Part shown: piece by piece, positions 1 to 64,000 of the stretch | Layout: the number at the start of each line of letters is the position of its first letter | Numbering within the stretch: position 1 is the first letter of the stretch | Assembly: GCA_016223145.1 (NCBI GenBank) | Contig: JACRPN010000011.1 | Location: 1-64,000, forward strand | Origin: Armatimonadota bacterium | GTDB taxonomy: Bacteria > Armatimonadota > Fimbriimonadia > Fimbriimonadales > Fimbriimonadaceae | Length of the DNA: 64,000 nucleotides | Direction: 5' to 3' | Position numbers and translations under genes: made by a program | The notes under the pieces: model-generated | The model's database searches: none | What the model was told of the DNA's origin: nothing | The model's input: the letters and a program-made list of their open reading frames with translations, nothing else

Positions 1-66
1 CGTCCTTTGCATGAAAGCCCCTAGAAGGCGTCCTCGCCCTGAAATCACCCTCGATCAAAATGAGAA

Positions 67-93
67 GGCGCCCCCACAAAAAGTAGGGACGCC
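67..93 (-). terminator. possible weak terminator of the LacI-prepilin operon
   Basis: Read on the minus strand, an 8-bp stem (GGCGTCCC with GGGGCGCC, one G-U pair) with an 11-nt loop lies just past the lipoprotein stop and is followed by TTCTCATTTT. The T tract is interrupted, so this is only a candidate. Nothing else is seen in the first 113 bases. Confidence 0.3.
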
Positions 94-113
94 GTTCTTC
101 CGCTCTCAGAGGA

Positions 114-398
114 TTACTGCGAGCCGCCCAGCCGGCCCTGAGGCATGCCAGCCGGTGGCTGGCCAGGAGCACCGCCCATGGGCTGGCCGTTGGGCGGCCC
201 GCCCGCGCTGAGGTGCTCCTTCCTGTACTTTTCGGCAAAGTCGCCAATAGCCTTTTGCGCTTCTGGCGACCTTGGTCCGTCGCCGGATTTGGCGCCCCGG
301 AAGGCGGCCTCATCCTGCTTCGACATGACGGGTTGATTGTTGCAACCGGCAGCAATCGATCCCGCGAGGATGACGAGGGCAAGGATTCGTCTCGTCAT
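114..398 (-). CDS. small lipoprotein, last gene of the LacI-prepilin operon
   Basis: A 94-residue protein with an N-terminal hydrophobic segment ending in a lipobox-like AAGC at about residue 19, so probably a lipid-anchored secreted protein. The rest is hydrophilic, and the last 30 residues are rich in Gly, Pro and Gln (repeated GGPPNGQPMGG-type units), likely disordered. It follows the prepilin stop by only 3 bases on the same strand, so the two are almost certainly cotranscribed. No family is recognised. A role beside the prepilin at the cell surface is inferred from position only. Confidence 0.7.
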   Translation of the reverse strand: MTRRILALVILAGSIAAGCNNQPVMSKQDEAAFRGAKSGDGPRSPEAQKAIGDFAEKYRKEHLSAGGPPNGQPMGGAPGQPPAGMPQGRLGGSQ

Positions 399-401
399 GG
401 G

Positions 402-1271
402 TTATGGCCGGTCCCTCAGCCACTTGTTCTTTGCGGGCTGGTTCTGCGGGTCGGGGTTGGTCTGCACCGGGGTCATGGACTTCGAGTGGCCATCCAGGAA
501 CACGAAGTTCGTCTTGCCGGCGTGCGTGATGCCGATTGCGCCGTTTCGGGTTTTTGGGAAGGCGGTCCCGTTGTTGAATATCCAGGGGTAGCCTGCCGCA
601 GGGTTCCCATTGGGAATCTCGTTCGGGGCGCACCAGTCGAACCAGTCGACGTTCATGAAGACGTTGCCGCAGAACGCGCTGAACACGCCCATGCTGCCGT
701 TCTTCTGCGCGTCGGCGTTGAACTTGTCCGCGAGCATCACGGTGTCCGCAGGATACGAAACTGCCGTCGCGCTCACGCTCTGCGGACTGATCCAGCTCTG
801 CGCCATCGGAGTGAAGAGGCCAAGCAACAAGCAGGGCCCGCCGTCGCATCCGTTCAGCGCACCGTTTGCGCCATACGACATCGTGACGCCGAGCGCCCAG
901 TCGTATGGGTGGACCCAAGACGGCCAGCCGAAGTTGGAGTCGAACGGGCTACGATAGATGCCGAAGCCGGAGTTCGGCGTGGTTTCGCTTCCGAGGCCCT
1001 TTCCGCTCATGTCGCCATTCTTGATGTACGGCACGACTTCAGAGGCCCAGGTGTGCTGCCAAGCTTCGTCCATGCCCCAAACGAGCACGTCATCATAGTC
1101 CGTGCTGTACATGATAAGGCCAAGGCCGAGCTGCTTGGTGTTGGAAAGATCGAGCGAGTTCTTTGCCGCGGCCTTGGCTTGCGCAAAGACCGGGAAGAGA
1201 ATCGCCGCGAGGATCGCGATAATCGCGATCACGACGAGTAGTTCAATGAGGGTGAAACCCTTACGTTTCAT
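402..1271 (-). CDS. type IV prepilin-like protein with H-X9-DG C-terminal motif
   Basis: A 289-residue pseudopilin-type protein. It starts MKRKG followed by [20 protein letters not shown]: a short basic leader, the prepilin peptidase site (G/F, with Glu at +5) and the hydrophobic helix. Near the C-terminus a His followed by nine residues and Asp-Gly ([14 protein letters not shown]) matches the H-X9-DG prepilin-processing-associated motif (TIGR04294) of Planctomycetes, Lentisphaerae and relatives. The start is fixed by the MKRKG leader, and its ATG overlaps the LacI stop as ATGA, so translation is probably coupled. An upstream in-frame ATG at 1454 would put 61 junk residues before the leader and is rejected. 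Substrate or partner is unknown. Confidence 0.9.
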
Positions 1272-2347
1272 AATGATTGACCTGCCGAGATAGACGATGT
1301 GGAACCTCGAATATCGAGGCCGCACGGGTAAACGAGTGCAGCGGGGTCGGGCGCGTCTCCATTGATGCTTTGGACGAGCAGGGAGACTGCGCTCCGGCCC
1401 ATGACGACGAGGGGTTGTGAAACCGAGGTGAGCGCCGGCCGAAGCTGGTCGCAATAAGAAGTCGAGTCAAAACCGATGACCGAAAGGTCTCTCGGTACCT
1501 GAACGCCGTATCCGGGCGCGAGATTGAGGAAGGATGCCGCCACGCCATCGCTCGTGCCGATGACGGCCGAATGGCGCAGACCCGAGGCCAGATACATGTG
1601 CAAACCGGTGCGGTCGGACCGGATGTCGATGACGTCGCTCTCAGAGGCCCCTAAGCCCCGAGCATTCATCTCTTTCAAGAAGGCGTCCCTTCTGAGCACG
1701 GCCTCCCCGAAGAGGTCTTCGCTTTCGAGCGCAAAGGCGATGCGGCGGTGGCCTTGCTGCACCAGGTGGTCGAGCGCCAAATGAATGCCTTGCTCGTTGT
1801 CGCAGATTACGGACGGGAACTTGTCGGCGAACTCGCTCGAAGGCGTGTGAATCAACACCAGCGGCACCGAGCAACGCTCGAGCATGGCGCGGTTCTCACC
1901 GGAAGGGTAGGTGCTGTACCACACGAGGCCGTCGAACCGTCCATCGGCCATCGCGTCTTCGGGCGTCTGCCCCAAGAGGTGTGGGCAAAACGTTACGGCA
2001 TAACCATGGGTAAACGCGCCGTCGATGACGCCGTCCATCAGGGCAGCGAAATACTGGGAGGTTCCCGCGAAATGAGGGCGGCCGAAGCCGATGCCGTGGA
2101 GCACGCCGATCATCATCGTCTGGCGCTCGCGGAAGAGCCGGGCCATTACGTTTCGCCGGTAGCCAAGGTCCTTCGCCGCCTGGCGCACTCGCTCGGCGGT
2201 CGCCTCGCTCACACGAATTGAGGTTGCGCGGTTATGCAGCACGCGCGAAACAACGGTCGGGCTGACCCCGGCCCTTGCTGCTACGGCGCGGATCGTGACC
2301 GCCCCCGTCGCTTCTCCTCGATCTGACTTCTTTGGCTCTTGATACAT
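1268..2347 (-). CDS. LacI/PurR-family transcriptional regulator
   Basis: About 359 residues. An N-terminal LacI helix-turn-helix ([20 protein letters not shown], then the hinge-side [15 protein letters not shown]) is followed by a periplasmic-binding-protein-like effector domain (IGVLHGIG..., [18 protein letters not shown]). Family members bind a sugar or nucleoside and repress nearby genes. The start at 2347 is chosen over 2383 because a TATAAT box covers 2363-2368, so the longer form would start upstream of the transcript. A dyad at 2340-2357 over the start codon suggests autoregulation. It is the first gene of a three-gene operon whose other products are a prepilin and a lipoprotein, not sugar enzymes, which is unusual for this family. 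Confidence 0.9.
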
Positions 2348-2357
2348 CGGTGTACCA
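2340..2357. promoter_or_regulatory. candidate LacI-type operator
   Basis: The sequence TGATACATCGGTGTACCA is an 18-bp imperfect palindrome (7 of 9 positions symmetrical) with a central CG, as is typical of LacI-family operators. It lies just downstream of the TATAAT box and over the start codon of the lacI-like gene. A related sequence (12 of 15 matches around TACCGATGTA) occurs at 2498-2512 in the divergent spacer. Binding is inferred. Confidence 0.45.
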
Positions 2358-2362
2358 ACCGC

Positions 2363-2391
2363 ATTATAGATGAGGAATTCCATTCGTGCAA
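2363..2391 (-). promoter_or_regulatory. sigma70-type promoter of the LacI-prepilin operon
   Basis: On the minus strand TTGCAC (2391-2386), 17 bp, TATAAT (2368-2363). The expected transcript start leaves a leader of about 9 nt before the ATG at 2347. The match is close to consensus and decides the start codon. Confidence 0.7.
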
Positions 2392-2497
2392 GCCCCCATC
2401 TGCAATCCCGTCAAATCAGGCAGGTTTGAGCCTAAGATGAGCCTCGCAACCATCCCGGACCCTTTCGCCCTGACGATCAACGCGCGCCGAAGTCAAG

Positions 2498-2512
2498 ATA
2501 TACCGATGTAGC
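2498..2512. promoter_or_regulatory. second copy of the LacI-operator-like sequence
   Basis: ATATACCGATGTAGC matches the reverse complement of the 2340-2357 dyad at 12 of 15 positions. It lies in the 271-bp spacer between the divergent lacI-like gene and the GGDEF gene, a good position for looping or for control of the downstream gene. Only weak -10 candidates (TAAGAT near 2534, TATAAC at 2587) are visible for the plus-strand gene. Confidence 0.3.
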
Positions 2513-2618
2513 AAGTCTCCTGCTAAGATTGCCGGGAACATGCAAATCAGGCAATTCCGTCATTCGCGCCGGAAGCGCTTCCCTGATATAACGGGCAGGG
2601 GACCCTGCACCTTCCCGC

Positions 2619-3932
2619 ATGGATCCCTGCCGGCCCACCTTTGCCGTGAACACCGTCGCCGACCTCGAACTCCTACCCGTCTGGGCCAACCCGGACCACC
2701 TCATGGCGTCGGCGCGGATTCTCATCGAAGGCCACGGCCTCCGTGCGCTTGCCGTCCTCGAGGACGGGCAGCTTGTGGGTGTGCTGCCGGCCGCGCGAAT
2801 GGCGGAAGCGAGACCTGAAGCTCTGGTCCGCGACTGGATGCTCCAGCCTTCGACGGTGGTCGAGGGCAAAGAGTCCATCCGCGACGTCGCGCAGCTCCTT
2901 GCGACCAAAGACTGGGACTACGTGCCCGCCACGGCGAAGGGCAAATACCTCGGCATGGTGACCGCCACGATGCTGCTGCCCATTGTCGGCCGCACTTACG
3001 ACCCCCTGACCGGGCTGAACTGGAGCGACCGTCTTCGCGAGTGGGGAGTGGCGATGCTGCAAGAGGGGCACGAGGTCACCATCCTCTTTGTGGACCTCGA
3101 CGACTTCGGCGCTTACAACAAAGAGTTCGGTCACGTCGTCGGCGACCGGGTGCTTCAGCGCATCGCGGGGATGCTGAAGGGCGCCGTCGACGAGGCAGAC
3201 GATCTGCTGGTGCGCTATGGCGGCGACGAGTTTGCGATCGCCTCGATCCGCCCGAGAGAGGCCGTTGAGAAGCTCGGAGAGACCGTCCAGCGGCAATGCG
3301 CCGGACTCTTCGTGGGCGACAGCACTGACCCGGTCTCGTTCTCCGTCGGCATCTTTGGTGGCAGGCGCACCCGCGAGCGGGAGCAGATTCACTTTGCCGC
3401 CACCCTGGACGCGCTGATCAACATGGCGAGCAAAGCCGCGCTGGCGAGTAAAGCCGCCGCCAAAGCCGCCCGGGAAGCGATCGCCGAAGCGCCACGCCAC
3501 GTCGAAGCGCGCAGCGGACCCGCTGAGCAACACCGGGATTCAGGGTCGCAAGGGGTTTCGACGGCCAAATCGGGAAACGCGATCACCGTGATCGACGTCT
3601 CGGCAGACGGCTTGGGTGAGACACCCGCGTCGGTGACTTTGAGCCTCGGAGGCAAAGTGGCGAGCGGCGTGCAGAGCCGGACCGGGCAGCCCTTGGTGGA
3701 GGCGATCGCCCTGGCGACGGCAAAAGCGCTTGAGCGCCTGGGCAATGGCGCAGGTTTTGAACTTGTCGAGGTTCAGCTTCAGGATCAGGATTCCCAGCAC
3801 CATGTGGTTGTGAAGGGACGGATCGTCCAGGAGTCGGGAACCAGGGAAGTGACGGGCCAGGCCCCTGTGAACGGCGATCTGTACTGGGCCGCCGCCCAGG
3901 CCACCATCGCCGCGATTGCGCCAATCCCCTAA
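2619..3932 (+). CDS. CBS-domain diguanylate cyclase (GGDEF) with an extra C-terminal domain
   Basis: A soluble 437-residue protein. Residues ~20-120 form two CBS-like halves, which commonly sense adenine nucleotides. Residues ~127-290 form a GGDEF domain: DPLTGL entry motif, metal-site Asp in FVDLDDF, and intact GGDEF at 201-205. It should make cyclic di-GMP. The inhibitory I-site Arg (RxxD before GGDEF) is replaced by Glu, so product inhibition is probably lost. A linker rich in Ala, Lys and Glu (~270-310) leads to a ~110-residue alpha/beta C-terminal domain that I do not recognise. ATG at 2619 has no Shine-Dalgarno. The nucleotide cyclase gene follows 20 bp later on the same strand. Confidence 0.88.
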   Translation: MDPCRPTFAVNTVADLELLPVWANPDHLMASARILIEGHGLRALAVLEDGQLVGVLPAARMAEARPEALVRDWMLQPSTVVEGKESIRDVAQLLATKDWDYVPATAKGKYLGMVTATMLLPIVGRTYDPLTGLNWSDRLREWGVAMLQEGHEVTILFVDLDDFGAYNKEFGHVVGDRVLQRIAGMLKGAVDEADDLLVRYGGDEFAIASIRPREAVEKLGETVQRQCAGLFVGDSTDPVSFSVGIFGGRRTREREQIHFAATLDALINMASKAALASKAAAKAAREAIAEAPRHVEARSGPAEQHRDSGSQGVSTAKSGNAITVIDVSADGLGETPASVTLSLGGKVASGVQSRTGQPLVEAIALATAKALERLGNGAGFELVEVQLQDQDSQHHVVVKGRIVQESGTREVTGQAPVNGDLYWAAAQATIAAIAPIP

Positions 3933-3952
3933 CCCTGGCGCATACTGCTCCC

Positions 3953-4723
3953 GTGCCGACGCGAGGCAGCGAAGACTGGTGGAAGGACTATCTGACCCAC
4001 GGCCACCGGCTGGAGGGAGTGGCCCGGTGGCTGTTTCCCAGGCTGCCGGCCTCGCCAAGGTGCAAAGTCTGCAGCGCCCCGTTCAGGGGTTTTGGCAGGC
4101 TGTTGCGGCCGTTCGGTTGGTCGCCCTCGAGCAAGAACCCGAATATCTGCGGCTTCTGCAGCAATCGCTTGCCGGCGGGCGGCGCGGAGGTGCCGGTCGC
4201 CGTCTTTGTCGCCGACGTACGCGACTATTCCGGACTCAGTGCTCGGACTCCACCTCTTGAACTCGCTGCCACCATGAGCGGGTTTTTCGACTTGGTGACC
4301 CGCGTGCTCCTGGATCACGATGCGCTCATCGACAAGTACATGGGCGACGGCCTGCAGGCGCTGTTTCTTGAGGGGGTGGCGGGCAGGGGGTACAACGAAA
4401 AGGCCCTGGCCGCCGCGCAGGCCGCACAGCGCTCTCTTGCGCAGTCTCATCCGGCTTTGAGGGACCTGCCGGTCGGCATCGCGGTCCATTCGGGTGTGGC
4501 TTTTGTCGGCAATGTGGGCGCTGTCGGCATGGTGGACCTAACCGCCATGGGCGACGTGGTCAACGTCGCCAACCGGCTCCAAGGCCAGGCGGGAGGGGGG
4601 GAGATCATCTTGGGGGGAGCCTATCTGGAGTCGTCGCCGCCTCAAGGCTTCGAACGCGCTTCCTTCGAGCTGAAGGGCCAGCCTGAGCCCGTGCCAGCCT
4701 ATATTCTGAAGTGCGGGCAATAG
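3953..4723 (+). CDS. class III adenylate/guanylate cyclase with N-terminal zinc ribbon
   Basis: A 256-residue protein. Cys37-x2-Cys40 and Cys66-x2-Cys69 form a probable zinc ribbon, followed by a class III cyclase domain (~80-250). Metal Asp88 lies in FVADVRDYS, the second Asp in KYMGDG (132), and the transition-state loop is TAMGDVVNVANRL. Lys128 and Thr197 at the base-recognition positions fit an adenylate cyclase. No membrane segment is seen, so it is a cytosolic enzyme. GTG start, preceded by CATACT six bases upstream and no Shine-Dalgarno, so possibly leaderless despite the 20-bp distance to the GGDEF gene. Together they make a paired c-di-GMP/cAMP locus. Confidence 0.85.
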   Translation: MPTRGSEDWWKDYLTHGHRLEGVARWLFPRLPASPRCKVCSAPFRGFGRLLRPFGWSPSSKNPNICGFCSNRLPAGGAEVPVAVFVADVRDYSGLSARTPPLELAATMSGFFDLVTRVLLDHDALIDKYMGDGLQALFLEGVAGRGYNEKALAAAQAAQRSLAQSHPALRDLPVGIAVHSGVAFVGNVGAVGMVDLTAMGDVVNVANRLQGQAGGGEIILGGAYLESSPPQGFERASFELKGQPEPVPAYILKCGQ

Positions 4724-4927
4724 CGCAACGGCTCCCGTGCTGCCGGCACTTCCACCAACACCACCATCCACCACCACTCGGCCAAAGGCCACCCTTTCCC
4801 ATCGCGGGCCCGAAAACCCGACCCCGTCACCCGGAACCCGGATTCCCTTGGGCTGCCGCTCATCCAAAGTCACTCCACTTTCTGAGGGTTCTCCGAACTG
4901 CCCTATAGCCCCCATGGGATGGCTCCC

Positions 4928-5824
4928 CTACCTCACCGATTCCTCCACCGCCCAGGCCTTCATCGCCTGTTCGGCGGGAACCCCTGTGGGCGGAAGCAAC
5001 TCGAAGACGGAGATGCCCTCCCATCGCCCACGGTCGAGGCCACCTTCGGCAACCACAAAGGGTTGCTTGGTGGACCCAACCCGGTCGCCTGTTCGCAGCA
5101 GCCGGCCGCTGAAGGCGCCCTGACAGACACCGAGCAAGAACGAGACTGCCAGAGTCTCCGAACCGATCGGCAAAGCGTCGATCTCGACCTCGGGAAGACC
5201 GAACTTCCTCATGCCGAGCGTGAACGCCGTGATCCCATATTCGCGGGGCGCAGTGCGCACCGACACGTGGTCCACCGCCAGCACGGGCTCCTGGTCCGAC
5301 CGGCTCACCGGAACCTGTTCGGGAAGCAGGTAACGCTCGGACATCGGGTCGGCGATGCAGCCGTCGGTGAGCTGAGCGAACCTCACTGCCAGCCGGTTGA
5401 TGAAATTGATCGCCGGTGAAACCGCCGCGTCGTGGGAGCGAACGGTGAACTGCGCCAGCATCCAGGTGGCCCGAATCCGAGCGAGCAGGTCGGGTGAAAG
5501 CTCGTCGGCCAGACGGCTCATGGCGACAGCCTCGGGGTCGAAACCACCCTCCTCTTTGCTGAAGACCAGCATCTGCAGGACGTTCTTCTTGTCTGGAGAG
5601 GCCACCACATAAGACCCCCGTTTCATCGGCCGAGCCAAGTCCTCCTTTGTGGCGCCTTGGGTCAGCGGCGCGCCAAATCCTGCCACAGCACCGGCCTCGC
5701 CTTGTGGGTTGACCAACATGAGCAGCGCCGGCAGATGAGCGGTCCCTGCCAGCACGTCCAATTGGAAGTTGCTCGCAATGCCATATCCCGGCCCCTTCGG
5801 CGCGGCGAACTTGAACAGTCGCAT
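4928..5824 (-). CDS. conserved-looking hypothetical protein
   Basis: A 298-residue soluble protein with no signal peptide, transmembrane segment or family motif that I recognise. Composition and codon use match the neighbours, and the reading frame is long and clean. The start MRLFKFAAPKG at 5824 (ATG) is preferred to the GTG at 5848, which lies closer to the divergent DUF2905 gene and gives a less plausible N-terminus. The divergent spacer is only 38 bp. Function unknown. Confidence 0.7.
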   Translation of the reverse strand: MRLFKFAAPKGPGYGIASNFQLDVLAGTAHLPALLMLVNPQGEAGAVAGFGAPLTQGATKEDLARPMKRGSYVVASPDKKNVLQMLVFSKEEGGFDPEAVAMSRLADELSPDLLARIRATWMLAQFTVRSHDAAVSPAINFINRLAVRFAQLTDGCIADPMSERYLLPEQVPVSRSDQEPVLAVDHVSVRTAPREYGITAFTLGMRKFGLPEVEIDALPIGSETLAVSFLLGVCQGAFSGRLLRTGDRVGSTKQPFVVAEGGLDRGRWEGISVFELLPPTGVPAEQAMKAWAVEESVR

Positions 5825-5862
5825 GATCGTTTGGCGATAGAGTAGCACGTAGAAAGAACGTC

Positions 5863-6090
5863 ATGGACAACCTCGGAAGAACGCTGGTGATCATGGGCCT
5901 GGGGCTCGTGGCGCTTGGCGCAGCCGTCTGGCTGCTCCAAGCCTCCACGGGCCTCAAGCTGGGCCGTCTGCCGGGCGACCTATGGGTGCATCGGGAGGGA
6001 TTTTCGTTCTTCTTTCCGATGACGACCATGCTCCTGATCAGCGCGGTCCTGACGCTCGTGTTCTGGCTCGCCGCCCACTTCAGGCGGTAA
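5863..6090 (+). CDS. DUF2905 family small membrane protein
   Basis: 75 residues with two transmembrane helices (about 7-25 and 52-70) joined by the family signature LGRLPGDLWVHREGFSFFFP. DUF2905 proteins are small inner-membrane proteins of unknown function, often encoded near queA/ruvB/tgt, and here queA lies two genes downstream. No Shine-Dalgarno is visible; a TAGAAA hexamer lies seven bases before the ATG. It is followed at 17 bp by a HAD hydrolase gene. Confidence 0.88.
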   Translation: MDNLGRTLVIMGLGLVALGAAVWLLQASTGLKLGRLPGDLWVHREGFSFFFPMTTMLLISAVLTLVFWLAAHFRR

Positions 6091-6106
6091 TCTCGCGCCG
6101 CCCGAT

Positions 6107-6817
6107 ATGCCTATCCGCGCCATCACCTTCGACGCCGCAGGCACCCTCGTCCGCGTGGGCTGGCAGCCTGGCGCGTTCGGTGTGGATTGCCTTGCGGAAC
6201 TCGGCATCCCGCACGATCCCCAGGTCGCTGCGGAGCGCTATGACCGGCTGTTCCTTTCGCGCAGGACCGAGTTTGAGGTCGTGAACGCCTCGCGCGACCT
6301 GAAGCTGGTGGAGCACTACTGGCGGAAGCTGACCTCGGACTGGATGGCTTCGATCGATGTGCCTCCCTATCGCCTCGATGACGTCCTGGAGGTCGCCGAC
6401 AGGCTCCTCTACTCCGGCCCGTCCCACTACTTCTCGCTGTACGACGACGTGCTTCCATGCCTTGATCGGCTTGCCCAGGGGGAGCTCAAGCTGGCCGTCA
6501 TCAGCAACTGGGACGTCTCGCTGCATCGCGTGGTGAGGGCTCTCGGCGTCGCAGACCGCTTCGAGTTCGTACTGGCGTCGCTTGAGGAGGGGGTCGAAAA
6601 GCCCGACCGGCGCCTGTTCGAGGTCGCGCTGGAAAAGCTCGGACTCGAACCCGGAGAGGTGCTCCACGTGGGCGATGATCCCATCGACGACGTCTCCGGG
6701 GCGCTCGGCGCGGGGATGCAGGCTCTGCTCATCGATCGGCGGGCGGCCACCGACCGGGCCTCGCGCAGGATCGCCAGCCTGAAGGAGATAAGGGGAGCCC
6801 TGGATTGGAGCGCCTGA
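6107..6817 (+). CDS. HAD-superfamily hydrolase (HDHD3-like)
   Basis: A 236-residue HAD-IA type hydrolase. Motif I is TFDAAGTLVRVGW, with the nucleophile Asp near residue 9. The usual second Asp is Ala, as in phosphonatase-like and HDHD3-like members, so a plain phosphatase mechanism is uncertain. Motif II is VISNWD, the motif III Lys lies in EKPDRRLF, and motif IV is HVGDDPIDDVSGA. A helical cap lies between motifs I and II. The gene overlaps queA by 13 bp. Substrate unknown. Confidence 0.85.
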   Translation: MPIRAITFDAAGTLVRVGWQPGAFGVDCLAELGIPHDPQVAAERYDRLFLSRRTEFEVVNASRDLKLVEHYWRKLTSDWMASIDVPPYRLDDVLEVADRLLYSGPSHYFSLYDDVLPCLDRLAQGELKLAVISNWDVSLHRVVRALGVADRFEFVLASLEEGVEKPDRRLFEVALEKLGLEPGEVLHVGDDPIDDVSGALGAGMQALLIDRRAATDRASRRIASLKEIRGALDWSA

Positions 6818-7818
6818 GCGATTATGACTACCACTTGCCCGAGGAGCTGATCGCGCAGGTCCCCCTTGAGGACCGTTCCGCCTCTCGGTTGCTTGTTCTT
6901 GACAGGGCCACTGGGAAGGTGTCCCATGGGCGGTTTCGCGATTTGGGGCGTCATCTAGGTCCTGGCGACCTCCTGGTGCTCAACGACACCCGAGTCAGCG
7001 CGGTGCGTCTAGTGGGGCATCGGGCGTCTGGTGGGCATGTGGAAGCGCTTCTCACGAAGCGGCTGTCCCCAAACCGATACGTCGCGCTCACCAAACCCGC
7101 CAAGCGCCTGCGGCCCGGTACGCGCATCGGCTTTGGCGAGGGGCTCGAGGCGGAAGTGGAGACCGTCGGCGAGGGCGGCGAGCGCACGCTGAGGTTCGTG
7201 GCTTCAGGCGATGTCTCAGAGCAGCTCGCCTCGGCGGGGCGGACCCCCCTGCCCCCCTACATCCATACGGTGCTCAACGATCCGGCACGGTACCAAACCG
7301 TTTACAGCCGCGAGGAGGGGTCCAGCGCGGCGCCGACCGCGGGGCTCCATTTCACCCAAGGCGTTCTCGACGAACTGCGACGGGAGGGGATTGGCGTTGC
7401 CTGGGTGACACTGGATGTCGGGATCGACACGTTTCGTCCCGTCATGGCGGAGGTGCTGGACGAGCACGTCATGCACGGGGAGACCTGCCGCGTCCCGGAG
7501 GCGTCGGCGGAGGCGATCGCCCAATGCAGGGGCCGCATCGTCGCCGTCGGCACCACCACCGTTCGCACGCTGGAAACGATGGCGACGGGGCCCCGCCAGG
7601 TGCGATCCGGGGCCGAACAATCTAAGCTTTTCATTCGCCCCGGCTACCCGTTTCAGGTCGTGGACGCGATGCTCACAAACTTCCACCTGCCGCGGACCAC
7701 GATGCTCATGATGATCTCGGCGATGGCAGGGCGCGAAGCCGTGTTTGAGGCCTATCGCCAGGCGATCGAGGAGCGTTATCGTTTCCTCAGCTTCGGCGAT
7801 GCGATGCTGATTTTGTGA
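6805..7818 (+). CDS. queA: S-adenosylmethionine:tRNA ribosyltransferase-isomerase QueA
   Basis: 337 residues, close to the usual ~340-355. QueA transfers and isomerises the ribose of SAM onto preQ1 at position 34 of tRNA, making epoxyqueuosine. Family motifs: YHLPEELIAQVPLEDRSASR near the N-terminus, LLVLNDTRVSAVRL, PLPPYIHT, SAAPTAGLHFT and NFHLPRTTMLMMISA. TTG start at 6805, with AGGAG and GGGGAG 9-20 bases upstream inside the preceding gene, indicating coupling to the HAD hydrolase. tgt is not in the window. Confidence 0.95.
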   Translation: MERLSDYDYHLPEELIAQVPLEDRSASRLLVLDRATGKVSHGRFRDLGRHLGPGDLLVLNDTRVSAVRLVGHRASGGHVEALLTKRLSPNRYVALTKPAKRLRPGTRIGFGEGLEAEVETVGEGGERTLRFVASGDVSEQLASAGRTPLPPYIHTVLNDPARYQTVYSREEGSSAAPTAGLHFTQGVLDELRREGIGVAWVTLDVGIDTFRPVMAEVLDEHVMHGETCRVPEASAEAIAQCRGRIVAVGTTTVRTLETMATGPRQVRSGAEQSKLFIRPGYPFQVVDAMLTNFHLPRTTMLMMISAMAGREAVFEAYRQAIEERYRFLSFGDAMLIL

Positions 7819-7846
7819 TGGGGCCTGCCGGTGTTCGCTCGGCTCT

Positions 7847-8353
7847 TCACTTGATCGCGTCTGCAGGCGCGACCTTCTTTAGGTCAAATGTCGTCGTGCC
7901 CATGGCCTTGCCGTTCGCAAAGCCGATCCAGTCGCTCTTGAGCTTCTCAGGCCCCTGGAACACGATCCTAGCGCCGTGAATGTGGACATCCTTGGATTTC
8001 AGGTTCGTAGCCCTTAGGAACTCGAAGTTCAGGACCTTGGCGTCCTTACCGGGCTTGTATACGAGCGTGGGCTGGTTGCCTGCGGCGCAGTAGTGGGTCA
8101 TGATCAGCTTGTCGCCGTCCATGTGATACACGCTGACCATTTCGTGTGCCTGTCCCGCGAACTGCGTCTCAAACACGGCGCTCCCGGCGCCAGAAACCTT
8201 GTAGACCACCTGGAATTTCTGGTCGCCCATACCCATCTCCCAGGTCCCGGCCAGCTTCTTGAGCTGTTCGAACGCCTGTTTGGGGCTGAGCCCCTGGCCG
8301 AAGGCGGAGAGGGACGCAAGAGTCGAGAGGGTAAGTACTGCGATTCGCTTCAT
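7847..8353 (-). CDS. secreted DUF1579-like beta-barrel protein
   Basis: 168 residues with a clear Sec signal peptide (cleavage after AFGQ, about residue 19). The mature part starts KQAFEQLKKLAGTWEMGMG and continues with alternating beta-strands, like the lipocalin-related DUF1579/THAP4-type small barrels. The family match is by pattern only. The ATG has no Shine-Dalgarno but is preceded on its strand by TAAAAT six bases upstream and TTGCAA 16 bp before that, a good case of a leaderless start. Convergent with queA. Confidence 0.7.
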   Translation of the reverse strand: MKRIAVLTLSTLASLSAFGQGLSPKQAFEQLKKLAGTWEMGMGDQKFQVVYKVSGAGSAVFETQFAGQAHEMVSVYHMDGDKLIMTHYCAAGNQPTLVYKPGKDAKVLNFEFLRATNLKSKDVHIHGARIVFQGPEKLKSDWIGFANGKAMGTTTFDLKKVAPADAIK

Positions 8354-8359
8354 GGGTTC

Positions 8360-8387
8360 ATTTTATACGAGATTGTAAGGATTGCAA
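8360..8387 (-). promoter_or_regulatory. promoter giving a probably leaderless transcript
   Basis: On the minus strand TTGCAA (8387-8382), 16 bp, TAAAAT (8365-8360), then six bases to the ATG at 8353. The predicted transcription start falls on or next to the start codon. Confidence 0.5.
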
Positions 8388-8423
8388 CTCCGAAGTGTTG
8401 AATCGGAGCCGTTCGATAGGCTA

Positions 8424-8439
8424 CTGGCAAATTTACTGG
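8424..8439. promoter_or_regulatory. 16-bp dyad upstream of a PEP-CTERM gene
   Basis: CTGGCAAATTTACTGG, 102 bp before the PEP-CTERM start. It matches the element at 61831-61846 at 12 of 16 positions; related copies lie upstream of the flagellin (35343-35358) and another PEP-CTERM gene (49755-49770). Possible binding site for a regulator of surface-protein genes. Confidence 0.4.
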
Positions 8440-8541
8440 AACGAACCCAATGAGACCTTTAATCATGGGAGTTGTTGGATAATGGTCATGAGGCACGAGG
8501 GGCCTCGGTTTGGGTTAGTTGACCCACCAAAAGGAGATCAT

Positions 8542-9174
8542 ATGCGAAAAAACACAATGCGCTACGTTGCGCTGGCGATTGCCGTTTCGGCGTTCGGCCT
8601 TGCGCAAGCTCAATCATTTGACTTTGAGGGCGTGCCGGATTCTGGAGGCTACGCCGTTGGCGGATACACCGCTGTCAGCATGACCAGCGGGTCCCAGACT
8701 CTGGTAATCACGCGGCCCGGCTCGGCTTTTGATGTGACCGACATGTCCATCTATTCCGGAACCCCGGCGGGCTGGGGCCATCGGACCCTTTCTCCCTTCT
8801 TCAGCACGGCCGGCGGCCCTTTCATGCTGAACTTTAGTACAGGGATCACCTCCTTCTCTGTCGAGGTTGGAGACTTCGTGCCTTCGGACGACGATGAAGC
8901 GTACTTCAGCGCCTATACAGGTGCAGACGGTACGGGCTCATTGCTGGGTACGTTCACCCTTTCCTTGCCAGGATCGGGCAGCGGGTTCCTGTACGGGACC
9001 CTCAGCGCGGGCGGATCCACGCCTGCCATGTCCGTCGTGATGGGCGGTGGGTCGGCGTCCTACCCCGATTCGCTGTTCTGGGACAACATCATGGTGACTC
9101 CTGTTCCCGAGCCTGCGAGCATCGCTGGTTTCGGCCTCGCCGGACTCATGCTTCTTGCCCGACGAAAGAAGTAA
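8542..9174 (+). CDS. PEP-CTERM sorting-domain exported protein
   Basis: 210 residues: signal peptide (MRKNTMRY to AQAQ, about 24 residues), a beta-rich extracellular region, and a C-terminal PEP-CTERM signal (VPEPAS, hydrophobic helix, RRKK). Such proteins are exported and their tails are cut by an exosortase, usually for release or attachment to exopolysaccharide. The start is set by AAGGAG seven bases before the ATG at 8542; the frame opens farther upstream but that part is not protein-like. It ends in a strong terminator. No exosortase gene is in the window. Confidence 0.92.
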   Translation: MRKNTMRYVALAIAVSAFGLAQAQSFDFEGVPDSGGYAVGGYTAVSMTSGSQTLVITRPGSAFDVTDMSIYSGTPAGWGHRTLSPFFSTAGGPFMLNFSTGITSFSVEVGDFVPSDDDEAYFSAYTGADGTGSLLGTFTLSLPGSGSGFLYGTLSAGGSTPAMSVVMGGGSASYPDSLFWDNIMVTPVPEPASIAGFGLAGLMLLARRKK

Positions 9175-9190
9175 TCGGCTAGGCATTTCA

Positions 9191-9230
9191 GGACCCTTCT
9201 GGCGCTGCGCCAGGAGGGTCCGTTTTGTTT
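9191..9230 (+). terminator. intrinsic terminator of the PEP-CTERM gene
   Basis: A 14-bp stem (GGACCCTTCTGGCG pairing with CGCCAGGAGGGTCC, one G-U) with a CTG loop, followed by GTTTTGTTT. It lies 16 bp after the stop codon. Confidence 0.9.
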
Positions 9231-9249
9231 CACAGATCTGTTCTTGTGT

Positions 9250-10230
9250 TCAGTTCGAATACCCGTTCGGGTGCCTCTGGGCGAAGTCCCAAGCCGATCG
9301 AGCCATCGGTTCGATCGAAGTGAACTGCGGCTTCCAGCCGAGCTCCCGCTGGATCAGTTCGTTCGATGCCGTCAGCCTTGCCGGGTCGCCCGCGCGCCGG
9401 GGGGCCGACTCCACGGCGAAGTTCACGCCCGTAACCCGCCTAACCGCCTCGATGATCTCGAGATTCGAATACCCAGCGCCGCTGCCGATGTTGAAGGCCC
9501 TCGACTTCACCTCATCGATGTGCTCCAGCGCGGCGATGTGGGCGTTGGCAATGTCGATCACGTGCACGTAGTCCCGAACGCAGGTGCCGTCGGGGGTCTC
9601 GTAATCGGTCCCAAACAAGCTGAAGCTCTTGCGCCGGCCGAGGGCGGCCTGAAAGAGGATCGGCAGGATGTGAGTCTCGCACTTTCTGGCTTCGCCGAAA
9701 CGGCTCGACGCCCCGCAGGCATTGAAGTACCTGAGTGAAACGTGCTTCAGGCCGTGCGCCTGGCCGCACCAGCCAAGGATCCGCTCGAACATGATCTTTG
9801 ATTCGCCATAGGGGTTCACGGGGCGCTTGGGATGGTCCTCGTCGATGGGCGCGTATTCGGGCTCGCCGTAGACCGACGCGGTGCTGGAGAACACGATGCG
9901 GTTCACGCCCGATTCGCGCATGGCGTGCAGCAGGTTCAGCCCACCCCCCACGTTGACCTCGAAATAGAGCGCCGGGTTCTCGACCGATTCGCCGACCAGC
10001 GAGCGCGCGGCCAGGTGCACGACGGCGTCGGGTTTCGCGACCTTGAGTGCCCTTGTGACAGCTTCGAGGTCGCGGAGGTCGCCTTCGATGAGTTCGGCAC
10101 GGGGGTCGAGGGCCTGGCGGTTGCCGGTGTCGAAGTTGTCGAACGCGACGACTTGGCGGCCTTCATCCAAAAGGCGCTCGGTGACGACGCTGCCGATATA
10201 TCCGGCAGCGCCGGTGACGAAAACTTTCAT
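9250..10230 (-). CDS. galE: UDP-glucose 4-epimerase
   Basis: A 326-residue extended short-chain dehydrogenase. NAD-binding GAAGYIG at residues 7-13, Ser/Thr in SSTASVYG (115-122), catalytic Tyr141 and Lys145 in NPYGESK, and GalE signatures RYFNACGA and GTCVRDYVHVIDIA. It interconverts UDP-glucose and UDP-galactose for surface polysaccharide and galactose metabolism. Usual length is ~330. No Shine-Dalgarno is evident. Monocistronic here: a terminator from the opposite strand lies beyond its end, and an islet lies upstream. Confidence 0.95.
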   Translation of the reverse strand: MKVFVTGAAGYIGSVVTERLLDEGRQVVAFDNFDTGNRQALDPRAELIEGDLRDLEAVTRALKVAKPDAVVHLAARSLVGESVENPALYFEVNVGGGLNLLHAMRESGVNRIVFSSTASVYGEPEYAPIDEDHPKRPVNPYGESKIMFERILGWCGQAHGLKHVSLRYFNACGASSRFGEARKCETHILPILFQAALGRRKSFSLFGTDYETPDGTCVRDYVHVIDIANAHIAALEHIDEVKSRAFNIGSGAGYSNLEIIEAVRRVTGVNFAVESAPRRAGDPARLTASNELIQRELGWKPQFTSIEPMARSAWDFAQRHPNGYSN

Positions 10231-10657
10231 GCAGAAAATGAACCCGCTTGGTTTGTACCTGAGAGGGACTCATGGGGGCGCCCGACCTCCAGAATCCCTG
10301 AAATCCTCCAAATACTCGTTCACTTCGGGATTTTCAGTACTTTCCTCACCGGCCATCGTGCATCGCAAATCGCCCACATCTCCAGGCCAGAGTGTTCAGA
10401 TTCCCTGGAACCTATACTCATCATCGATCTCATGACAGCTTCCTTCCTGCCATTGCTAGGCCCGAGTCCATGGCATTTGGATCGGGCGCATGTTGGCACG
10501 GGTGCGACACTGGCTAGGATCCCGGATGTGCAGACCGTCAACCTCTGGAGCTCGGAACACGCATTGGCCATTTCGTTGACGTCACCGAAATGGTAGACAT
10601 GGCAGTGGGGCCCAGGTCTCATTTGGCCGCGACTTGCTCCGCCTGTTAAAAATACTT
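10231..10657. other. spacer without a supportable gene
   Basis: About 430 bases upstream of galE hold only weak frames. The best is a 100-residue minus-strand frame ending at 10320 and a 54-residue plus-strand frame starting ATG 10431; neither has a recognisable motif or ribosome-binding site. A perfect 8-bp inverted repeat (CCATTTCG with CGAAATGG) lies near 10567-10592. This may be decayed islet DNA. Confidence 0.4.
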
Positions 10658-10687
10658 GTAGACAAATCTGTCACAACGCCGTATAAT
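10658..10687 (+). promoter_or_regulatory. promoter with a 12-mer shared with the recA upstream region
   Basis: TAGACA (10659-10664), 17 bp, TATAAT (10682-10687). The -35 lies inside GTAGACAAATCT (10658-10669), which occurs again at 61984-61995 just before recA. The 12-mer has a small dyad, AGA-N4-TCT. An SOS-type or other repressor site is possible. Confidence 0.6.
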
Positions 10688-10721
10688 AGATTACGACTTG
10701 CCGCGCCCACGGGAGCGGCTC

Positions 10722-10750
10722 GGCTCCGCGTGCGGAGCCATTTTGCTTTT
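10722..10750 (+). terminator. hairpin plus T tract in the leader (attenuator-like)
   Basis: A perfect 7-bp stem (GGCTCCG with CGGAGCC, loop CGTG) followed by ATTTTGCTTTT. It starts about 28 nt after the predicted transcription start and ends 19 nt before the NYN gene, so it could end a ~55-nt RNA or attenuate the gene. Confidence 0.55.
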
Positions 10751-10768
10751 AGGGTAGCATCCGCGCAC

Positions 10769-11473
10769 ATGGCGACGGCTGTCTACATTGACGGGTTCAA
10801 TCTCTACTACGGCCTCGCCAAGCCGCTCGGATGCAAATGGGTGGACCTGCAACAGCATTTCGAGCGACAGTTCCCACAGGACGACATCCTGTTCATCGGG
10901 TTCTACGAGGCCTTGGTCACGGGCCCCAATCGAGCCAACCAAGAGGCCTACTTGGATGCCCTTCAGACGAAGCCAAAGGTTCGTGTTGTCCTGGGCGAGA
11001 TGAAACCCAAAAGAAGGGAGTGCCGAGTAGCAGGGTGTGACTACAAGGGGCCGCGAGACTATCCTGGCTTTGAGGAGAAGCACACAGACGTCAGCATCGC
11101 GATCGCAATCGTCGACGATACGCACCGTGGACTTTACGACAAGCTGATCGTGGTGACAGGGGACACCGACATCGTGCCGGCGATAGCCCTGGCAAAGAAG
11201 CGCCGGCCCGAACAGCAAATCGTCACCTGCATTCCTGCCCTCGATAAAGAGCGGATTCTGGGAGCCAAACCGCTCGTCGACGTTTCCGACCGGTACACCA
11301 GGGTCGACGCTGGACTCTTTCCTCACTGCCAGTTCCCAACTTCATTTCTCGACACAACCGGGGTCAAACACACCCGACCGAATTCATGGCGACAAGCGCC
11401 AGGAGACGCTGTGCAGAAGTGGATCAGTGCGCATCGCGACCGCTGGCTAACGAAGATGCCACGATTGAAGTGA
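10769..11473 (+). CDS. NYN-domain (LabA/DUF88-type) putative ribonuclease
   Basis: 234 residues. The PIN-like NYN fold is seen from its acidic motifs: AVYIDGFNLYYG at residues 4-15, EEKHTDVSIAIAIVDD mid-protein and VVTGDTDIVPAI after it. NYN proteins are metal-dependent RNA nucleases or related regulators. The start MATAVYID at 10769 is favoured by the domain boundary. A TAGCAT hexamer eight bases upstream could give a second, leaderless transcript, downstream of the attenuator-like hairpin. The gene sits in a probable islet, next to a methyltransferase remnant, so a defence role is possible but unproven. Confidence 0.85.
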   Translation: MATAVYIDGFNLYYGLAKPLGCKWVDLQQHFERQFPQDDILFIGFYEALVTGPNRANQEAYLDALQTKPKVRVVLGEMKPKRRECRVAGCDYKGPRDYPGFEEKHTDVSIAIAIVDDTHRGLYDKLIVVTGDTDIVPAIALAKKRRPEQQIVTCIPALDKERILGAKPLVDVSDRYTRVDAGLFPHCQFPTSFLDTTGVKHTRPNSWRQAPGDAVQKWISAHRDRWLTKMPRLK

Positions 11474-11474
11474 A

Positions 11475-11625
11475 ATGACGGAGCTGAATTGGGACGGGAA
11501 GGTCAAGGTCGGGCCGGATGGGAAGAAGGTCAAACAGGGGCCGCTACGGGTGGTGCTGCCTTGTGGAATGGCACATCAAGTATGACGAGGTCACGTTGCT
11601 GAATATCTACCGGCTGACGGAGTGA
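11475..11625 (+). pseudogene. probable remnant of an adenine-specific DNA methyltransferase
   Basis: A 36-codon frame begins MTELNWDGKVKVGPDGKKV right after the NYN stop and ends at 11585. Its opening resembles the N-terminus of type III-like adenine methyltransferases (TELNWDGK...). An overlapping frame reads VEWHIKYDEVTLLNIYRLTE and stops at 11625. The two pieces look like the joined start and end of a gene whose middle was deleted. The family call rests on memory of such N-termini and is uncertain. From 11626 to 11710 nothing is seen. Confidence 0.3.
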
Positions 11626-11710
11626 AGCAATTCGGAGAATGATCGAACCAAAGTGTGTTAACGCCATGGCACATAATCAGACGGACATCAGAGCATGCAC
11701 TATACTGTTA

Positions 11711-12529
11711 CTACTTATCACGCAGCGGAGCTGTCGATGTTACCACGACATTCCCAATTACCATACCTGATCTCATATATCTAATACTGAACGACCTGAA
11801 CTCGCCAGGCTTAACGGACTGCATGCCCTGCGAACTCTCACCGTAGAGTTTGCCGTAAGTGTCATACACCCTTATACTAACCGTTACGTTGACTTCATAA
11901 GTACGTCGGTTAATTACAAGGCCTTGGGCTTCAACCCCTTTGCTGTTTCCTGGATTATGGCCTCTTCCTGGATTATCAGATTGACGAGGGATCTGGTACC
12001 ACTTAAGACCCTCTATGCTCAGTCTGTAATCTGGGAGTCTATCCGCCTTGTACTTCTTCCCAGCATTGTTTGCCCTCTGATCTAGCCCTACCTCCGTTAT
12101 TGTCTGATCGGCATCACAGGCATATCTTATCAGACAATCCTGAAAAAAGAGGTTTCTTGACTTAGCGAGTTCGCTGGGTTCCAATGGCTCGTTCAAGATG
12201 TCAGTCGGCTCGCCATATGCAGCTACAGCGTCACCGATTTTCTTTCCCACATCAACAAGAGACGTCTTCGGATTGGGCTTGTGAGTCACTATCGCTACGA
12301 CTTTTCCACCATCAAACCTAACCCATAAGTCATACGACTTCCAACTCGCTGTCTGCAGACTCCTAGACGCGAGTGGTCCCGACTTTGACTCTGGAATCCC
12401 CAAGACTCCTACCACCGCTGCAGAAGACATTCCTAGTTCAATCCCAGCGATTCGATATGAATGATGCTGCTCTGGCAGAAACGCTAAAGCGACTGAGCTA
12501 AGGTATGCACACGCGATGAATGTGACCAT
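11711..12529 (-). CDS. secreted hypothetical protein with atypical AT-rich codon use
   Basis: 272 residues from the ATG at 12529, which has GGGAGG ten bases upstream. The N-terminus (MVTFIACAYLSSVALAFLPEQ) is a signal peptide. The mature start (YRIAGIELGMSSAAVVGVLGIPES) follows a pattern common in small periplasmic proteins whose repeated motif sets a GxLGMS-type turn; no family is assigned. Base composition is clearly lower in GC than the flanking galE and glmS, with many codons rare in the neighbours, so recent transfer is likely. The function cannot be read from sequence. Confidence 0.65.
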   Translation of the reverse strand: MVTFIACAYLSSVALAFLPEQHHSYRIAGIELGMSSAAVVGVLGIPESKSGPLASRSLQTASWKSYDLWVRFDGGKVVAIVTHKPNPKTSLVDVGKKIGDAVAAYGEPTDILNEPLEPSELAKSRNLFFQDCLIRYACDADQTITEVGLDQRANNAGKKYKADRLPDYRLSIEGLKWYQIPRQSDNPGRGHNPGNSKGVEAQGLVINRRTYEVNVTVSIRVYDTYGKLYGESSQGMQSVKPGEFRSFSIRYMRSGMVIGNVVVTSTAPLRDK

Positions 12530-12679
12530 TTGCCGGATACCTCCCACGGAATCGATTGCTCCAACAAGACTATCATACACTGGTTCAAATCCGGGCGTCA
12601 TCAAGCGCAATGCGATGCGCGACTATGTCGCTCCCGAAGCACCTCGCTTTGGGAACCGGCCCCGGGTACCCTAGCCGTC

Positions 12680-14505
<1,826 letters not shown>

Positions 14506-14509
<4 letters not shown>

Positions 14510-15243
14510 GCGTCGAGATCGGCTCGGATCGCCGCGAGCAGATGGCGGTTCTGGGCTTCACCGTGTTCGAACGGCTATTCAGCCTCGACGACATGGCCGG
14601 TCTGGCGCGGACCGTCGAGGAGTACGAGCGCCGACGCCACGAGCAGCTCAAGACCGAGGGTGACTCTGGGATCTCGAGGGCCAACGAGATTACGTTCAAC
14701 GACCATCTGGCCGAGAACGACCCCTTGGTGCGGGCGTTTTGCGAGCGCCAGGAGTTCGTGGACATCACGACGGCATTCCTTGGGCCAGACGTCGACCTCT
14801 ACTGGAACCAGACCGTGTTCAAGCACCCTGAGGGCGAGAAGATCTTCCCCTGGCATCAGGACGACGCCTACACCGAGGTCGACCCCGCGCCCTACCTAAC
14901 CCTGTGGCTCGCGATCAGCGATGCGACCCTTGAGAACGGCTGCATCAGCGTACTGCCCGGCTCCCATTTGGGCGGATTGAGGAAGCATGAGTGGACCGAC
15001 CTCGGATGGACAGGCCACTCGGCCGAGGACCCCGACCAGGGCCTTGCGGTGCCGGTGCCCGCGGGGTCGGTGATCTGCTTCTGGTCCTTGACGATGCACA
15101 AGAGTGCCGCCAACCGGAGCAAGGGGATCCGCAAGGCGTTTGTGATCCAGTACTGCAGCCACGGCCTGAAGTACAAGGAGAGCGGCGAAACCGTGCCGGA
15201 GCTGTTGCCGATCGCGAGGGATGGGCGGAGCGTGAGTCGGTGA
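14506..15243 (+). CDS. phytanoyl-CoA dioxygenase (PhyH) family protein
   Basis: A 245-residue Fe(II)/2-oxoglutarate-dependent oxygenase. The iron ligands are His and Asp in PWHQDDAYTEV and a distal His in LTMHKSAANRS; the following Arg suits 2-oxoglutarate binding. LTLWLAISDATLENGCISVLPGSH is the core PhyH strand pair. The substrate is unknown. ATG overlaps the glmS stop (ATGA), so the two are translationally coupled, an unusual pairing. Confidence 0.88.
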
Positions 15244-15340
15244 GTGCGTGAGAAGGGGAATGGGTGAGAGGGTGAGTCGGTGAAACGGGGACAGGGCGAA
15301 AGGGCGAAACGGAGTGTCCGTGAGGGAACGTCAAGTCGCG
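15244..15340. repeat. short tandem repeat patch (GTGAG family)
   Basis: The spacer is filled with irregular units such as GTGAGTCGGTGA, GGGTGAGAGGGTGAG and GGGCGAAAGGGCGAAACGG. Related units occur around 25045, 33380 and 56570. Confidence 0.6.
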
Positions 15341-15369
15341 CTGGAAGAGAATAGAATCTCCTTGACGCC

Positions 15370-16305
15370 ATGACCACTCTCCAACTCGGCCAGACCGACC
15401 TCACCGTTTCCCGCCTCAGCTACGGATGCATGCGCATCGTGGGGACGTGGAACCCCGGAGAGATCACTTCGGCCCGAGCCGAATCGGCACGCGAGGCCTT
15501 GATCGCCGCCTACGAGGCCGGCTACACGCTGTTCGATCACGCCGATATCTATTGCTCCGGGGCGTGCGAGGAACACCATGGCCGGCTACTCAAGGATTCG
15601 CCGGAACTGCGCCGCCAAACCATCATCGCCACAAAGTGCGGCATTCGGTTTGGCAACACACCGAACCCCGGCGACCCGGGCCGATACGACTTCTCCAAGG
15701 ACTGGATCCTGAAGAGCTGCGAAGGCTCGCTGAAGCGTCTCGGCGTCGAGACCATCGACCTCTATCAGCTTCACCGTCCCGACGTGCTGATGAACCCGGA
15801 GGAGGTGGCGGAGGCGTTCACGGCGCTGCATCGGTCCGGGAAAGTCCGCTGGTTCGGGGTCTCGAACTTTCTCCCGACACACGTGTCGCTCCTGCAGAAG
15901 AGCCTGCCTTTCCCCATCGTGAGCAACCAGGTGGAGGTCAGCCTGAAGCGGCTGGACTGTTTTGTGGATGGCACGCTCGACCAGTGCCTGGCAGATGGCA
16001 TCGTGCCGCTTTCGTGGAGCCCGCTCGGCGGTGGATCCCTTGGGGAGGGCCAGGCCGCGCCCGCCGACGACGCCAAGCGCCTGGCGCTGCTTGAGGCGAT
16101 GGACAAGGTCGCTATCGCTCACGCTGTCAGCCGCACGGTCATCGCCTTGGCTTGGTTGATGAAGCACCCTTCGGGGATCATCCCGATTGTGGGTTCAGCG
16201 AACCCGGCGAACATCGCCGACTCGGCAAAGGCCGACGGGCTTGAGCTCTCGCGCGAGGAGTGGTACACGCTCTACGTCGCGGCGCGAGGCGAGCGGATGC
16301 CGTAG
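15370..16305 (+). CDS. aldo/keto reductase
   Basis: A 311-residue NADPH-dependent (alpha/beta)8-barrel reductase. The catalytic tetrad is visible: Asp and Tyr in FDHADIYCSG, Lys in IIATKCGIRFG, His in LYQLHRPD. C-terminal nucleotide-binding residues lie in IPIVGSANPANI. It is similar to the YdhF-type family. Substrate unknown. A TAGAAT hexamer 13 bases before the ATG suggests its own promoter with a very short leader. Confidence 0.93.
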   Translation: MTTLQLGQTDLTVSRLSYGCMRIVGTWNPGEITSARAESAREALIAAYEAGYTLFDHADIYCSGACEEHHGRLLKDSPELRRQTIIATKCGIRFGNTPNPGDPGRYDFSKDWILKSCEGSLKRLGVETIDLYQLHRPDVLMNPEEVAEAFTALHRSGKVRWFGVSNFLPTHVSLLQKSLPFPIVSNQVEVSLKRLDCFVDGTLDQCLADGIVPLSWSPLGGGSLGEGQAAPADDAKRLALLEAMDKVAIAHAVSRTVIALAWLMKHPSGIIPIVGSANPANIADSAKADGLELSREEWYTLYVAARGERMP

Positions 16306-16347
16306 GTTTCAAGGTTACGGCTCCGGCTTTTGAGCGCTGTCGGCATA

Positions 16348-16374
16348 GTAGCACAGGCGAGACGCCTGTGCTAC
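16348..16374. repeat. perfect palindrome (REP-like)
   Basis: A 12-bp perfect stem (GTAGCACAGGCG with CGCCTGTGCTAC) around AGA, lying 43 bp after the aldo/keto reductase. It has no T tract, so it is more like a dispersed palindromic element than a terminator. Confidence 0.6.
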
Positions 16375-16516
16375 GTCGGCCCGCGGCGGGCGGATGCCCC
16401 AAAACCTCTTTCCAAGTTCAATCGGGAACACTTTTGCGCCTTGCTTCTTCAAAGCCCACATACCCGCCGCATCGTGTGAGAAACCTATACACAAGGCGGA
16501 CCTGGAGGCAAGAAAC

Positions 16517-18022
16517 ATGCAGCACTTGCGTTCTCAGATTGCAAAGATCGTTTGGACCCTTGGCGCTCTCAGCGCCATGACTCTCGGAATCCACGGACCC
16601 GCTCAAGCTCAAGGCAAGGATGATCCGCCCAAGCCCGTCGGCTGGGAAGTGAAGAGCACCAACACCCCTGGCGGAAAGGGCGAACTCGTCTCGCAAGGCG
16701 TCACAGGCAAGAAGACTCCTTACGCCAAGGCCAAGGCCGCCCCCTCGACCGCCGGCTCGGCAGTCGTTAACGTCCTGATCGTCTACTACGAGTCAAAGGA
16801 AGACCTCGACAAGGCGAACGAACTCGAAAAGAAAGAGAAGGAAGACGCCAAGAAGAAGAAGGCCGAAAAGACGACAAACTCCGGCGCCACGGCTGTGCCC
16901 GACGGCGGCAAGAAGGATGGAGGTAAGGGCGATGGGCAGCCTCAGCCCCCAAAGAAGGTTGATGGCAAGAAGGACCCCGCCAAGCAGCCCGAGCCGCCTC
17001 CCGTCATCACGTTCGACCCCCGAACGCACGAGCTAAAGGGCGGCAAAGTGGTGCCCAAGGACCCCAACCAAAAGAGTCTGAAGATGGGCGACCACAAATT
17101 CTGTGAGACCCCCGACCGGTTCGAGTGTGGCGAGCACTTCCAGTGGTGGCTGAATTCCCACGAGCACCGCAACGCGCCGAAGACGATCGACCCCGAAATC
17201 AAGCCGATGGACCTGAACGGCCAGCCCCGCATCATCATGTCGGGCTCGGTGATCGCCGGGCAGGACGCCATGGTGCGCGTCGTGGATGCTAAGGGCGCTT
17301 TCCTCTCAGGAGTGGTCGTTTCGATGCCCGATGGAACTCAAGCAACCACTGACGCCAATGGCAAAGCCACCGTCAAAGCGCCGAACGATTCGGACAAGCT
17401 GGTGCTCACTTTGGTGGGCCTCGGCGTGGCGGCGAACGCATGGATTCGGCCTTCCGGCGAGGGCAATGCCGCTCCGCGCATTGATCCGCCCAGCTTCATC
17501 CAGCCTGGCCAAGAGGCGTCCTTCGGATGGACCAATGGCGGTGCAAACTCCGTCATCCAGATCGACGGCAAGCCCGTCGAGATCCTTGCCACATCGCCCA
17601 CCGGATGCGTCGCGAGGATTCCGCAGGACCTCGCCCCTGGAACGCACACCATCGCCTTTTCCGACGGACACGGACAAGACCTCCTGTCTGAAGAGATCTC
17701 CATGTCCGTGGACGACGTGAAGCCGATCGAAGCGATCAGCCTATCGGTCGAGCCGCCAAAGACGCTGGTCGTCGGCCAGAAGGCGGTCTATACCGTCCGC
17801 GTGTTGGGAACCGACCGCAAGCTCGATCTCACGCTGGCGAACCTGAACCCTTCTGTGGCCACGCTCTCTGGCAAAGCCGCGACCAATTTCGTAAGCACTT
17901 CCGGCGGCAAGGACAACCGAGCAAGGATTGAGGTCCAGAGCGCATCCATGGGGCAGATCATGATCGCGGTCCAGATCGCCAAGTCGTCCACGATCGACCC
18001 GGCCGCAACGGGCAGCCGGTAG
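16517..18022 (+). CDS. large exported protein with Lys-rich linker and Ig-like domains
   Basis: 501 residues. Signal peptide ends near GPAQAQG (about residue 32). Residues ~85-170 are low-complexity, rich in Lys, Asp, Glu and Pro (KELEKKEKEDAKKKKAEK type). Next comes a carboxypeptidase-regulatory or Big_1-like beta domain (VRVVDAKGAFLSGVVVSMPD), an IPT-like domain (PPSFIQPGQEASFGWTNG) and a C-terminal Ig-like domain (ISLSVEPPKTLVVGQKAVY). GGAGG eight bases before the ATG at 16517 fixes the start. Probably a cell-surface or periplasmic structural protein; exact role unknown. Confidence 0.75.
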   Translation: MQHLRSQIAKIVWTLGALSAMTLGIHGPAQAQGKDDPPKPVGWEVKSTNTPGGKGELVSQGVTGKKTPYAKAKAAPSTAGSAVVNVLIVYYESKEDLDKANELEKKEKEDAKKKKAEKTTNSGATAVPDGGKKDGGKGDGQPQPPKKVDGKKDPAKQPEPPPVITFDPRTHELKGGKVVPKDPNQKSLKMGDHKFCETPDRFECGEHFQWWLNSHEHRNAPKTIDPEIKPMDLNGQPRIIMSGSVIAGQDAMVRVVDAKGAFLSGVVVSMPDGTQATTDANGKATVKAPNDSDKLVLTLVGLGVAANAWIRPSGEGNAAPRIDPPSFIQPGQEASFGWTNGGANSVIQIDGKPVEILATSPTGCVARIPQDLAPGTHTIAFSDGHGQDLLSEEISMSVDDVKPIEAISLSVEPPKTLVVGQKAVYTVRVLGTDRKLDLTLANLNPSVATLSGKAATNFVSTSGGKDNRARIEVQSASMGQIMIAVQIAKSSTIDPAATGSR

Positions 18023-18064
18023 GCGCGCCATAGGGGGCAACCGGGAGCCTTCAACCCCTGCCCC

Positions 18065-18250
18065 CTTCATCGCCGCGCCCTTCCCTTCCTTGCGACCCTC
18101 TAGCCTTCGTTCAACCCAGGCGTTCTCGTCGCCGGGGGAAGCCACAATCCCCTCGTGACCCCGCGCGAACGCTTCATCGCCGCGGGCTCTCCCTCTCCTG
18201 CGACCATAGAGCCTTCGTTCACCCCATGCGTTCTCGTCGCGGGGGAGGGT
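18065..18250. repeat. 107-bp tandem duplication carrying the next gene's start region
   Basis: Two diverged copies with period 107 begin CTTCATCGCCGCG at 18065 and 18172 and share GCCTTCGTTCAACCCAGGCG-type sequence. The first copy ends with CACAATCCCCTCGTGACCCC, the same block that forms the start of the URO-D gene at 18439-18460. The second copy breaks off into repeat DNA at about 18245. The duplicated GTG at 18154 opens a short decayed frame. Confidence 0.7.
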
Positions 18251-18435
18251 GGCCTTTAGGCCGGGTGGGGGTGCTAGCGAGGGCCGAAGGTTGAGGGTTG
18301 AAGGACGAGGGTTGAAGGACGAAAGCCTGGGAAATGCGCCCCCTCACCCCGGCCCTCTCCCCCGCTATTCCAATTTCATGAAGGGCGTCGTCACTGGAGC
18401 GCGAGGGAGAGGGAGTTCCCCGGAACCACTCCTTG
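18250..18435. repeat. composite repeat insertion before the URO-D gene
   Basis: This stretch contains GGTTGAGGGTTGAAGGACG units and then CCCCCTCACCCCGG...GAGGGAGAGGGAG arms, related to the CCCCCTCACCC family at 30058, 45394, 55135 and 59637. It separates the third, intact copy of the gene-start block from the duplicated ones. Confidence 0.55.
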
Positions 18436-18450
18436 CGCCACAATCCCCGT

Positions 18451-19566
18451 GTGACCCCGCGCGAACGGTTCATTTCTGCACTTGAGAGAAGGCCCTATGC
18501 CGGCCGGGTGCCCCACTTTGAGCTCGTTTTTTTTCTGACCATGGAGGCGTTCGGCAAGGTCCACCCCAGCCACCGCTACTACGAACAATGGCACCAAATG
18601 TCGGAAGCCGAGCGCGAAATGCACCGCAAGGACATGGCTCAGCTCTTCGTGGACACCGCCGAGCGCTTCGAGCACGACGCGATCTTCGTCCACCCCAACC
18701 CCGGCGGCGTCGCCGAGGAGATTCGGCTGCTCGACGCGATCCGAGACATCGATGGCGGCAAGTACTTCCTGATGATGCACGGCGACCCGACCTACGCCAT
18801 CCCCAGCGGCGCGCAGATGGAGGAGATGAGCGTGCGCATGAACGAGGACCCCGAGGCGGTCGAGAAAGACGCGCAGCGGAGCCTGGACTGGCACCTGAAG
18901 CGGGCCGACCGGCTGGCGGCCCACGGGGTGCTGGATGGCTTCGCGCTGTGCTCGGATTACTGCTTCAATTCGGGGTGCTTTCTGCCGATGCCGTGGTTCG
19001 ACCGGTTCGTGACGCCGTACCTGCACGCGAGCTACCGGGAGTATCGGGATCGGGGGTTCTACGTGACCAAGCACACGGACGGCAACATCATGCCGATCCT
19101 GGACCGGTTGGTGCCTTCGGGGATTTCGGATTGCGGATTGCGGATTGCGGATTCTGGGACCAGCGAGCCCGGAGCCGAAAGGAACCGAGGCGATGGGTCC
19201 GGAACGCACTCGATACCAGGCGGGAGCAAAGTCTCCGAACCCAATCCGAAATCCGAAATCCGCAGTCCGAAATCATCTGCCCTTCCCCACGCCCTCCATT
19301 CCCTCGACCCCCAGGGCGGGGTGGACATGGCGGAGGTGGTACGGCTCGTGGGCGACCAGGTGTGCCTCTGCGGCAACGTGGACTGCGGGAAGCTGCAGAC
19401 CGGCACCGACGAAGAGTGCATCGAGTCGGCGCGGTACGCCCTGTTGCAAGGAATGAAGGCTCCTGGCTACATCTTCAGCACCAGCAACTGCATCTACACG
19501 GGCATGGAGCTGGAAAGGTACGAACTGGTAAGGCAGGTTTGGCTGCGGGAGGGGAGTAGGTGCTAG
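18451..19566 (+). CDS. uroporphyrinogen decarboxylase (URO-D) family protein with an in-frame repeat insertion
   Basis: 371 residues from GTG 18451 (MTPRERFISALERR, the usual opening of this family). CACAAT lies six bases upstream, so it is possibly leaderless. It is closer to the corrinoid-methyltransferase-like and uncharacterised URO-D branch than to HemE, because the HemE RQAGR motif is absent. Family-like blocks: SDYCFNSGCFLPMPWFD, VTKHTDGNIMPILDRLV, LHSLDPQGGVDMAEV and LCGNVDCGKLQTGT. Between LVPSGI and HALHSLDP about 56 residues of low complexity are inserted (19123-19290), made of GGATTGC repeats and their reverse-complement arm. Activity unknown. Confidence 0.85.
   Translation: MTPRERFISALERRPYAGRVPHFELVFFLTMEAFGKVHPSHRYYEQWHQMSEAEREMHRKDMAQLFVDTAERFEHDAIFVHPNPGGVAEEIRLLDAIRDIDGGKYFLMMHGDPTYAIPSGAQMEEMSVRMNEDPEAVEKDAQRSLDWHLKRADRLAAHGVLDGFALCSDYCFNSGCFLPMPWFDRFVTPYLHASYREYRDRGFYVTKHTDGNIMPILDRLVPSGISDCGLRIADSGTSEPGAERNRGDGSGTHSIPGGSKVSEPNPKSEIRSPKSSALPHALHSLDPQGGVDMAEVVRLVGDQVCLCGNVDCGKLQTGTDEECIESARYALLQGMKAPGYIFSTSNCIYTGMELERYELVRQVWLREGSRC
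19123..19290. repeat. composite inverted repeat inserted in frame in the URO-D gene
   Basis: 168 bp (56 codons). The left arm has GGATTGC-type heptads (19128-19155) and the right arm CCGAAAT-type heptads (19243-19275) that are its reverse complement. No stop codon is present in the gene's frame. Confidence 0.75.
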
Positions 19567-19662
19567 GTGCTGGGCACTAGGTGTTTGGAACGGCGTTTCT
19601 CGCAAGGGCCAAAGCCCGGACGAGACCCTGCAGGGATTAAAGGAATACACCCAGGCTCTTGA

Positions 19663-19684
19663 CCACCTCTTGGTGGCTTGTTTT
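19663..19684 (+). terminator. possible weak terminator after the URO-D gene
   Basis: CCACC-TCTT-GGTGG hairpin followed by CTTGTTTT, about 97 bp after the stop. The stem is only 5 bp (7 with a flanking pair). The 19567-19660 spacer has TAGGTGCTGGGCACTAGG-like short repeats. Confidence 0.35.
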
Positions 19685-19722
19685 CAGCGCTGTGCCTTTG
19701 TGTGAGGTCCAGAGTAGCCTCT

Positions 19723-20916
19723 TCATGGGTGTCGATTGCCGCGCACCTGCTCGACCGCCAAGAGCACCCTTCGCGCCGCTTCCTCGGCCTCTTCGACCGT
19801 GGTATTGCGGCCAAAGGTGAATCGAAGGCCTTCGTTCGCTTCCACTTCGGAATAGCCACAGGCGAGCAGAACGTGGCTAGGCTCCAGGCTGCCGGCGCTG
19901 CATGCGGCGCCGCTGCTGGCCGAGACCCCCAGCCGATCCAGTACGATCAGCAAGGATTCGGCAGAGCACCCTTCGAAGCGAAGATGAGAGTGCCCGTCTA
20001 GTCTCGGGTTTCTCTTGGGGACGGAGAAGACGAGCCCGGCGGGCCGCTCGCGAGCCAAAGCCGCTTCGAACGCACAGCGAGCTTCTGACTGTGCCTTTGA
20101 GTCCCGATCACGGTATGCCTTGACCGCTGCCCCGAAGCCGACGATCCCCGCCACGTTTTCGGTGCCCGCCCTCATTTCACGTTCCTGCCCGCCTCCTGGC
20201 AAGACAGGCTTGACCTTGGCGCCTCCGCGAACGACAAGGGCGCCCACTCCCTTCGGCCCGTTGACCTTGTGGGCCGAAACGGCAATCATGTCGGCGCAAT
20301 TTACTTCTGAGTAATCCACCGTGAGGAAGGTCTGGACGGCGTCGGAAAAGAACAGCGCTCCCGCGTTTCGAGCCAATCTCGCAATGTCCGAAATGGGTGC
20401 AAGAGTCCCTAATTCGTTGTTGGCGTGCATCGCCGAGACGAGCAAGGTGTCTTCTCGGATCAGGTCCGCCAAAACCGACAGGTCGGGCGTTGCATATCGG
20501 TCGACGGGACACGTGAGCACCTGGCAGCCCAGCCTCTCAAGCATCGGCCGGGCGTGGCGCACGCAATGATGCTCCGCCGCTCCGAGCAGAATCGTGTTTC
20601 GCTTTGGGCTCTCGTTGGCGAGGGCGGCACCGATGATCGCGAGGTTGCAGGCTTCAGTGCCGCTCGAGGTGAACACCACCTCGCCGAACAGGCAACCAAG
20701 AGCCTCGCTAAGGGTCTCTCTCGCCTCATCAACCGCCTGCCTCGCCCTCCGGCCCTCCGCGTGGAGGCTGCTCGGATTGCCAAAGAACCCTATTCCCTCT
20801 TGTCCTTTCGTCCCTCCGTCCCCGTGTCCCTCTTCCCCCAGCCACGGCAACATCGCCTCGCGCGCCGCAGGATGAAGCGGCGTGGTAGCGGCATGGTCGA
20901 GGTAGATGCGGTGCAA
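19723..20916 (-). CDS. cysteine desulfurase (NifS/IscS type)
   Basis: About 397 residues. A class V PLP aminotransferase that mobilises sulfur from cysteine for Fe-S clusters and thio-modifications. Blocks: YLDHAATTPLHP at the N-terminus, TSSGTEACNLAI, AAEHHCVRH, HANNELGTL, DAVQTF, SAHKVNGPKGVGAL with the PLP Lys, and the active-site loop SSGAACSAG with its Cys. The TTG at 20916 (LHRIYLDHAA), with GGAGC upstream, is the likely start; the frame continues into a palindromic repeat farther up and is not used. A 15-residue insertion (GEEGHGDGGTKGQEGIGFFGNP instead of the usual tight loop) comes from repeat-like DNA at about 20788-20832. Confidence 0.9.
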   Translation of the reverse strand: MHRIYLDHAATTPLHPAAREAMLPWLGEEGHGDGGTKGQEGIGFFGNPSSLHAEGRRARQAVDEARETLSEALGCLFGEVVFTSSGTEACNLAIIGAALANESPKRNTILLGAAEHHCVRHARPMLERLGCQVLTCPVDRYATPDLSVLADLIREDTLLVSAMHANNELGTLAPISDIARLARNAGALFFSDAVQTFLTVDYSEVNCADMIAVSAHKVNGPKGVGALVVRGGAKVKPVLPGGGQEREMRAGTENVAGIVGFGAAVKAYRDRDSKAQSEARCAFEAALARERPAGLVFSVPKRNPRLDGHSHLRFEGCSAESLLIVLDRLGVSASSGAACSAGSLEPSHVLLACGYSEVEANEGLRFTFGRNTTVEEAEEAARRVLLAVEQVRGNRHP

Positions 20917-20955
20917 TGTGGCTCCATTTTGGACCGGATTCAGAACTACCCTCTT

Positions 20956-21082
20956 GGACTGCGGCGACTTGTCGCCGCTTTTCACTAGGCGGACTCGACC
21001 TCTGTCTCGAACACGTCGCTCCATGCGGCGGCAAGCGCCGAAAGGTCGGCTGGTTCAAAGCGGCGACAAGTCGCCGCAGTCC
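20956..21082. repeat. REPIN-like pair of inverted palindromes
   Basis: Two 23-bp units in inverted orientation (20956-20978 and 21060-21082) share GGACTGCGGCGACTTGTCGC-type sequence, and each is itself palindromic (GCGGCGAC-TT-GTCGCCGC). They lie in the divergent spacer between the cysteine desulfurase and the DUF4434-like gene. This is the arrangement of REPIN/BIME elements. No RAYT transposase is in the window. Confidence 0.7.
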
Positions 21083-21119
21083 AAACGGGCACAAGACCTC
21101 AAACGGGGATAATCTCACC

Positions 21120-22031
21120 ATGCCCTGCAAGCCGCGCATTACAGGAACCTTTCTCGACGAGATCACCCATGATATTCCCTCCCAAAACTGGGGGGTCGAG
21201 GATTGGCGAAGGGAGTTCGCGCTCTACCGAAAGATCGGCATCGACACCGCGATCATCATTCGTGCCGGCTATCAGAACAAGTGCATCTTCCCGTCGAAGA
21301 CGATCCCCAACCTGCTGCCGGTCTACGACGATCTCGGACAGGTCTTCTTCGATCTGGCTGGGGAGTTCGGGATCACGCTCTACTTCGGACTCTATGACTC
21401 GGGTTTCCACTGGCTGCGCGGCGCCTGGTGGAACGAAGTCGAGGTCAACAAGGCGTTCATCGAAGAGGCTGCGTCTCGATACGGCGACAGAAAGGCGTTT
21501 GGCGGTTGGTACATTTGTCACGAAACGAGCAGGAATGACCTTAACATCATTGATCTATTCAACGCTCTTTCCTTGGCATGCCGCGCCGCGAAAGACGTGC
21601 CGGTTCTGATCTCTCCCTTCCCGCAAGGCGCCAAGCAGTTCTCTGGCTCGAGCGTAATGTCCCTCGAAGAGTCGCTCGATCACTGGAACCGCATCTTCTC
21701 GGAAACCAAGGGTTCCATTGATATCTGCGCCTTTCAAGATGGCCAAATCCACTATCAGGAGCTTCCCAGATTCCATGAGGGGATCTCTGAGCTTGGACTG
21801 AAGTACGGTGTGAGGATTTGGTCGAACGTCGAGACGTTCGACCGTGACATGCCGATCAAGTTCCCACCGGCCGACTGGCGCCACCTCCGGTTCAAACTGG
21901 AAGCGGCGGCTCAAACAGCCGAGAAGATCGTCACCTTCGAATTCCCGCACTTCATGTCGCCGCACAGCATGTGGCCCTCCGCCGGGAAGCTATATGAGCG
22001 GTATGAGGAGTTTGTGGGGCTATTGAAATGA
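21120..22031 (+). CDS. DUF4434-like TIM-barrel protein
   Basis: 303 residues, cytosolic. Blocks: ITGTFLDEITHDIPSQNWG, TAIIIRAGYQNKCIFPSKTI, YFGLYDSGFHWL, GGWYICHETSR and DICAFQDGQIHYQE. These resemble the DUF4434/DUF5109 glycosidase-like barrel, with Glu and Asp in likely catalytic strands. The start is ATG 21120, with GATAAT exactly six bases upstream and no Shine-Dalgarno, one of the clearest leaderless-type starts. A carbohydrate substrate is plausible but not shown. Confidence 0.75.
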   Translation: MPCKPRITGTFLDEITHDIPSQNWGVEDWRREFALYRKIGIDTAIIIRAGYQNKCIFPSKTIPNLLPVYDDLGQVFFDLAGEFGITLYFGLYDSGFHWLRGAWWNEVEVNKAFIEEAASRYGDRKAFGGWYICHETSRNDLNIIDLFNALSLACRAAKDVPVLISPFPQGAKQFSGSSVMSLEESLDHWNRIFSETKGSIDICAFQDGQIHYQELPRFHEGISELGLKYGVRIWSNVETFDRDMPIKFPPADWRHLRFKLEAAAQTAEKIVTFEFPHFMSPHSMWPSAGKLYERYEEFVGLLK

Positions 22032-22076
22032 AAATAGGACATATAAGTCCCATGAGACCTATACGTCCTATTCCGG
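22032..22076. repeat. short inverted-repeat patch (ATAGGAC/GTCCTAT)
   Basis: ATAGGACATATAAGTCCCAT and ACCTATACGTCCTAT form imperfect arms. A related patch (TATAAGTC/GACTTATA) lies at 34277-34311. Confidence 0.55.
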
Positions 22077-22089
22077 GAGAAGCACAAAC

Positions 22090-22353
22090 CTACTTCTTCG
22101 GCGTCGCGATGCTCTCGGCTTTCTTGGCGTACTTCACGGGGTCGGACTTGAAGCTCTCCGGGCACCCGCCACAACAGAAGAAGTACCTTCGGCCCTTGTA
22201 GTCGGCGTACATCCCGGCTTTGGTGGCCTTGGCGATGTCCACAGTGCTGTTGGTCATGACGGCGCAGTGAATCTTGGTGGGCGCGGGCTTGGCTTTTTGG
22301 GCGAAAGCGCCGACGGACAGCGCAGCGAGAGCAATCAAAGTGAGCGATTTCAT
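22090..22353 (-). CDS. secreted YHS-domain protein
   Basis: 87 residues. Signal peptide ends near GAFAQK (about residue 19). The mature part has HCAVMTNSTVDIAKATKAGM and YADYKGRRYFFCCGGCPESF, the YHS/TRASH-like metal-binding fold with a Cys-Cys-x2-Cys set and a DPVKYAKKAE tail. Such domains bind Cu or other soft metals. An upstream Cys is in HCAVM. The metal is not known. Monocistronic between convergent and divergent neighbours. Confidence 0.85.
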   Translation of the reverse strand: MKSLTLIALAALSVGAFAQKAKPAPTKIHCAVMTNSTVDIAKATKAGMYADYKGRRYFFCCGGCPESFKSDPVKYAKKAESIATPKK

Positions 22354-22467
22354 TGGAACAACGGTCTCCTGTAAGGCGCCGGACCTGCCGTTTCCGGCGA
22401 TCCCGCTTCTTGGATTCTAACGAACGAACGGATGCCCGAGTTCCATGCCAGGAGTAGACTGGTCCCA

Positions 22468-23433
22468 TTGGAGCGCCTGACCATCCTCCATACGAACGAC
22501 CTGCACGGCGCGCTCACGCCCGAGAATGCCGCACGGATTCGGGAACTGAAAGAGGCCCACGCGCCTTGCCTCTATTTTGATTCGGGAGACTGCATCAAGG
22601 CTGGAAACCTCGCGATCCCCCTAAGGCAAGAGCGGGCCTGGGCGCTTCTCGCGCAGGCAGGCTGCGACGCGAGCACCCTGGGCAATCGCGAGAGCCACCC
22701 CCTGGAGTCGGCGTTTCAGTCCAAACTTGCAGGGGCTCGGCATCCGATCATCGTCTCAAATGTGAGACGAAAGGACGCAAAGGGACAAAGGGACGGAGCG
22801 ACGGGAACCTCCCCTCCGAATCACCGACTCACCAACTCATCCTCTCCCCATCCCCATATCTCCTCATCTCATCACCCCTTCCCTGGCACTGTGATCTTCG
22901 ATAGGGCCGGCATCCGGGTGGGCGTCATCGGAGTGATGGTGCCGATGGTGACCGAGCGGATGAAGACGGCGTTCGCCAGCGCCTATCTGTGGGATAACCC
23001 GATTGAAGCCGTCAAGAGAGAGCTGGCGACCTTGATCTGTAACTCCAAGGGCCCTGCCCCAGGACGCCAAATGGATGCCTCCGCCCCTTCCGGGGTGGAG
23101 GCTTTGAAGCAGGACACCGGCGAAGACAGCTCCCACCCCGGAAGGGGCGGGGGCATCCCAATGTCGGCGACGCGCAACGTCTTCGAGAAGGGGAGCCCTC
23201 CAGACCTCTTCATCGCCCTCACGCACATCGGGATCACCCAAGATCGCCGGCTGGCCGAGGCATGTCCCGAACTGGATCTGATCCTCGGCGGCCACAGCCA
23301 CACGGTGCTCGAGCAGCCGGAACGGATCGGAACGACCTGGATCTGCCAAGGCGGCTCGCATGGGCGGTACGTTGGGAGATATGTTTGGGACTCAGAGTCA
23401 GGGCTGGCCGAAGCAGAGTTACTCGCACTGTAG
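22468..23433 (+). CDS. 5'-nucleotidase-like metallophosphoesterase with two in-frame repeat insertions
   Basis: About 321 residues from the TTG at 22468 (MERLTILHTNDLHG), chosen because TAGACT lies seven bases upstream; an ATG at 22432 is the alternative. Dimetal phosphoesterase motifs: HTNDLHG, FDSGDCIKAG, GNRES, LTHIG and GGHSH. The usual GNHEFD is GNRES, so one metal His is Arg and activity is doubtful. No signal peptide and no C-terminal 5'-nucleotidase domain. Two repeat-derived inserts: a Ser/His/Pro-rich stretch (22765-22881) and a Gly/Pro-rich palindrome (23073-23158). Confidence 0.8.
   Translation: MERLTILHTNDLHGALTPENAARIRELKEAHAPCLYFDSGDCIKAGNLAIPLRQERAWALLAQAGCDASTLGNRESHPLESAFQSKLAGARHPIIVSNVRRKDAKGQRDGATGTSPPNHRLTNSSSPHPHISSSHHPFPGTVIFDRAGIRVGVIGVMVPMVTERMKTAFASAYLWDNPIEAVKRELATLICNSKGPAPGRQMDASAPSGVEALKQDTGEDSSHPGRGGGIPMSATRNVFEKGSPPDLFIALTHIGITQDRRLAEACPELDLILGGHSHTVLEQPERIGTTWICQGGSHGRYVGRYVWDSESGLAEAELLAL
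22765..22881. repeat. short-repeat insertion in the metallophosphoesterase gene
   Basis: AAAGGACGCAAAGGGACAAA-type units and then CACCGACTCACCAACTCATC and CATATCTCCTCATCTCATC units, encoding GQRDGATGTSPPNHRLTNSS and a His/Ser-rich run. The insertion keeps the frame. Confidence 0.6.
23073..23158. repeat. palindromic element in frame in the metallophosphoesterase gene
   Basis: The arms 23073-23103 and 23128-23158 are reverse complements at 28 of 31 positions (core CCGCCCCTTCCGGGGTGG). The 24-bp centre and the arms are translated without a stop between LICNSKGPAP and SATRNVFEKG. Confidence 0.8.
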
Positions 23434-23494
23434 GTGAGCCTGGGCGCAATCACTGCTTCCACCCCTCACCGTCTCTCCATGAAACTTCATCCAA

Positions 23495-23568
23495 GGCAGA
23501 CTGAGAGTCTGCCCCACAGTTCCTCCGTCCCTAGGTCCCTAAGCTCCAACTCGGCAGACTGAGAGTCT
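23495..23568. repeat. dispersed palindrome, two copies
   Basis: GGCAGACTGAGAGTCTGCC lies at 23495-23513 and is partly repeated at 23553-23568. A third copy with the same flank (CCCCAC) is at 45931-45953. From 23434 to 23660 the spacer is otherwise CCCTTTCTCCCTATCACCC-type repeats and holds no gene. Confidence 0.7.
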
Positions 23569-23660
23569 CTCCAGCGCTTCACCCTCATGCACCCTATCAC
23601 CCTTTCTCCCTATCACCCTTTCTCCCTATCACCGTCTCACCCGCTCATCCTCCCTTCCCC

Positions 23661-23689
23661 TTGACTCCAGCCCGCCAATCGGGTATAGT
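23661..23689 (+). promoter_or_regulatory. promoter of the ribosomal protein cluster
   Basis: TTGACT (23661-23666), 17 bp, TATAGT (23684-23689): close to the sigma70 consensus. The predicted leader is about 90 nt before S14. This shows the spc-type cluster starts at S14 in this genome. Confidence 0.75.
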
Positions 23690-23696
23690 CCCGTTC

Positions 23697-23784
23697 CGGT
23701 CTCCGGGCGAATGCCCCGAACCGAAAACTAAGCCACGGGCAAGGTGCGGCGAGCCGCAGACCTACCCGGGAACGGCGGGTGAAT
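23697..23784 (+). promoter_or_regulatory. possible structured leader of the ribosomal cluster
   Basis: The leader has GGGC-GAAT-GCCC (23705-23716), TGCGG-CGAG-CCGCA (23745-23758) flanked by AGG/ACCT, and a CCCGGG...GGCGGG 3' part. GGTC near 23699 and GACC near 23759 could close a multibranch structure. It does not match a ribosomal-protein leader or riboswitch class I can name. Autogenous control by a ribosomal protein is a guess. Confidence 0.3.
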
Positions 23785-23970
23785 ATGGCAAAACAGTGCT
23801 TGATCATTAAGCAACAGCGCAAGCCCAGGTACAAGGTGCGCGATTATAACCGCTGCAGCATATGCGGCAGGCCCCACGGCTATTTCCGTTACTTCGGCGT
23901 CTGCCGAATCTGCCTGCGCGAACTCGCCCACAAGGGCGTTCTGCCTGGAGTCAAGAAGTCCTCATGGTAG
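23785..23970 (+). CDS. rpsZ: 30S ribosomal protein S14, zinc type
   Basis: 61 residues, the usual size of the zinc-binding form. Zinc ligands in [11 protein letters not shown] and [10 protein letters not shown], end GVKKSSW. Start MAKQCLI at 23785; the GTG six bases before it would only add MN. It is the first gene of the cluster, directly after the promoter. L14, L24 and L5, which normally precede S14, are not upstream. The following spacer (23970-24060) is a CAGGTT-type repeat element. Confidence 0.96.
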
Positions 23971-23974
23971 GAAG

Positions 23975-24062
23975 CCGGTAATCAGGTTGCCAGGTTTTCA
24001 GGTTGCGCGGGACCATTCCGAGCCTGAACACCGAATACCAAGAACCTGAACACCCGCTAGTG
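23975..24062. repeat. composite repeat (CAGGTT/AACCTG) between S14 and S8
   Basis: The left arm ATCAGGTTGCCAGGTTTTCA and right arm AAGAACCTGAACACCC are reverse-complement units around a short middle. Same family as 28322-28545, 34757-34840 and 37111-37262. Confidence 0.65.
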
Positions 24063-24072
24063 GAGTGAATAT

Positions 24073-24465
24073 ATGCACAGCGATCCCATTGCCGACCTAT
24101 TAACGCGCATCCGCAACGGCGTCTTGGCCAAGTTGCCCACCGTGGACTGCCCCCAGAGCAAGCTCAAGCTCGAGATCGTGAAGATCCTCCAGGCGGAGGG
24201 CTTCATCAAGGGCTACGAGACGTCCACCGAATCCAAGTTTCCGAATCTGCGCATCCATCTGCGCTACGACAACCGCAAGCCTTTGATCCGATCGATCAAG
24301 CGCGTGAGCAAGCCGGGCCTACGCGTCTATAAGCCCGTCGACGAGCTCACTGCACGGCGCAGCGGTTTGGCCACGCGCATCATTTCGACCAGCCAAGGAG
24401 TCATGACCGACCGCGAGGCTCGCAAACGCCATATCGGCGGCGAGATCCTCTGCGAGGTCTGGTAA
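24073..24465 (+). CDS. rpsH: 30S ribosomal protein S8
   Basis: 130 residues. Starts MHSDPIADLLTRIRNG and ends with the S8 signature STSQGVMTDREARKRHIGGE. It binds the central domain of 16S rRNA. GGAG nine bases before the ATG is the ribosome-binding site. Confidence 0.97.
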   Translation: MHSDPIADLLTRIRNGVLAKLPTVDCPQSKLKLEIVKILQAEGFIKGYETSTESKFPNLRIHLRYDNRKPLIRSIKRVSKPGLRVYKPVDELTARRSGLATRIISTSQGVMTDREARKRHIGGEILCEVW

Positions 24466-24477
24466 GGAGCAAGCACG

Positions 24478-25044
24478 ATGTCACGCATTGGACTTAAACC
24501 GATCTCCGTCCCCAGCGGCGTCACCGTGAACGTGGCGGCGGACAACGCCGTCAGCGTCAAGGGCCCCAAAGGAGAACTCAACGTCAACATCGATTCCCGA
24601 CTCTCCGTGAACCAGGACGAGGGCAAGCTGACCGTCGAGCGGCCGAACAACAGCCGCGAATGCCGGTCTTTCCACGGCCTGGCCCGAACGCTCATCAGCA
24701 ACTGCGTCGAGGGCGTCACCAAGGGACACAGCAAAACCCTTGAGATTCAGGGCGTCGGCTACCGTGTGCAGATGCAGGGCCAGGACCTGCTCCTGAACAT
24801 GGGGTACTCCCATCCGGTGGTCATCAAGGCCCGTCCGGGAATCCAGTTTGAACTCAACATCGACGAGCGGGCTCGTATTCAGCGCATCGTCGTCAACGGC
24901 ATCGACAAGGCGGCTGTAGGACAGGTGGCGGCGGACATTCGAAAGGTCCGCAAGCCCGATCCCTACAAGGGCAAGGGTATTCGGTACCTGGGCGAGGTCG
25001 TCAAGCTCAAGGCCGGCAAGCGCGCAGCGGCAGGTAAGAAGTAA
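24478..25044 (+). CDS. rplF: 50S ribosomal protein L6
   Basis: 188 residues (usual ~178-185). Starts MSRIGLKPISVPSGV; the typical end block RKPDPYKGKGIRYLGE is present. It binds 23S rRNA near the sarcin-ricin loop. 12 bp after S8 with AAGGAG as ribosome-binding site. Confidence 0.97.
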   Translation: MSRIGLKPISVPSGVTVNVAADNAVSVKGPKGELNVNIDSRLSVNQDEGKLTVERPNNSRECRSFHGLARTLISNCVEGVTKGHSKTLEIQGVGYRVQMQGQDLLLNMGYSHPVVIKARPGIQFELNIDERARIQRIVVNGIDKAAVGQVAADIRKVRKPDPYKGKGIRYLGEVVKLKAGKRAAAGKK

Positions 25045-25145
25045 GGAGAGGGTGAGCATGGTGAAAGGGTGAGAAGGGCGAGAATGACACCGGATTGAGT
25101 CCGGCAATTCTCACAATTCTCACAACTCTCACAACTCTCACAAGC
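25045..25145. repeat. composite repeat (GGTGAG/CTCACA) between L6 and L18
   Basis: The left arm has GGTGAGCATGGTGAAAGGGT and the right arm CAATTCTCACAATTCTCACA, 9-nt units. Same family at 33380-33475 and 56573-56662. Confidence 0.7.
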
Positions 25146-25151
25146 AAAGAA

Positions 25152-25505
25152 ATGGCAAAGAAAACGTTAGCTGAAAAAAGAGTCGCCAGGCACGTGCGGC
25201 TGCGTAAGAACCTCGCCGGCACGGCAGAGCGCCCGAGGATCTCGGTGTACAAGAGCATCAAGCACCTTTACGTGCAGGTGATCGACGACGCCACCGGCGT
25301 CACGATCTGCTCAGCGGGCACCCAAGAGAAGGACCTCAAGGCCGCCTGCAATACGGAGGGCGCCAAAAAGGTCGGCGCGGAGCTTGGCAAGCGAGCCAAA
25401 GCCAAAGGCGTCACCAAGGCCGTGTTCGATCGGGGTGGCAACCGCTACCACGGCGTGGTCGCGGCCCTTGCCGATAGCGCCCGAGAAGCAGGGTTGGAGT
25501 TTTAG
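25152..25505 (+). CDS. rplR: 50S ribosomal protein L18
   Basis: 117 residues. Blocks RLRKNLAGTAERPRISVYKS, HLYVQVIDD and FDRGGNRYHGVVAALADSAREAGL. It binds 5S rRNA. The frame opens at 25095, but that part translates the repeat, and MAKKTLAEKR at 25152 is the real start. Confidence 0.97.
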   Translation: MAKKTLAEKRVARHVRLRKNLAGTAERPRISVYKSIKHLYVQVIDDATGVTICSAGTQEKDLKAACNTEGAKKVGAELGKRAKAKGVTKAVFDRGGNRYHGVVAALADSAREAGLEF

Positions 25506-25507
25506 CC

Positions 25508-26080
25508 ATGAGAATGATGGGAAGGCTCAGTGGAAAGCGACAGAGCATGTCGACCGAGGGTCCGCAGTACGACGTCCGCGTCGTGCGCACCAACAAGGTG
25601 TTCAAGACCCACAAGGGAGGCAAGACCGCCTCTTGGTCGATTCTCGTGGTCGTCGGCGACAACAAGGGCAAGGTCGGCATCGGCCTTGGCAAGGCTCGCG
25701 GCATCCCCGACGCGATCCGAAAGGCTGAAGAGGCCGCCAAGAAAGCGATGGTACGCATCCCGATGATCAAGGAGAGCATCCCGCACGAGGTTCGTGCGGT
25801 TGCGGGAACTTCCGAAGTCATCCTTCGGCCCGCGAGCCCCGGTACCGGCGTCAAAGCCGGTGGCGCGGTCCGAGCCTGCCTCGAGGCTTGTGGCATCCAC
25901 AACGTGCTCAGCAAGACGCTCGGCAGCCGAAACCCGATCAACGTGGCCTATGCGACGATGAACTGCCTCACGCAACTCTCCATTCCGGAGCAGCACGCGG
26001 AGCTTCGCGGTCTCGACGTCGCCGAACTCGTGCCCTGGCTGGCGCGAGCCCGAAAGGAGGAAGCCGATGCTGCGTATTAA
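25508..26080 (+). CDS. rpsE: 30S ribosomal protein S5
   Basis: 190 residues. S5 core: KGGKTASWSILVVVGDNKGK, GLGKARGIPDAIRKAEEAAK, LRPASPGTGVKAGGAVRA, SRNPINVAYAT. It shapes the mRNA entry side and decoding accuracy. Two bases after L18, and it overlaps L30 by 14 bp. Confidence 0.97.
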   Translation: MRMMGRLSGKRQSMSTEGPQYDVRVVRTNKVFKTHKGGKTASWSILVVVGDNKGKVGIGLGKARGIPDAIRKAEEAAKKAMVRIPMIKESIPHEVRAVAGTSEVILRPASPGTGVKAGGAVRACLEACGIHNVLSKTLGSRNPINVAYATMNCLTQLSIPEQHAELRGLDVAELVPWLARARKEEADAAY

Positions 26081-26504
26081 GCTCGTGAAAAGCCCGATCG
26101 GCAACACCAAAACCAACCGCAGGACCGTCGCGGCGCTCGGACTCAGGAAGATGCACCACACGGTGTATCTGCCCGACAACGCGGCTGTGCGCGGAATGGT
26201 GCACCACGTGAAGCACATGCTGGAGGTCGCGGTGGTGGACGATTCGGAAGCGCCCAAGAAAACGGCAACGGTCAAGAAGAAAACTGCGCCCAAGCCCGCA
26301 GTAGCGCCGAGACCCGCTGTTGCGCCGAAGGCCGTCACCGCAAAACCGTCCGACGTGTCTGACAAGTCGGACAAGTCCGACACAGACGGCGAAACGAAAG
26401 CCCCAAAGCCCGAGACCCCCAAAGCTGCAAAGCCCAAGGCTGTGGCTGCCCCGAAACCCAAAGCGGCTTCTGCCAGTAAAACTACCAAGAAGGCGAAGGA
26501 GTAA
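26067..26504 (+). CDS. rpmD: 50S ribosomal protein L30 with a long Ala/Lys/Pro-rich tail
   Basis: 145 residues, against the usual ~60. Residues 1-58 are L30 (MLRIKLVKSPIGNTKTNRRT, LGLRKMHHTVYLPDN, VRGMVHHVKHMLEV). Residues 60-145 are a low-complexity KxAPKPxVAP tail. A stretch VSDKSDKSDTDGE is encoded by GACAAGTCG-type 9-nt repeats (26355-26390), so it may also be repeat-derived. The tail is probably disordered and basic, possibly RNA-binding. The frame runs straight to L15, four bases later. Confidence 0.93.
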   Translation: MLRIKLVKSPIGNTKTNRRTVAALGLRKMHHTVYLPDNAAVRGMVHHVKHMLEVAVVDDSEAPKKTATVKKKTAPKPAVAPRPAVAPKAVTAKPSDVSDKSDKSDTDGETKAPKPETPKAAKPKAVAAPKPKAASASKTTKKAKE

Positions 26505-26507
26505 CCC

Positions 26508-26951
26508 ATGCCCGGCATTCATGATTTTCAACCGAACCCAGGAAGCACACGGCCCAAGCGGCGCGTGGGCCGCGGCATTGGCAGCGGCATGGGAAAAACC
26601 GCCACGCGCGGCACCAAGGGCCAGAAGGCTCGCCGCCAGGTGAACCCGAACTTTGAAGGCGGCCAAACGCCGATTCACCGCCGGTTGCCCGTCAAGAAGG
26701 GCTTCCGCAACGTGAACCACAAGGAATATGCCATTGTGAATCTCGACGACCTCGAGAAGCTGTTCGACAAGGGCGCGGAGGTCACTCCCGAGGCGCTCCA
26801 GAAGTCCGGCATCATCGGCGGCGTCAAGGATGGCGTGAAAGTGCTCGCGTTTGGCGACCTCAAGAAGAAGTTGACCGTCAAGGCCCACAAGTTCAGCAAA
26901 GCGGCGAAAGCTGCGATTGAAGCCGCGGGAGGCGAGGCGGTCAGCCTGTGA
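26508..26951 (+). CDS. rplO: 50S ribosomal protein L15
   Basis: 147 residues. Starts [20 protein letters not shown], then [20 protein letters not shown] and [16 protein letters not shown]; ends [13 protein letters not shown]. Overlaps secY at GTGA. Confidence 0.97.
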
Positions 26952-28318
26952 GCATGTTCGGAGCGGCTGCCGGCGGCCCCATGGGGGATCGCGGCCTCAA
27001 GATGCCGTTGACGGAGACGATCCGTCTCGCTTGGGCCGATCCCGACCTGCGACAACGCATCACGTTTGTGATGGTGATGTTCGCCGTCTACGTCCTCGGC
27101 ATCAACATCGCCGTTCCGATTCCGGGCCACACGCCCGATCAGATCATAGATGCCCTCGAGCACAGCAACAACCCGCTGTTCATGATCCTGAACTCGTTCG
27201 GCGGCGGCGCCCTCAAGAAGGTATCGATCTTTGCGCTCGGCTTGAACCCGTACATCACCGCGTCCATCATCATCCAGATCCTGACGGCCTCGATCCCGCA
27301 GTGGAAAAAGGACCTTCAAGAGGGTGGCGACTACGCGCGCAAGCAGCAAAACAAGAAGACCCGCTTCCTCACGCTCGTGCTCTGCATCTTCCAGGGCTAC
27401 GGCCTGCTGAACATGATGCTGCAGACCGCGGGTATGGCCCTTGGCCCGTTTGAGATGGCCACCGTCCTGACGTTCTGGACCGCCGGCGCAATGTTCATCC
27501 TCTGGCTTGGCGAGCAGATCACCGAGAAGGGCATCGGCAACGGCGTGTCGCTGATGATCTTCGCGGGCATCATGATCTCGCTGCCCTCCCAAACCGGCCT
27601 CATTCTCGACCAGCTTAGGACGGAGCAGATTCAGTGGTGGAACCTCCTGCTTCTCGGCCTGGTGTTCGTTGCGGTGACCTGGCTGATCGTGCTCTTCACG
27701 ACCGCCCAGCGGCGCATCCCCATCCAGCATATGCGAAGGCAGATCGGCACCCGAATGATCGGTGGCCAGACCAGCTACCTTCCCCTTTCGCTGAACCTCG
27801 CAGGCGTCATTCCGATCATCTTCGCGGTCTCGCTCATCACCATCCCCTATCAGATTGCGCAGTGGATGGGCGCCATGGGCCCCAACCCCTCGCCAATGGC
27901 CAAGTTCTTCTTGGCAGTCGCGGAGTACACGTCGCCGCAATTGAGCTTCCCGGAGGGCGTGGTCGGTTGTCTCTTCTACACCGTCCTGATCTTCTTCTTC
28001 ACGTACTTCTACACGGCGATCCAGTACAACGTCGAGGACATCGCGAACCACCTGAAGCGAGCCGGTTCGTTCATCCCCGGTGTTCGTCCTGGAAAGCAAA
28101 CCCGCGACTTCATCGACGGTGTCATCTCGCGCATCACGATCGTGGGCGCCGGGTTCCTTGCCGTTGTGGCGCTTCTGCAGTACCTTGCGCCGCCGCTGAC
28201 CGGAGTCCAGAACGTCGGCTACTTCTTCGGCACCTCACTGCTGATCGTGGTCAGCGTGGCACTGGAAACGATGCGCCAGATTGAAGCCAACCTGCTGATG
28301 AAGCAGTACGGGCAGTAG
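26948..28318 (+). CDS. secY: preprotein translocase subunit SecY
   Basis: 456 residues, about ten transmembrane helices. Typical blocks: GHTPDQI.. loop, [76 protein letters not shown] and [15 protein letters not shown]. It forms the Sec channel with SecE and SecG. GTG at 26948 overlaps the L15 stop; ATG at 26954 is an alternative. Confidence 0.97.
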
Positions 28319-28321
28319 GGG

Positions 28322-28545
28322 CTGGTTTTCGGGTTGTCGGGTTTTCAGGTGTTCGGGTGTTCAGGTTTTCAGGTTCTTGGGTTTTCAGGTTCTTGGGTTC
28401 TTGGGTTTTCGGGTTCTTGGGCCGGGCACTTCCCGACCACCCAACCACCTGACGCCCTGACCACCTGACAACCCAACCACCTGGCCACCTGACCACCTGA
28501 CAACCTCAGCACCTGAAAACCCGAACACCAGCCCTCCCTTCGGTT
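28322..28545. repeat. large composite inverted repeat after secY
   Basis: About 110 bp of GGTTTTC/GGTTCTTG heptads followed by about 110 bp of CCACCTGA/CAACCTG/AACCACC units, the reverse complement. Together they could form a long imperfect hairpin. No gene in 28319-28630 otherwise. Members of the same family are inside rimO. Confidence 0.75.
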
Positions 28546-28636
28546 TGATGCCATTCCCGCCGATCAATAGCCTATGGGCTTTGACACCGTTCACACCGCC
28601 GTGCCCGGTTCGCTTCGATCACCGGAATCCGCCATA

Positions 28637-29293
28637 ATGAGTTCAGTGAGGATCCTTTTGATAGGCCCTCCCGGCGTGGGGAAGGGCACCCAAGCCACCA
28701 AGCTCAAAGAGCGGTTTGGGATGGCGCATCTGGCATCCGGCGACATCTTTCGCTCGGAGATCAGCAACAAGACCGAGTTGGGCCTCCTTGCCAAAAGCTA
28801 TACCGAAAAGGGCCAGCTTGTCCCCGACGAGGTCACCATCGAAATGATGGCCAAGCACCTCATGGCGCCCGATATTCAAGCGGGCGGGTTTATGCTGGAC
28901 GGCTTCCCGCGAACCCTCGCCCAGGCCCAGGCCCTCGATCGGCTGCTCGAATCCATGAACCTCAAGCTTGAGCGGGTAATCGTCATGGAGATCGACGACG
29001 AGGCTGTGGTGGCCAGGCTGGGAGGAAGGCTAAGCTGCGCGAACTGCGGCGCCGTCTACCACAAGGTTTTCAACCCTCCCAAGATCGAGAACACCTGCGA
29101 CAAGTGCGGCAACGGCCTGTTTGTGCGCCCGGACGACCAGCCGGAGACCATCCGAGGTCGTCTGAAGGTGTACCATTGCCAGACCGCTCCGGTCATCGAA
29201 TATTACAAGAGGCATTGCGTCGTTCAAAAGGTCGATGCGAGCCAGAGTCCGGACGCGGTGTTTCAATCCATCGTGGACGGACTGCCCGCATGA
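28637..29293 (+). CDS. adk: adenylate kinase, zinc-LID type
   Basis: 218 residues. P-loop GPPGVGKGTQA, SGDIFRSEI, LDGFPRTLAQAQAL, and a LID with four Cys (SCANCGAVYH and CDKCGNG), so a zinc-stabilised LID. It equilibrates AMP, ATP and ADP. ATG at 28637 gives MSSVRILLIG; the GTG at 28646 would give the family-like MRILLIGPPG, and CATAAT lies seven bases before that GTG, so the shorter start may be the real one. Overlaps map (ATGA). Confidence 0.95.
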   Translation: MSSVRILLIGPPGVGKGTQATKLKERFGMAHLASGDIFRSEISNKTELGLLAKSYTEKGQLVPDEVTIEMMAKHLMAPDIQAGGFMLDGFPRTLAQAQALDRLLESMNLKLERVIVMEIDDEAVVARLGGRLSCANCGAVYHKVFNPPKIENTCDKCGNGLFVRPDDQPETIRGRLKVYHCQTAPVIEYYKRHCVVQKVDASQSPDAVFQSIVDGLPA

Positions 29294-30017
29294 TCATCCT
29301 GAAATCGGCCTCCGAAATCGCCAAGATTCGCGAGGCGGGCCGCATCGTGGCGCGCGCGATCCGACTGATGCACGAGGCGATCGTTCCCGGCAAATCCACG
29401 ACGCGCGACCTCGACGCCATCGCGGCGCGAGTGGTCGCCGAGGCTGGCGGATCGTGCGCGTTCTTGAACTATCGCGGCTACCCCGCAAGCACCTGCATCT
29501 CGGTGAACGAGGTGGTGATCCATGGCATCCCGAACGACAAGCCCCTGATGGACGGCGACATCATCGACCTGGACATTGGGGTGGAAAAGGACGGCTGGTT
29601 CGCCGATGCGGCCTGGACTTACCCGATCGGTTCGATCTCCCCGGAAGCCCAGCGCCTCCTGAACGTCTCCCAGGAGTGCCTGCACCAAGGCATCGCCAAA
29701 GCCCGAATCGGCAACCGCGTCGGCGACATTTCGGCGGCGGTTCAAAGGTACGCGGAGCAGAGCTCGTGGGACACGGCATCGGCAGAAGCCTCCACGAGGA
29801 GCCGAACGTGCCCAACTTCGGCAAGGCGAATACCGGGCCGCCTCTGCGCGAGGGTATGACGATCTGCATCGAGCCGATGATCAACCAGGGGACCAAGAAG
29901 GTCAAGACCCTCGCCGACGGTTGGACCATCGTCACGGCGGACGGCAAGCTCTCGGCTCACTTCGAGCACACGGTCGCCATCACGCGCGACGGTCCCGAAC
30001 TCCTGACGGTGGAGTGA
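29290..30017 (+). pseudogene. map: methionine aminopeptidase with a frameshift
   Basis: A type I MetAP split over two frames. Frame one (29290 to ~29757, running on to a stop at 29859) carries MIILKSASEIAKIREAGRIV, NYRGYPASTCISVNEVVIHG and the metal Asp residues in DLDIGVEKDGWFADAAWTY. Frame two, from about 29760, carries ELVGHGIGRSLHEEPNVPNFG, ICIEPM and FEHTVAIT with the remaining His and Glu ligands, to 30017. Between YAE and ELVGHG the family has eight residues (24 nt) but only 2 nt remain: a 22-nt deletion. Either a real pseudogene with a second map elsewhere, or an assembly error; translation as one protein would need a +1/-2 shift. Confidence 0.85.
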
Positions 30018-30047
30018 GGAGAGTGTCTGAGGGACAAGGGAACCCAG

Positions 30048-30170
30048 GGACGCAGGGACCCCCTCGCCCCTTGTGGGAGCGGGTCTATTTGCGAAGCGAA
30101 CAGGGGTGAGGGGGCGCTCCTACCGAGCGCCGTAGCCGCCGGTTCGATGCCGGCGCTCTTGCCGTGTTCG
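30048..30170. repeat. CCCCCTCRCCC-family repeat with extra palindromes
   Basis: CCCCCTCGCCCCTTGTGGGA ... GAAGCGAACAGGGGTGAGGG is an inverted copy of the family at 55135 and 59637. It is followed by GAGCGCCGTAGC and a GCCGG...CCGGC palindrome. The 30018-30338 gap contains no supportable gene. Confidence 0.55.
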
Positions 30171-30338
30171 CCTGAGAACTCCAAAGCGTCGCCAGGTCGC
30201 CACACTCCAATGACACCTCGCCAACCGTGGGTTAGCCACCCTTGGTGCCGGTTCTCCGTCTGCCTTTCATCCGCTAACGCGCCGGCCATAGGGAAAAACG
30301 ACACGTCCGCAGCGTCTGATCCTCCCCCATGCGCCATA

Positions 30339-30620
30339 ATGCCAAAGACCAACCGTATGGGAAGAAGACCATTTCGTAAGAAGACACCGGCGCCTCAAGT
30401 TGAAAAAGAGCAAGGGATCGAGGTCGAAGGCATCGTCCTCGAGAACCTGCCGAACGCTCGATTCCGAGTCAAACTCGTCGAGGGCGATATGGAAGTGCTG
30501 GCCCACGTCAGCGGCAAGATGCGCATGCACTACATTCGCATCCTGCCCGGCGACAAAGTTCGACTCGAGCTCTCAGCCTACGACCTGACCAGGGGCCGTA
30601 TCACTTACCGCTACAAGTAG
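30339..30620 (+). CDS. infA: translation initiation factor IF-1
   Basis: 93 residues, about 20 longer than usual at the N-terminus ([20 protein letters not shown], basic). The S1-like OB core is clear: [40 protein letters not shown] and [18 protein letters not shown] overlaps the ATG at 30339, so the ATG at 30357 (MGRRPFRKK) might be the true start, giving 87 residues. It binds the ribosomal A site during initiation. Confidence 0.92.
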
Positions 30621-30738
30621 AGCCGGATCTGGGTTTCATTGCCGTGCCTGGGCGCGATGACGTCTGGCCGCAACCTCTCAGATTCCCTGGAATTGGAGAA
30701 AAAACTCGGAACTGTGGCAAAGGGGCGCATTGCGCCGG

Positions 30739-30794
30739 TATAATTTCCCTTCGCGTCGGCTGACAAGCCGATCCGTTGCGCCTGCCAAGGGCGC
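30739..30794 (+). promoter_or_regulatory. internal promoter and structured leader before L36
   Basis: A perfect TATAAT at 30739-30744 (no clear -35) is followed by two hairpins, TCGGCT-GACA-AGCCGA (30756-30771) and GCGCC-N7-GGCGC (30778-30794). A leader of this kind upstream of the L36-S13-S11-RpoA-L17 group may serve autogenous control. Confidence 0.45.
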
Positions 30795-30833
30795 TTCATC
30801 AAGCATAGACGGAGCAAACGAGTCGAGAGAATC

Positions 30834-30947
30834 ATGAAAGTACGAGCCAGCGTGAAGAAAATGTGCGACAAGTGCAAGATCATCAAGCGCAAGGGCGTCG
30901 TGCGCGTGATTTGCTCGAACGCCAAGCACAAGCAACGGCAAGGCTAA
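30834..30947 (+). CDS. rpmJ: 50S ribosomal protein L36
   Basis: 37 residues: [20 protein letters not shown], then [17 protein letters not shown]. Zinc ligands are the two Cys of CDKC, the later Cys and His (CSNAKH). Exactly the usual length for zinc-type L36. Confidence 0.96.
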
Positions 30948-31016
30948 GGCAAAGCGCAGCGCGAACGCCAACCAGGTTCGCGCGAACCTACAGGAACCGG
31001 AGAACACTAAGCACAC

Positions 31017-31394
31017 ATGGCACGTATCGCGGGCGTCGACCTTCCCAGAGAGAAGACCATTCTCTATGCTCTGCCTCTCATCTACGGCATTGGACGCAAG
31101 AACGCCGTCGAAGTCATCGAGAAAGCAGGAGTCGACCCGCGCAAGAGGGTCAAGGATCTGAGCGAAGCTGAGGTGGGCCATCTCCGAGAAATCCTCGATC
31201 GCGATTTTCAGGTGGAAGGCGATCTTCGACGCGAGGTCAACGGCAACATCCGCCGCCTCATCGATATTGGCTGCTACCGAGGCCTGCGCCATCGCCGCGG
31301 GCTCCCCACGAGAGGACAGCGAACCCGAACCAACGCGCGCATTCGCAAGGGTCCGCGAAAGACGGTCGCCGGAAAGAAGAAGGCTAAGAAGTAG
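31017..31394 (+). CDS. rpsM: 30S ribosomal protein S13
   Basis: 125 residues. [28 protein letters not shown], the R-rich block [20 protein letters not shown] and a Lys-rich end. Sits at the head of the small subunit, contacting the P-site tRNA. Confidence 0.97.
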
Positions 31395-31497
31395 GTGAGA
31401 TGAAGAATGCCGAATGACGGATGCCGTCCCAAGTGGCCCTTCCCTCGTTCAGCGTTCTTTAATCCAACATTCGACATTCGACATTCAGTAGAGAGCT
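31395..31497. repeat. composite repeat (GAATGCC/ACATTCG) between S13 and S11
   Basis: Left units GAATGCCGAATGACGGATGC; right units CAACATTCGACATTCGACAT, the reverse complement, 7-nt spacing. Confidence 0.65.
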
Positions 31498-31498
31498 A

Positions 31499-31891
31499 AT
31501 GGCAAGAAAGCAAGTTAGAAGCGGAAAAGCGAAGGAAAAGCGCCTGGTGCAAGCGGGCGTCGCCCACATCCACGCGTCCTTCAACAACACGGTGGTCTCG
31601 ATCGCCGATCCCATGGGTGCCGTTCTGTGCTGGGCGAGCGCCGGCTCGTGCAACTTTAAGGGCAGCCGCAAGGGCACGCCGTTCGCGGCCCAGGTCGCCG
31701 CTGAAAACTGCGCGCGCAAGGCCCTGGAACACGGCATGCGCAAGATCGAAGTCAAAGTGAGCGGCCCGGGTGGCGGCCGTGAGACGGCGATCCGGTCCCT
31801 TCAGGCCACGGGGCTCGATGTCGTCTCCATCTGCGACGTCACCCCCGTTCCCCACAACGGCTGCAAGCCGCCCAAGCGGCGCCGCGTGTAA
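31499..31891 (+). CDS. rpsK: 30S ribosomal protein S11
   Basis: 130 residues. [53 protein letters not shown], and the end [13 protein letters not shown]. It forms part of the platform near the E site. S4 (rpsD), often between S11 and rpoA, is absent here. Confidence 0.97.
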
Positions 31892-31933
31892 CCCGTTCGA
31901 GCACTTTACGAACCAACCGAGAGCAAACAAGAA

Positions 31934-32929
31934 ATGCCGCATATCACAACGCTGGAACTCACTCAGGAATCCGGAAAGTTCATCCTCGAGCCGCTGGAAA
32001 GGGGCTACGGGCAGACGATCGGCAACGCCCTGAGGCGCGTCATGCTCTCGTCCATCCAGGGAGCCGCGATCAGCGCCATCCGCATCGACAAGGTCTTCCA
32101 CGAGTTCGCCCCGATCCCCGGGGTCCTGGAAGACACCACAAACCTGATTCTCAACCTCAAAGACCTTGCCGTTCGGCTCAACACCGAAGACGGCATGCCG
32201 AGCGAGGATCAAACCCTTCGCATCGACGTCAAGGGTCCCGGCAGGGTCACCGGCGCCGACGTGGTCTGCCCGGACGGCATCGAAGTGGTCAACCCCGAAC
32301 ACTACATCGCGACGCTTTCCGACGCAAACGCCAAGCTCACGATGGAGATGTACGTGGGATGGGGCAGCGGCTACGTTCTTCCTGAGAAGCAGGACAAGTA
32401 CAAAGGCATGATCGGCGTGATTCCGGTCGGCGCCCAGTACACTCCCGTTCGAAAGGTCAACTACACGGTCGAGGCCACCCGCGTAGGCATGCGCACCGAC
32501 TATGAGCGGCTGATCCTTGACCTCGCGACCAACGGCGCGGTCACCCCGAACGATGCGCTTTCGCAGTCGGCCCACATCCTGGACCGTTACTTCAAGATGT
32601 TCTTCGACCTCGGCGAGGCTGGATTCGAGGCCGATGTGATGGCGGAAGACGACATGCCGCCCGAGCTGGCCAACATCCCGGACCTGCGCATCGAAGAGCT
32701 CGATTTCTCGCAACGCACCTTCAACTGCCTGCGTCGCGCCGGACTCCTGACCTTGCGCGCTTTGGCAACGGCCACCGAGTCGGACCTCACCAGCATCCGC
32801 GGCTTCGGAAAGAAGTCGCTCCTGGAAGTTCGCGACAAGCTACAGGAGCACGGCATCGAACTCAAGCCACCCAAGGGCGGCTACCGAGCGATCGACCTGT
32901 TGGACGACGAAGACGACGAGGATTTCTGA
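31934..32929 (+). CDS. rpoA: DNA-directed RNA polymerase subunit alpha
   Basis: 331 residues. N-terminal dimerisation domain (GYGQTIGNALRRVMLSSIQG, RNAP assembly block) and C-terminal helix-hairpin-helix domain (LDFSQRTFNCLRRAGL, SIRGFGKKSLLEVRDKL) that contacts UP elements and activators. Ends with the acidic tail DDEDDEDF. Follows S11 by 42 bp and is 1 bp before L17. Confidence 0.98.
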   Translation: MPHITTLELTQESGKFILEPLERGYGQTIGNALRRVMLSSIQGAAISAIRIDKVFHEFAPIPGVLEDTTNLILNLKDLAVRLNTEDGMPSEDQTLRIDVKGPGRVTGADVVCPDGIEVVNPEHYIATLSDANAKLTMEMYVGWGSGYVLPEKQDKYKGMIGVIPVGAQYTPVRKVNYTVEATRVGMRTDYERLILDLATNGAVTPNDALSQSAHILDRYFKMFFDLGEAGFEADVMAEDDMPPELANIPDLRIEELDFSQRTFNCLRRAGLLTLRALATATESDLTSIRGFGKKSLLEVRDKLQEHGIELKPPKGGYRAIDLLDDEDDEDF

Positions 32930-32930
32930 G

Positions 32931-33380
32931 ATGAACCATCGATTTGACCACCGCAAACTTGGGTTGCCCAGCGATCAGCGCCGGGCGCTCCTCACAAACC
33001 TCGTGCGCCAGTTCATCCGGCACGGCTACGTCCGCACGACCCTCGGCCGCGCCAAAGAGCTGCAGCGCATCGCTGAAAAGCTCATCACCACGGGCAAGAC
33101 CGACAACCTGCACGCACGCCGCCAGGCGCGCCGCCTGCTTGTCGGCCATTCCTCCTCTTCGGCCCATCCCGCCTCGCTCCTCGCAGGCAAAACCGAGCAT
33201 GAGAAAACCGAGATCCTGAAGGCCCGCAGCCTCATCAACGGCGAGGACCTGGTCAAGCTTCTGTTCGACGAGATTGGACCGCGATTCAAGAACCGAAACG
33301 GCGGCTACACCCGCCTGACGAAGGCCGGTAATCGCCGGGGCGATGGCGCCACGACCGCTGTGCTGGAGATGGTGGATTAG
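32931..33380 (+). CDS. rplQ: 50S ribosomal protein L17
   Basis: 149 residues. MNHRFDHRKLGLPSDQRRAL, TTLGRAKELQRIAEKLITTG and GPRFKNRNGGYTRLTKAGNR. An extra Ser/Ala-rich stretch (GHSSSSAHPASLLAG) sits between the conserved halves where L17 length normally varies. Confidence 0.96.
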   Translation: MNHRFDHRKLGLPSDQRRALLTNLVRQFIRHGYVRTTLGRAKELQRIAEKLITTGKTDNLHARRQARRLLVGHSSSSAHPASLLAGKTEHEKTEILKARSLINGEDLVKLLFDEIGPRFKNRNGGYTRLTKAGNRRGDGATTAVLEMVD

Positions 33381-33478
33381 GGACTGTAAGAACGGTGAGA
33401 GGTGAGCATGGTGAGAATTGAGAAGGAGTCAGTCAGACAAAGCTCACAACTCTCACAATTCTGACAATATTCACCGCC
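33381..33478. repeat. composite repeat (GGTGAG/CTCACA) between L17 and truA
   Basis: Left arm AACGGTGAGAGGTGAGCATG, right arm GCTCACAACTCTCACAATTC; matches the 25045-25145 element. Confidence 0.7.
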
Positions 33479-33490
33479 CCGAATGGCAAT

Positions 33491-34279
33491 ATGGCTACCC
33501 GAATCAAGCTGACGGTAGCCTACGACGGAACCGATTTTCGCGGCTGGGCCGCACAAGCTGGACAACGAACCGTCCAGGGCACATTGAAAGAAGCTGTTCG
33601 CCAGATCTCGGGCGAGGATTGCGAGATCGTGGGAGCAAGCCGCACCGATAGCGGAGCCCATGCCGAGGGCCAGGTCTGCCACTTCGATTGCGAAGCGGCG
33701 ATTCCTCCGGCAAACTGGGTTCGAGCCTTGAACCGGGTGCTGCCGACAGACCTGAGAATCGTCGGGTCTCGCAAGGTGGCCGAGGCGTTTCACAGCCGCT
33801 TTTGCGCTTTGGACCGAATCTACCGGTATGCCTTTTACTTCGGTAAACCGGATCCGAGGGCGGAGAGGTTCGCGATGAGAGTGGACAAGCCGCTCGACTT
33901 CAGGGCCATGCGAGAAGCGGGCAAGAGGCTGGTAGGCGAGCACGACTTTAGAGCATTCACCAATGAACTCGGGCCGGACGTCGAGAACACGCGCCGGAGG
34001 CTGTACAAAGTGAGCGTGGTCCGCAAGACCGACTTGTGGCATATCGAAGTGCGCGGAACGGCTTTTCTGAAAGGCATGATGCGGCGGATGGCTGGAGCCC
34101 TCTACGAAGTAGGTTTGGGCAGACGAAAACCCGAGGAAATCGAGGCGTTGCTCGATCCAGCCAGACGACACGGTTTGACTTGGCCGGTGGTGCTCCCAGC
34201 CAAAGGATTGACCCTGAGGAAGGTCCGATATGGACCGCATCCGAAGGACAACAGAGAAAAGAACGAAGACGATTTATAA
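33491..34279 (+). CDS. truA: tRNA pseudouridine(38-40) synthase TruA
   Basis: 262 residues. Catalytic Asp in GASRTDSGAHAEGQ, N-terminal KLTVAYDGTDFRGWAAQ, FHSRFCALDRIYRYAF, and RGTAFLKGMMRRMAGAL. It modifies the anticodon arm of tRNAs. Commonly located at the end of the alpha operon, before L13, as here. Confidence 0.96.
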   Translation: MATRIKLTVAYDGTDFRGWAAQAGQRTVQGTLKEAVRQISGEDCEIVGASRTDSGAHAEGQVCHFDCEAAIPPANWVRALNRVLPTDLRIVGSRKVAEAFHSRFCALDRIYRYAFYFGKPDPRAERFAMRVDKPLDFRAMREAGKRLVGEHDFRAFTNELGPDVENTRRRLYKVSVVRKTDLWHIEVRGTAFLKGMMRRMAGALYEVGLGRRKPEEIEALLDPARRHGLTWPVVLPAKGLTLRKVRYGPHPKDNREKNEDDL

Positions 34280-34316
34280 GTCCTATACGACTTATAAGAC
34301 TTATACAAACGAGACA
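34277..34316. repeat. short inverted repeat (TATAAGTC/GACTTATA)
   Basis: TATAAGTCCTATACGACTTA is followed by TAAGACTTATAC. Related to 22032-22076. Confidence 0.5.
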
Positions 34317-34321
34317 CGACA

Positions 34322-34753
34322 ATGAAGACAACACCCATGAGGGAAAGCGAAATAACGAGAAAGTGGTACGTGGTGGACGCCACGGGCGTACCGCTGGGAC
34401 GCCTGGCTGCCCAGGTGGCTCAGGTGCTGCGCGGCAAGAACAAGCCCACGTTCGCCTACAACATGGACTGTGGCGACTTCGTGGTCGTGATCAACGCCGA
34501 GCGCATCCTTCTTACCGGCAACAAGAAGGATGAGCTCCTCTACTGGCACACGATGTGGCCTGGCGGCCTGCGCAGCATCTCGCGCGGCAAGCTCAGGGAC
34601 ACCCAGCCTGCCAAGCTCGTCGAGAAGGCGATTTGGGGCATGGTCCCGAAAACCAGGCTTGGCCGGCAGATCTTCAGCAAATGCAAGGTCTACGCCGGGA
34701 GCGAGCACCCTCACCAAGCCCAAAACCCGGAACCCCTCAGCATTGGCAAATAA
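34322..34753 (+). CDS. rplM: 50S ribosomal protein L13
   Basis: 143 residues. RKWYVVDATGVPLGRLAAQV, LRGKNKPTFAYNMDCGDFVV, VEKAIWGMVPKTRLGRQIF and YAGSEHPHQAQNP. Early assembly protein; paired with S9 as usual. Confidence 0.97.
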   Translation: MKTTPMRESEITRKWYVVDATGVPLGRLAAQVAQVLRGKNKPTFAYNMDCGDFVVVINAERILLTGNKKDELLYWHTMWPGGLRSISRGKLRDTQPAKLVEKAIWGMVPKTRLGRQIFSKCKVYAGSEHPHQAQNPEPLSIGK

Positions 34754-34756
34754 TGA

Positions 34757-34840
34757 ATTAGCCCACAACACCTGGAAACCTGACGACCCGAACACCTGAT
34801 AACCCGAAACCTGACAACCTGATCACCACCAACCACGAGC
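34757..34840. repeat. CAACCTG-type repeat between L13 and S9
   Basis: Units AACACCTGGAAACCTGACGA, CCCGAACACCTGATAACCCG and so on; one orientation only, matching the right arm of the 28322-28545 element. Confidence 0.6.
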
Positions 34841-34845
34841 AACCC

Positions 34846-35250
34846 ATGGCAAGAGCAGCACAAATCGAAAAGTACTACGGCACGGGCCGGCGCAAGTCCG
34901 CCATCGCCCGCGTGTGGCTGACCCCCGGCGAAGGCAAGATCACGATCAACGGAAAGGAGTCAAAGGACTACCTCGGCCGCCCCGTGCTTGAGATCCTCGT
35001 GCGCAGCCCGTTCACGAACCTCGAACTCGAGGGCCGGTACGACATCGTGGCCACGGCCAAGGGTGGCGGCATCACGGGCCAGGCCGGCGCCGTGCGGCTT
35101 GGCATTTCGCGCGCGATGATCGAAATGGACTCGGGTCTGCGCCCTGCGCTCAAGTCGGAAGGCTTCCTCTGCCGCGATTCGCGGGTCAAAGAGCGAAAGA
35201 AGTACGGCCGCAAGAAAGCCCGCCGCGGCTTCCAGTACGTCAAGCGATAA
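34846..35250 (+). CDS. rpsI: 30S ribosomal protein S9
   Basis: 134 residues. YGTGRRKSAIARVWLTPGEG, GGGITGQAGAVRLGISRA and the C-terminal RDSRVKERKKYGRKKARRGF ... YVKR, whose tail reaches the P site. A strong terminator closes the cluster 14 bp later. Confidence 0.97.
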   Translation: MARAAQIEKYYGTGRRKSAIARVWLTPGEGKITINGKESKDYLGRPVLEILVRSPFTNLELEGRYDIVATAKGGGITGQAGAVRLGISRAMIEMDSGLRPALKSEGFLCRDSRVKERKKYGRKKARRGFQYVKR

Positions 35251-35263
35251 TCTCCTGCCCCGC

Positions 35264-35305
35264 AAAAACACCCGTCGGCGCACTGCGTCGACGGGTGTTT
35301 TTTTG
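35264..35305 (+). terminator. terminator of the ribosomal protein cluster
   Basis: AACACCCGTCG pairs with CGACGGGTGTT (11 bp, 11-nt loop that can pair further), flanked by an A run and followed by TTTTTTG. Confidence 0.93.
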
Positions 35306-35342
35306 TCGCTGGTGAGCCCGAATCCCGGCACAAATACTATAA

Positions 35343-35358
35343 CAGGTAATTTTGCTGG
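35343..35358. promoter_or_regulatory. 16-bp dyad upstream of flagellin
   Basis: CAGGTAATTTTGCTGG; its reverse complement matches the element at 61831 at 13 of 16 positions. It lies 104 bp before the flagellin ATG. The leader 35360-35450 holds further GGTAACGCTACC-type hairpins; no clear sigma28 site is seen. Confidence 0.4.
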
Positions 35359-35462
35359 GTAGACCTGGTAACGCTACCTGGAATCAGCTTCCCTGGATGA
35401 ACGCCCGGTAATGCCCAGGCCACGGCCCGGCACCGAGCCAGACCTTAACAGGGAGCAAACAC

Positions 35463-36914
35463 ATGTCGTATCGGATCAACACGAATACCGCAGCCATGAG
35501 CGCGCTGCGGAACGTCAGCAACACGGGAATGGCTTTCGAGAGCTCCATCTCCAAGTTGTCGACGGGATTGAGAATCAACAGCGCGGCGGACGATCCGGCA
35601 GGCCTGATCATTTCGGAGAACTTTCGGGCCCAAATCGCCAGCATGGATCAAGCCGTTCGCAACAACCAGGATGCGGTCAACTACGCAAAGACCGCAGAAG
35701 GCGCCCTCGACGAAGTCAGCCGGCTCCTTCGCGATGCTCGAACGCTCGCCCTCGGTGCCTCGAACACCGGCGCGCTGAGCTCTTCCCAGATTCAGGCGAA
35801 CCAGAACCAGCTCCGCTCCATCGCGGATTCGGTGACCCGTATCGCCCAGCAGACCCAATTTGGCACCAAGCGCCTGCTCGATGGCAGCTCTGGTGTCCAG
35901 GCATCTGTTACCAGCCCGACGAACGTCAACAACATGTATCTCGGTGGATCGTTCAACGGGGCGGCGATCACGACCAACTCTTTGATCACGGTTTCGGTAT
36001 CTACGGCCTCGACCCGAGCTACGGTCACCGGCGCCACACTCTTCACCAACGCCACCGACACCGTCGCGGCAGGCTCGTTCTCGATCAATGGACGCACGTT
36101 CACGACCAAGTCCACGAACACGGTCATGGACGTCATCAACATGATCAACGCGGCTTCGAGCAGCACGGGCGTCACCGCCGACTTCGTCAGCGGCACCGGC
36201 GTGGTTCTTCGGGCATCGAACTACGGTTCGGTCGGCAACTTCTCGATTAGCGACGCCAACGGCATCTTGAATACCGCAGGCACGGCCAGCGCAACGGGTA
36301 CCGACGGTGTGGCCAGCGTCATCATCGACAGCAACGGCTCGACGGCCGGCGGGCTTTCCACGGTGACCTTCACCGGTGGCAAGATGGGTGCCAACGGCCT
36401 CACCCTATCCGATACTGCCGGCAACCGAGTGGTGCTCACCGAGGCGGGCAACGCGACCAGCAGCGCCTTCACGGCGGGCAACGTGACCGTGGGTCTCACC
36501 CAGTTCCAGACCGGGGCGAACTACGGCCAAACCGCCTCGATGGCGATCGGCAACTTCGCCGCCAGCCAGCTTGGCACGGGCATCGTTTCGGGCCTCGACC
36601 TGAGCAACCTCGACCTGACCACGGCGACGGGCGCCTCCGACGCGATCAAGGTCATCGACGCCGCGATCGAGCAGATCACCACGGCGCGAGGCGACCTGGG
36701 CAACTTCCAAAGGAACATCCTGGAGTCGAACATCCGCTCGCTCGGCGTGGCCCGTGAGAACCTGGCCGCCACCGAGTCGGCCATCCGCGACACCGACGTG
36801 GCGCAGGAAATGACCAACTTCACGAAGCTCCAGATTCTGCAGCAGTCCGGTATGGCCGTGCTCGCACAGGCCAACTCCATGCCGCAGTCCGTGCTTTCTC
36901 TACTCCGGGGCTAA
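35463..36914 (+). CDS. fliC: flagellin
   Basis: 483 residues. Conserved N-terminal D0/D1 (MSYRINTNTAAMSALRNVS, LSTGLRINSAADDPAGLIIS, QNQLRSIADSVTRIAQQTQF) and C-terminal D1/D0 (NLAATESAIRDTDVAQEM, LQILQQSGMAVLAQANSMPQ, VLSLLRG). The variable middle (~140-390) is Ser/Thr/Gly-rich beta, including a FLG_IN-like repeat (FSINGRTFTTKSTNTVMDV). Exported by the flagellar type III system; filament subunit. GGGAG 11 bases before the ATG. No other flagellar genes are in the window, so it is a detached flagellin gene. Confidence 0.96.
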   Translation: MSYRINTNTAAMSALRNVSNTGMAFESSISKLSTGLRINSAADDPAGLIISENFRAQIASMDQAVRNNQDAVNYAKTAEGALDEVSRLLRDARTLALGASNTGALSSSQIQANQNQLRSIADSVTRIAQQTQFGTKRLLDGSSGVQASVTSPTNVNNMYLGGSFNGAAITTNSLITVSVSTASTRATVTGATLFTNATDTVAAGSFSINGRTFTTKSTNTVMDVINMINAASSSTGVTADFVSGTGVVLRASNYGSVGNFSISDANGILNTAGTASATGTDGVASVIIDSNGSTAGGLSTVTFTGGKMGANGLTLSDTAGNRVVLTEAGNATSSAFTAGNVTVGLTQFQTGANYGQTASMAIGNFAASQLGTGIVSGLDLSNLDLTTATGASDAIKVIDAAIEQITTARGDLGNFQRNILESNIRSLGVARENLAATESAIRDTDVAQEMTNFTKLQILQQSGMAVLAQANSMPQSVLSLLRG

Positions 36915-36929
36915 CCGGCAACATCCAAA

Positions 36930-36965
36930 GGCCGTCGGCGCAAGCCGGCGGCCATTTCTTTGTTT
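36930..36965 (+). terminator. flagellin terminator
   Basis: GGCCGTCGGC and GCCGGCGGCC form a 10-bp stem with a GCAA loop, followed by ATTTCTTTGTTT. The T tract overlaps the last bases of convergent rimO. Confidence 0.85.
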
Positions 36966-38607
36966 AGGAGGCCCAAAGATCGTATTCGCCAGCTTTCGTG
37001 ACTTCGACTTCCATGAACTCCCCCTGGCCACGGACCTCGGACCTCGGACCTTCCACATACACCAGACCGTCGATCTCGGGCGCGTCGCGGTGGGAGCGAG
37101 CGATAAGGGTGGTGTTCAGGTTTTGGGTGTTCAGGTTCTGGGTTTTCAGGTTTTCAGGACCTGTCCCCCCGGCCACCTGAGAACCTGATGACCTGAACAC
37201 CTCATCACCTGAACCCCCGACCACCTGAGAGCCTGAAAACCTGACAACCTGGCCACCTGCAACCTCCCCCTCCACCAGCACCTTGAGCTTCTTCCCCACC
37301 CAGCCCTGGTTCACCTCAAGCGAGATGCCCTGCTGCAGGCGCATGAGCGTGTCGTAACGAAGCTGTTTGACCCGGGGCGACACCTGCCCCTCCATGTCGT
37401 GGCTCGGGGTCCCTGGTTCGCGGGAGTATTTGAACGCCCCCACCCGGTCCAGCCGCGCCGACCGCATGAACTCGAGCAGGTATTCGAACTCCTCGTCGGT
37501 CTCGCCCGGAAAGCCCACGATGAACGTCGTGCGGATCGCACATTCCGGCATCGCCGTACGCAGATTCTCAAAGAGCTTCAAATAGCGCTCGCCGTCCCAG
37601 GGGCGCTTCATCCGGCGCAGCGTCTCGGGGTGCGCGTGCTGCAGCGGGATGTCGATGTACGGCAACACCTTCGGCAGCGTGGCCATCGCCTCGACGACCT
37701 CGTCGGTCAGGCGGTTGGGATAGAAATACAAGATGCGAATCCACTCGATCCCGTCGATCCCGTTGAGCTCGCGCAGGAGCCTTGGGAGCGTGAACTCTCG
37801 ATAGAGGTCATAGCCGTACTGCGTGACGTCCTGCGCGATCAGATTGAGCTCTTTGGCGCCCGTGCTCGCCAGGAACCTCGCCTCTTCTACCAGGCGCTCG
37901 ATCGGCTTGCTTTGGTGCGCCCCCCGAAAGCTGGGAATGGTGCAAAACGTGCACTTGTGGTCGCAGCCTTCGCTAACTTTGAGATAGGCAGACCAGGGAT
38001 GGCCCGAACGAATGCGCGTTTTCACGTCGGCCCAAAGATGATGGGGCGGGTCAATGTTGGGGCTGTGGGGTTCCGGGGTTGGGGTCTGGGGAACTTGATC
38101 CGGGGGGCCAGACTGAGAGCGTGGCAAGCCGGTAGCACTGGAAATGATCGCCTCTTTTCGGAGCAAGCCCTGCCCGACACCCGTACCCCGGACCCCAGAC
38201 CCCAGACCCCGAACGCCCCCGACGATCTCGCCAAACCGCGCCATCTGCCCCACTCCGACATAGGTGTCTGCGCCGGGGGCCAGCTTGGCGAGCTCCGGCC
38301 CGAGCCTTTGGGCGAGACATCCGGCGACGATGACCTTGCCGATGCGTCCCGCCTTCCTCTCACGCACAGCCTCACGGATGGCGCGGACCGATTCCTCCTT
38401 GGCGGCCTCGAGAAAGCCGCAGGTGTTGATGACCACCACGTCGGCCTTGCGCGCGCCGCCGTCGATTTGGTATCCCGACTCGGCCAACACGCCGGCGATC
38501 TCTTCCGAGTCGACGTCGTTCTTGGCGCACCCGAGCGTCACGATCTTGACCTTGGGAGCCCTAAGGGGAGGCGAATCCGGCACGGGGAGATTATGAACGA
38601 GGTTCAC
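36964..38607 (-). CDS. rimO: ribosomal protein S12 methylthiotransferase RimO with two in-frame repeat insertions
   Basis: 547 residues from GTG 38607, which overlaps the upstream stop as GTGA. A radical-SAM enzyme that adds a methylthio group to the S12 Asp. N-terminal UPF0004 Cys in TLGCAKNDVDSEE, TCGFLEAAKEES and AGCLAQR; radical SAM Cys in EGCDHKCTFCTIPSFRG; C-terminal TRAM-like domain. Two low-complexity insertions, about 56 residues (DNA 38047-38214) before the radical SAM domain and about 50 residues (37111-37260) in the TRAM part, are made of repeat DNA. Removing them gives 441 residues, the normal length. A third small GGTCCGAGGTCCGAG patch gives GPRSEVRGQGEF near the end. Confidence 0.93.
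   Translation of the reverse strand: MNLVHNLPVPDSPPLRAPKVKIVTLGCAKNDVDSEEIAGVLAESGYQIDGGARKADVVVINTCGFLEAAKEESVRAIREAVRERKAGRIGKVIVAGCLAQRLGPELAKLAPGADTYVGVGQMARFGEIVGGVRGLGSGVRGTGVGQGLLRKEAIISSATGLPRSQSGPPDQVPQTPTPEPHSPNIDPPHHLWADVKTRIRSGHPWSAYLKVSEGCDHKCTFCTIPSFRGAHQSKPIERLVEEARFLASTGAKELNLIAQDVTQYGYDLYREFTLPRLLRELNGIDGIEWIRILYFYPNRLTDEVVEAMATLPKVLPYIDIPLQHAHPETLRRMKRPWDGERYLKLFENLRTAMPECAIRTTFIVGFPGETDEEFEYLLEFMRSARLDRVGAFKYSREPGTPSHDMEGQVSPRVKQLRYDTLMRLQQGISLEVNQGWVGKKLKVLVEGEVAGGQVVRFSGSQVVGGSGDEVFRSSGSQVAGGTGPENLKTQNLNTQNLNTTLIARSHRDAPEIDGLVYVEGPRSEVRGQGEFMEVEVTKAGEYDLWAS
37111..37260. repeat. composite repeat inserted in frame in rimO (C-terminal)
   Basis: 150 bp (50 codons). TTCAGG/GGGTGTTCAGGTTCTGGG units, then ACCTGAGAACCTGATGACCT and similar, the reverse complement. 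Same family as 28322-28545. Encodes a Gly/Ser/Val/Asn-rich stretch without a stop. Confidence 0.8.
38047..38214. repeat. composite repeat inserted in frame in rimO (central)
   Basis: 168 bp (56 codons). GGGGTTGGGGTCTGGGG on one side, ACCCCGGACCCCAGACCCCA on the other, again heptads with a reverse-complement arm. Same family as 48715-48775. Confidence 0.8.
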
Positions 38608-41600
38608 CCATTGGGTTCGGAGTTCATGTATTTCGCGCGTTCCTCGTCGCCCAGCGTGCGCCATGTGAGGAACTGTTGTCGCAGGTACCCCAGGAACCGG
38701 CGGTTGACGAGCACCCAGTTCTCAGGGTCACCCGATTCGCGATGGAGTGTGAGATCGAGCTGGTAGATGTCGTCGGTTCCCGAGGGATGAGCTGAGAGCT
38801 CTAGCTTCTGACACACACCCAGGTCATATGGCGCGATCCACACCTGCGTCCGAAGCCCGAAGAGCCCCGGTTCGTTCGAACGATCCGGGCCGCCGCTCTG
38901 GCCAAAGACCTCGGTCTGGCTCGTCACAAAGTCGCCGATCGTGTATTCCTCGTAGGCCTGGAACCACTCGCTGAGAAACGCCACGATGCCAGCGGCCTCA
39001 TCACGGGTGACCCTGAAAGGCAACGGCTCGCGCCATTCGTCCCCCTCGGGCTCGTGAGCCATCATCTCCTCGTCGAGCGCCGGCGCAGCAATCTTGGCGG
39101 CAACCCTCGCCGGATAAATGGTGCTGAGCAGAACCACCGCGATAACCACAACGGCTGAAAGCACGGCGGAGGTCGCGCTGAAATTGAGGTAGAGCCCGGG
39201 CAGCAGGCCCGTCGCCAAAACCGCTTTGCTCAACCCTTGTGCCATAAAGTAGCCCAGCACGGCCCCAAACACCCCATAGACCAGCGACTCGGCGAAGAAA
39301 AGGGTGGCAATGTGGTTGGGCGCGAGGCCCACCGCACTCAGCACTCCAATCTCCTTCGTGCGCTCATAGACGCCTGCCGCCATGGTCCCGAAGACGAACA
39401 CCGCGGCGATCAGCATCTGCACCAGCACCAGGCCCAGGCCGGTGCTCTTCGAGCCTTGCCGAGTGCTGAACATTCGAACTTCGCCACTCGAGCCCTTCTC
39501 CGAAGGGACCGATGCGTAGAGGTTTAGCCTGATTCTCGGCATCAGCCCTTCCAGGGCGCGTTTGGTCTCATCGAAGTCCCGGAAGCGCACCGCCACCGAC
39601 CGGAGCGTCGCGCCGAGCCCAATCGCTTCATCCGCCGGGACGAGAAACACCAGTCCAGGGTCGAGGCGCAGGTACTTTCGAAAGCTCTCGCCGATCGAGC
39701 GGGACTGCGTTTGAAAGCGCGTGGATAGCGTAAAGTCTGCCGGTTCCACATTGTCGCCATCGAGGTCGGTGAGGCCGCGCAGCAGGGTGTCTTCGAGGAT
39801 GCCGATGACCGTGTGATCCTGCCCTGCAAACTGGATCTGGACCTTGCCCGCTTCCGAGGGGTCGATTCTTAGCTGCTCGGCGATGGATCGCGGCAGGATC
39901 ACCACTCGCCGATCGCCCGGCACAAACCACCTTCCGCCAGGCAAGAGGCACTCCTGCGGACGCAGGACGTCGGCCTCGTCGGGGTCCATGCCCAATACCG
40001 CTCGCGGCTCCGCCAGGCGGTCCCCTTTGGTGAGGGCCAGGGTGCTGGTGTCGCGGATGTCGGCGCCATAGTACCAGGCCCTACGCACCACCTTCGCCTC
40101 ATGCCCATAGAGGTTCTTCAGCCACCCGTAACCTGAGGTCTCGATGGGGTCGAGGCCCGGATTGCGCACGAGGATGCCCGGGTACCGTGCCGGCGCCTCG
40201 CCGGGCGTGTCCATCAGACGCAAGTCCGTCACGATCGAGGTGAAGCTGAGCACGATGAAGGTCATGACCACCAGCGTGCCGGTAGTCAGGGCCGTCCGCG
40301 CCTTGCGCCGCCGCATGTTGGAGATGCCTAGATTGAACGCTGCCACCGCGACGCTCGCCCGGCCTACGTCCACCTCGTGGACCCCGCTTTGTACCGCACG
40401 CAAGGTTTTGAGCGACGACTCGAACTTGCCTGCCACAAACCCCATCACCACCAAGCTCAACGCGCCCATCACAAACGCCACGAAAATCATCGTGGGGTTT
40501 GAGACGATCTCAAACGCTGGGTGAACCAACCTCAGAAACCCAAAGCAGACCACAAAGATAGACAGAGAGCCCACGAGCTGCCTCAACAGCGAGCGTGCGG
40601 CAAAGAGCAGCCTCTCCGCGAAATAGCTGAACGGAATCAGGAGAAAGAGATAAAAGACGACCCCGAGCACCACGTCGTCGACCGTGCTTCGGATGAGGGG
40701 ATAGGCGCTCAAGGCGTAGCCCCACGCGGACCTCGATCGGCGCTCGGCCTCTGCCCAATCGGTACGGTCCTTTGCCGCCTTGGCGGCAGCCAACTCTTGC
40801 TTTGAGAGCTCGTGAAGCTCTCGGATTCCCTGCCCGATGATCCGGTACTTGTCGAATCGTCTGATTCGATCCTGGTTCAGGGTGATGAGATCGGATGCGG
40901 ACCGATAACTGATCTGGATCGGCTCCGAAATGCCGATCTCGCCGACTTGCCGCGACTCGTATCCCAGGCCGTTTGGGGAGCTTTGCGTTCCGTTCGTCAG
41001 CACCAGCCGGTTCAGGCTGAAGTCGTTGCCCATCAGGAGCTTCCAACGGTAGCCCGGCGGCGTGAACAGCACGCAGGCGTCCTCGGTGTCGCTGGTGAAC
41101 CTGCTGAACTGATTGAAGAAGAAGAGGCTGTAGCGGGTCGGCTCGGCGTCGCTCGCCGCGGAGAGCACCCTTCCGAAGACGAGCGCCTTGAGGTCGTGGG
41201 GGTCCACCAAGTCGTAAAGCTCGGACGACACGCAGCGAAACACCGAGATCGGCGTGGACTTCAGGACCGTCGTCAACCTGAACGGTTCGAGTTGCTCCCA
41301 GGAGTTCTGGTTGTTCGCATAGACAATCTCCCCGCTTTCCGGTTCCAGTTTCATCGCGGCGAGCCTAACCCTGCGCTGAACGGTCTCGAACCACGAGCTT
41401 GCCAGGGGCATGCCAATGAACCGGTACTTCGCTTGCGGCCCTTGGGTGTACTGGACCAGGGTGGGCCGCACTCCCATCAGCGACTTGAGCCAATGCATGC
41501 TGACCACGAGCGAGCCCTCGACGGGCACGTCGGGCAGGAAGCTCTGCTTGGGGTCGAACCGGACGACTCGGCCCTCGACCGTGGCGAAACCTCCCACAAG

Positions 41601-43061
41601 CGATGAGCGCTGAGGCAGCGAAGCACGGATCGGAATACGCCGATTGGAGGTCTCGCCAGGCTTCGAGGAGTCCTCCAGCAAGTTGGCGGTGAGGCAGGCC
41701 GCGGTGCGCACTTGCTGCAGCAGGTTCCCTAGGCGGACCGCACCGACGATGTCGAACGGAGTGTCCACCCTGGTGCGCTCGTCATCAACGGTGGCCCAGG
41801 TCAGGGCGTTGTACCGAGCCTGGATGAACGGTTCGCAATCGAAGGCGAACTTGGCCGGGATGTTGTTCTTCCAGGTGCGGCCATCGGAGTCATTCACGGC
41901 GTCGGAGAGGACCCGCCTTCCCGAGTTCTCCCCAAGCAGCGGCGCAAGCGCGTCGGCATGCTCTCGCAAGACCCTGGAGAGGTCGCGCTGGTTCGTCCAG
42001 GCCTCTCCTCGGTAGTCGAAATAGTAGCCCTGGGCGAAGCTCCCCAGCGTCGAACTGCCACTCGAAAGGTCGAGCGAGACCGACAGTAACAGCTTCCACG
42101 GGTCCTTTTCGAGGCGGCGATCGATGAACTCGCGGACGCCTTGGAGGCCCAGACTGTGTGCGGCGGTGGCCATGAACAGCGCGGTCCGGCGGCCGCGGTG
42201 GGCCTGAGTGATCCGGGCAAGTTCGACGAGCGCCGCCAGGCTGCCCGCGCCCTCGCCTCCGAGGGCCAAGCCAGGAACAACGCACATCGCGTCCGCGTAG
42301 GCTGAAAACAGCACGGGCTCGCCCTTTGCCGAGGGGTCGGTGCCAGGGCATTCGGCGATGACGTTGAAGGTTTGGCGGGTCACCCAATCTTGGCGGCACC
42401 GAAGTTCTGCCCTCTCGCCATGGGCCGCCGCGGAGAGGGCGGGCCCGGCAAGGCGCATGGGGAGCCAGAACCTTGGAACGTCCAACGGAACCCCGCTGAA
42501 CTTCATTTCCGCCTGCCAGCGATCGGTCTGCTCGGGTTCGAGGAACACGATCGCGACGGCGCCAAGCTTGGCGGCGTTGCGCCAGTTCTGTCCAGAATTG
42601 AACTCAAGGACCACGATCGAGCCAGCGATCTTGTGGCCTGAAAGCTCTTCAAGCGAGCCCTTTCCGCCATAGATAAGCGGGCCAGAGACGTCGCAAGTAG
42701 AGGTCCTGGCCGCATTGGGCCAAAGGGGCAGAAGCGCCACCGACTCCACTCCGACTGTCAGGGAACCAAGGGCATCGGGGTCTGGCACGGTAACCAGAAA
42801 GGGCTCGCGCCGGATGTTCTTCAGCCCAATGGCTGCGAACTGGGACTCTGCCCACTCCAGCGCTTTCCGCTCTCCGGTCGAACCTGGCAACCGGCCACCG
42901 AAGGAGGCGATTGTCTCCAAAGACTGCCGGACGGATGCCGACGAGACCGCGGCAACGCGCTGCCTATAGAGGCCCTCGAGGCCCTGCGGTTTCAGTTGGG
43001 CAACCGTCGCGGCGCTCAGGAGCAGGCTCAAGATCCCCAGCGCGCATCGAACGGGAGCCAT
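38604..43061 (-). CDS. M28-peptidase-like ectodomain fused to an FtsX/MacB-like permease
   Basis: 1485 residues. Signal-like start (LGILSLLLSAATVAQ). Residues ~45-470 follow the M28 aminopeptidase fold with a PA-like insert, but metal-site motifs are degraded: FSAYADA for the His/Asp strand, GGEGAGS for the bridging Asp, ATAAHSLGL for the Glu-Glu pair. Residues ~480-780 are a beta-rich region. From ~798 come three helices (798-820, 828-846, 857-877), one at 925-945, an extracellular MacB-like domain (~950-1190), three FtsX-type helices (1208-1230, 1253-1275, 1297-1317) with YERTKEIGVLSAVGLAPNHI, and a cytosolic tail. No ATPase gene is adjacent. Probably a mechanotransmission or transport permease with a binding, not cleaving, ectodomain. 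Overlaps rimO. Confidence 0.85.
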   Translation of the reverse strand: MAPVRCALGILSLLLSAATVAQLKPQGLEGLYRQRVAAVSSASVRQSLETIASFGGRLPGSTGERKALEWAESQFAAIGLKNIRREPFLVTVPDPDALGSLTVGVESVALLPLWPNAARTSTCDVSGPLIYGGKGSLEELSGHKIAGSIVVLEFNSGQNWRNAAKLGAVAIVFLEPEQTDRWQAEMKFSGVPLDVPRFWLPMRLAGPALSAAAHGERAELRCRQDWVTRQTFNVIAECPGTDPSAKGEPVLFSAYADAMCVVPGLALGGEGAGSLAALVELARITQAHRGRRTALFMATAAHSLGLQGVREFIDRRLEKDPWKLLLSVSLDLSSGSSTLGSFAQGYYFDYRGEAWTNQRDLSRVLREHADALAPLLGENSGRRVLSDAVNDSDGRTWKNNIPAKFAFDCEPFIQARYNALTWATVDDERTRVDTPFDIVGAVRLGNLLQQVRTAACLTANLLEDSSKPGETSNRRIPIRASLPQRSSLVGGFATVEGRVVRFDPKQSFLPDVPVEGSLVVSMHWLKSLMGVRPTLVQYTQGPQAKYRFIGMPLASSWFETVQRRVRLAAMKLEPESGEIVYANNQNSWEQLEPFRLTTVLKSTPISVFRCVSSELYDLVDPHDLKALVFGRVLSAASDAEPTRYSLFFFNQFSRFTSDTEDACVLFTPPGYRWKLLMGNDFSLNRLVLTNGTQSSPNGLGYESRQVGEIGISEPIQISYRSASDLITLNQDRIRRFDKYRIIGQGIRELHELSKQELAAAKAAKDRTDWAEAERRSRSAWGYALSAYPLIRSTVDDVVLGVVFYLFLLIPFSYFAERLLFAARSLLRQLVGSLSIFVVCFGFLRLVHPAFEIVSNPTMIFVAFVMGALSLVVMGFVAGKFESSLKTLRAVQSGVHEVDVGRASVAVAAFNLGISNMRRRKARTALTTGTLVVMTFIVLSFTSIVTDLRLMDTPGEAPARYPGILVRNPGLDPIETSGYGWLKNLYGHEAKVVRRAWYYGADIRDTSTLALTKGDRLAEPRAVLGMDPDEADVLRPQECLLPGGRWFVPGDRRVVILPRSIAEQLRIDPSEAGKVQIQFAGQDHTVIGILEDTLLRGLTDLDGDNVEPADFTLSTRFQTQSRSIGESFRKYLRLDPGLVFLVPADEAIGLGATLRSVAVRFRDFDETKRALEGLMPRIRLNLYASVPSEKGSSGEVRMFSTRQGSKSTGLGLVLVQMLIAAVFVFGTMAAGVYERTKEIGVLSAVGLAPNHIATLFFAESLVYGVFGAVLGYFMAQGLSKAVLATGLLPGLYLNFSATSAVLSAVVVIAVVLLSTIYPARVAAKIAAPALDEEMMAHEPEGDEWREPLPFRVTRDEAAGIVAFLSEWFQAYEEYTIGDFVTSQTEVFGQSGGPDRSNEPGLFGLRTQVWIAPYDLGVCQKLELSAHPSGTDDIYQLDLTLHRESGDPENWVLVNRRFLGYLRQQFLTWRTLGDEERAKYMNSEPNG

Positions 43062-43118
43062 GCCTCTATGTTCTCACATTGAGGGCTGCCTCCTGCCCAG
43101 CGGGACTAACAAGAGGCC

Positions 43119-43904
43119 TCATCCGATTTCGGGAAGCCCCAAAAGGTCCTCCGACCACCGGACCCCGGGCGGCGCGGTTTCGGTGACGCCGGTCAACACC
43201 AGATGCGTGGGGCAACCATAGGCACGGCCCCATTCGATGTCGGTGCCGATCCTATCGCCCACCACCAATATCTCCTCTTTGGCGCAGCCCGATTCGCTGA
43301 CGACCATCTCCAGCATCAGCGGGTTGGGCTTACCGACGAGGACCGGCTCGACGCCCGAACAGGCTCGAATCGCGGCCACGATCGAGCCCGCGCCGGGAAC
43401 TAGGCCGCCGTTCTCGACCGGGTAGGTGGTGTCTGCGTTCGTGGCGACAAACCTCGCCCCGCGCCGAATCTGCTGCATCGCCCCATTGAGCTTGGCGTAG
43501 GTGAAGCTGCGGTCGATCCCGGCAACGACGGTGTCGGCTTGCCGGCTGGCTTCGGAAGTCGGCGCCCCGTCCGAACCGCCATTCACGACCTCGATCAGGC
43601 GATCGCGCAAACTCTCCGCGAGCCCCCATTCGCCGACCACATACGCCGAACGCAGCCCCTCGCGCACCAGATGGTCCGCCGCTGCCATTCCTGAGCTCAG
43701 CGCCTCCTCGGGCAAGGCCTGGATTCCCATGCGGGACAGCTTCTCGACGAGCCACGTCGGAGTCGCGCGGGAGTTGTTGGTCACAAACCGCACCAAGAGG
43801 CCGCGCTCGCGTAGGGCCCGAATGGCCTCTGGGGCGTTGGGAATCACCTGCTCGCCACGGTACACCGTCCCATCGAGGTCCAGAACGACGAGTCGGATGG
43901 CCAT
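43119..43904 (-). CDS. HAD-IIA phosphatase (NagD/phosphoglycolate type)
   Basis: 261 residues. Motif I LVVLDLDGTVYRG, motif II FVTNNSRATP, an IIA cap with GMAAADHLV and VVAGIDRSFTYAKL, Lys in VGKPNPLMLEMV, motif IV VVGDRIGTDIEWG. Acts on small phosphate esters; exact substrate not readable. 5 bp after the prenyl synthase gene, same operon. Confidence 0.9.
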   Translation of the reverse strand: MAIRLVVLDLDGTVYRGEQVIPNAPEAIRALRERGLLVRFVTNNSRATPTWLVEKLSRMGIQALPEEALSSGMAAADHLVREGLRSAYVVGEWGLAESLRDRLIEVVNGGSDGAPTSEASRQADTVVAGIDRSFTYAKLNGAMQQIRRGARFVATNADTTYPVENGGLVPGAGSIVAAIRACSGVEPVLVGKPNPLMLEMVVSESGCAKEEILVVGDRIGTDIEWGRAYGCPTHLVLTGVTETAPPGVRWSEDLLGLPEIG

Positions 43905-43909
43905 GGCGG

Positions 43910-44923
43910 TTAGGACTTGCGGCTGGCCACGAGGTCCGCGACGGCATCCAGCAGCTCTCGGCGGCCGCTCTCCGGAAGGACCGACAGCGCTGCTTTCGCC
44001 TCTTCGACGTGCTTCATAGCGGCCTGTTCGGCGTCTTGGAAGGCGCCGCGAGCCCGCATCCAGTCACAGATGAGCCGGAGTTCGTCGTCGGTCACTCCGT
44101 TGCCAAACTTTGCCTTAACGATCTGGCTCTCGTTTTCGGTGAGCTTGTCGCGCAGAGCGATGAGCGGCAGCGTCGCGCAGCCCTCGCGAAAATCGGTGGC
44201 TTTGGGCTTTCCGGTCACGGTCTCAAAGCCGCGATAGTCGAGCAGATCGTCGGCGATCTGGAACGCCATGCCCAGATGATAGCCATAGCGGCCCGCAGCC
44301 TCAATGACTTCGCCCGAAGCCCCCGCTGCCAGCGCTCCGACCTCACAGCAGGTCTGGATGAAGGTCGCCGTCTTCTGGCGCAGGATCTCGAAATGCTCGG
44401 CTTCGGGCAGGTCAAAGTTGCCCCTGGACTCCAGCTCGCGAACTTCGCCCTCGGCGAGATCGACCACCGCGCGTGAGACGTTTCGGATGATCTGGAGGTC
44501 GCCATCCTCCGCGAGGATCGCCATCGCCTTGCTGAGCAGCACGTCGCCGCTCAGGATGCTGGCCGTGTTGCCATAGACCGCCGAAGCGGTGCTCACGCCC
44601 CGGCGCGTAGCGGCGTGGTCGATCACGTCGTCGTGCACGAGGGTCGCCATGTGGATCAGCTCCATGCAGGCGCCTAGCTTGCGCGTCCGATCGGGATCAA
44701 AGCCACAGCCCGTCGCGCCAGCGACCAAGCCAACCAACGCGGGCCGCAGCCGCTTGCCCCCGGCTCGGAGCGTGTGGACGCCGACCTCGCGCACGAGGCG
44801 CACCTGAGACTCAACCTGGTGCTCCAGCTCCTCCTCGACCAGCGCGACCTCTTTGGCGATCTGCGCCAGGAGCTGCGGGTCGATTTGGCCCTCGGCCATT
44901 TGGACAAATGCGGAATGGCTCAC
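43910..44923 (-). CDS. polyprenyl diphosphate synthase (class I, trans)
   Basis: 337 residues. FARM HDDVIDHAATRRG, second Asp motif QIADDLLDYRG, GGKRLRPALV and GDVLLSKAMAI. Makes the long-chain prenyl diphosphate for the quinone tail. GTG 44923 overlaps the ubiE/menG stop (GTGA) and has GGGGGAG seven bases upstream, so this start is preferred to 44938. Paired with MenG, so probably for menaquinone. Confidence 0.93.
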   Translation of the reverse strand: MSHSAFVQMAEGQIDPQLLAQIAKEVALVEEELEHQVESQVRLVREVGVHTLRAGGKRLRPALVGLVAGATGCGFDPDRTRKLGACMELIHMATLVHDDVIDHAATRRGVSTASAVYGNTASILSGDVLLSKAMAILAEDGDLQIIRNVSRAVVDLAEGEVRELESRGNFDLPEAEHFEILRQKTATFIQTCCEVGALAAGASGEVIEAAGRYGYHLGMAFQIADDLLDYRGFETVTGKPKATDFREGCATLPLIALRDKLTENESQIVKAKFGNGVTDDELRLICDWMRARGAFQDAEQAAMKHVEEAKAALSVLPESGRRELLDAVADLVASRKS

Positions 44924-45723
44924 GGCTTTCTCCCCCACACGATGCAGATGTTGCCGAACAGCCGGTTTTTCCAGCGCACGTCGATGAGCCCAGCCGCCTC
45001 GAAGGACTCTTTGAGCTGCTGCCGCGTGGCGAAGGTCTCGGCGGACTTGGGAAGATAGGTGTAGGCGTCCTTGCTGCCGAACAGCCGCCCGAGGGTTGGC
45101 AGACCGAACTGACTGACCAGCTTTGATACCCCGCGAATCAGGGGGTTGTCGGGGATCGCCATATCCACCGAGACAAACCTTCCGCCAGGCTTCAAAACGC
45201 GAACCACCTCACGCAGGCCCTTGCCCATGTCGGCGAGATTGCGAAGGCCCCAACCCACTGTCACGGCGTCGAAGGTCTCCGAGGCAAACGGCAGAGCGCA
45301 GGCATCGGCGAGCGAAAGGCGCTTGGTGTTCAGCTTTTCTGCGGCGCGCTGAAGCATCGGCGCGCAATAGTCGGCGCCGACGACGAGCCCACTGGGCTCC
45401 ACCAAGACTCCCGCCTCGCCCCTTGAGGGAGAGGCCGGTGAGCGAAGCGAACCGGGTGAGGGGGTCGACTCGAAAGCGACAGCCTTCCTCAGCGGAACAA
45501 GGAAATCACCCGTTCCACAGCAGATATCCAGCGCCCTATCGCCCATCTTCAGGTTCAAGAGGGCCACGGCCTGTTCGCGCCAGGCGCGATGTCGGGAGAA
45601 GGACATGATGGAGTTGACGCGGTCATAAGAGGGCGCGATCTCGGCAAACATCTGCCGGACCGTCTCCCGCTTTTCCTCTCCCTGGGCGCGCCAGGGGGCC
45701 TTATCCGCCTGTGCCAAATCCAT
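44920..45723 (-). CDS. menG: demethylmenaquinone/ubiquinone methyltransferase with an in-frame repeat insertion
   Basis: 267 residues. MFAEIAPSYDRVNSIMSFSR, SAM motif ALDICCGTGDFLVPL, VGADYCAPML, VGWGLRNLADMGKGLREVVR, FVSVDMAIPDNPLIRGV. Last methylation in quinone synthesis (UbiE/MenG family). Between LVPLRKAV and SGLVVGAD, 28 residues (STPSPGSLRSPASPSRGEAG) come from a CCCCCTCACCC-family repeat (45394-45477). TAGAAT 14 bases before the ATG gives a short leader. Confidence 0.92.
   Translation of the reverse strand: MDLAQADKAPWRAQGEEKRETVRQMFAEIAPSYDRVNSIMSFSRHRAWREQAVALLNLKMGDRALDICCGTGDFLVPLRKAVAFESTPSPGSLRSPASPSRGEAGVLVEPSGLVVGADYCAPMLQRAAEKLNTKRLSLADACALPFASETFDAVTVGWGLRNLADMGKGLREVVRVLKPGGRFVSVDMAIPDNPLIRGVSKLVSQFGLPTLGRLFGSKDAYTYLPKSAETFATRQQLKESFEAAGLIDVRWKNRLFGNICIVWGRKP
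45394..45477. repeat. CCCCCTCACCC-family repeat in frame in menG
   Basis: 84 bp (28 codons). The reverse complement reads CCCCCTCACCCGGTTCGCTT ... CCTCTCCCTCAAGGGGCGAG, the same ends as the copies at 55135 and 59637 with a shorter middle. Confidence 0.75.
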
Positions 45724-45930
45724 CCTCGAAGGTCCAGATTCTACCTTGACGCAGGGCGAATTTTCAGAAGAGAGTGAAAGTTATGAATGTCGCCCCGGGG
45801 GATCCGATGCGGCCTTGGCCGAAGGCAGGACAAGCCAGAAAGCTCCTCGCCCTGCGCGCGAGCTGAAGCTCGCTTTCCCCGAAATGGCGGGGTAATCCCC
45901 GCGCTCCGTCCCTCAGTCCCCATCGATCAA

Positions 45931-45953
45931 GGCAGACTGAGAGTCTGCCCCAC
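45931..45953. repeat. third copy of the GGCAGACTGAGAGTCTGCC palindrome
   Basis: Matches 23495-23517 over all 23 positions including the CCCCAC flank. The 45724-45983 spacer has nothing else but CTCCGTCCCTCAGTCCC-type runs. Confidence 0.75.
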
Positions 45954-45983
45954 GAGTTCTCCGAGTCCCCCGTCCCATTGTCA

Positions 45984-47057
45984 CTACAGCATTCGAGGCG
46001 TGAAGTCCGTCTTCGGCGTCACCCTGCGGCAGTAGGCCGCCATCAGCCTCGCGCAGTTCTCGACGTCCGCCAGCGACAGCAGCTCCACCGGCGTGTGCAT
46101 GTACCGAAGCGCCACCCCCAGAATCCCCACCGCCATGCCCGACATGTTGATTTGCATCGCGTTGCCGTCCGTCCCCGTGCCCGCAGGCTCGACGTCCACC
46201 TGATACGGAATCTTGTCCTCCTTGGCGGCCTCGATCAGGGTCTTGAAGACGACGGGGTTGGCGTTCGGGCCGCGCATGACCGAGGGCCCCTTGCCCACGT
46301 CGAGCTGCCCGTAGCGCGACTTGCTGAGGCCAGGGTAGTCCACCGCGTGGTTCACGTCCACCGCAAGTCCCGTCTGTGCCCCAATACCAAAGGCGGCGGT
46401 GCGCGCCCCACGCAAGCCGATCTCCTCCTGCACCGTGGCGACCGCATAGACGCCCACGCCCTTATCCAGGCCGCCGTCTTCTCTCAAGAGCCGAAGCGCT
46501 TCAGCAACGATGAAGCTTCCCATCTTGTTGTCGAAACCGCGGGCCGTGGCGCGGTCGCCGAGGAGCGCCTGAAACTCCACTTGAAACGTCGCCACATCGC
46601 CCAGCGACACGAGCTTCTCCGCTTCGGCACGGGTGCTTGCGCCGATATCGATCCAGAGGTCGCGCAGCTCCACCTTTTTGCGGCGCTCTTCCTCGTCCAG
46701 CAGGTGGATCGCCTTGCGCCCGATGACGCCTGGCACGCGCTTCTTGCCGTGCACCCACACACGCTGGCCCACGGGAATCGTGCCGTCGTGCCCGCCAATG
46801 CCCTTGAAATAGAGGTAGCCCTGATCGTCGATGTAGTGGACGATGAAGCCGATCTCATCCATGTGCCCGGCGAGCATGATCTTCATCTTCGCGTCGGGGT
46901 TCAGAATCGCGGCGACGTTGCCGTGGACGTCGGTCGTCACCTTGTCGGCGAAGGGGCCGGTGTAGGCACGATAGACCTCAGCGGCGCGTTCCTCATAGCC
47001 CGAGGGGCTGGGCGTGTTGACGATCTCCTTCAGAAAGTGCAGCGACTCCTTGCGCAT
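45984..47057 (-). CDS. M42-family glutamyl aminopeptidase
   Basis: 357 residues. Dimetal peptidase: LAGHMDEIGFIVHYID, RGFDNKMGSF with the bridging Asp, VATVQEEIGLRGA with the catalytic Glu, AVDVNHAVDYPG, and RYMHTPVELLSL with the last His. TET-type aminopeptidases of this family form large cytosolic assemblies. ATG 47057 fits the family N-terminus (MRKESLHFLKEIVNTPSPSG); CAAACT lies six bases upstream. Divergent from NDH-2. Confidence 0.93.
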   Translation of the reverse strand: MRKESLHFLKEIVNTPSPSGYEERAAEVYRAYTGPFADKVTTDVHGNVAAILNPDAKMKIMLAGHMDEIGFIVHYIDDQGYLYFKGIGGHDGTIPVGQRVWVHGKKRVPGVIGRKAIHLLDEEERRKKVELRDLWIDIGASTRAEAEKLVSLGDVATFQVEFQALLGDRATARGFDNKMGSFIVAEALRLLREDGGLDKGVGVYAVATVQEEIGLRGARTAAFGIGAQTGLAVDVNHAVDYPGLSKSRYGQLDVGKGPSVMRGPNANPVVFKTLIEAAKEDKIPYQVDVEPAGTGTDGNAMQINMSGMAVGILGVALRYMHTPVELLSLADVENCARLMAAYCRRVTPKTDFTPRML

Positions 47058-47158
47058 GAATGGAGTTTGGCAGAAGGCCAAGATCGAGTGGCAGGCCCTG
47101 ACAGAAAGCATCGTCCTTTCGATGGGGGCCGGCCGATTTCAAACGTAGCTATGAATGT

Positions 47159-48454
47159 ATGGACTCGCGCGGGGCGTTCCCCACGGTCGTCATCGTCGGT
47201 GCAGGATTTGGCGGACTCTGGGCTGCCCGAGCCCTGAGGAAAGCTCGCGTCCAGGTGGTGCTCATCGACCGCAACAACCACCACGTGTTTCAGCCCCTGC
47301 TCTACCAGGTCGCCACCGCAGCGCTTTCGCCAGCCGACATTGCCCAGCCGATCCGCAGCATTCTGAGGGGACAGGGCAACCTGGAAGTGCTGATGGCCGA
47401 AGTGGTGGGGGTCAACTTGGGGTCGAACTGCGTGCAGCTCAAGCGGCCAGGTGCGAGCGGCGCGGACCCGACTCAGGAACTCCCGTTCGACTATCTCATC
47501 CTGGCGCCGGGGTCGCGCCACAGCCACTTTGGGCATGACGAGTGGGAGCCCAACGCGCCCGGACTCAAGACCCTCGACGACGCCACCGCGATGCGCTCGC
47601 GCATTCTCCTAGCCTTTGAGCAGGCCGAATCGGAGCCGGACCCCGCCGAGCGTGCCGGATGGCTGACCTTCGTCGTTGTTGGCGGCGGACCCACCGGCGT
47701 CGAACTGGCGGGGTCCCTTTCGGAAATCGCCTTCCGCTCGCTGGGGCGGGAGTTCTCAAACGTGCAGCCAGAAAACGCCAAGGTGCTCTTGATCGAGGCC
47801 GGCGAGCGGCTCTTGCCCCACTTTCCGCCCGATCTTTCGGCCGCAACCCAGCGGAGCTTGGAACGGATGGGGGTCGAGGTGCGCACGGGCGTAAAGGTCG
47901 AAGACGTCTCCGAGCGAGAAGTGAAGACCAGCCAGGGAGTGGTGCCGACCCGGACCGTCCTCTGGGCCGCGGGCAACGTGGCGTCACCCTTGACCAGGAT
48001 GCTCGAAGCGCCGGTGGATCGCACCGGCAGGGTTCTGGTGAATCCGGATTGCTCGGCGCCGGGGCATCCCAAGGTCTTCGTCATCGGCGATGCCATGTGC
48101 CTTAACGATGAGGCGGGTGCGCCACTCCCAGGGGTCGCTCAAGTGGCGATGCAGCAGGGCGACTATGTGGCCCAAACCATCGCCTCGGAGGTCGCGGGCA
48201 CCTCTCCGGCAGGCAAGAGGAAGCCGTTCCATTACGTGGACAAGGGGATCATGGCGACGATCGGGCGGCGGCAGGCCGTGTGTGTGATCGGCGGCAGAAA
48301 GTTCAAGGGCCCGATAGCCTGGATGCTGTGGCTGACCATTCACATCTGGTATTTGATCGGCTTTCGCAACAGGCTGCTCGTACTGCTCAACTGGGCTTGG
48401 ATGTATGTGACCTTCCAGCGCCCCGCCAGGCTGATCACGGGCAGGCGGCGATAG
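47159..48454 (+). CDS. ndh: type II NADH dehydrogenase
   Basis: 431 residues. FAD-binding VVIVGAGFGGLWAARAL, QPLLYQVATAALSPADIAQP, NAD-binding VVVGGGPTGVELAGSL, VFVIGDAMCL, and QVAMQQGDYVAQ. The C-terminal helices (AWMLWLTIHIWYLIGFRNRL) anchor it in the membrane. Single-subunit, non-proton-pumping entry of electrons into menaquinone, whose synthesis genes lie opposite. Confidence 0.94.
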   Translation: MDSRGAFPTVVIVGAGFGGLWAARALRKARVQVVLIDRNNHHVFQPLLYQVATAALSPADIAQPIRSILRGQGNLEVLMAEVVGVNLGSNCVQLKRPGASGADPTQELPFDYLILAPGSRHSHFGHDEWEPNAPGLKTLDDATAMRSRILLAFEQAESEPDPAERAGWLTFVVVGGGPTGVELAGSLSEIAFRSLGREFSNVQPENAKVLLIEAGERLLPHFPPDLSAATQRSLERMGVEVRTGVKVEDVSEREVKTSQGVVPTRTVLWAAGNVASPLTRMLEAPVDRTGRVLVNPDCSAPGHPKVFVIGDAMCLNDEAGAPLPGVAQVAMQQGDYVAQTIASEVAGTSPAGKRKPFHYVDKGIMATIGRRQAVCVIGGRKFKGPIAWMLWLTIHIWYLIGFRNRLLVLLNWAWMYVTFQRPARLITGRRR

Positions 48455-48805
48455 GCCATCCCTCGGCTGCGATGGGAGACAGGTTGGGTTGTTTCGGGGG
48501 TGGCAGGCACTTCCCCAATTTCCACTCCTCTATAGGGAGATGAGGAGTGAGGCGATTCCGCCGGGACGGTGGGCGGCAGCCAGCCTTCCACCATTCGCCT
48601 CTCGCTTCTCGCCTCTCGCCTCTCGCCTCTCGCCCCCTACGAGGCGGAGACGCAATTCCCTGTTTGCATTCCCTAAAACACTGAGGAGTGAGGGAAATAG
48701 AAGGGAGGTGTAGGGTTCGGGGTCTGGGGTCTGGGGTCTGGAAGAGACACACCGTAGACCCCAGACCCCACACCATACCTATCCCACGTCCCCACTTTCA
48801 CTCGG
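48455..48805. repeat. repeat-rich spacer after ndh
   Basis: No gene. Includes CACTCCTC...GAGGAGTG arms, (CGCCTCT)n from about 48596 to 48636, CCCTAAAACACTGAGGAGTG (48671-48690, repeated with one change at 54722), and GGGTCTG heptads with their reverse-complement arm (48718-48775). Confidence 0.7.
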
Positions 48806-48809
48806 TCCT

Positions 48810-49571
48810 TCAGCCTCGCCTGCGCCGCAAGAGGGCCATCGAGCCGGCCGCTAGCGCGAGCATCGCCGAAGGCTCTGGAACGGGTGTCAGATCGACGCTC
48901 ATATGCAGGCCGGCGATCCAAGGGGTGCCGTCGTTCGGCGAATTGTAGTTCGGCAGCATCTGAAGCTCGATCAGGTCGCCTGCGGCGACCTGCATGGTGA
49001 GGGCTCCAGCTCCGCCCGTACCGGCAGCAAAGGAGAGCGGACTCGCCGAGGTGTAGTTGTCGTTGAACGAGGTGAACCCTTCTGTCAACAGGTTCCCGTT
49101 GAGCAACAGCCGCCAGTTCATGCCGCGCGGCAGCGTTTTGGCGGACATCCAAGTGTCCCCGGCCACGACCGCGGTACCCGCCGTCGGCGCCGTAAAGAAC
49201 AGCGCTGTGTAATTGGTGCCGGTCCGCCCCGGGTCATTCCCGTGCATCATGATGCTGTCGGCGGGCGCATCCAAGCCGTGCGTGTTCGCGTGGGCGGCGT
49301 CGATCTTGGCCCAGAAGGGCACGTGCAGATGCTGGGGATAGGGATCGTCGGCCCACGCTCTCAAGTTTGAGCCGTCACCGAACCAGTCGGCCTGGTTCAC
49401 CCCGAAAAGCTGAGTGGGGTTCTTGTACAGAGACCACTGGCCCATCGGGTTGTTGACGTCGCTCCAGTCGTTGACAATATCGAAAAAGCTGGCCTGCGCC
49501 ATTGCTGCCGTTAGCGCTGCAACGGAACATGCGACAGCCCGTCTCGTAAAAGATCGGGACGCAAAACTCAT
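48810..49571 (-). CDS. PEP-CTERM sorting-domain exported protein
   Basis: 253 residues. Signal peptide (FTRRAVACSVAALTAAMAQA), extracellular region with many Trp and Asn, and C-terminal VPEPSA, hydrophobic helix, RRRRG. ATG 49571 with AAGGAG ten bases upstream. A 16-bp dyad shared with other surface genes lies 184 bp upstream. Confidence 0.92.
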   Translation of the reverse strand: MSFASRSFTRRAVACSVAALTAAMAQASFFDIVNDWSDVNNPMGQWSLYKNPTQLFGVNQADWFGDGSNLRAWADDPYPQHLHVPFWAKIDAAHANTHGLDAPADSIMMHGNDPGRTGTNYTALFFTAPTAGTAVVAGDTWMSAKTLPRGMNWRLLLNGNLLTEGFTSFNDNYTSASPLSFAAGTGGAGALTMQVAAGDLIELQMLPNYNSPNDGTPWIAGLHMSVDLTPVPEPSAMLALAAGSMALLRRRRG

Positions 49572-49754
49572 GTTCTAACACTCCTTTTCTGATCGCGGCA
49601 ACTCATAGTGCTGAGCCGCACGCTTGCTGCCGGAGGTTCCTCGTCGAGAAACGCCCAGGCACAAGAACCCTAAGACCGGAGACTTGCCCTGGTTCCGGGT
49701 CCAAACTAATCTTAGTTCAAGAATGGCCCCTATTTGGGGCTCGATAGGCTCAAA

Positions 49755-49770
49755 ACAGCAATTCTGCTGG
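49755..49770. promoter_or_regulatory. 16-bp dyad upstream of a PEP-CTERM gene
   Basis: ACAGCAATTCTGCTGG matches the 61831 element at 11 of 16 positions and has CAGCA/TGCTG symmetry. It is the weakest of the four copies and farthest from its gene. Confidence 0.35.
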
Positions 49771-49811
49771 GCGGAAAAACGCACCGATTGCGCCAATGAA
49801 CCTATCTATAA

Positions 49812-51800
49812 CTATTTGTCCACATAGCACCCCAGGGCGCTTTCCATCATCGTCGGGGCCGGGGTCGTCATGTTCACCCCTTTCGTGCCGTTCTTCATCC
49901 ACGTCGCCGAGGTGGGATAGGCGTCGGCCCCGCCAAGGTCCAGAAACACCCCCAGGCACAGGCACCTGAGCCTAATGCTGCCCGCCGCGTGCTCGTTGGC
50001 TTTGCCGAGGGTCGTGCCGCTGGACTCATATTTGTCATCCCCCGCCAGGTCGGCGAAGATGCCGATGCCGTTGGCGTTGCCCGCGCCCAGACTCAGGTTC
50101 GGCGCCTGGTGGGTGTCGTTCCCTGCTCGATCCAGCAGCCAGCCGACGCTGAAATCGTGCCCCGCGCCCTGCGCCATGTTCATCGGGGCGAGATAGGTGT
50201 CGTCGCCCTCGGTGTCCTCCAGATAGCCGATCGCGAAGTGCGCCGAGGCCCCCTGCACGTACCATTGCCCCTCGTAGCGGTCGCTCCCGCCGGTGTCCCA
50301 GAGCATGCCGACCCCCTCCCAATAGCCCGCTCCCTGCCCAAACAGCGCGCAGGAATAGCGGTCGTTCCCCGCCACGTCGAAGAGGATCCCCACACCGCCC
50401 GCCAGGCTGTGGCTATCGAGATAGTCGCCTCGGCGGCCGTTGCCCGCGCCCTGCGCCATGTTGGTGTTGTGCTGGGCGCTCTGGGCGCTGGGGAAGTCGA
50501 TCACCTTGTCCTCGGCAAGATATTGGTCGTCGCCGGAGCGGTCCACCAGATACCCGGCGCCCAGGGTCTGCCCGACTCCCTGAACCTGAAGAAACCCGCG
50601 GTAGATGTCCTTTCCGCTCAGGTCTTCGAGGATTCCCTCGCCAAGCATTGCGAAGCCCTCGGAATCCTGATAGGCGTCGTAGGTGTCGTCGCCCTCCTTA
50701 TCGAGCAGCTGGGCGAAGCCGCACCGGCCCGAGGCCAATCCGGGTGTATGCGAGCGGTAAAGGTCGTTGCCTTGAAGATCGACGAGCACCGAGACCCCCA
50801 GCACCGCTCCGCCAGGTCCAGGCCTGTTGCTGGCGGGTTTGCGCCCGGCGAACTGGTTGACCGGAGTCGTCGCGAGTCTGGGGTCACTGAGGTATCTATC
50901 GTTGCCGGAGGCGTCGATGAGCACGGAAGCCCAGTTGGTTTCGGACCGGGTTGCCGGAGCGTTGAGATAGGTGTCGTCGCCACCGGTGTCGATCACCAAG
51001 AGGCAGGGGCGGTCGATGTGGGAGGTGTTGGACCCGCCGGTGAGGACCACCCAGCCCCAGGGCGTGTCGAAGGTGGCCTCGTACTTGGCGTCTTTGGGAA
51101 CGGATTTGACCCAGTCCGCTGCGGTCTGCGCCGCGAGGGCAATATCGTGCGAAGCCGCCAGCATGTAGCCGAGGTCGAACTGCGAAAAGGCTTTGCGCTG
51201 ATCTTCGAACCCGCCTCCGGCCTCGTCATCCGCAAAGGGCTGGCACAGCAGCGCATAGGCTCGAGGCACGTTCATGTTCCGGATCGCCAAGTTCCGAAAC
51301 GTCCTGGCCCGCTTCATGACGGAGAGCACGAGGGTCGCGGCTTCCTGGACGGGCTGAGGAACGGCTTTGAAATCGCCCCGCGACCCCTTGTCGCCGAACT
51401 CCTCGAACCAAGCCTTGACGAGGCCCGCCAAGGCGCCGGGCTTCTTGGCGTTAGCCTCCTCTGCGGCGTTGGGATTGCCGAGCAGCGTGCGGCGCATGGG
51501 CACACCCAGAAGTCGGGAAAGCGAACCCACCGCCAGGTTTGGGGTTCCGGCTTGGCCTCCCAACTCGCCTCGCAGAATCGACGCGAAAAACGGCATCCTC
51601 CAGGGATTCTCCGAGCAGGCGTGGTAAAAGGATGGGGAGAATTCGCCAAATCGGAAGAAGCGAAGCAGGTTTTCGTCGAATCGTGCGGTTGCACGAGAAA
51701 GCCCCCCTGCGGCGAGCACCTCATCGAGGGCGGGTTCGAGCGATTCGGGAAGCTGAATGAGAGGACTAGTCAAGGCAAGAAACGCAAGCAGAGGCGTCAT
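49812..51800 (-). CDS. exported protein with about 12 DxxGxDxY repeats
   Basis: 662 residues from ATG 51800 (MTPLLAFLALTSPLIQLPES, signal peptide). The first ~260 residues are helical. From about 290 onward, about 12 units follow, each with a strand ending in hydrophobic-x-D-x-x-G-x-D-x-Y (VIDTGGDDTYL, LIDASGNDRYL, LVDLQGNDLYR, LLDKEGDDTYD, LFDVAGNDRYS, LEDTEGDDTYL and so on), separated by 20-35 residues rich in GQGAG. This suggests a calcium-binding solenoid or propeller on the outside of the cell, different from classical RTX (GGxGxD). Its 5' end overlaps that of the divergent hydrolase gene by 44 bp. Confidence 0.8.
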   Translation of the reverse strand: MTPLLAFLALTSPLIQLPESLEPALDEVLAAGGLSRATARFDENLLRFFRFGEFSPSFYHACSENPWRMPFFASILRGELGGQAGTPNLAVGSLSRLLGVPMRRTLLGNPNAAEEANAKKPGALAGLVKAWFEEFGDKGSRGDFKAVPQPVQEAATLVLSVMKRARTFRNLAIRNMNVPRAYALLCQPFADDEAGGGFEDQRKAFSQFDLGYMLAASHDIALAAQTAADWVKSVPKDAKYEATFDTPWGWVVLTGGSNTSHIDRPCLLVIDTGGDDTYLNAPATRSETNWASVLIDASGNDRYLSDPRLATTPVNQFAGRKPASNRPGPGGAVLGVSVLVDLQGNDLYRSHTPGLASGRCGFAQLLDKEGDDTYDAYQDSEGFAMLGEGILEDLSGKDIYRGFLQVQGVGQTLGAGYLVDRSGDDQYLAEDKVIDFPSAQSAQHNTNMAQGAGNGRRGDYLDSHSLAGGVGILFDVAGNDRYSCALFGQGAGYWEGVGMLWDTGGSDRYEGQWYVQGASAHFAIGYLEDTEGDDTYLAPMNMAQGAGHDFSVGWLLDRAGNDTHQAPNLSLGAGNANGIGIFADLAGDDKYESSGTTLGKANEHAAGSIRLRCLCLGVFLDLGGADAYPTSATWMKNGTKGVNMTTPAPTMMESALGCYVDK

Positions 51801-52983
51801 CGGGCTGCTCCTGGCGCTGGGCTGCGCCATCCCCACTTTAGCCCAATCGCCGGACATTAGGATTCCCCCACCGAGGATCAACTTCGGCCCATGGACGCCC
51901 CTCTCGGAGGAGGGTCCAACCCATCACTACGAGGTGCGCTTTGCTTCCGCAACGCCAAGCGGCTTATCTGCGAACGACACCGTGGTTCTTGACGTGTTCA
52001 TGCCCGCCGTCAGGTCAAGGCCGGTTCCTGCGGTAATCATCCTGCACTACTGGGGCGCGACCGACCTTCGAGTCGAAACCAACCTGGCGCACCGCCTGAA
52101 CGCTCACGGTATTGCGGGCGTGGTGGTCACCCTTCCTTATCACCTCAAGCGCACGCCTCCTGGCAGCCGAACGGGCGCCATGGCGATCTCTTCCGAGCCC
52201 GACAAGCTTATCCAGACGATGGTTCAGAGCGTCTCCGACGTGCGCCGGACCGTAGACTGGGTGGAGAGCCGCAAGGAGTTTGAGGCGGGCATGCTCGGGA
52301 TTTCCGGAACCAGTCTTGGAGCGCTTGTGGCGGCGCTCTCAGTCGGCATTGAGCCGCGCTTGAGACACGCGGCCTTCATGCTGGGCGGAGCCGATCTCGC
52401 CCACATCATCTGGCACTCTTCTCGGGTGGTGCGTCAGCGCGACGAAATGCGATCGGGAGGCTTAACGGAAGAGAAGCTCCGAGCACGTTTGGCTTCTATC
52501 GAGCCCTTGGCCTACCTGTCGGAATCGCAGCTACAATCCTCGTTCGTTATTTCGGCAAAATACGACTCCGTGGTGCCTCCCGAAGACGCCCACAAGCTGA
52601 TCGCGGCCCTGCGCGAACCGAAGACACTCTGGCTGGATTCAGGGCACTATGGCGGGTTCTTGGTGGAGAAACAGGTCCAGGCGGCAATGGCGGATTACTT
52701 CGACCGATCCTTCGGCGGCCGGCCGTTTTCGCCACCCGAGCGGGTGTTCGCTCCCGTGATCCGGTTCGGTATGGAAGCCAACACGGACACCCAGCTCCAG
52801 GTGGTTCTGGGGCTCGATTTCTGGCGCTGGAACGCCAAAGGCGATGCCTTCGCCACGGCGATCTTCACGCCGCGCGGGCCCCAAGCCTTTATCGGCGTCG
52901 CAGCATCGAAGGGGTTGGCGATCGGCGTTTCGGTGCGGTCCGGCAAGGTCTCTCCGGGGTTCTTTTGGAGTCAGGTGCTATGA
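51757..52983 (+). CDS. exported alpha/beta hydrolase
   Basis: 408 residues. Signal peptide RGVIGLLLALGCAIPTLAQ. Hydrolase domain: oxyanion strand AVIILHYWGATD, nucleophile Ser in GISGTSLGAL, Asp in SAKYDSVVPPEDA, His in LDSGHYGGFLV. The last 90 residues form a further beta region. Esterase or acetylxylan esterase-like activity is plausible; no substrate is readable. Its signal-peptide codons are antisense to those of the divergent gene. ATGA overlap with the GNAT gene. Confidence 0.85.
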   Translation: MRGLVKARNASRGVIGLLLALGCAIPTLAQSPDIRIPPPRINFGPWTPLSEEGPTHHYEVRFASATPSGLSANDTVVLDVFMPAVRSRPVPAVIILHYWGATDLRVETNLAHRLNAHGIAGVVVTLPYHLKRTPPGSRTGAMAISSEPDKLIQTMVQSVSDVRRTVDWVESRKEFEAGMLGISGTSLGALVAALSVGIEPRLRHAAFMLGGADLAHIIWHSSRVVRQRDEMRSGGLTEEKLRARLASIEPLAYLSESQLQSSFVISAKYDSVVPPEDAHKLIAALREPKTLWLDSGHYGGFLVEKQVQAAMADYFDRSFGGRPFSPPERVFAPVIRFGMEANTDTQLQVVLGLDFWRWNAKGDAFATAIFTPRGPQAFIGVAASKGLAIGVSVRSGKVSPGFFWSQVL

Positions 52984-53717
52984 GCAATGCGCCCTTGAGC
53001 CTTGAGGAAGGAGATAACCTTGAGGCCACCTACTTGGCCATTGGCGGAGCCTCACCCGATTCACGGATCGAACTCCGGGAGGGCTATTCCGTATGTCTGG
53101 GACAGCTCGACCACCCGATCGGAAACTTCGCCATCGTCCGGCGGCTGACACCCCTAACGGCGAGCGAGCTCGCGGCCACGGCCAAAGGGCGAACGAGCTT
53201 CAACGTCTATGTGCCCTCCGGTCCCTCCTCGGCGCAGGCGGCTCGCGCCTTGCGCGCGGCTGGTTTCCGGCCCTCCTATCGCCTCTCGGCCATGCGGTGC
53301 GCGCAGAGCCACCGGAAGTCGGACTGCGTTCTGCTCGTGGCCGATACCGATCTGGACAGGCTCCGCGTCGCCCACTTTATGGTCAAGCAGTTCTTTCCCA
53401 AGCAGGATTCCGCCGTGAGGAACCACATCGCCCAGGCGACGGCGGACTGCGGCCTGGAGCTCTGCGAGATCCTGCGCTACGGCACCCTGATCGGCGCCAC
53501 GATGATCGCAAGGGAGGCGGGACTCTTCGGCATCTACAACCTTTGTATTGAAAAGGGGAAGCGTGGCCGAGGTTTGGGAAGCGACGCTTTGGCTCGGCTC
53601 CTCGATCAAGCCGCGAGCGAAAGACTCGACGCCGTGCTGCAAGCCGAACCGGCGCTGGAGCCCTGGTACTTGAACCGGGGTTTCTCGCTCACCGGGGGCG
53701 TCGAGGTCTTTAAGTAA
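52980..53717 (+). CDS. GNAT-family acetyltransferase
   Basis: 245 residues. C-terminal GNAT fold with the acetyl-CoA loop KGKRGRGLGSDAL after the strand GIYNLCIE; ends EPWYLNRGFSLTGGVEV. The N-terminal half is a second, degenerate GNAT-like domain. Substrate unknown. ATG overlaps the hydrolase stop. Confidence 0.85.
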   Translation: MSNAPLSLEEGDNLEATYLAIGGASPDSRIELREGYSVCLGQLDHPIGNFAIVRRLTPLTASELAATAKGRTSFNVYVPSGPSSAQAARALRAAGFRPSYRLSAMRCAQSHRKSDCVLLVADTDLDRLRVAHFMVKQFFPKQDSAVRNHIAQATADCGLELCEILRYGTLIGATMIAREAGLFGIYNLCIEKGKRGRGLGSDALARLLDQAASERLDAVLQAEPALEPWYLNRGFSLTGGVEVFK

Positions 53718-53755
53718 GCCCGTCAACGCGCCAGATCGCGCGGTTTCACACAAGT

Positions 53756-54667
53756 TTGATGCTTCCTTGCTGTTATAATGGGACCATCAGGCGGCCACGA
53801 ACCCCCAACCATAGTCCTGGATTCACGCTGGTCGAGCTTCTCGTCGTGCTCGCGATCGTGGCTGTGCTTTCGGCGCTCCTGTTCCCGGTTTTCCGCTCGG
53901 CCAAAGCGCTGGGCAAGCGTTCGGTGTGCCTTTCTGACTTTCGCCAGGTTGCGACCGGCACCATGCTTTATCTCACGGACTACGACGACCGCTTTATGCC
54001 GGTGAACTATCGGCCCTCGATGGAGCCCGACCCGCTTCAAGACAAAACCTGGGTGCAGGTGCTGATGCCCTACACACAAACGCTTCGGCTCTACAAGTGC
54101 CCTGAAGATGCAAGCGGTCTGCCGGGTTCTGACGCGGTTTTTGAGGAAGGATCGCTGGTGGGCGACACCTACGAGCGCTATTATCGAGCCTCCCTTGTGG
54201 TCAATGTTGGCTACAACTACCTCTACTATTCGCCTGTCGTTTGGGAAGGCGGGCAGTGGCAGGTATTGACGCGCACGATCTTCCAGGTGGCCGACCCCAG
54301 CCGCTCAAATGTCTTTATCGATTCGGTGCATGAACTGGACGGCGCCGGCATACCGCGAGGCGGCAACTACGTGGTGATCCCCCCTTGCCGCTACCAAAAG
54401 GACGCCAACAGGGTGCTCGATTCCTTCGGCGTCGGGTCCGACCGAACGGTTTTTACAGCGAGCAAGGGCTGGACGCCCGGGGAACCGGACTCGCCGTTTC
54501 GCTATGGTTTCGCCTGGCCCTGGCATACGGAGCGCGTGAGCGTGGCCCGCATCGGCGGCGGCGCGGCAGCGATCCCCATTCACCAGCTTTCGGCGGGCTG
54601 CGACGTCCAGCCCGAGTGGTCCGGCTTCATCAAGGACCAGGGCAGCTATAGCTGGGATTTGAACTGA
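53756..54667 (+). CDS. type IV prepilin-like protein with degenerate C-terminal motif
   Basis: 303 residues if started at ATG 53756 (or 53759). Prepilin site and helix: PGFTLVELLVVLAIVAVLSA. The C-terminus has WHTERVSVARIGG, an H-X9 motif in which DG has become GG. TATAAT lies at 53774-53779 inside the long N-terminus; if it is the promoter, the transcript begins at ATC (53786), and no normal start codon is left before the prepilin leader. So the start is uncertain: either an ATC/ATT-type start giving a 12-residue leader, or the upstream ATG pair. No Shine-Dalgarno for either. Confidence 0.78.
   Translation: MMLPCCYNGTIRRPRTPNHSPGFTLVELLVVLAIVAVLSALLFPVFRSAKALGKRSVCLSDFRQVATGTMLYLTDYDDRFMPVNYRPSMEPDPLQDKTWVQVLMPYTQTLRLYKCPEDASGLPGSDAVFEEGSLVGDTYERYYRASLVVNVGYNYLYYSPVVWEGGQWQVLTRTIFQVADPSRSNVFIDSVHELDGAGIPRGGNYVVIPPCRYQKDANRVLDSFGVGSDRTVFTASKGWTPGEPDSPFRYGFAWPWHTERVSVARIGGGAAAIPIHQLSAGCDVQPEWSGFIKDQGSYSWDLN
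53774..53786 (+). promoter_or_regulatory. -10 box at the prepilin gene start
   Basis: A perfect TATAAT six bases before ATC, the same spacing seen at other leaderless-type starts. -35 not clear. Confidence 0.4.
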
Positions 54668-54714
54668 GGGGTTGGGGAAGCCTAGGGCGCCACATGCCTC
54701 AATCAAAACCCCAT

Positions 54715-54835
54715 GTGGAATCCCCTAATACACTGAGGAGTGAGGGAGAAGGACATGGCCCATAGCGCAGCTTCGCTCTTCGCTCTTCGCTCTTCGCGCT
54801 TCGCCGAGGACTGTATGACGAAGTCGTATGCCTCA
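54715..54835. repeat. repeat patch with CTGAGGAGTGAGGG and CTCTTCG units
   Basis: CCCTAATACACTGAGGAGTG (54722-54741) repeats 48671-48690 with one change. (GCTCTTC)n from about 54772 to 54802. No gene in 54668-54855. Confidence 0.65.
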
Positions 54836-54859
54836 ATGCCCCAACGCCTATCCCCAACC

Positions 54860-54887
54860 AAAAAATGCCCCGGCAGGGTGCCGGGGC
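54860..54887 (-). terminator. minus-strand intrinsic terminator
   Basis: GCCCCGGCA-CCC-TGCCGGGGC followed by ATTTTTT when read on the minus strand, 490 bp beyond ftsZ. Confidence 0.85.
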
Positions 54888-55115
54888 TATCGTTGGACCA
54901 GTAGCCCCCGATCTGTCGTCGGGGCCGTGCTTGAGATATAAACCGTCTGCTTACACACAGCTTGGGACCGCGATCTTTCGCCTCGACCTGGCACTCCCTC
55001 GATTCCTCGAAGGACCGGCTCCTTCCATGGACCGCGTCCGGCACGCTTTCCGTGAGTTCCGCTTGCCATTCGCCCAGACCCTGGCCTTTTCATCACGGCC
55101 CCAAGTTGTGTTTCC
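54860..55115 (-). ncRNA. possible structured RNA of unknown class ending in a terminator
   Basis: The minus strand has a perfect terminator (9-bp GCCCCGGCA/TGCCGGGGC, then ATTTTTT, 54887-54860). Upstream, several clean hairpins: CCCCGA-N7-TCGGGG (54906-54924), GCGA-AAGA-TCGC near 54970, GAAGGA-GCCGG-TCCTTC (55009-55025). No good open frame. It does not show the conserved cores of tmRNA, RNase P, SRP or 6S RNA. It could instead be the long 3' tail of ftsZ mRNA. Confidence 0.3.
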
Positions 55116-55134
55116 CTTCAATCCTGTCCTGGCC

Positions 55135-55217
55135 GCTCCCCCTCACCCGGTCCCGTAAGGCGCGGGATCTTCGATTCACTCTGTTCACCGACCTCTCCCT
55201 CAAGGGGCGAGGTGATC
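55135..55217. repeat. CCCCCTCACCC-family repeat downstream of ftsZ
   Basis: CCCCCTCACCCGGTCCCGTA ... CCTCTCCCTCAAGGGGCGAG. About 75 bp nearly identical to the copy inside the ABC fusion gene (59637-59729). The rest up to 55373 is CTCACCTACTCAACC and TCGCTCTTCGCCCTTCGCC-type repeats. Confidence 0.75.
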
Positions 55218-55373
55218 TTTCACCGATCAGCCGCTCATTCCCGAAAGGCCAGGCAAGGATGCCTGCGCTCCGTTCACCGACTCTCCTACTCACCTACTCA
55301 ACCGACTCATCGCGGGGTGGGGCCGGCTCTCTTCCCCGATCGCCTATCGCTCTTCGCCCTTCGCCTCCCTAGT

Positions 55374-56546
55374 TCAGCCGCCCTGCTTCTGCTTCCTCAG
55401 GAACGTGGGGATGTCCAGGTCGATCTCGTCCAGCTCGATCGGCCCCGGCTGGAGCACGCCGCGCTGCGAGGCCCGGTTATCGAGGATCGTCTGCGCCTCG
55501 GGCGCACGCTCGGCCTGCCTTTCCGTGGCCCCGGCTCCGGATGTAGCTTGCGGTTGCAGGAACACCGCCGCCTCGCGCTGCTTGAAGGGGACCGCCGGCT
55601 CCATGCCCGCCGCCAGCAGGGTGATCGTGACCTCGCCCTCCTTCACATCGCGAAGCACGTGGCCCATGATGATGTCGGCCTCTTCCGCGTCGGCAAACTG
55701 AAGGATGTACTCCATCGCCTCGTGGATCTCGCCGATGCTGAAGTCTGCGCCGGACGTGATGTTGACCAGGAGCCTCTTCGCACCCTGGATGCTGGTTTCC
55801 AGAAGCGGGGAGTTCGCCGCGTTCTGCGCCGCCACCCGCGCGCGCTGCTCGCCGATGCCCTTGCCCAGGCCCATCAGGGCGACGCCGGCGTCTTTCATCA
55901 CGCTGCGCACGTCGGCGAAGTCCACGTTGATGATGCCCGGCATCACGATGATGTCCGAGAGACCCTGGACGCCCTGGCGAAGCACGTCGTCGGCAATGGC
56001 GAACGCCTGCTGCATGCTGGCCTTTTTGTCCACGACCGTTAGGAGCCGGTCATTGGGGACCGTGATCAGCGTGTCCACGTGCTCGGCCAGCTTCGCCGCT
56101 CCCTCTTCGGCCAGGCGCTTGCGCTTCGGGCCCTCGAAAAGGAACGGCTTGGTGACCACGCCGACGGTCAGGATGCCCATGCGGCGCGCCAGTTCCGCCA
56201 CGATCGGCGCCGCGCCTGTCCCCGTGCCGCCACCCATGCCGGCAGTGACAAACACCATGTCGCAGCCTTCGAGCTCGTGCTCGATCGCCTTTTCGCTTTC
56301 TTTGGCGGCCTTTTCGCCCACGCCCGGATCGCCCCCCGCGCCGAGGCCGCGCGTCAGGGTCTCGCCCAGCTTGATCTTAGACTCCGCCCTGCAGACAGAG
56401 AGCGCCTGGGCGTCGGTGTTCAGACCGACGAAGCCGACCCCTGCCACGCCCTCGCTGATCATGCGGTTAACCGCGTTGCAGCCCGCGCCGCCCACGCCGA
56501 GCACTTTGATGGTCGCCTGCTGATCGAATAGGTTGTCTGGTCTCAT
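55374..56546 (-). CDS. ftsZ: cell division protein FtsZ
   Basis: 390 residues. Tubulin-like GTPase: [15 protein letters not shown], tubulin signature [13 protein letters not shown]7 loop [11 protein letters not shown], and C-terminal tail [12 protein letters not shown] for FtsA/anchor binding. Forms the Z ring. ATG 56546 ([15 protein letters not shown]) chosen; the longer frame translates repeats. No ftsA or mur genes adjoin it, so it is outside a normal dcw cluster. Confidence 0.97.
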
Positions 56547-56572
56547 GCGCAATTCACTCAATGGGGAGCGAG

Positions 56573-56662
56573 GGGACGGTGAGAATGGTGAATGGGTGAG
56601 AATGGTGAGAATGGCCCCGGTCAATTCTCACAACCCTCACCACTCTCACGACTCTCACGTCC
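56573..56662. repeat. composite repeat (GGTGAG/CTCACA) upstream of ftsZ
   Basis: GGTGAGAATGGTGAATGGGT and GAATGGTGAGAATGG, then CAATTCTCACAACCCTCACC and ACTCTCACGACTCTCAC. It lies where the ftsZ promoter is expected. (CGCCTCT)n follows at 56822-56858. No gene in 56547-56876. Confidence 0.7.
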
Positions 56663-56876
56663 CGAGTGGCTTCCCGAACCTAAGTTGAAGACGAAACCAC
56701 AAAGGCAAAGGAAGCTTGGGGGTTTTCCCCATGTGGAGGGCGGTTGTTTCCGACGGTGAGCGGGATCTTTCACGCAGAAGCGCAGAAGGTGCACGTTGCG
56801 ATTGGTGAGGGGTAGAGGAACGCCTCTCGCCTCCCGCCTCTCGCCTCTCGCCTCTCGCCAAAGTACAATCCAGTCC

Positions 56877-57887
56877 GTGAGCGCAGCCCTTCCCCTGGTG
56901 AGGTCGAAGAGGACCCCTTGGACCCCCTATGCCTCACTGACAGAGGTTCAAGCCAAAGCTCTGGCCGACCTAAGGGCGAGGCTTGAATCTGGCTCGCTCA
57001 GGCTGGAAGAAGCGCCCTGCCTGACCGGCGCCCTTCCCGCCGAGGCGATCCTGGTCTCAGACATCGACCGATACGGCGTGCCGATCGGGGTGCACCTGGA
57101 CCCCAAAAGCGGTCTGATGTGGACGTCGCCGAGGCTCAGCGAGGCGAGCATCGAGCCATTCTATCGGGACCTCTATCGCGCGCTCTACCGGGGCCGGCCC
57201 AAGGCCGATCCCAAGTTCTATCAGACTCAGATCGGACGCGGAAGGCAGGTTCTGGGCGCCGTTTCCGGCCATGTTTCTACGGGCAGAGTTTTCGATATCG
57301 GGTGCGGTGCCGGAGGGTCGCTGATCGCCTTTCGCGAGGCGGGGTGGGAGTGCGCCGGGTGTGATTTCGGCGCGGACTACCTGGAGGAGGGCCGCAAGGC
57401 CGGACTCGAACTGAGGCAAGGGAACGCTTCGTCGCTGAGCGATCTGGGTCCGGCGCAACTCGCCTTCGCGCTGCACGTTTTGGAGCACACGCTCGACCCG
57501 GTGGGCCAGATTGCGGCTTGGCGGGACCTGTTGGCCGAGGGTGGGCACCTGTATCTGGAGGTGCCGGGGGTGCTGCACGCCTATGCGGATTACGGCACGT
57601 TTGAGAAGTTCGTGCACCTCGCGCACACCTACCATTTCACGCTTGCGACGCTGCGCGGGACGGTCGAGCCGGTGGGGTTTGAGTTTGTGGATGGGGGCGA
57701 GGGGGTTTGGGCGCTGTTCAAGAAGTCCGCGCCACGTCCTTGCAACTGGCGACCCGGCGAGGCCGAGAAGATTGTCCGGTACCTGAAGCTGAACGAAAGC
57801 TCGCTGGGGACTCTGGCAAGGAAGCTCAAGCGGCCGCTCAGCAAGTTGGCGAGGAGGAGGGAAAAGAAGGGGTTGGGGGGGTCATAG
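56877..57887 (+). CDS. SAM-dependent class I methyltransferase
   Basis: 336 residues from GTG 56877, with TACAAT seven bases upstream and no Shine-Dalgarno. Residues ~120-250 form a Methyltransf_23-type fold: VFDIGCGAGGSLIAF, CDFGADYLEEG, HVLEHTLDPVGQIAAWRDLL, GGHLYLEVPG. The N-terminal part (GVHLDPKSGLMWTSPRLSE) resembles methyltransferases of sugar or polysaccharide pathways. Target unknown. Basic C-terminus. Confidence 0.85.
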   Translation: MSAALPLVRSKRTPWTPYASLTEVQAKALADLRARLESGSLRLEEAPCLTGALPAEAILVSDIDRYGVPIGVHLDPKSGLMWTSPRLSEASIEPFYRDLYRALYRGRPKADPKFYQTQIGRGRQVLGAVSGHVSTGRVFDIGCGAGGSLIAFREAGWECAGCDFGADYLEEGRKAGLELRQGNASSLSDLGPAQLAFALHVLEHTLDPVGQIAAWRDLLAEGGHLYLEVPGVLHAYADYGTFEKFVHLAHTYHFTLATLRGTVEPVGFEFVDGGEGVWALFKKSAPRPCNWRPGEAEKIVRYLKLNESSLGTLARKLKRPLSKLARRREKKGLGGS

Positions 57888-57893
57888 GGCGAC

Positions 57894-60395
57894 TCACACC
57901 TTCGCGGTCCCAAACTTCACGTTCATCAGGCTCCTGATCTGCACCAGGGTGAAGCCGATCAGGATCGCGCCCATGACCCACGCCGCGGCGGTCGCATAGC
58001 CGAACTTCAGGAACATGAACGCGTTCGTCCAGATTTCTAGCCCGATCGTGTGGGTGCTATACAGCGGCCCGCCGCCCGTGAGCACGAACACGTTCTCCAT
58101 TGCCTTGAACCCCGCGATGAACACGCCGAGCAGGTTGATGAGAATAAGGGGTTTGAGGCCTGGCAGCGTGATGTAGCGGATCTTCTGCCGCCAGTTCGCG
58201 CCATCCAGGTCCGCCGCCTCATAGCGCTCCTCGCTGATGTTCTTCAGCGCCGCCAGATAGAGGATCGAGCCCGGCCCCGCGCCCGCCCAGATGCCCGGCA
58301 GCACGACGGCGAACATCGCCAGCTTGGGGTCGCCCAACCAGTCGTACTTGGCCAAGTCGAAGTGCGTCCCGAAGTGATCGTTAAGGAAGGCTCCCGGCAC
58401 GTTGATGAGCGTGTTCAGCAGGCCGGTCTCGGCCTTATCGTAGAACTGCCGCCAAAGGAAGGCGATGACGATGCCGCTGGTCATCGCGGGCAGATAGAAG
58501 ACCGTTCTGAAGAACACTTTGAACCGAGGGATTTCGTTGAGCGCGAGCGCCAGGAGGATGGGCAAAAAGAACCCGATGGCGATGGTGAGGGCGACGTAGA
58601 TGAAGCTGTTGAGCAGCGCGCGCCAAAAGATCGGCTGTGTGAAAACCGACACGAAGTTATCGAGCCCCACCCACTTCGATCCACCCAGGATGCGGTAATC
58701 CTGAAACGCGATGGTGAGGCCTCGCCCCAGCGGGTAATAGCTCCAGACGAGCACGCTGAGGCCCGCCGGAAGCAGGCAGAGCATCACAAACCGCCACACA
58801 CGCACCCGGTTCGTCCCTGCGGCGAGCCGCTCGACGACCTCCTTCTGGGCTCCGCGAGACTTCAGCCACCCCCAAACCCCAAACCCCAAACCCCCAAAGA
58901 AAAGCAGCCCAAGGATCCACTTGGCCATGGCGCGTTGGCGCTCCAGAAGGTCCGGCGGCGTGTAGCCGAGGAGCTTGCGGTCCATCTCCTGCGAAACGGC
59001 TTTGAGGATGTCGAGAGAAGGCCGATTCGGGTCCACGACCGCCATGTCGAGGGCGTTGTCGAGGATGGTGTAGACCTGCTGGCAGTTGCGGCCGTAGGGC
59101 TCCGGGTGGCCGGTCTTGAAGACGTCCTCGTTGGCTTTCTGGTACCCGGGGTCCACTTGCGCGGCCAGGTCGGCATAGCCGAACTTCTTGAGCCACGTTG
59201 GGCTGACCAGGTTGCCGAGACCCAGCTCGACGAACATCTTGGTGTTGATGCGCGCCGCTTCGTCGCCGGCGAAGAACTGGATGAACTTCCAGCAGGCTTC
59301 GAGCTTCTTGGGGTCTTTGACGTTGGCGTTGATCGCCCACATGCCGGCGTTGATCTCGTTCGCGCGTCCCGCGGGGCCCGCCGGGAGCGCGGCCACGCCA
59401 AGAAGCGACGGATTGAGGTCGGACATAGTGAGCAGCACATCGTTCGTGTAGCTGAACCACATGCTCACCTTCCCATCGGCGACGTCTTGCGACCAGTTGC
59501 TTGAGAGCGTGGCTACGGGGCCATAGGTTTTGCCGTTCTTGCCCTTCCAGGTCTCGGTGACGAGCTTGCGATAGAAGTCGAGCGCTTTGGCGCCTGCAGG
59601 AGTGGCAACGGCGGCCTTCCAGACGCCTTGCTGGGCGCCAGTAGGAACCCCCTCACCCGGTCCCGTAAGGCGCGGGGTCTTCGATTCACGGCGCTCAGCG
59701 ACCTCCCCCTCAAGGGGGGAAGTGGAAGGGACGACCACCTCACCGCCCGCCTGCCAGACGAAGTTGCTCCACCAATACGCACGCCCGCCCATGCCTTTGG
59801 AGAAGACAAAACCGCTACGTCCCGACCTGGATTCGCACAGCCTCTTGCCGTATTCATAGAACTCTTCCCAGGTTTGCGGAGGGCGATCGGGGTCGAGGCC
59901 GGCCTCGGCGAAGTGGTCCTTGCGGTAATAGAGCGCCTGGGCCACTTGGTACCAGGGCATCGCGTAAATCTTGCCGTCGTAGCTGCGGAGGACCTTTTCG
60001 ATCAGCGGGTTCATGCGCCCGACCGAGGCGGGGTCCCCCGCGATCAGGTCGTCGAGTGGGCGAGCGAAGCCTTGATCGTTGTAGTTGTAATACTGCCGGA
60101 AGTTGACGTAAAAGACGTCCGGCGCGGTGTCACCCGCCATCGCCATGAGGAACGCGCTTTCCAGGCGGTCGCCGGTGAGCTCGAGTCCGCCCGCGTTGAC
60201 CACCCTTACACCCGGGTTCTGTCTCTGAAATTCCTCGAAGACGGCGCGTCGGGCCTGGGACCTGGGGTCGGCAACCTCCTTTGGGGGCACGCCCCAGCTC
60301 GGGCCGGCCATCATCCGGATGAGGATGGGCTTATGGGCTTGGCTGAATCCCAACCCGGCAAGCGCCACCAGGAGTGCGAGGCCCGTTCGCCGCAT
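57894..60395 (-). CDS. fused ABC sugar-binding protein and permease
   Basis: 833 residues. Signal peptide (MRRTGLALLVALAGLGFSQA), then an extracellular solute-binding family 1 domain (~30-470: APDVFYVNFRQYYNYNDQGF, AMPWYQVAQALYYRKDHF, FIQFFAGDEAARI), one helix (ILGLLFFGGLGFGVWGW), and a MalF/UgpA-type permease (~560-833) with the EAA loop YEAADLDGANWRQKIRYITL and GGPLYSTHTIG. Normally these are two proteins. The partner MalG-like permease and the ATPase are not adjacent. An in-frame repeat (59637-59729) adds 31 residues in the binding domain. CAAAAT seven bases before ATG 60395. Confidence 0.9.
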   Translation of the reverse strand: MRRTGLALLVALAGLGFSQAHKPILIRMMAGPSWGVPPKEVADPRSQARRAVFEEFQRQNPGVRVVNAGGLELTGDRLESAFLMAMAGDTAPDVFYVNFRQYYNYNDQGFARPLDDLIAGDPASVGRMNPLIEKVLRSYDGKIYAMPWYQVAQALYYRKDHFAEAGLDPDRPPQTWEEFYEYGKRLCESRSGRSGFVFSKGMGGRAYWWSNFVWQAGGEVVVPSTSPLEGEVAERRESKTPRLTGPGEGVPTGAQQGVWKAAVATPAGAKALDFYRKLVTETWKGKNGKTYGPVATLSSNWSQDVADGKVSMWFSYTNDVLLTMSDLNPSLLGVAALPAGPAGRANEINAGMWAINANVKDPKKLEACWKFIQFFAGDEAARINTKMFVELGLGNLVSPTWLKKFGYADLAAQVDPGYQKANEDVFKTGHPEPYGRNCQQVYTILDNALDMAVVDPNRPSLDILKAVSQEMDRKLLGYTPPDLLERQRAMAKWILGLLFFGGLGFGVWGWLKSRGAQKEVVERLAAGTNRVRVWRFVMLCLLPAGLSVLVWSYYPLGRGLTIAFQDYRILGGSKWVGLDNFVSVFTQPIFWRALLNSFIYVALTIAIGFFLPILLALALNEIPRFKVFFRTVFYLPAMTSGIVIAFLWRQFYDKAETGLLNTLINVPGAFLNDHFGTHFDLAKYDWLGDPKLAMFAVVLPGIWAGAGPGSILYLAALKNISEERYEAADLDGANWRQKIRYITLPGLKPLILINLLGVFIAGFKAMENVFVLTGGGPLYSTHTIGLEIWTNAFMFLKFGYATAAAWVMGAILIGFTLVQIRSLMNVKFGTAKV
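59637..59729. repeat. CCCCCTCACCC-family repeat in frame in the ABC fusion gene
   Basis: 93 bp (31 codons), over 85% identical to 55135-55217. Encodes STSPLEGEVAERRESKTPRL and about ten more residues, without a stop. Confidence 0.8.
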
Positions 60396-60442
60396 GACCC
60401 CCATTTTGCGCTCAAGTGAGGGCAATGTGACTGCTTGGAGCC

Positions 60443-60480
60443 AAAAACACTTGGCCCCGTCCCGAATCGGGACGGGGCCA
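60443..60480 (-). terminator. terminator of the PEP-CTERM pair
   Basis: Read on the minus strand: TGGCCCCGTCCCG-ATT-CGGGACGGGGCCA, a perfect 13-bp stem, then AGTGTTTTTGG. Confidence 0.9.
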
Positions 60481-60505
60481 ATGCGCTTTCAGGGAGCTTG
60501 GGAGG

Positions 60506-61156
60506 CTACCGGGCCTTGCGTCGAAGCACACCCAGGAGGCCAAGTCCAACCACCGCGAGCGAGGCCGGTTCGGGAACCGGATCGTATCGCTGCTGGATCG
60601 AGGTCACGGTCGCCGTGCCGTAGGCCACGCTGAAGTACAGAATGTCCTTGCGTGCTCGGAAATGCGCAGCCGTTGTCGCAGGTCCGCCGGGTGCGTACTC
60701 CTCGAACGGCATATAGAAGGTCGCCGACCACGCTTCCTCGATCACGCTGCCGGTGCCGCGCGTATCGTTAAACGTTGCGTCCACGATCTTGCCGGTCTCG
60801 AGATTGCCGCTGCCGTCATAGCGGTTGATCTCTTCGCCAGCCACGAACTCCAGCACACAGTGCTCGGCCGGGCCGTCGGCGCGGATCGTTCCCGTCAGGG
60901 TAAGCCAGACGCCCTTGAAGGCGACAGGGCTGTCGGCATCGTAGGTCCACTGGATGTCGCCGGTCATGGCGACCGAGTTGGACAGCTCGAAGTTGTCCAC
61001 GTCCAGCATGTACTCATAGGTTGGCGTGTTTTCGATCTCGGTCAAGATAGCGGCGGCATGTGCGCCGTCGGTTCCCTTGAGCACGGTGTTGAAGATGGCC
61101 GCTTGGGCGCCAATAGCGGCACCAAGCATGCCCACCGCCAATAGCATGCGTTTCAT
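60506..61156 (-). CDS. PEP-CTERM sorting-domain exported protein
   Basis: 216 residues. Signal peptide MKRMLLAVGMLGAAIGAQA, beta-rich body, C-terminal VPEPAS, hydrophobic helix, RRKAR. Second gene of a pair: it starts 7 bp after the upstream PEP-CTERM gene, with AAGGAG inside the end of that gene. Followed by a strong terminator. Confidence 0.93.
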   Translation of the reverse strand: MKRMLLAVGMLGAAIGAQAAIFNTVLKGTDGAHAAAILTEIENTPTYEYMLDVDNFELSNSVAMTGDIQWTYDADSPVAFKGVWLTLTGTIRADGPAEHCVLEFVAGEEINRYDGSGNLETGKIVDATFNDTRGTGSVIEEAWSATFYMPFEEYAPGGPATTAAHFRARKDILYFSVAYGTATVTSIQQRYDPVPEPASLAVVGLGLLGVLRRKAR

Positions 61157-61163
61157 GATAGGT

Positions 61164-61739
61164 TTATCTCCTTTTGCGATTGCGAATGAACAAAGCGGAG
61201 ATCCCGAGTCCCAGGGTAGCCAGTGCGGCCGGCTCAGGGACCAAGGACTCCGTGTATTGGAACGTGATGTCCGTAACCTTGGAATACGGTGTTGGGTTGG
61301 AGGCGTTGGTGGTGCTCAGATCGATGCTCACGAAAACATCGAAGAACGAATCGATCGGCGCGAAAGGCATGTCGCCTCCGCTCGCCCCTACGATCGAACC
61401 ACCAGCGGCGTCATAGCTGGAATAGGTCTGCGGCCCGGCATAGTGCTTCGCCACGATCGAGATGTCGCCGTTACGAACGGACCCCACGGGCGACACGTAC
61501 ACATGGTCGATGGCAAAGCCGGCTGTCGCCGTCACCTGAAAATGGATGTCCACGAACCGAGTCAGGCTCTGCCCCACGATGAAATCGTCAGGCAGCGAGA
61601 ACTCGTAGCCGTTCGAGCCAAAGGGTGCGCAATTCCATCCGGCGCTTCCTGTACCGGTTACGGAAATGATGTTGAAGGTCATGGCCTGGGTAGCCCCAGC
61701 CACGCCCAAGAGGGCCAATGTCTTTATCGTCCTTTTCAT
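61164..61739 (-). CDS. PEP-CTERM sorting-domain exported protein
   Basis: 191 residues from ATG 61739 (MKRTIKTLALLGVAGATQA), GAGG upstream. Body with NISVTGTGSAGWNCAPFGSN-like beta region, end VPEPAA, helix, RNRKRR. First gene of the pair. The shared 16-bp dyad lies 91 bp upstream (61831-61846). Confidence 0.92.
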   Translation of the reverse strand: MKRTIKTLALLGVAGATQAMTFNIISVTGTGSAGWNCAPFGSNGYEFSLPDDFIVGQSLTRFVDIHFQVTATAGFAIDHVYVSPVGSVRNGDISIVAKHYAGPQTYSSYDAAGGSIVGASGGDMPFAPIDSFFDVFVSIDLSTTNASNPTPYSKVTDITFQYTESLVPEPAALATLGLGISALFIRNRKRR

Positions 61740-61830
61740 TTGCGACCTCACTAATGCGGTCAAACAAGCCCAGCAATCTCGCTGAGACAACTACAAATCA
61801 CACTTTACGCCAAGACCTGTAGATACCGGG

Positions 61831-61846
61831 CCAGCAAAAATACTGG
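61831..61846. promoter_or_regulatory. 16-bp dyad upstream of the PEP-CTERM pair
   Basis: CCAGCAAAAATACTGG, with CCAG/CTGG symmetry. The best copy of an element found at four surface-protein genes in this window. Confidence 0.45.
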
Positions 61847-61983
61847 TTTCTCGACCCTGTCCATTCTGCAGAGACTTCGAGCCTGCTGGCGCCGTCCCAC
61901 GGAGAGCTCGTGGGCTCGCACTTTTGCGAGATTTGTGGGGGCCCCCTATTGCATTCCGAAAGGGCTTTTTGTAAACTGATCAC

Positions 61984-61995
61984 GTAGACAAATCT
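61984..61995. promoter_or_regulatory. 12-mer before recA shared with the NYN promoter
   Basis: GTAGACAAATCT, with TAGA-N4-TCTA symmetry here, 15 bp before the recA ATG. Identical to 10658-10669. Candidate SOS operator; no lexA is in the window to test this. Confidence 0.4.
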
Positions 61996-62009
61996 ATAGG
62001 GGTTTATTC

Positions 62010-63062
62010 ATGGCAGACATTGGCGGCGGCACAGAGAAGTCACGGGCGCTCGATTCGGCGCTTCATCAGATTGAAAAGCAGTTCGGCAAAGGCGCGATCA
62101 TGCGGCTCGGCGACCAGGAGAGGGAAAGGATAGCCGTGATCTCAACGGGTTCGCTGAGCCTCGATGCGGCGCTTGGTGTCGGCGGCATCCCCAGAGGGAG
62201 AATCACCGAAATCTATGGGACGGAGTCCAGCGGCAAGACGACCCTCGCCCTGCACACGGTTGCCGAGGCTCAAAGGGCGGGAGGGCTGGCGCTGTTCGTC
62301 GACGCTGAACACGCGCTTGACACGGAGTACGCAAGGGCGCTGGGAGTGGACGTCGACCGGCTCTATGTGGCACAGCCCACTTCCGGCGAGGAAGCGCTCG
62401 AAATCATGGAGGCCATCATTCGATCCGGCGCTGTGGATATCGTTGTTCTCGACTCGGTTGCGGCGCTCGTGCCCAAGGCTGAAATCGAGGGCGAGATGGG
62501 GGATTCTTTTGTTGGTATCCAGGCTCGCATGATGTCGCAAGCGCTAAGAAAGCTCGGCGGAAGCATCAACAAGTCGAACACCGCCGCAGTCTTCATCAAC
62601 CAGCTTCGCGAGAAGATCGGCGTCATGTACGGCAACCCCGAGACCACCCCCGGCGGACGGGCGCTCAAATTCTGGGCCTCGGTTCGACTGGAGGTGCGCC
62701 GTGGCGACACGCTAAAGGTCGGCACCGACATCTTCGGCGCGCGCACGAAAGTCAAGGTGGTCAAGAACAAGGTCGCACCGCCCTTTAAAGCCGTCGAGTT
62801 CGACATTCTGTTCGGCAAGGGCATTTCGAGGTCCGGCGACCTTCTCGATTGCGCGGTGGCCAAGGGCATCGTAAGCCGCTCTGGCACTTACTTCAACTAC
62901 GGCGAGACTCGGCTGGGCCAGGGTCGCGACAACGCGCGCACTTTCCTCGACGAGAACCCGACCATCTTCACGGAGATCGACATGGCGCTTCGCTCGATGA
63001 TGCAGGCGAGCGCCGTGGCGGCCGTCGCGGGTGAGAGCCTGGAAGAGGCCGAAGTCGAGTAG
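62010..63062 (+). CDS. recA: recombinase RecA
   Basis: 350 residues. Walker [14 protein letters not shown], Walker [16 protein letters not shown]1/L2 loops ([39 protein letters not shown]) and the C-terminal domain. Homologous recombination and SOS co-protease. ATG with AGGGG eight bases upstream. recX follows 4 bp later. Confidence 0.98.
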
Positions 63063-63065
63063 CCC

Positions 63066-63551
63066 GTGGGTTCCGAAGATCAACGAGCGCTTGCTCTTGC
63101 GCTGAAGATGCTGCACGCTTCGGACAAGTTCGAGGCCGAGATCGTGGCGCGTTTGGAAAGAGAGGGCTGTCCCGAACCCGCGATAGCCTACGCCTTGGCC
63201 TGGGTAAGGGAGAAACGGCTCGTGGATGACGCGAGGTTGAGCCACGAGTCGGTTGCGAAGCTGCTGTCCTCAGGCGCTGGCCCCGACATCGCTCGCCAGA
63301 AGTTGCTGTCCCGTGGAGCACCTGAATCCGTCCTTGAAGACGCCCTCGCCGAAGGAGACGATGACCGTCAGATCGAGGGCATTCGGACTCTTCTCGGAAA
63401 AAAGCTGAGGCCGCTTTCGACCCGGGCGCAGATGGCTCGGGCGCTGGCGTCGCGCGGCTTCGAGGAGCGTCTGATCGAGCCGGAGCTGGATCGGGTGTTT
63501 GGCGAGTTGTCGGAGCCCCGTATGGTAGGAGACACGGAAGATACGATCTGA
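63066..63551 (+). CDS. recX: regulatory protein RecX
   Basis: 161 residues from GTG. Three-helix RecX repeats: SDKFEAEIVARLEREGCPEP, DDARLSHESVAKLLSSGAGP, RQKLLSRGAPESVLEDAL, and RAQMARALASRGFEERLIEP. Modulates RecA filaments; directly downstream of recA as usual. Confidence 0.93.
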   Translation: MGSEDQRALALALKMLHASDKFEAEIVARLEREGCPEPAIAYALAWVREKRLVDDARLSHESVAKLLSSGAGPDIARQKLLSRGAPESVLEDALAEGDDDRQIEGIRTLLGKKLRPLSTRAQMARALASRGFEERLIEPELDRVFGELSEPRMVGDTEDTI

Positions 63552-63591
63552 GCCAACGTTCCTCCCTCGACATTTGCCACACTAATAGCCC

Positions 63592-64000
63592 GTGTCCACC
63601 TATCGCATCCTCTTTCTGGGAGACATCGTCGGAAAGCCCGGCCGCAAGGCGGTCAAAGACGGGCTTCCGTCGCTCAAGAACGAGCTGAATCCGCTCTTTA
63701 CGATCGTCAACGCCGAGAACAGTGCGGCGGGCGTCGGCTTCACCTCAGACATCGCCGACGACCTTTTCCGCATGGGTATCGACGCGATCACGCTCGGGAA
63801 CCACGCCTTCCACAAGCGCGATTCCTACGGCTACCTCGACAGCGGCAGGGCCATCGTGCGTCCCGCGAACGCCTCGCCGCGCGCACCGGGCCGAGGGCTT
63901 TGCTTCGTCGAACGCGAGAATGTCAAGCTTGCCGTGGCGAACATCTGCGGGAGGGTGTTCATGGACGGGTACGACGACCCGTTTCGTACCGCCGACGAGA
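63592..64000 (+). CDS. TIGR00282 (YmdB-type) metallophosphoesterase, cut by the window end
   Basis: At least 136 residues; the 3' part is outside. MSTYRILFLGDIVGKPGRKA is the family N-terminus with the first metal Asp, and NAENSAAGVGFT follows. The GNHTWD motif reads GNHAFHK: the Asn and His are kept but the downstream residues differ. Family members cleave 2',3'-cyclic nucleotides. GTG start with ACTAAT five bases upstream and no Shine-Dalgarno. Confidence 0.9.
   Translation, partial: MSTYRILFLGDIVGKPGRKAVKDGLPSLKNELNPLFTIVNAENSAAGVGFTSDIADDLFRMGIDAITLGNHAFHKRDSYGYLDSGRAIVRPANASPRAPGRGLCFVERENVKLAVANICGRVFMDGYDDPFRTADE

Follow-up and report, generated by a model that had tools for sequence, protein, structure and literature searches.

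Arrays of the G-rich heptamer GGGAATC are mostly intergenic in Xanthomonas, where each genome contains 70–75 close convergent pairs whose members lie on opposite strands (Rehm et al. 2015, PMC4692102). Heptameric G-rich repeats of this kind, GGGAATC and GGGGA(C/T)T in Xanthomonas and Nostoc, form one unit family per genome, with arms of one family and 7–11% of the copies intragenic (at least partly overlapping an ORF); G-quadruplex formation in vitro is a further mark of the class, and the function of the Xanthomonas arrays was left open (Rehm et al. 2015, PMC4692102). The TAACTGA heptamers of Beggiatoaceae and Cyanobacteria also constitute one family, lie mostly just upstream of start codons, and include one inverted case (PMC4679880). 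Rickettsia palindromic elements, described by Ogata and colleagues, are ~150 bp long and fall into families with conserved sequence and peptide (PMC10969869). Borg tandem repeats are perfect, exhibit an A bias, and have lengths divisible by three when they occur within ORFs (PMC9879509). Vertebrate interstitial telomeric sequences are short G-strand repeats inserted at double-strand breaks (PMC7215372, PMC8537989). The origin of dispersed heptamer-type bacterial repeats is unexplained in the literature found, and a search that was thin on subscription journals returned nothing on such arrays in Armatimonadota.

The window analyzed here, 64,000 nucleotides from the draft genome of an Armatimonadota bacterium (Fimbriimonadaceae), contains a rimO gene with three repeat-derived inserts (Table 1). 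The ORF scores 468 bits against the RimO profile TIGR01125 (NCBIfam; cutoff 357), its product contains UPF0004, radical SAM and TRAM domains together with six cluster cysteines, and its nearest kin belong to Fimbriimonadaceae and other Armatimonadota. In an alignment of this locus with 80 related loci, the linker before the radical SAM domain spans 87 residues, and nearly all Armatimonadota have 44 there; for the TRAM stretch the corresponding lengths are 66 and 18–21. The extra residues, ~134–178 (positions 38074–38208) and 453–499 (37111–37251), are shared by none of the aligned relatives, and the loop residues adjoining the inserts also differ from those of relatives. A preliminary description of this DNA had proposed that rimO received two distinct in-frame inserts, each from its own repeat family, and this is borne out: one is built on the heptamer GGGTCTG and the other on the octamer CAGGTNNT, and the relatives have neither. 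The sizes it assigned, 56 and 50 residues, exceed the net gains of ~43 and ~48 because its boundaries included some ancestral loop sequence, and it overlooked the third insert, a short heptamer array.

Table 1. Coordinates of rimO, its inserts, and related repeat features. Positions are those of the window unless preceded by the handle of another locus.
Feature	Position	Strand	Remarks
rimO, 547 aa, three repeat-derived inserts	36964..38607	(-)	GTG start, TIGR01125
Insert 1 region, linker before radical SAM domain	38067..38217	(-)	net gain ~43 aa
Insert 1, GGGTCTG heptamers on coding strand	38180-38217		
Insert 1, unique centre	~38105-38179		~75 nt
Insert 1, C-rich complementary arm	38067-38104		
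Insert 2, TRAM domain	37111..37260	(-)	net gain ~48 aa
Insert 2, 8-mer CAGGTNNT octamer array	37159-37260		
Insert 2, C-rich reverse arm	37111-37158		15-nt register
Insert 3, three GGTCCGA heptamers	37031..37051	(-)	net gain 4 aa; absent from preliminary description
Paired element in ORF 18433-19566 (URO-D-like)	19116..19275	(.)	GGATTGC arm, centre, AATCCGA arm
Paired nonamer element	25049..25143	(.)	AGGGTGAGA then CAACTCTCA
Paired octamer element	28321..28516	(.)	G-rich arm then C-rich arm
Paired GGGTCTG element	48707..48778	(.)	insert 1 family
Paired nonamer element	56578..56658	(.)	GGTGAGAAT then CAACTCTCA
Palindromic GTCSGAC nonamer sites	window 26347-26383; L140:8348-8394; L141:13369-13405; L150:15954-15984, 16968-17004		
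Nested pair in G045	L311:9397-9667		GATTGAC arm, GAGGAAT arm, CCTCTATC arm, GTCAATC arm
AGCCCCTCCCTTGGTTTTGCGAAGCGAAACTGAGGGAGGGGTTGGGGTGGGAGAC copies	L141:5999-6108; L275:417-472; L266:3090-3144; L261:1094-1148; L150:14372-14424; others		
CCCCTCACCCCCGTTCACTGCGTTCACGG repeat copies	L137:8109-8241; L253:12308-12347; L250:12550-12591; L276:184-222; others		

The catalytic Cys motifs had been described as intact, and all six cluster cysteines (C27, C63, C97, C215, C219 and C222) are indeed present and invariant in the RimO alignment. An AlphaFold2 model built from a 35-row alignment has an ordered core, with most blocks at pLDDT >90, and its top PDB fold match is Thermotoga maritima RimO (4jc0; TM-score 0.92 by target length). 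The pLDDT values fall below 50 at residues 136–151, 158–183 and 458–495, such that the inserts are predicted to be disordered. RimO thus modelled keeps its fold and, as had been expected of it, is probably active with two disordered loops.

In both large inserts a G-rich array is followed by a middle stretch and then by a C-rich array, the arms being paired and inverted. Within insert 2 the coding frame is the only one of six that is stop-free (the other five contain 2–4 stops each), and TGA-bearing units are replaced within the register of the reverse arm, from which we infer that purifying selection keeps this reading frame intact; the predicted tryptic peptide of the insert is FSGSQVVGGSGDEVFR. 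None of the aligned distant RimO proteins has the residues inserted here, and one has arrays of its own: in L028, from a species in a different family of the Fimbriimonadales (genome G041; contig coordinates identical to G038), RimO carries 15 and 26 extra residues at the same two loops, also in G-then-C layout, with a different unit (GATTGAC ... GTCAATC). Both RimO loops tolerate inserts, and more than one event of this process has taken place there.

The inserts are not peculiar to rimO: they comprise two complete copies and a minimal one of a structure class that is found across the genome and that many conserved genes also carry. A period scan of 453 kb of the genome, much of it chosen around known arrays, identified 47 arrays of period 7, 51 of period 8 and 19 of period 9, and since a codon-block shuffle of the same set contains one such array against the 117 real ones, chance is excluded. 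An unselected, fresh 789 kb contains 50, 25 and 5 arrays of period 7, 8 and 9, period 7 being represented most often there; in all, sampling comprised 1.24 Mb, roughly one third of the genome. Twenty relatives, sampled at 20 kb each, have four period 7–9 arrays altogether, mostly codon-like 9-mers, and further stretches of two congeners have none. The array expansion is lineage-specific and genome-wide. The units are degenerate and 7–9 nt long, and the same unit families recur at dozens of unrelated sites; there are 23 distinct perfect 7-mer units in addition to 8-mers, rather than a single GGGNATC-type family. As a separate observation, the genome measures 3.87 Mb, ~1 Mb more than the two congeners (2.8–2.9 Mb), whose sampled stretches hold no arrays.

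Genomes G038, G029 and G045, whose assemblies are independent of this one, contain arrays of like kind. Stretches of these genomes were chosen partly by the GATTGAC unit, and the occurrence of GATTGAC in several of them is therefore not counted as transfer; AATCCGC in G045 is the only unit match that was not pre-selected. Plasmids searched with a RimO fragment of 36 residues gave no match. Assembly or sequencing artefact might be suspected in a draft genome of 23 contigs, but it is extremely improbable as an explanation for hundreds of arrays that obey one polarity rule, remain in frame in conserved genes, and have similar counterparts in independently assembled genomes.

The arrays are under-represented within genes and enriched between them: 36 are coding, 67 intergenic and 11 partial, though ~83% of bases are called coding (gene calls were made with a simple hexamer-based script). 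Coding copies include an in-frame array in miaB, in the same linker as in rimO, a clean in-frame 28-residue insertion in lpd (lipoamide dehydrogenase, Lpd), and an in-frame array in aspA (aspartate ammonia-lyase, AspA); ORFs for an M3 peptidase, TilS and an M20 amidohydrolase also contain arrays. Such copies show that core enzymes (RimO, MiaB, Lpd) can acquire disordered loops derived from repeat DNA with their genes still intact. A nonamer family of palindromes (GTCSGAC plus 2 nt) was also observed; it has no G/C polarity and often lies in ORFs as Ser-Asp-type repeats.

Intergenic enrichment would be consistent with in-place replication slippage, in which pairs would be retained for a useful hairpin, in RNA for instance, that joins a G-rich 5' arm to a C-rich 3' arm, the copies in coding sequence being neutral by-products. 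In other bacteria long SSRs most often have units of period 7, for which slippage has been proposed (work cited in PMC4679880 and PMC4692102), and MutS, present here and in all genomes tested, fits this explanation as well; its presence led us to reject loss of mismatch repair. Slippage in place is nevertheless unlikely, as it leaves unexplained both the multi-family mosaics and the reappearance of the same units at so many unrelated sites, and the polarity extends to coding sequence and to arms that are unable to pair.

This polarity is the strongest result: whichever strand is read, G-rich arrays precede C-rich ones, with array orientation assigned by G/C skew. Three comparisons document it. 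First, pairs within 200 nt are 22 G-then-C versus 1 C-then-G in the discovery set, and 13 versus 0 in the fresh 789 kb. Second, 57 of the 58 multi-array clusters in both sets have every G-rich array before every C-rich array; 2000 shuffles of the labels gave 37.7 such clusters on average and 48 at most. Third, G045, from a distant family of the phylum, exhibits 11 G-then-C pairs and no C-then-G pair. The order is kept in convergent, divergent, tandem and intragenic contexts; gene orientation was thus rejected as its source, and the polarity is a property of the elements themselves. Approximately 126 of the 213 clusters in this genome are one-sided. The arms of the 35 G-then-C pairs are clearly related in 11 and clearly unrelated in 19, so hairpin pairing alone is insufficient to account for the polarity, which between non-complementary arms does not come from hairpin selection. 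A rule valid across unrelated families, all gene contexts and two distant genomes restricts the candidate mechanisms to directional ones, such as the repair of broken DNA ends, and it can be checked by strain comparison.

The centres between the arms are mostly unshared. In the genome, the insert 1 centre matches only itself, plus one hit at E=0.57, and a clearly dispersed non-array repeat is contained in 2 of the 21 tested centres. These REP-like repeats also occur without arrays, and a shared mobile core was rejected; the proposal that the inserts are element copies with a common body fails on the unique centre of insert 1 and on the pairs with unrelated arms. The arrays have diffuse edges, and empty sites, at which a target-site duplication as expected of MITEs could be sought, did not turn up; among paralogues, the search for them gave one 15-nt match, not of the required kind, and no break-repair junction was seen. 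Two dispersed repeats were noted separately from the arrays. The first, AGCCCCTCCCTTGGTTTTGCGAAGCGAAACTGAGGGAGGGGTTGGGGTGGGAGAC, is a REP-like palindrome present at at least 10 sites, usually without arrays; the second consists of CCCCTCACCCCCGTTCACTGCGTTCACGG followed by a CCCTCTCCC/GGGGAGAGGG hairpin.

The main rival explanation sees in the arrays mobile hairpins of a REPIN- or MITE-like type, non-autonomous, with tandem-unit ends, and moved in trans by a Y1 transposase (RAYT or IS200-type); the polarity would then be the ancestral orientation of inverted ends, and the mosaics would arise from nested insertion and decay. It draws on the single-family inverted arms of both rimO inserts, of 11 of the 35 pairs here, and of G045, where most pairs have complementary arms and one is nested, as well as on the scatter of unit families over many sites. 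This genome also has 12 matches to Y1_Tnp (PF01797), of several subtypes, the highest number among 26 genomes searched. However, the arrays are not concentrated around its Y1_Tnp genes, as would be expected of REPINs, whose repeats flank the RAYT gene, and RAYT co-location was rejected; the relatives G006, G013 and G015 have 8–9 Y1 matches each, yet the sampled stretch of G013 contains just one weak 8-mer array. The mostly unshared centres and the persistence of polarity in the 19 pairs with unrelated arms also argue against it, as does the miaB copy, in which a mosaic left arm of five G-rich arrays from three families precedes one C-rich array of a fourth, a series (G1 G2 G1 G3 G1 C4) that does not resolve into nested pairs. 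On balance, mobile hairpins appear a doubtful source of the arrays.

The layout common to the class is 5'-flank, G-rich array(s), a mostly unshared centre, C-rich array(s), and 3'-flank; read from either strand, it gives the appearance of G-rich repeats appended to each flank at its 3' end, with the ends head to head. The lack of a common centre argues against whole-element copying, and the recurrent unit families mean that existing arrays act as templates or seeds; together with polarity that does not depend on hairpins, these features favor repair of ends or forks with repeat addition. From the layout we infer, tentatively, that the arrays are scars of polar repeat addition to G-strand 3' ends, followed by joining, at broken ends or stalled forks. 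The 3' end at a break or stalled fork would gain repeats through slippage or a switch of template, G-rich 3' tails being preferred, and the use of other arrays as templates would spread unit families and form mosaics. Two extended ends would then be joined, or one tail would snap back on itself before joining. Within genes, purifying selection would leave only in-frame, stop-free products in flexible loops, and RimO would for this reason retain its fold and cysteines. Weighing against this end-repair reading are the complementary and nested pairs of G045, the one-sided clusters, the absence of any gradient of repeat homogeneity (age) within the arms, and the lack of an enzyme in the searches.

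Those searches covered several candidates. RVT_1 has no match in this genome, which is 97% complete, and a telomerase-like reverse transcriptase was rejected, although a very divergent reverse transcriptase could still exist. Ku likewise has no match, and Ku-type end joining was rejected. An SbcD-like match is absent from this genome, and both congeners have a weak one; loss of this hairpin nuclease might allow inverted arrays to survive. Several relatives that are poor in arrays also have no SbcD-like match, so SbcD loss is just a lead. It is conceivable, though a long shot, that the arrays reflect a directional process of some bacteria, a counterpart of telomere-repeat addition at breaks that operates without a known reverse transcriptase, adding short G-rich repeats onto 3' ends that are then joined head to head; the rimO arrays would be its fossils and the Xanthomonas pairs another outcome.

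For the proposed end-repair mechanism, vertebrate interstitial telomeric repeats are the nearest analogue: the head-to-head layout here matches fused G-strand ends, but those sequences derive from one telomerase-templated unit, whereas many units occur here and no reverse transcriptase match was found. Like Borg repeats, the in-gene arrays stay in frame and form disordered segments (PMC9879509); unlike them, the units measure 7–8 nt and are degenerate, with G polarity and frequent pairing. The parallel with Rickettsia palindromic elements, drawn at the outset, fits in outcome, as in-frame insertion is tolerated in conserved genes (rimO, miaB, lpd, aspA), but not in anatomy: the bodies here are mostly unshared tandem arrays, without conserved sequence or peptide. 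With the TAACTGA heptamers they share dispersed 7-nt direct repeats in mostly intergenic positions, but that single family has its one inverted case, whereas here many families are often paired. The closest known kind is the convergent GGGAATC heptamer pairs of Xanthomonas, which have the same polarity. As in Xanthomonas and Nostoc, the arrays are dispersed, G-rich, mostly intergenic and have variable positions, and as in Xanthomonas close pairs are convergent. The arrays here differ in comprising many families, with periods of 7, 8 and 9, in their mosaic arms, in a polarity that extends to unrelated arms, and in having in-frame copies within genes for core enzymes. Polarity that crosses families, many unit families in a single genome, and insertion into core enzyme genes thus extend beyond what Rehm et al. 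described (PMC4692102).
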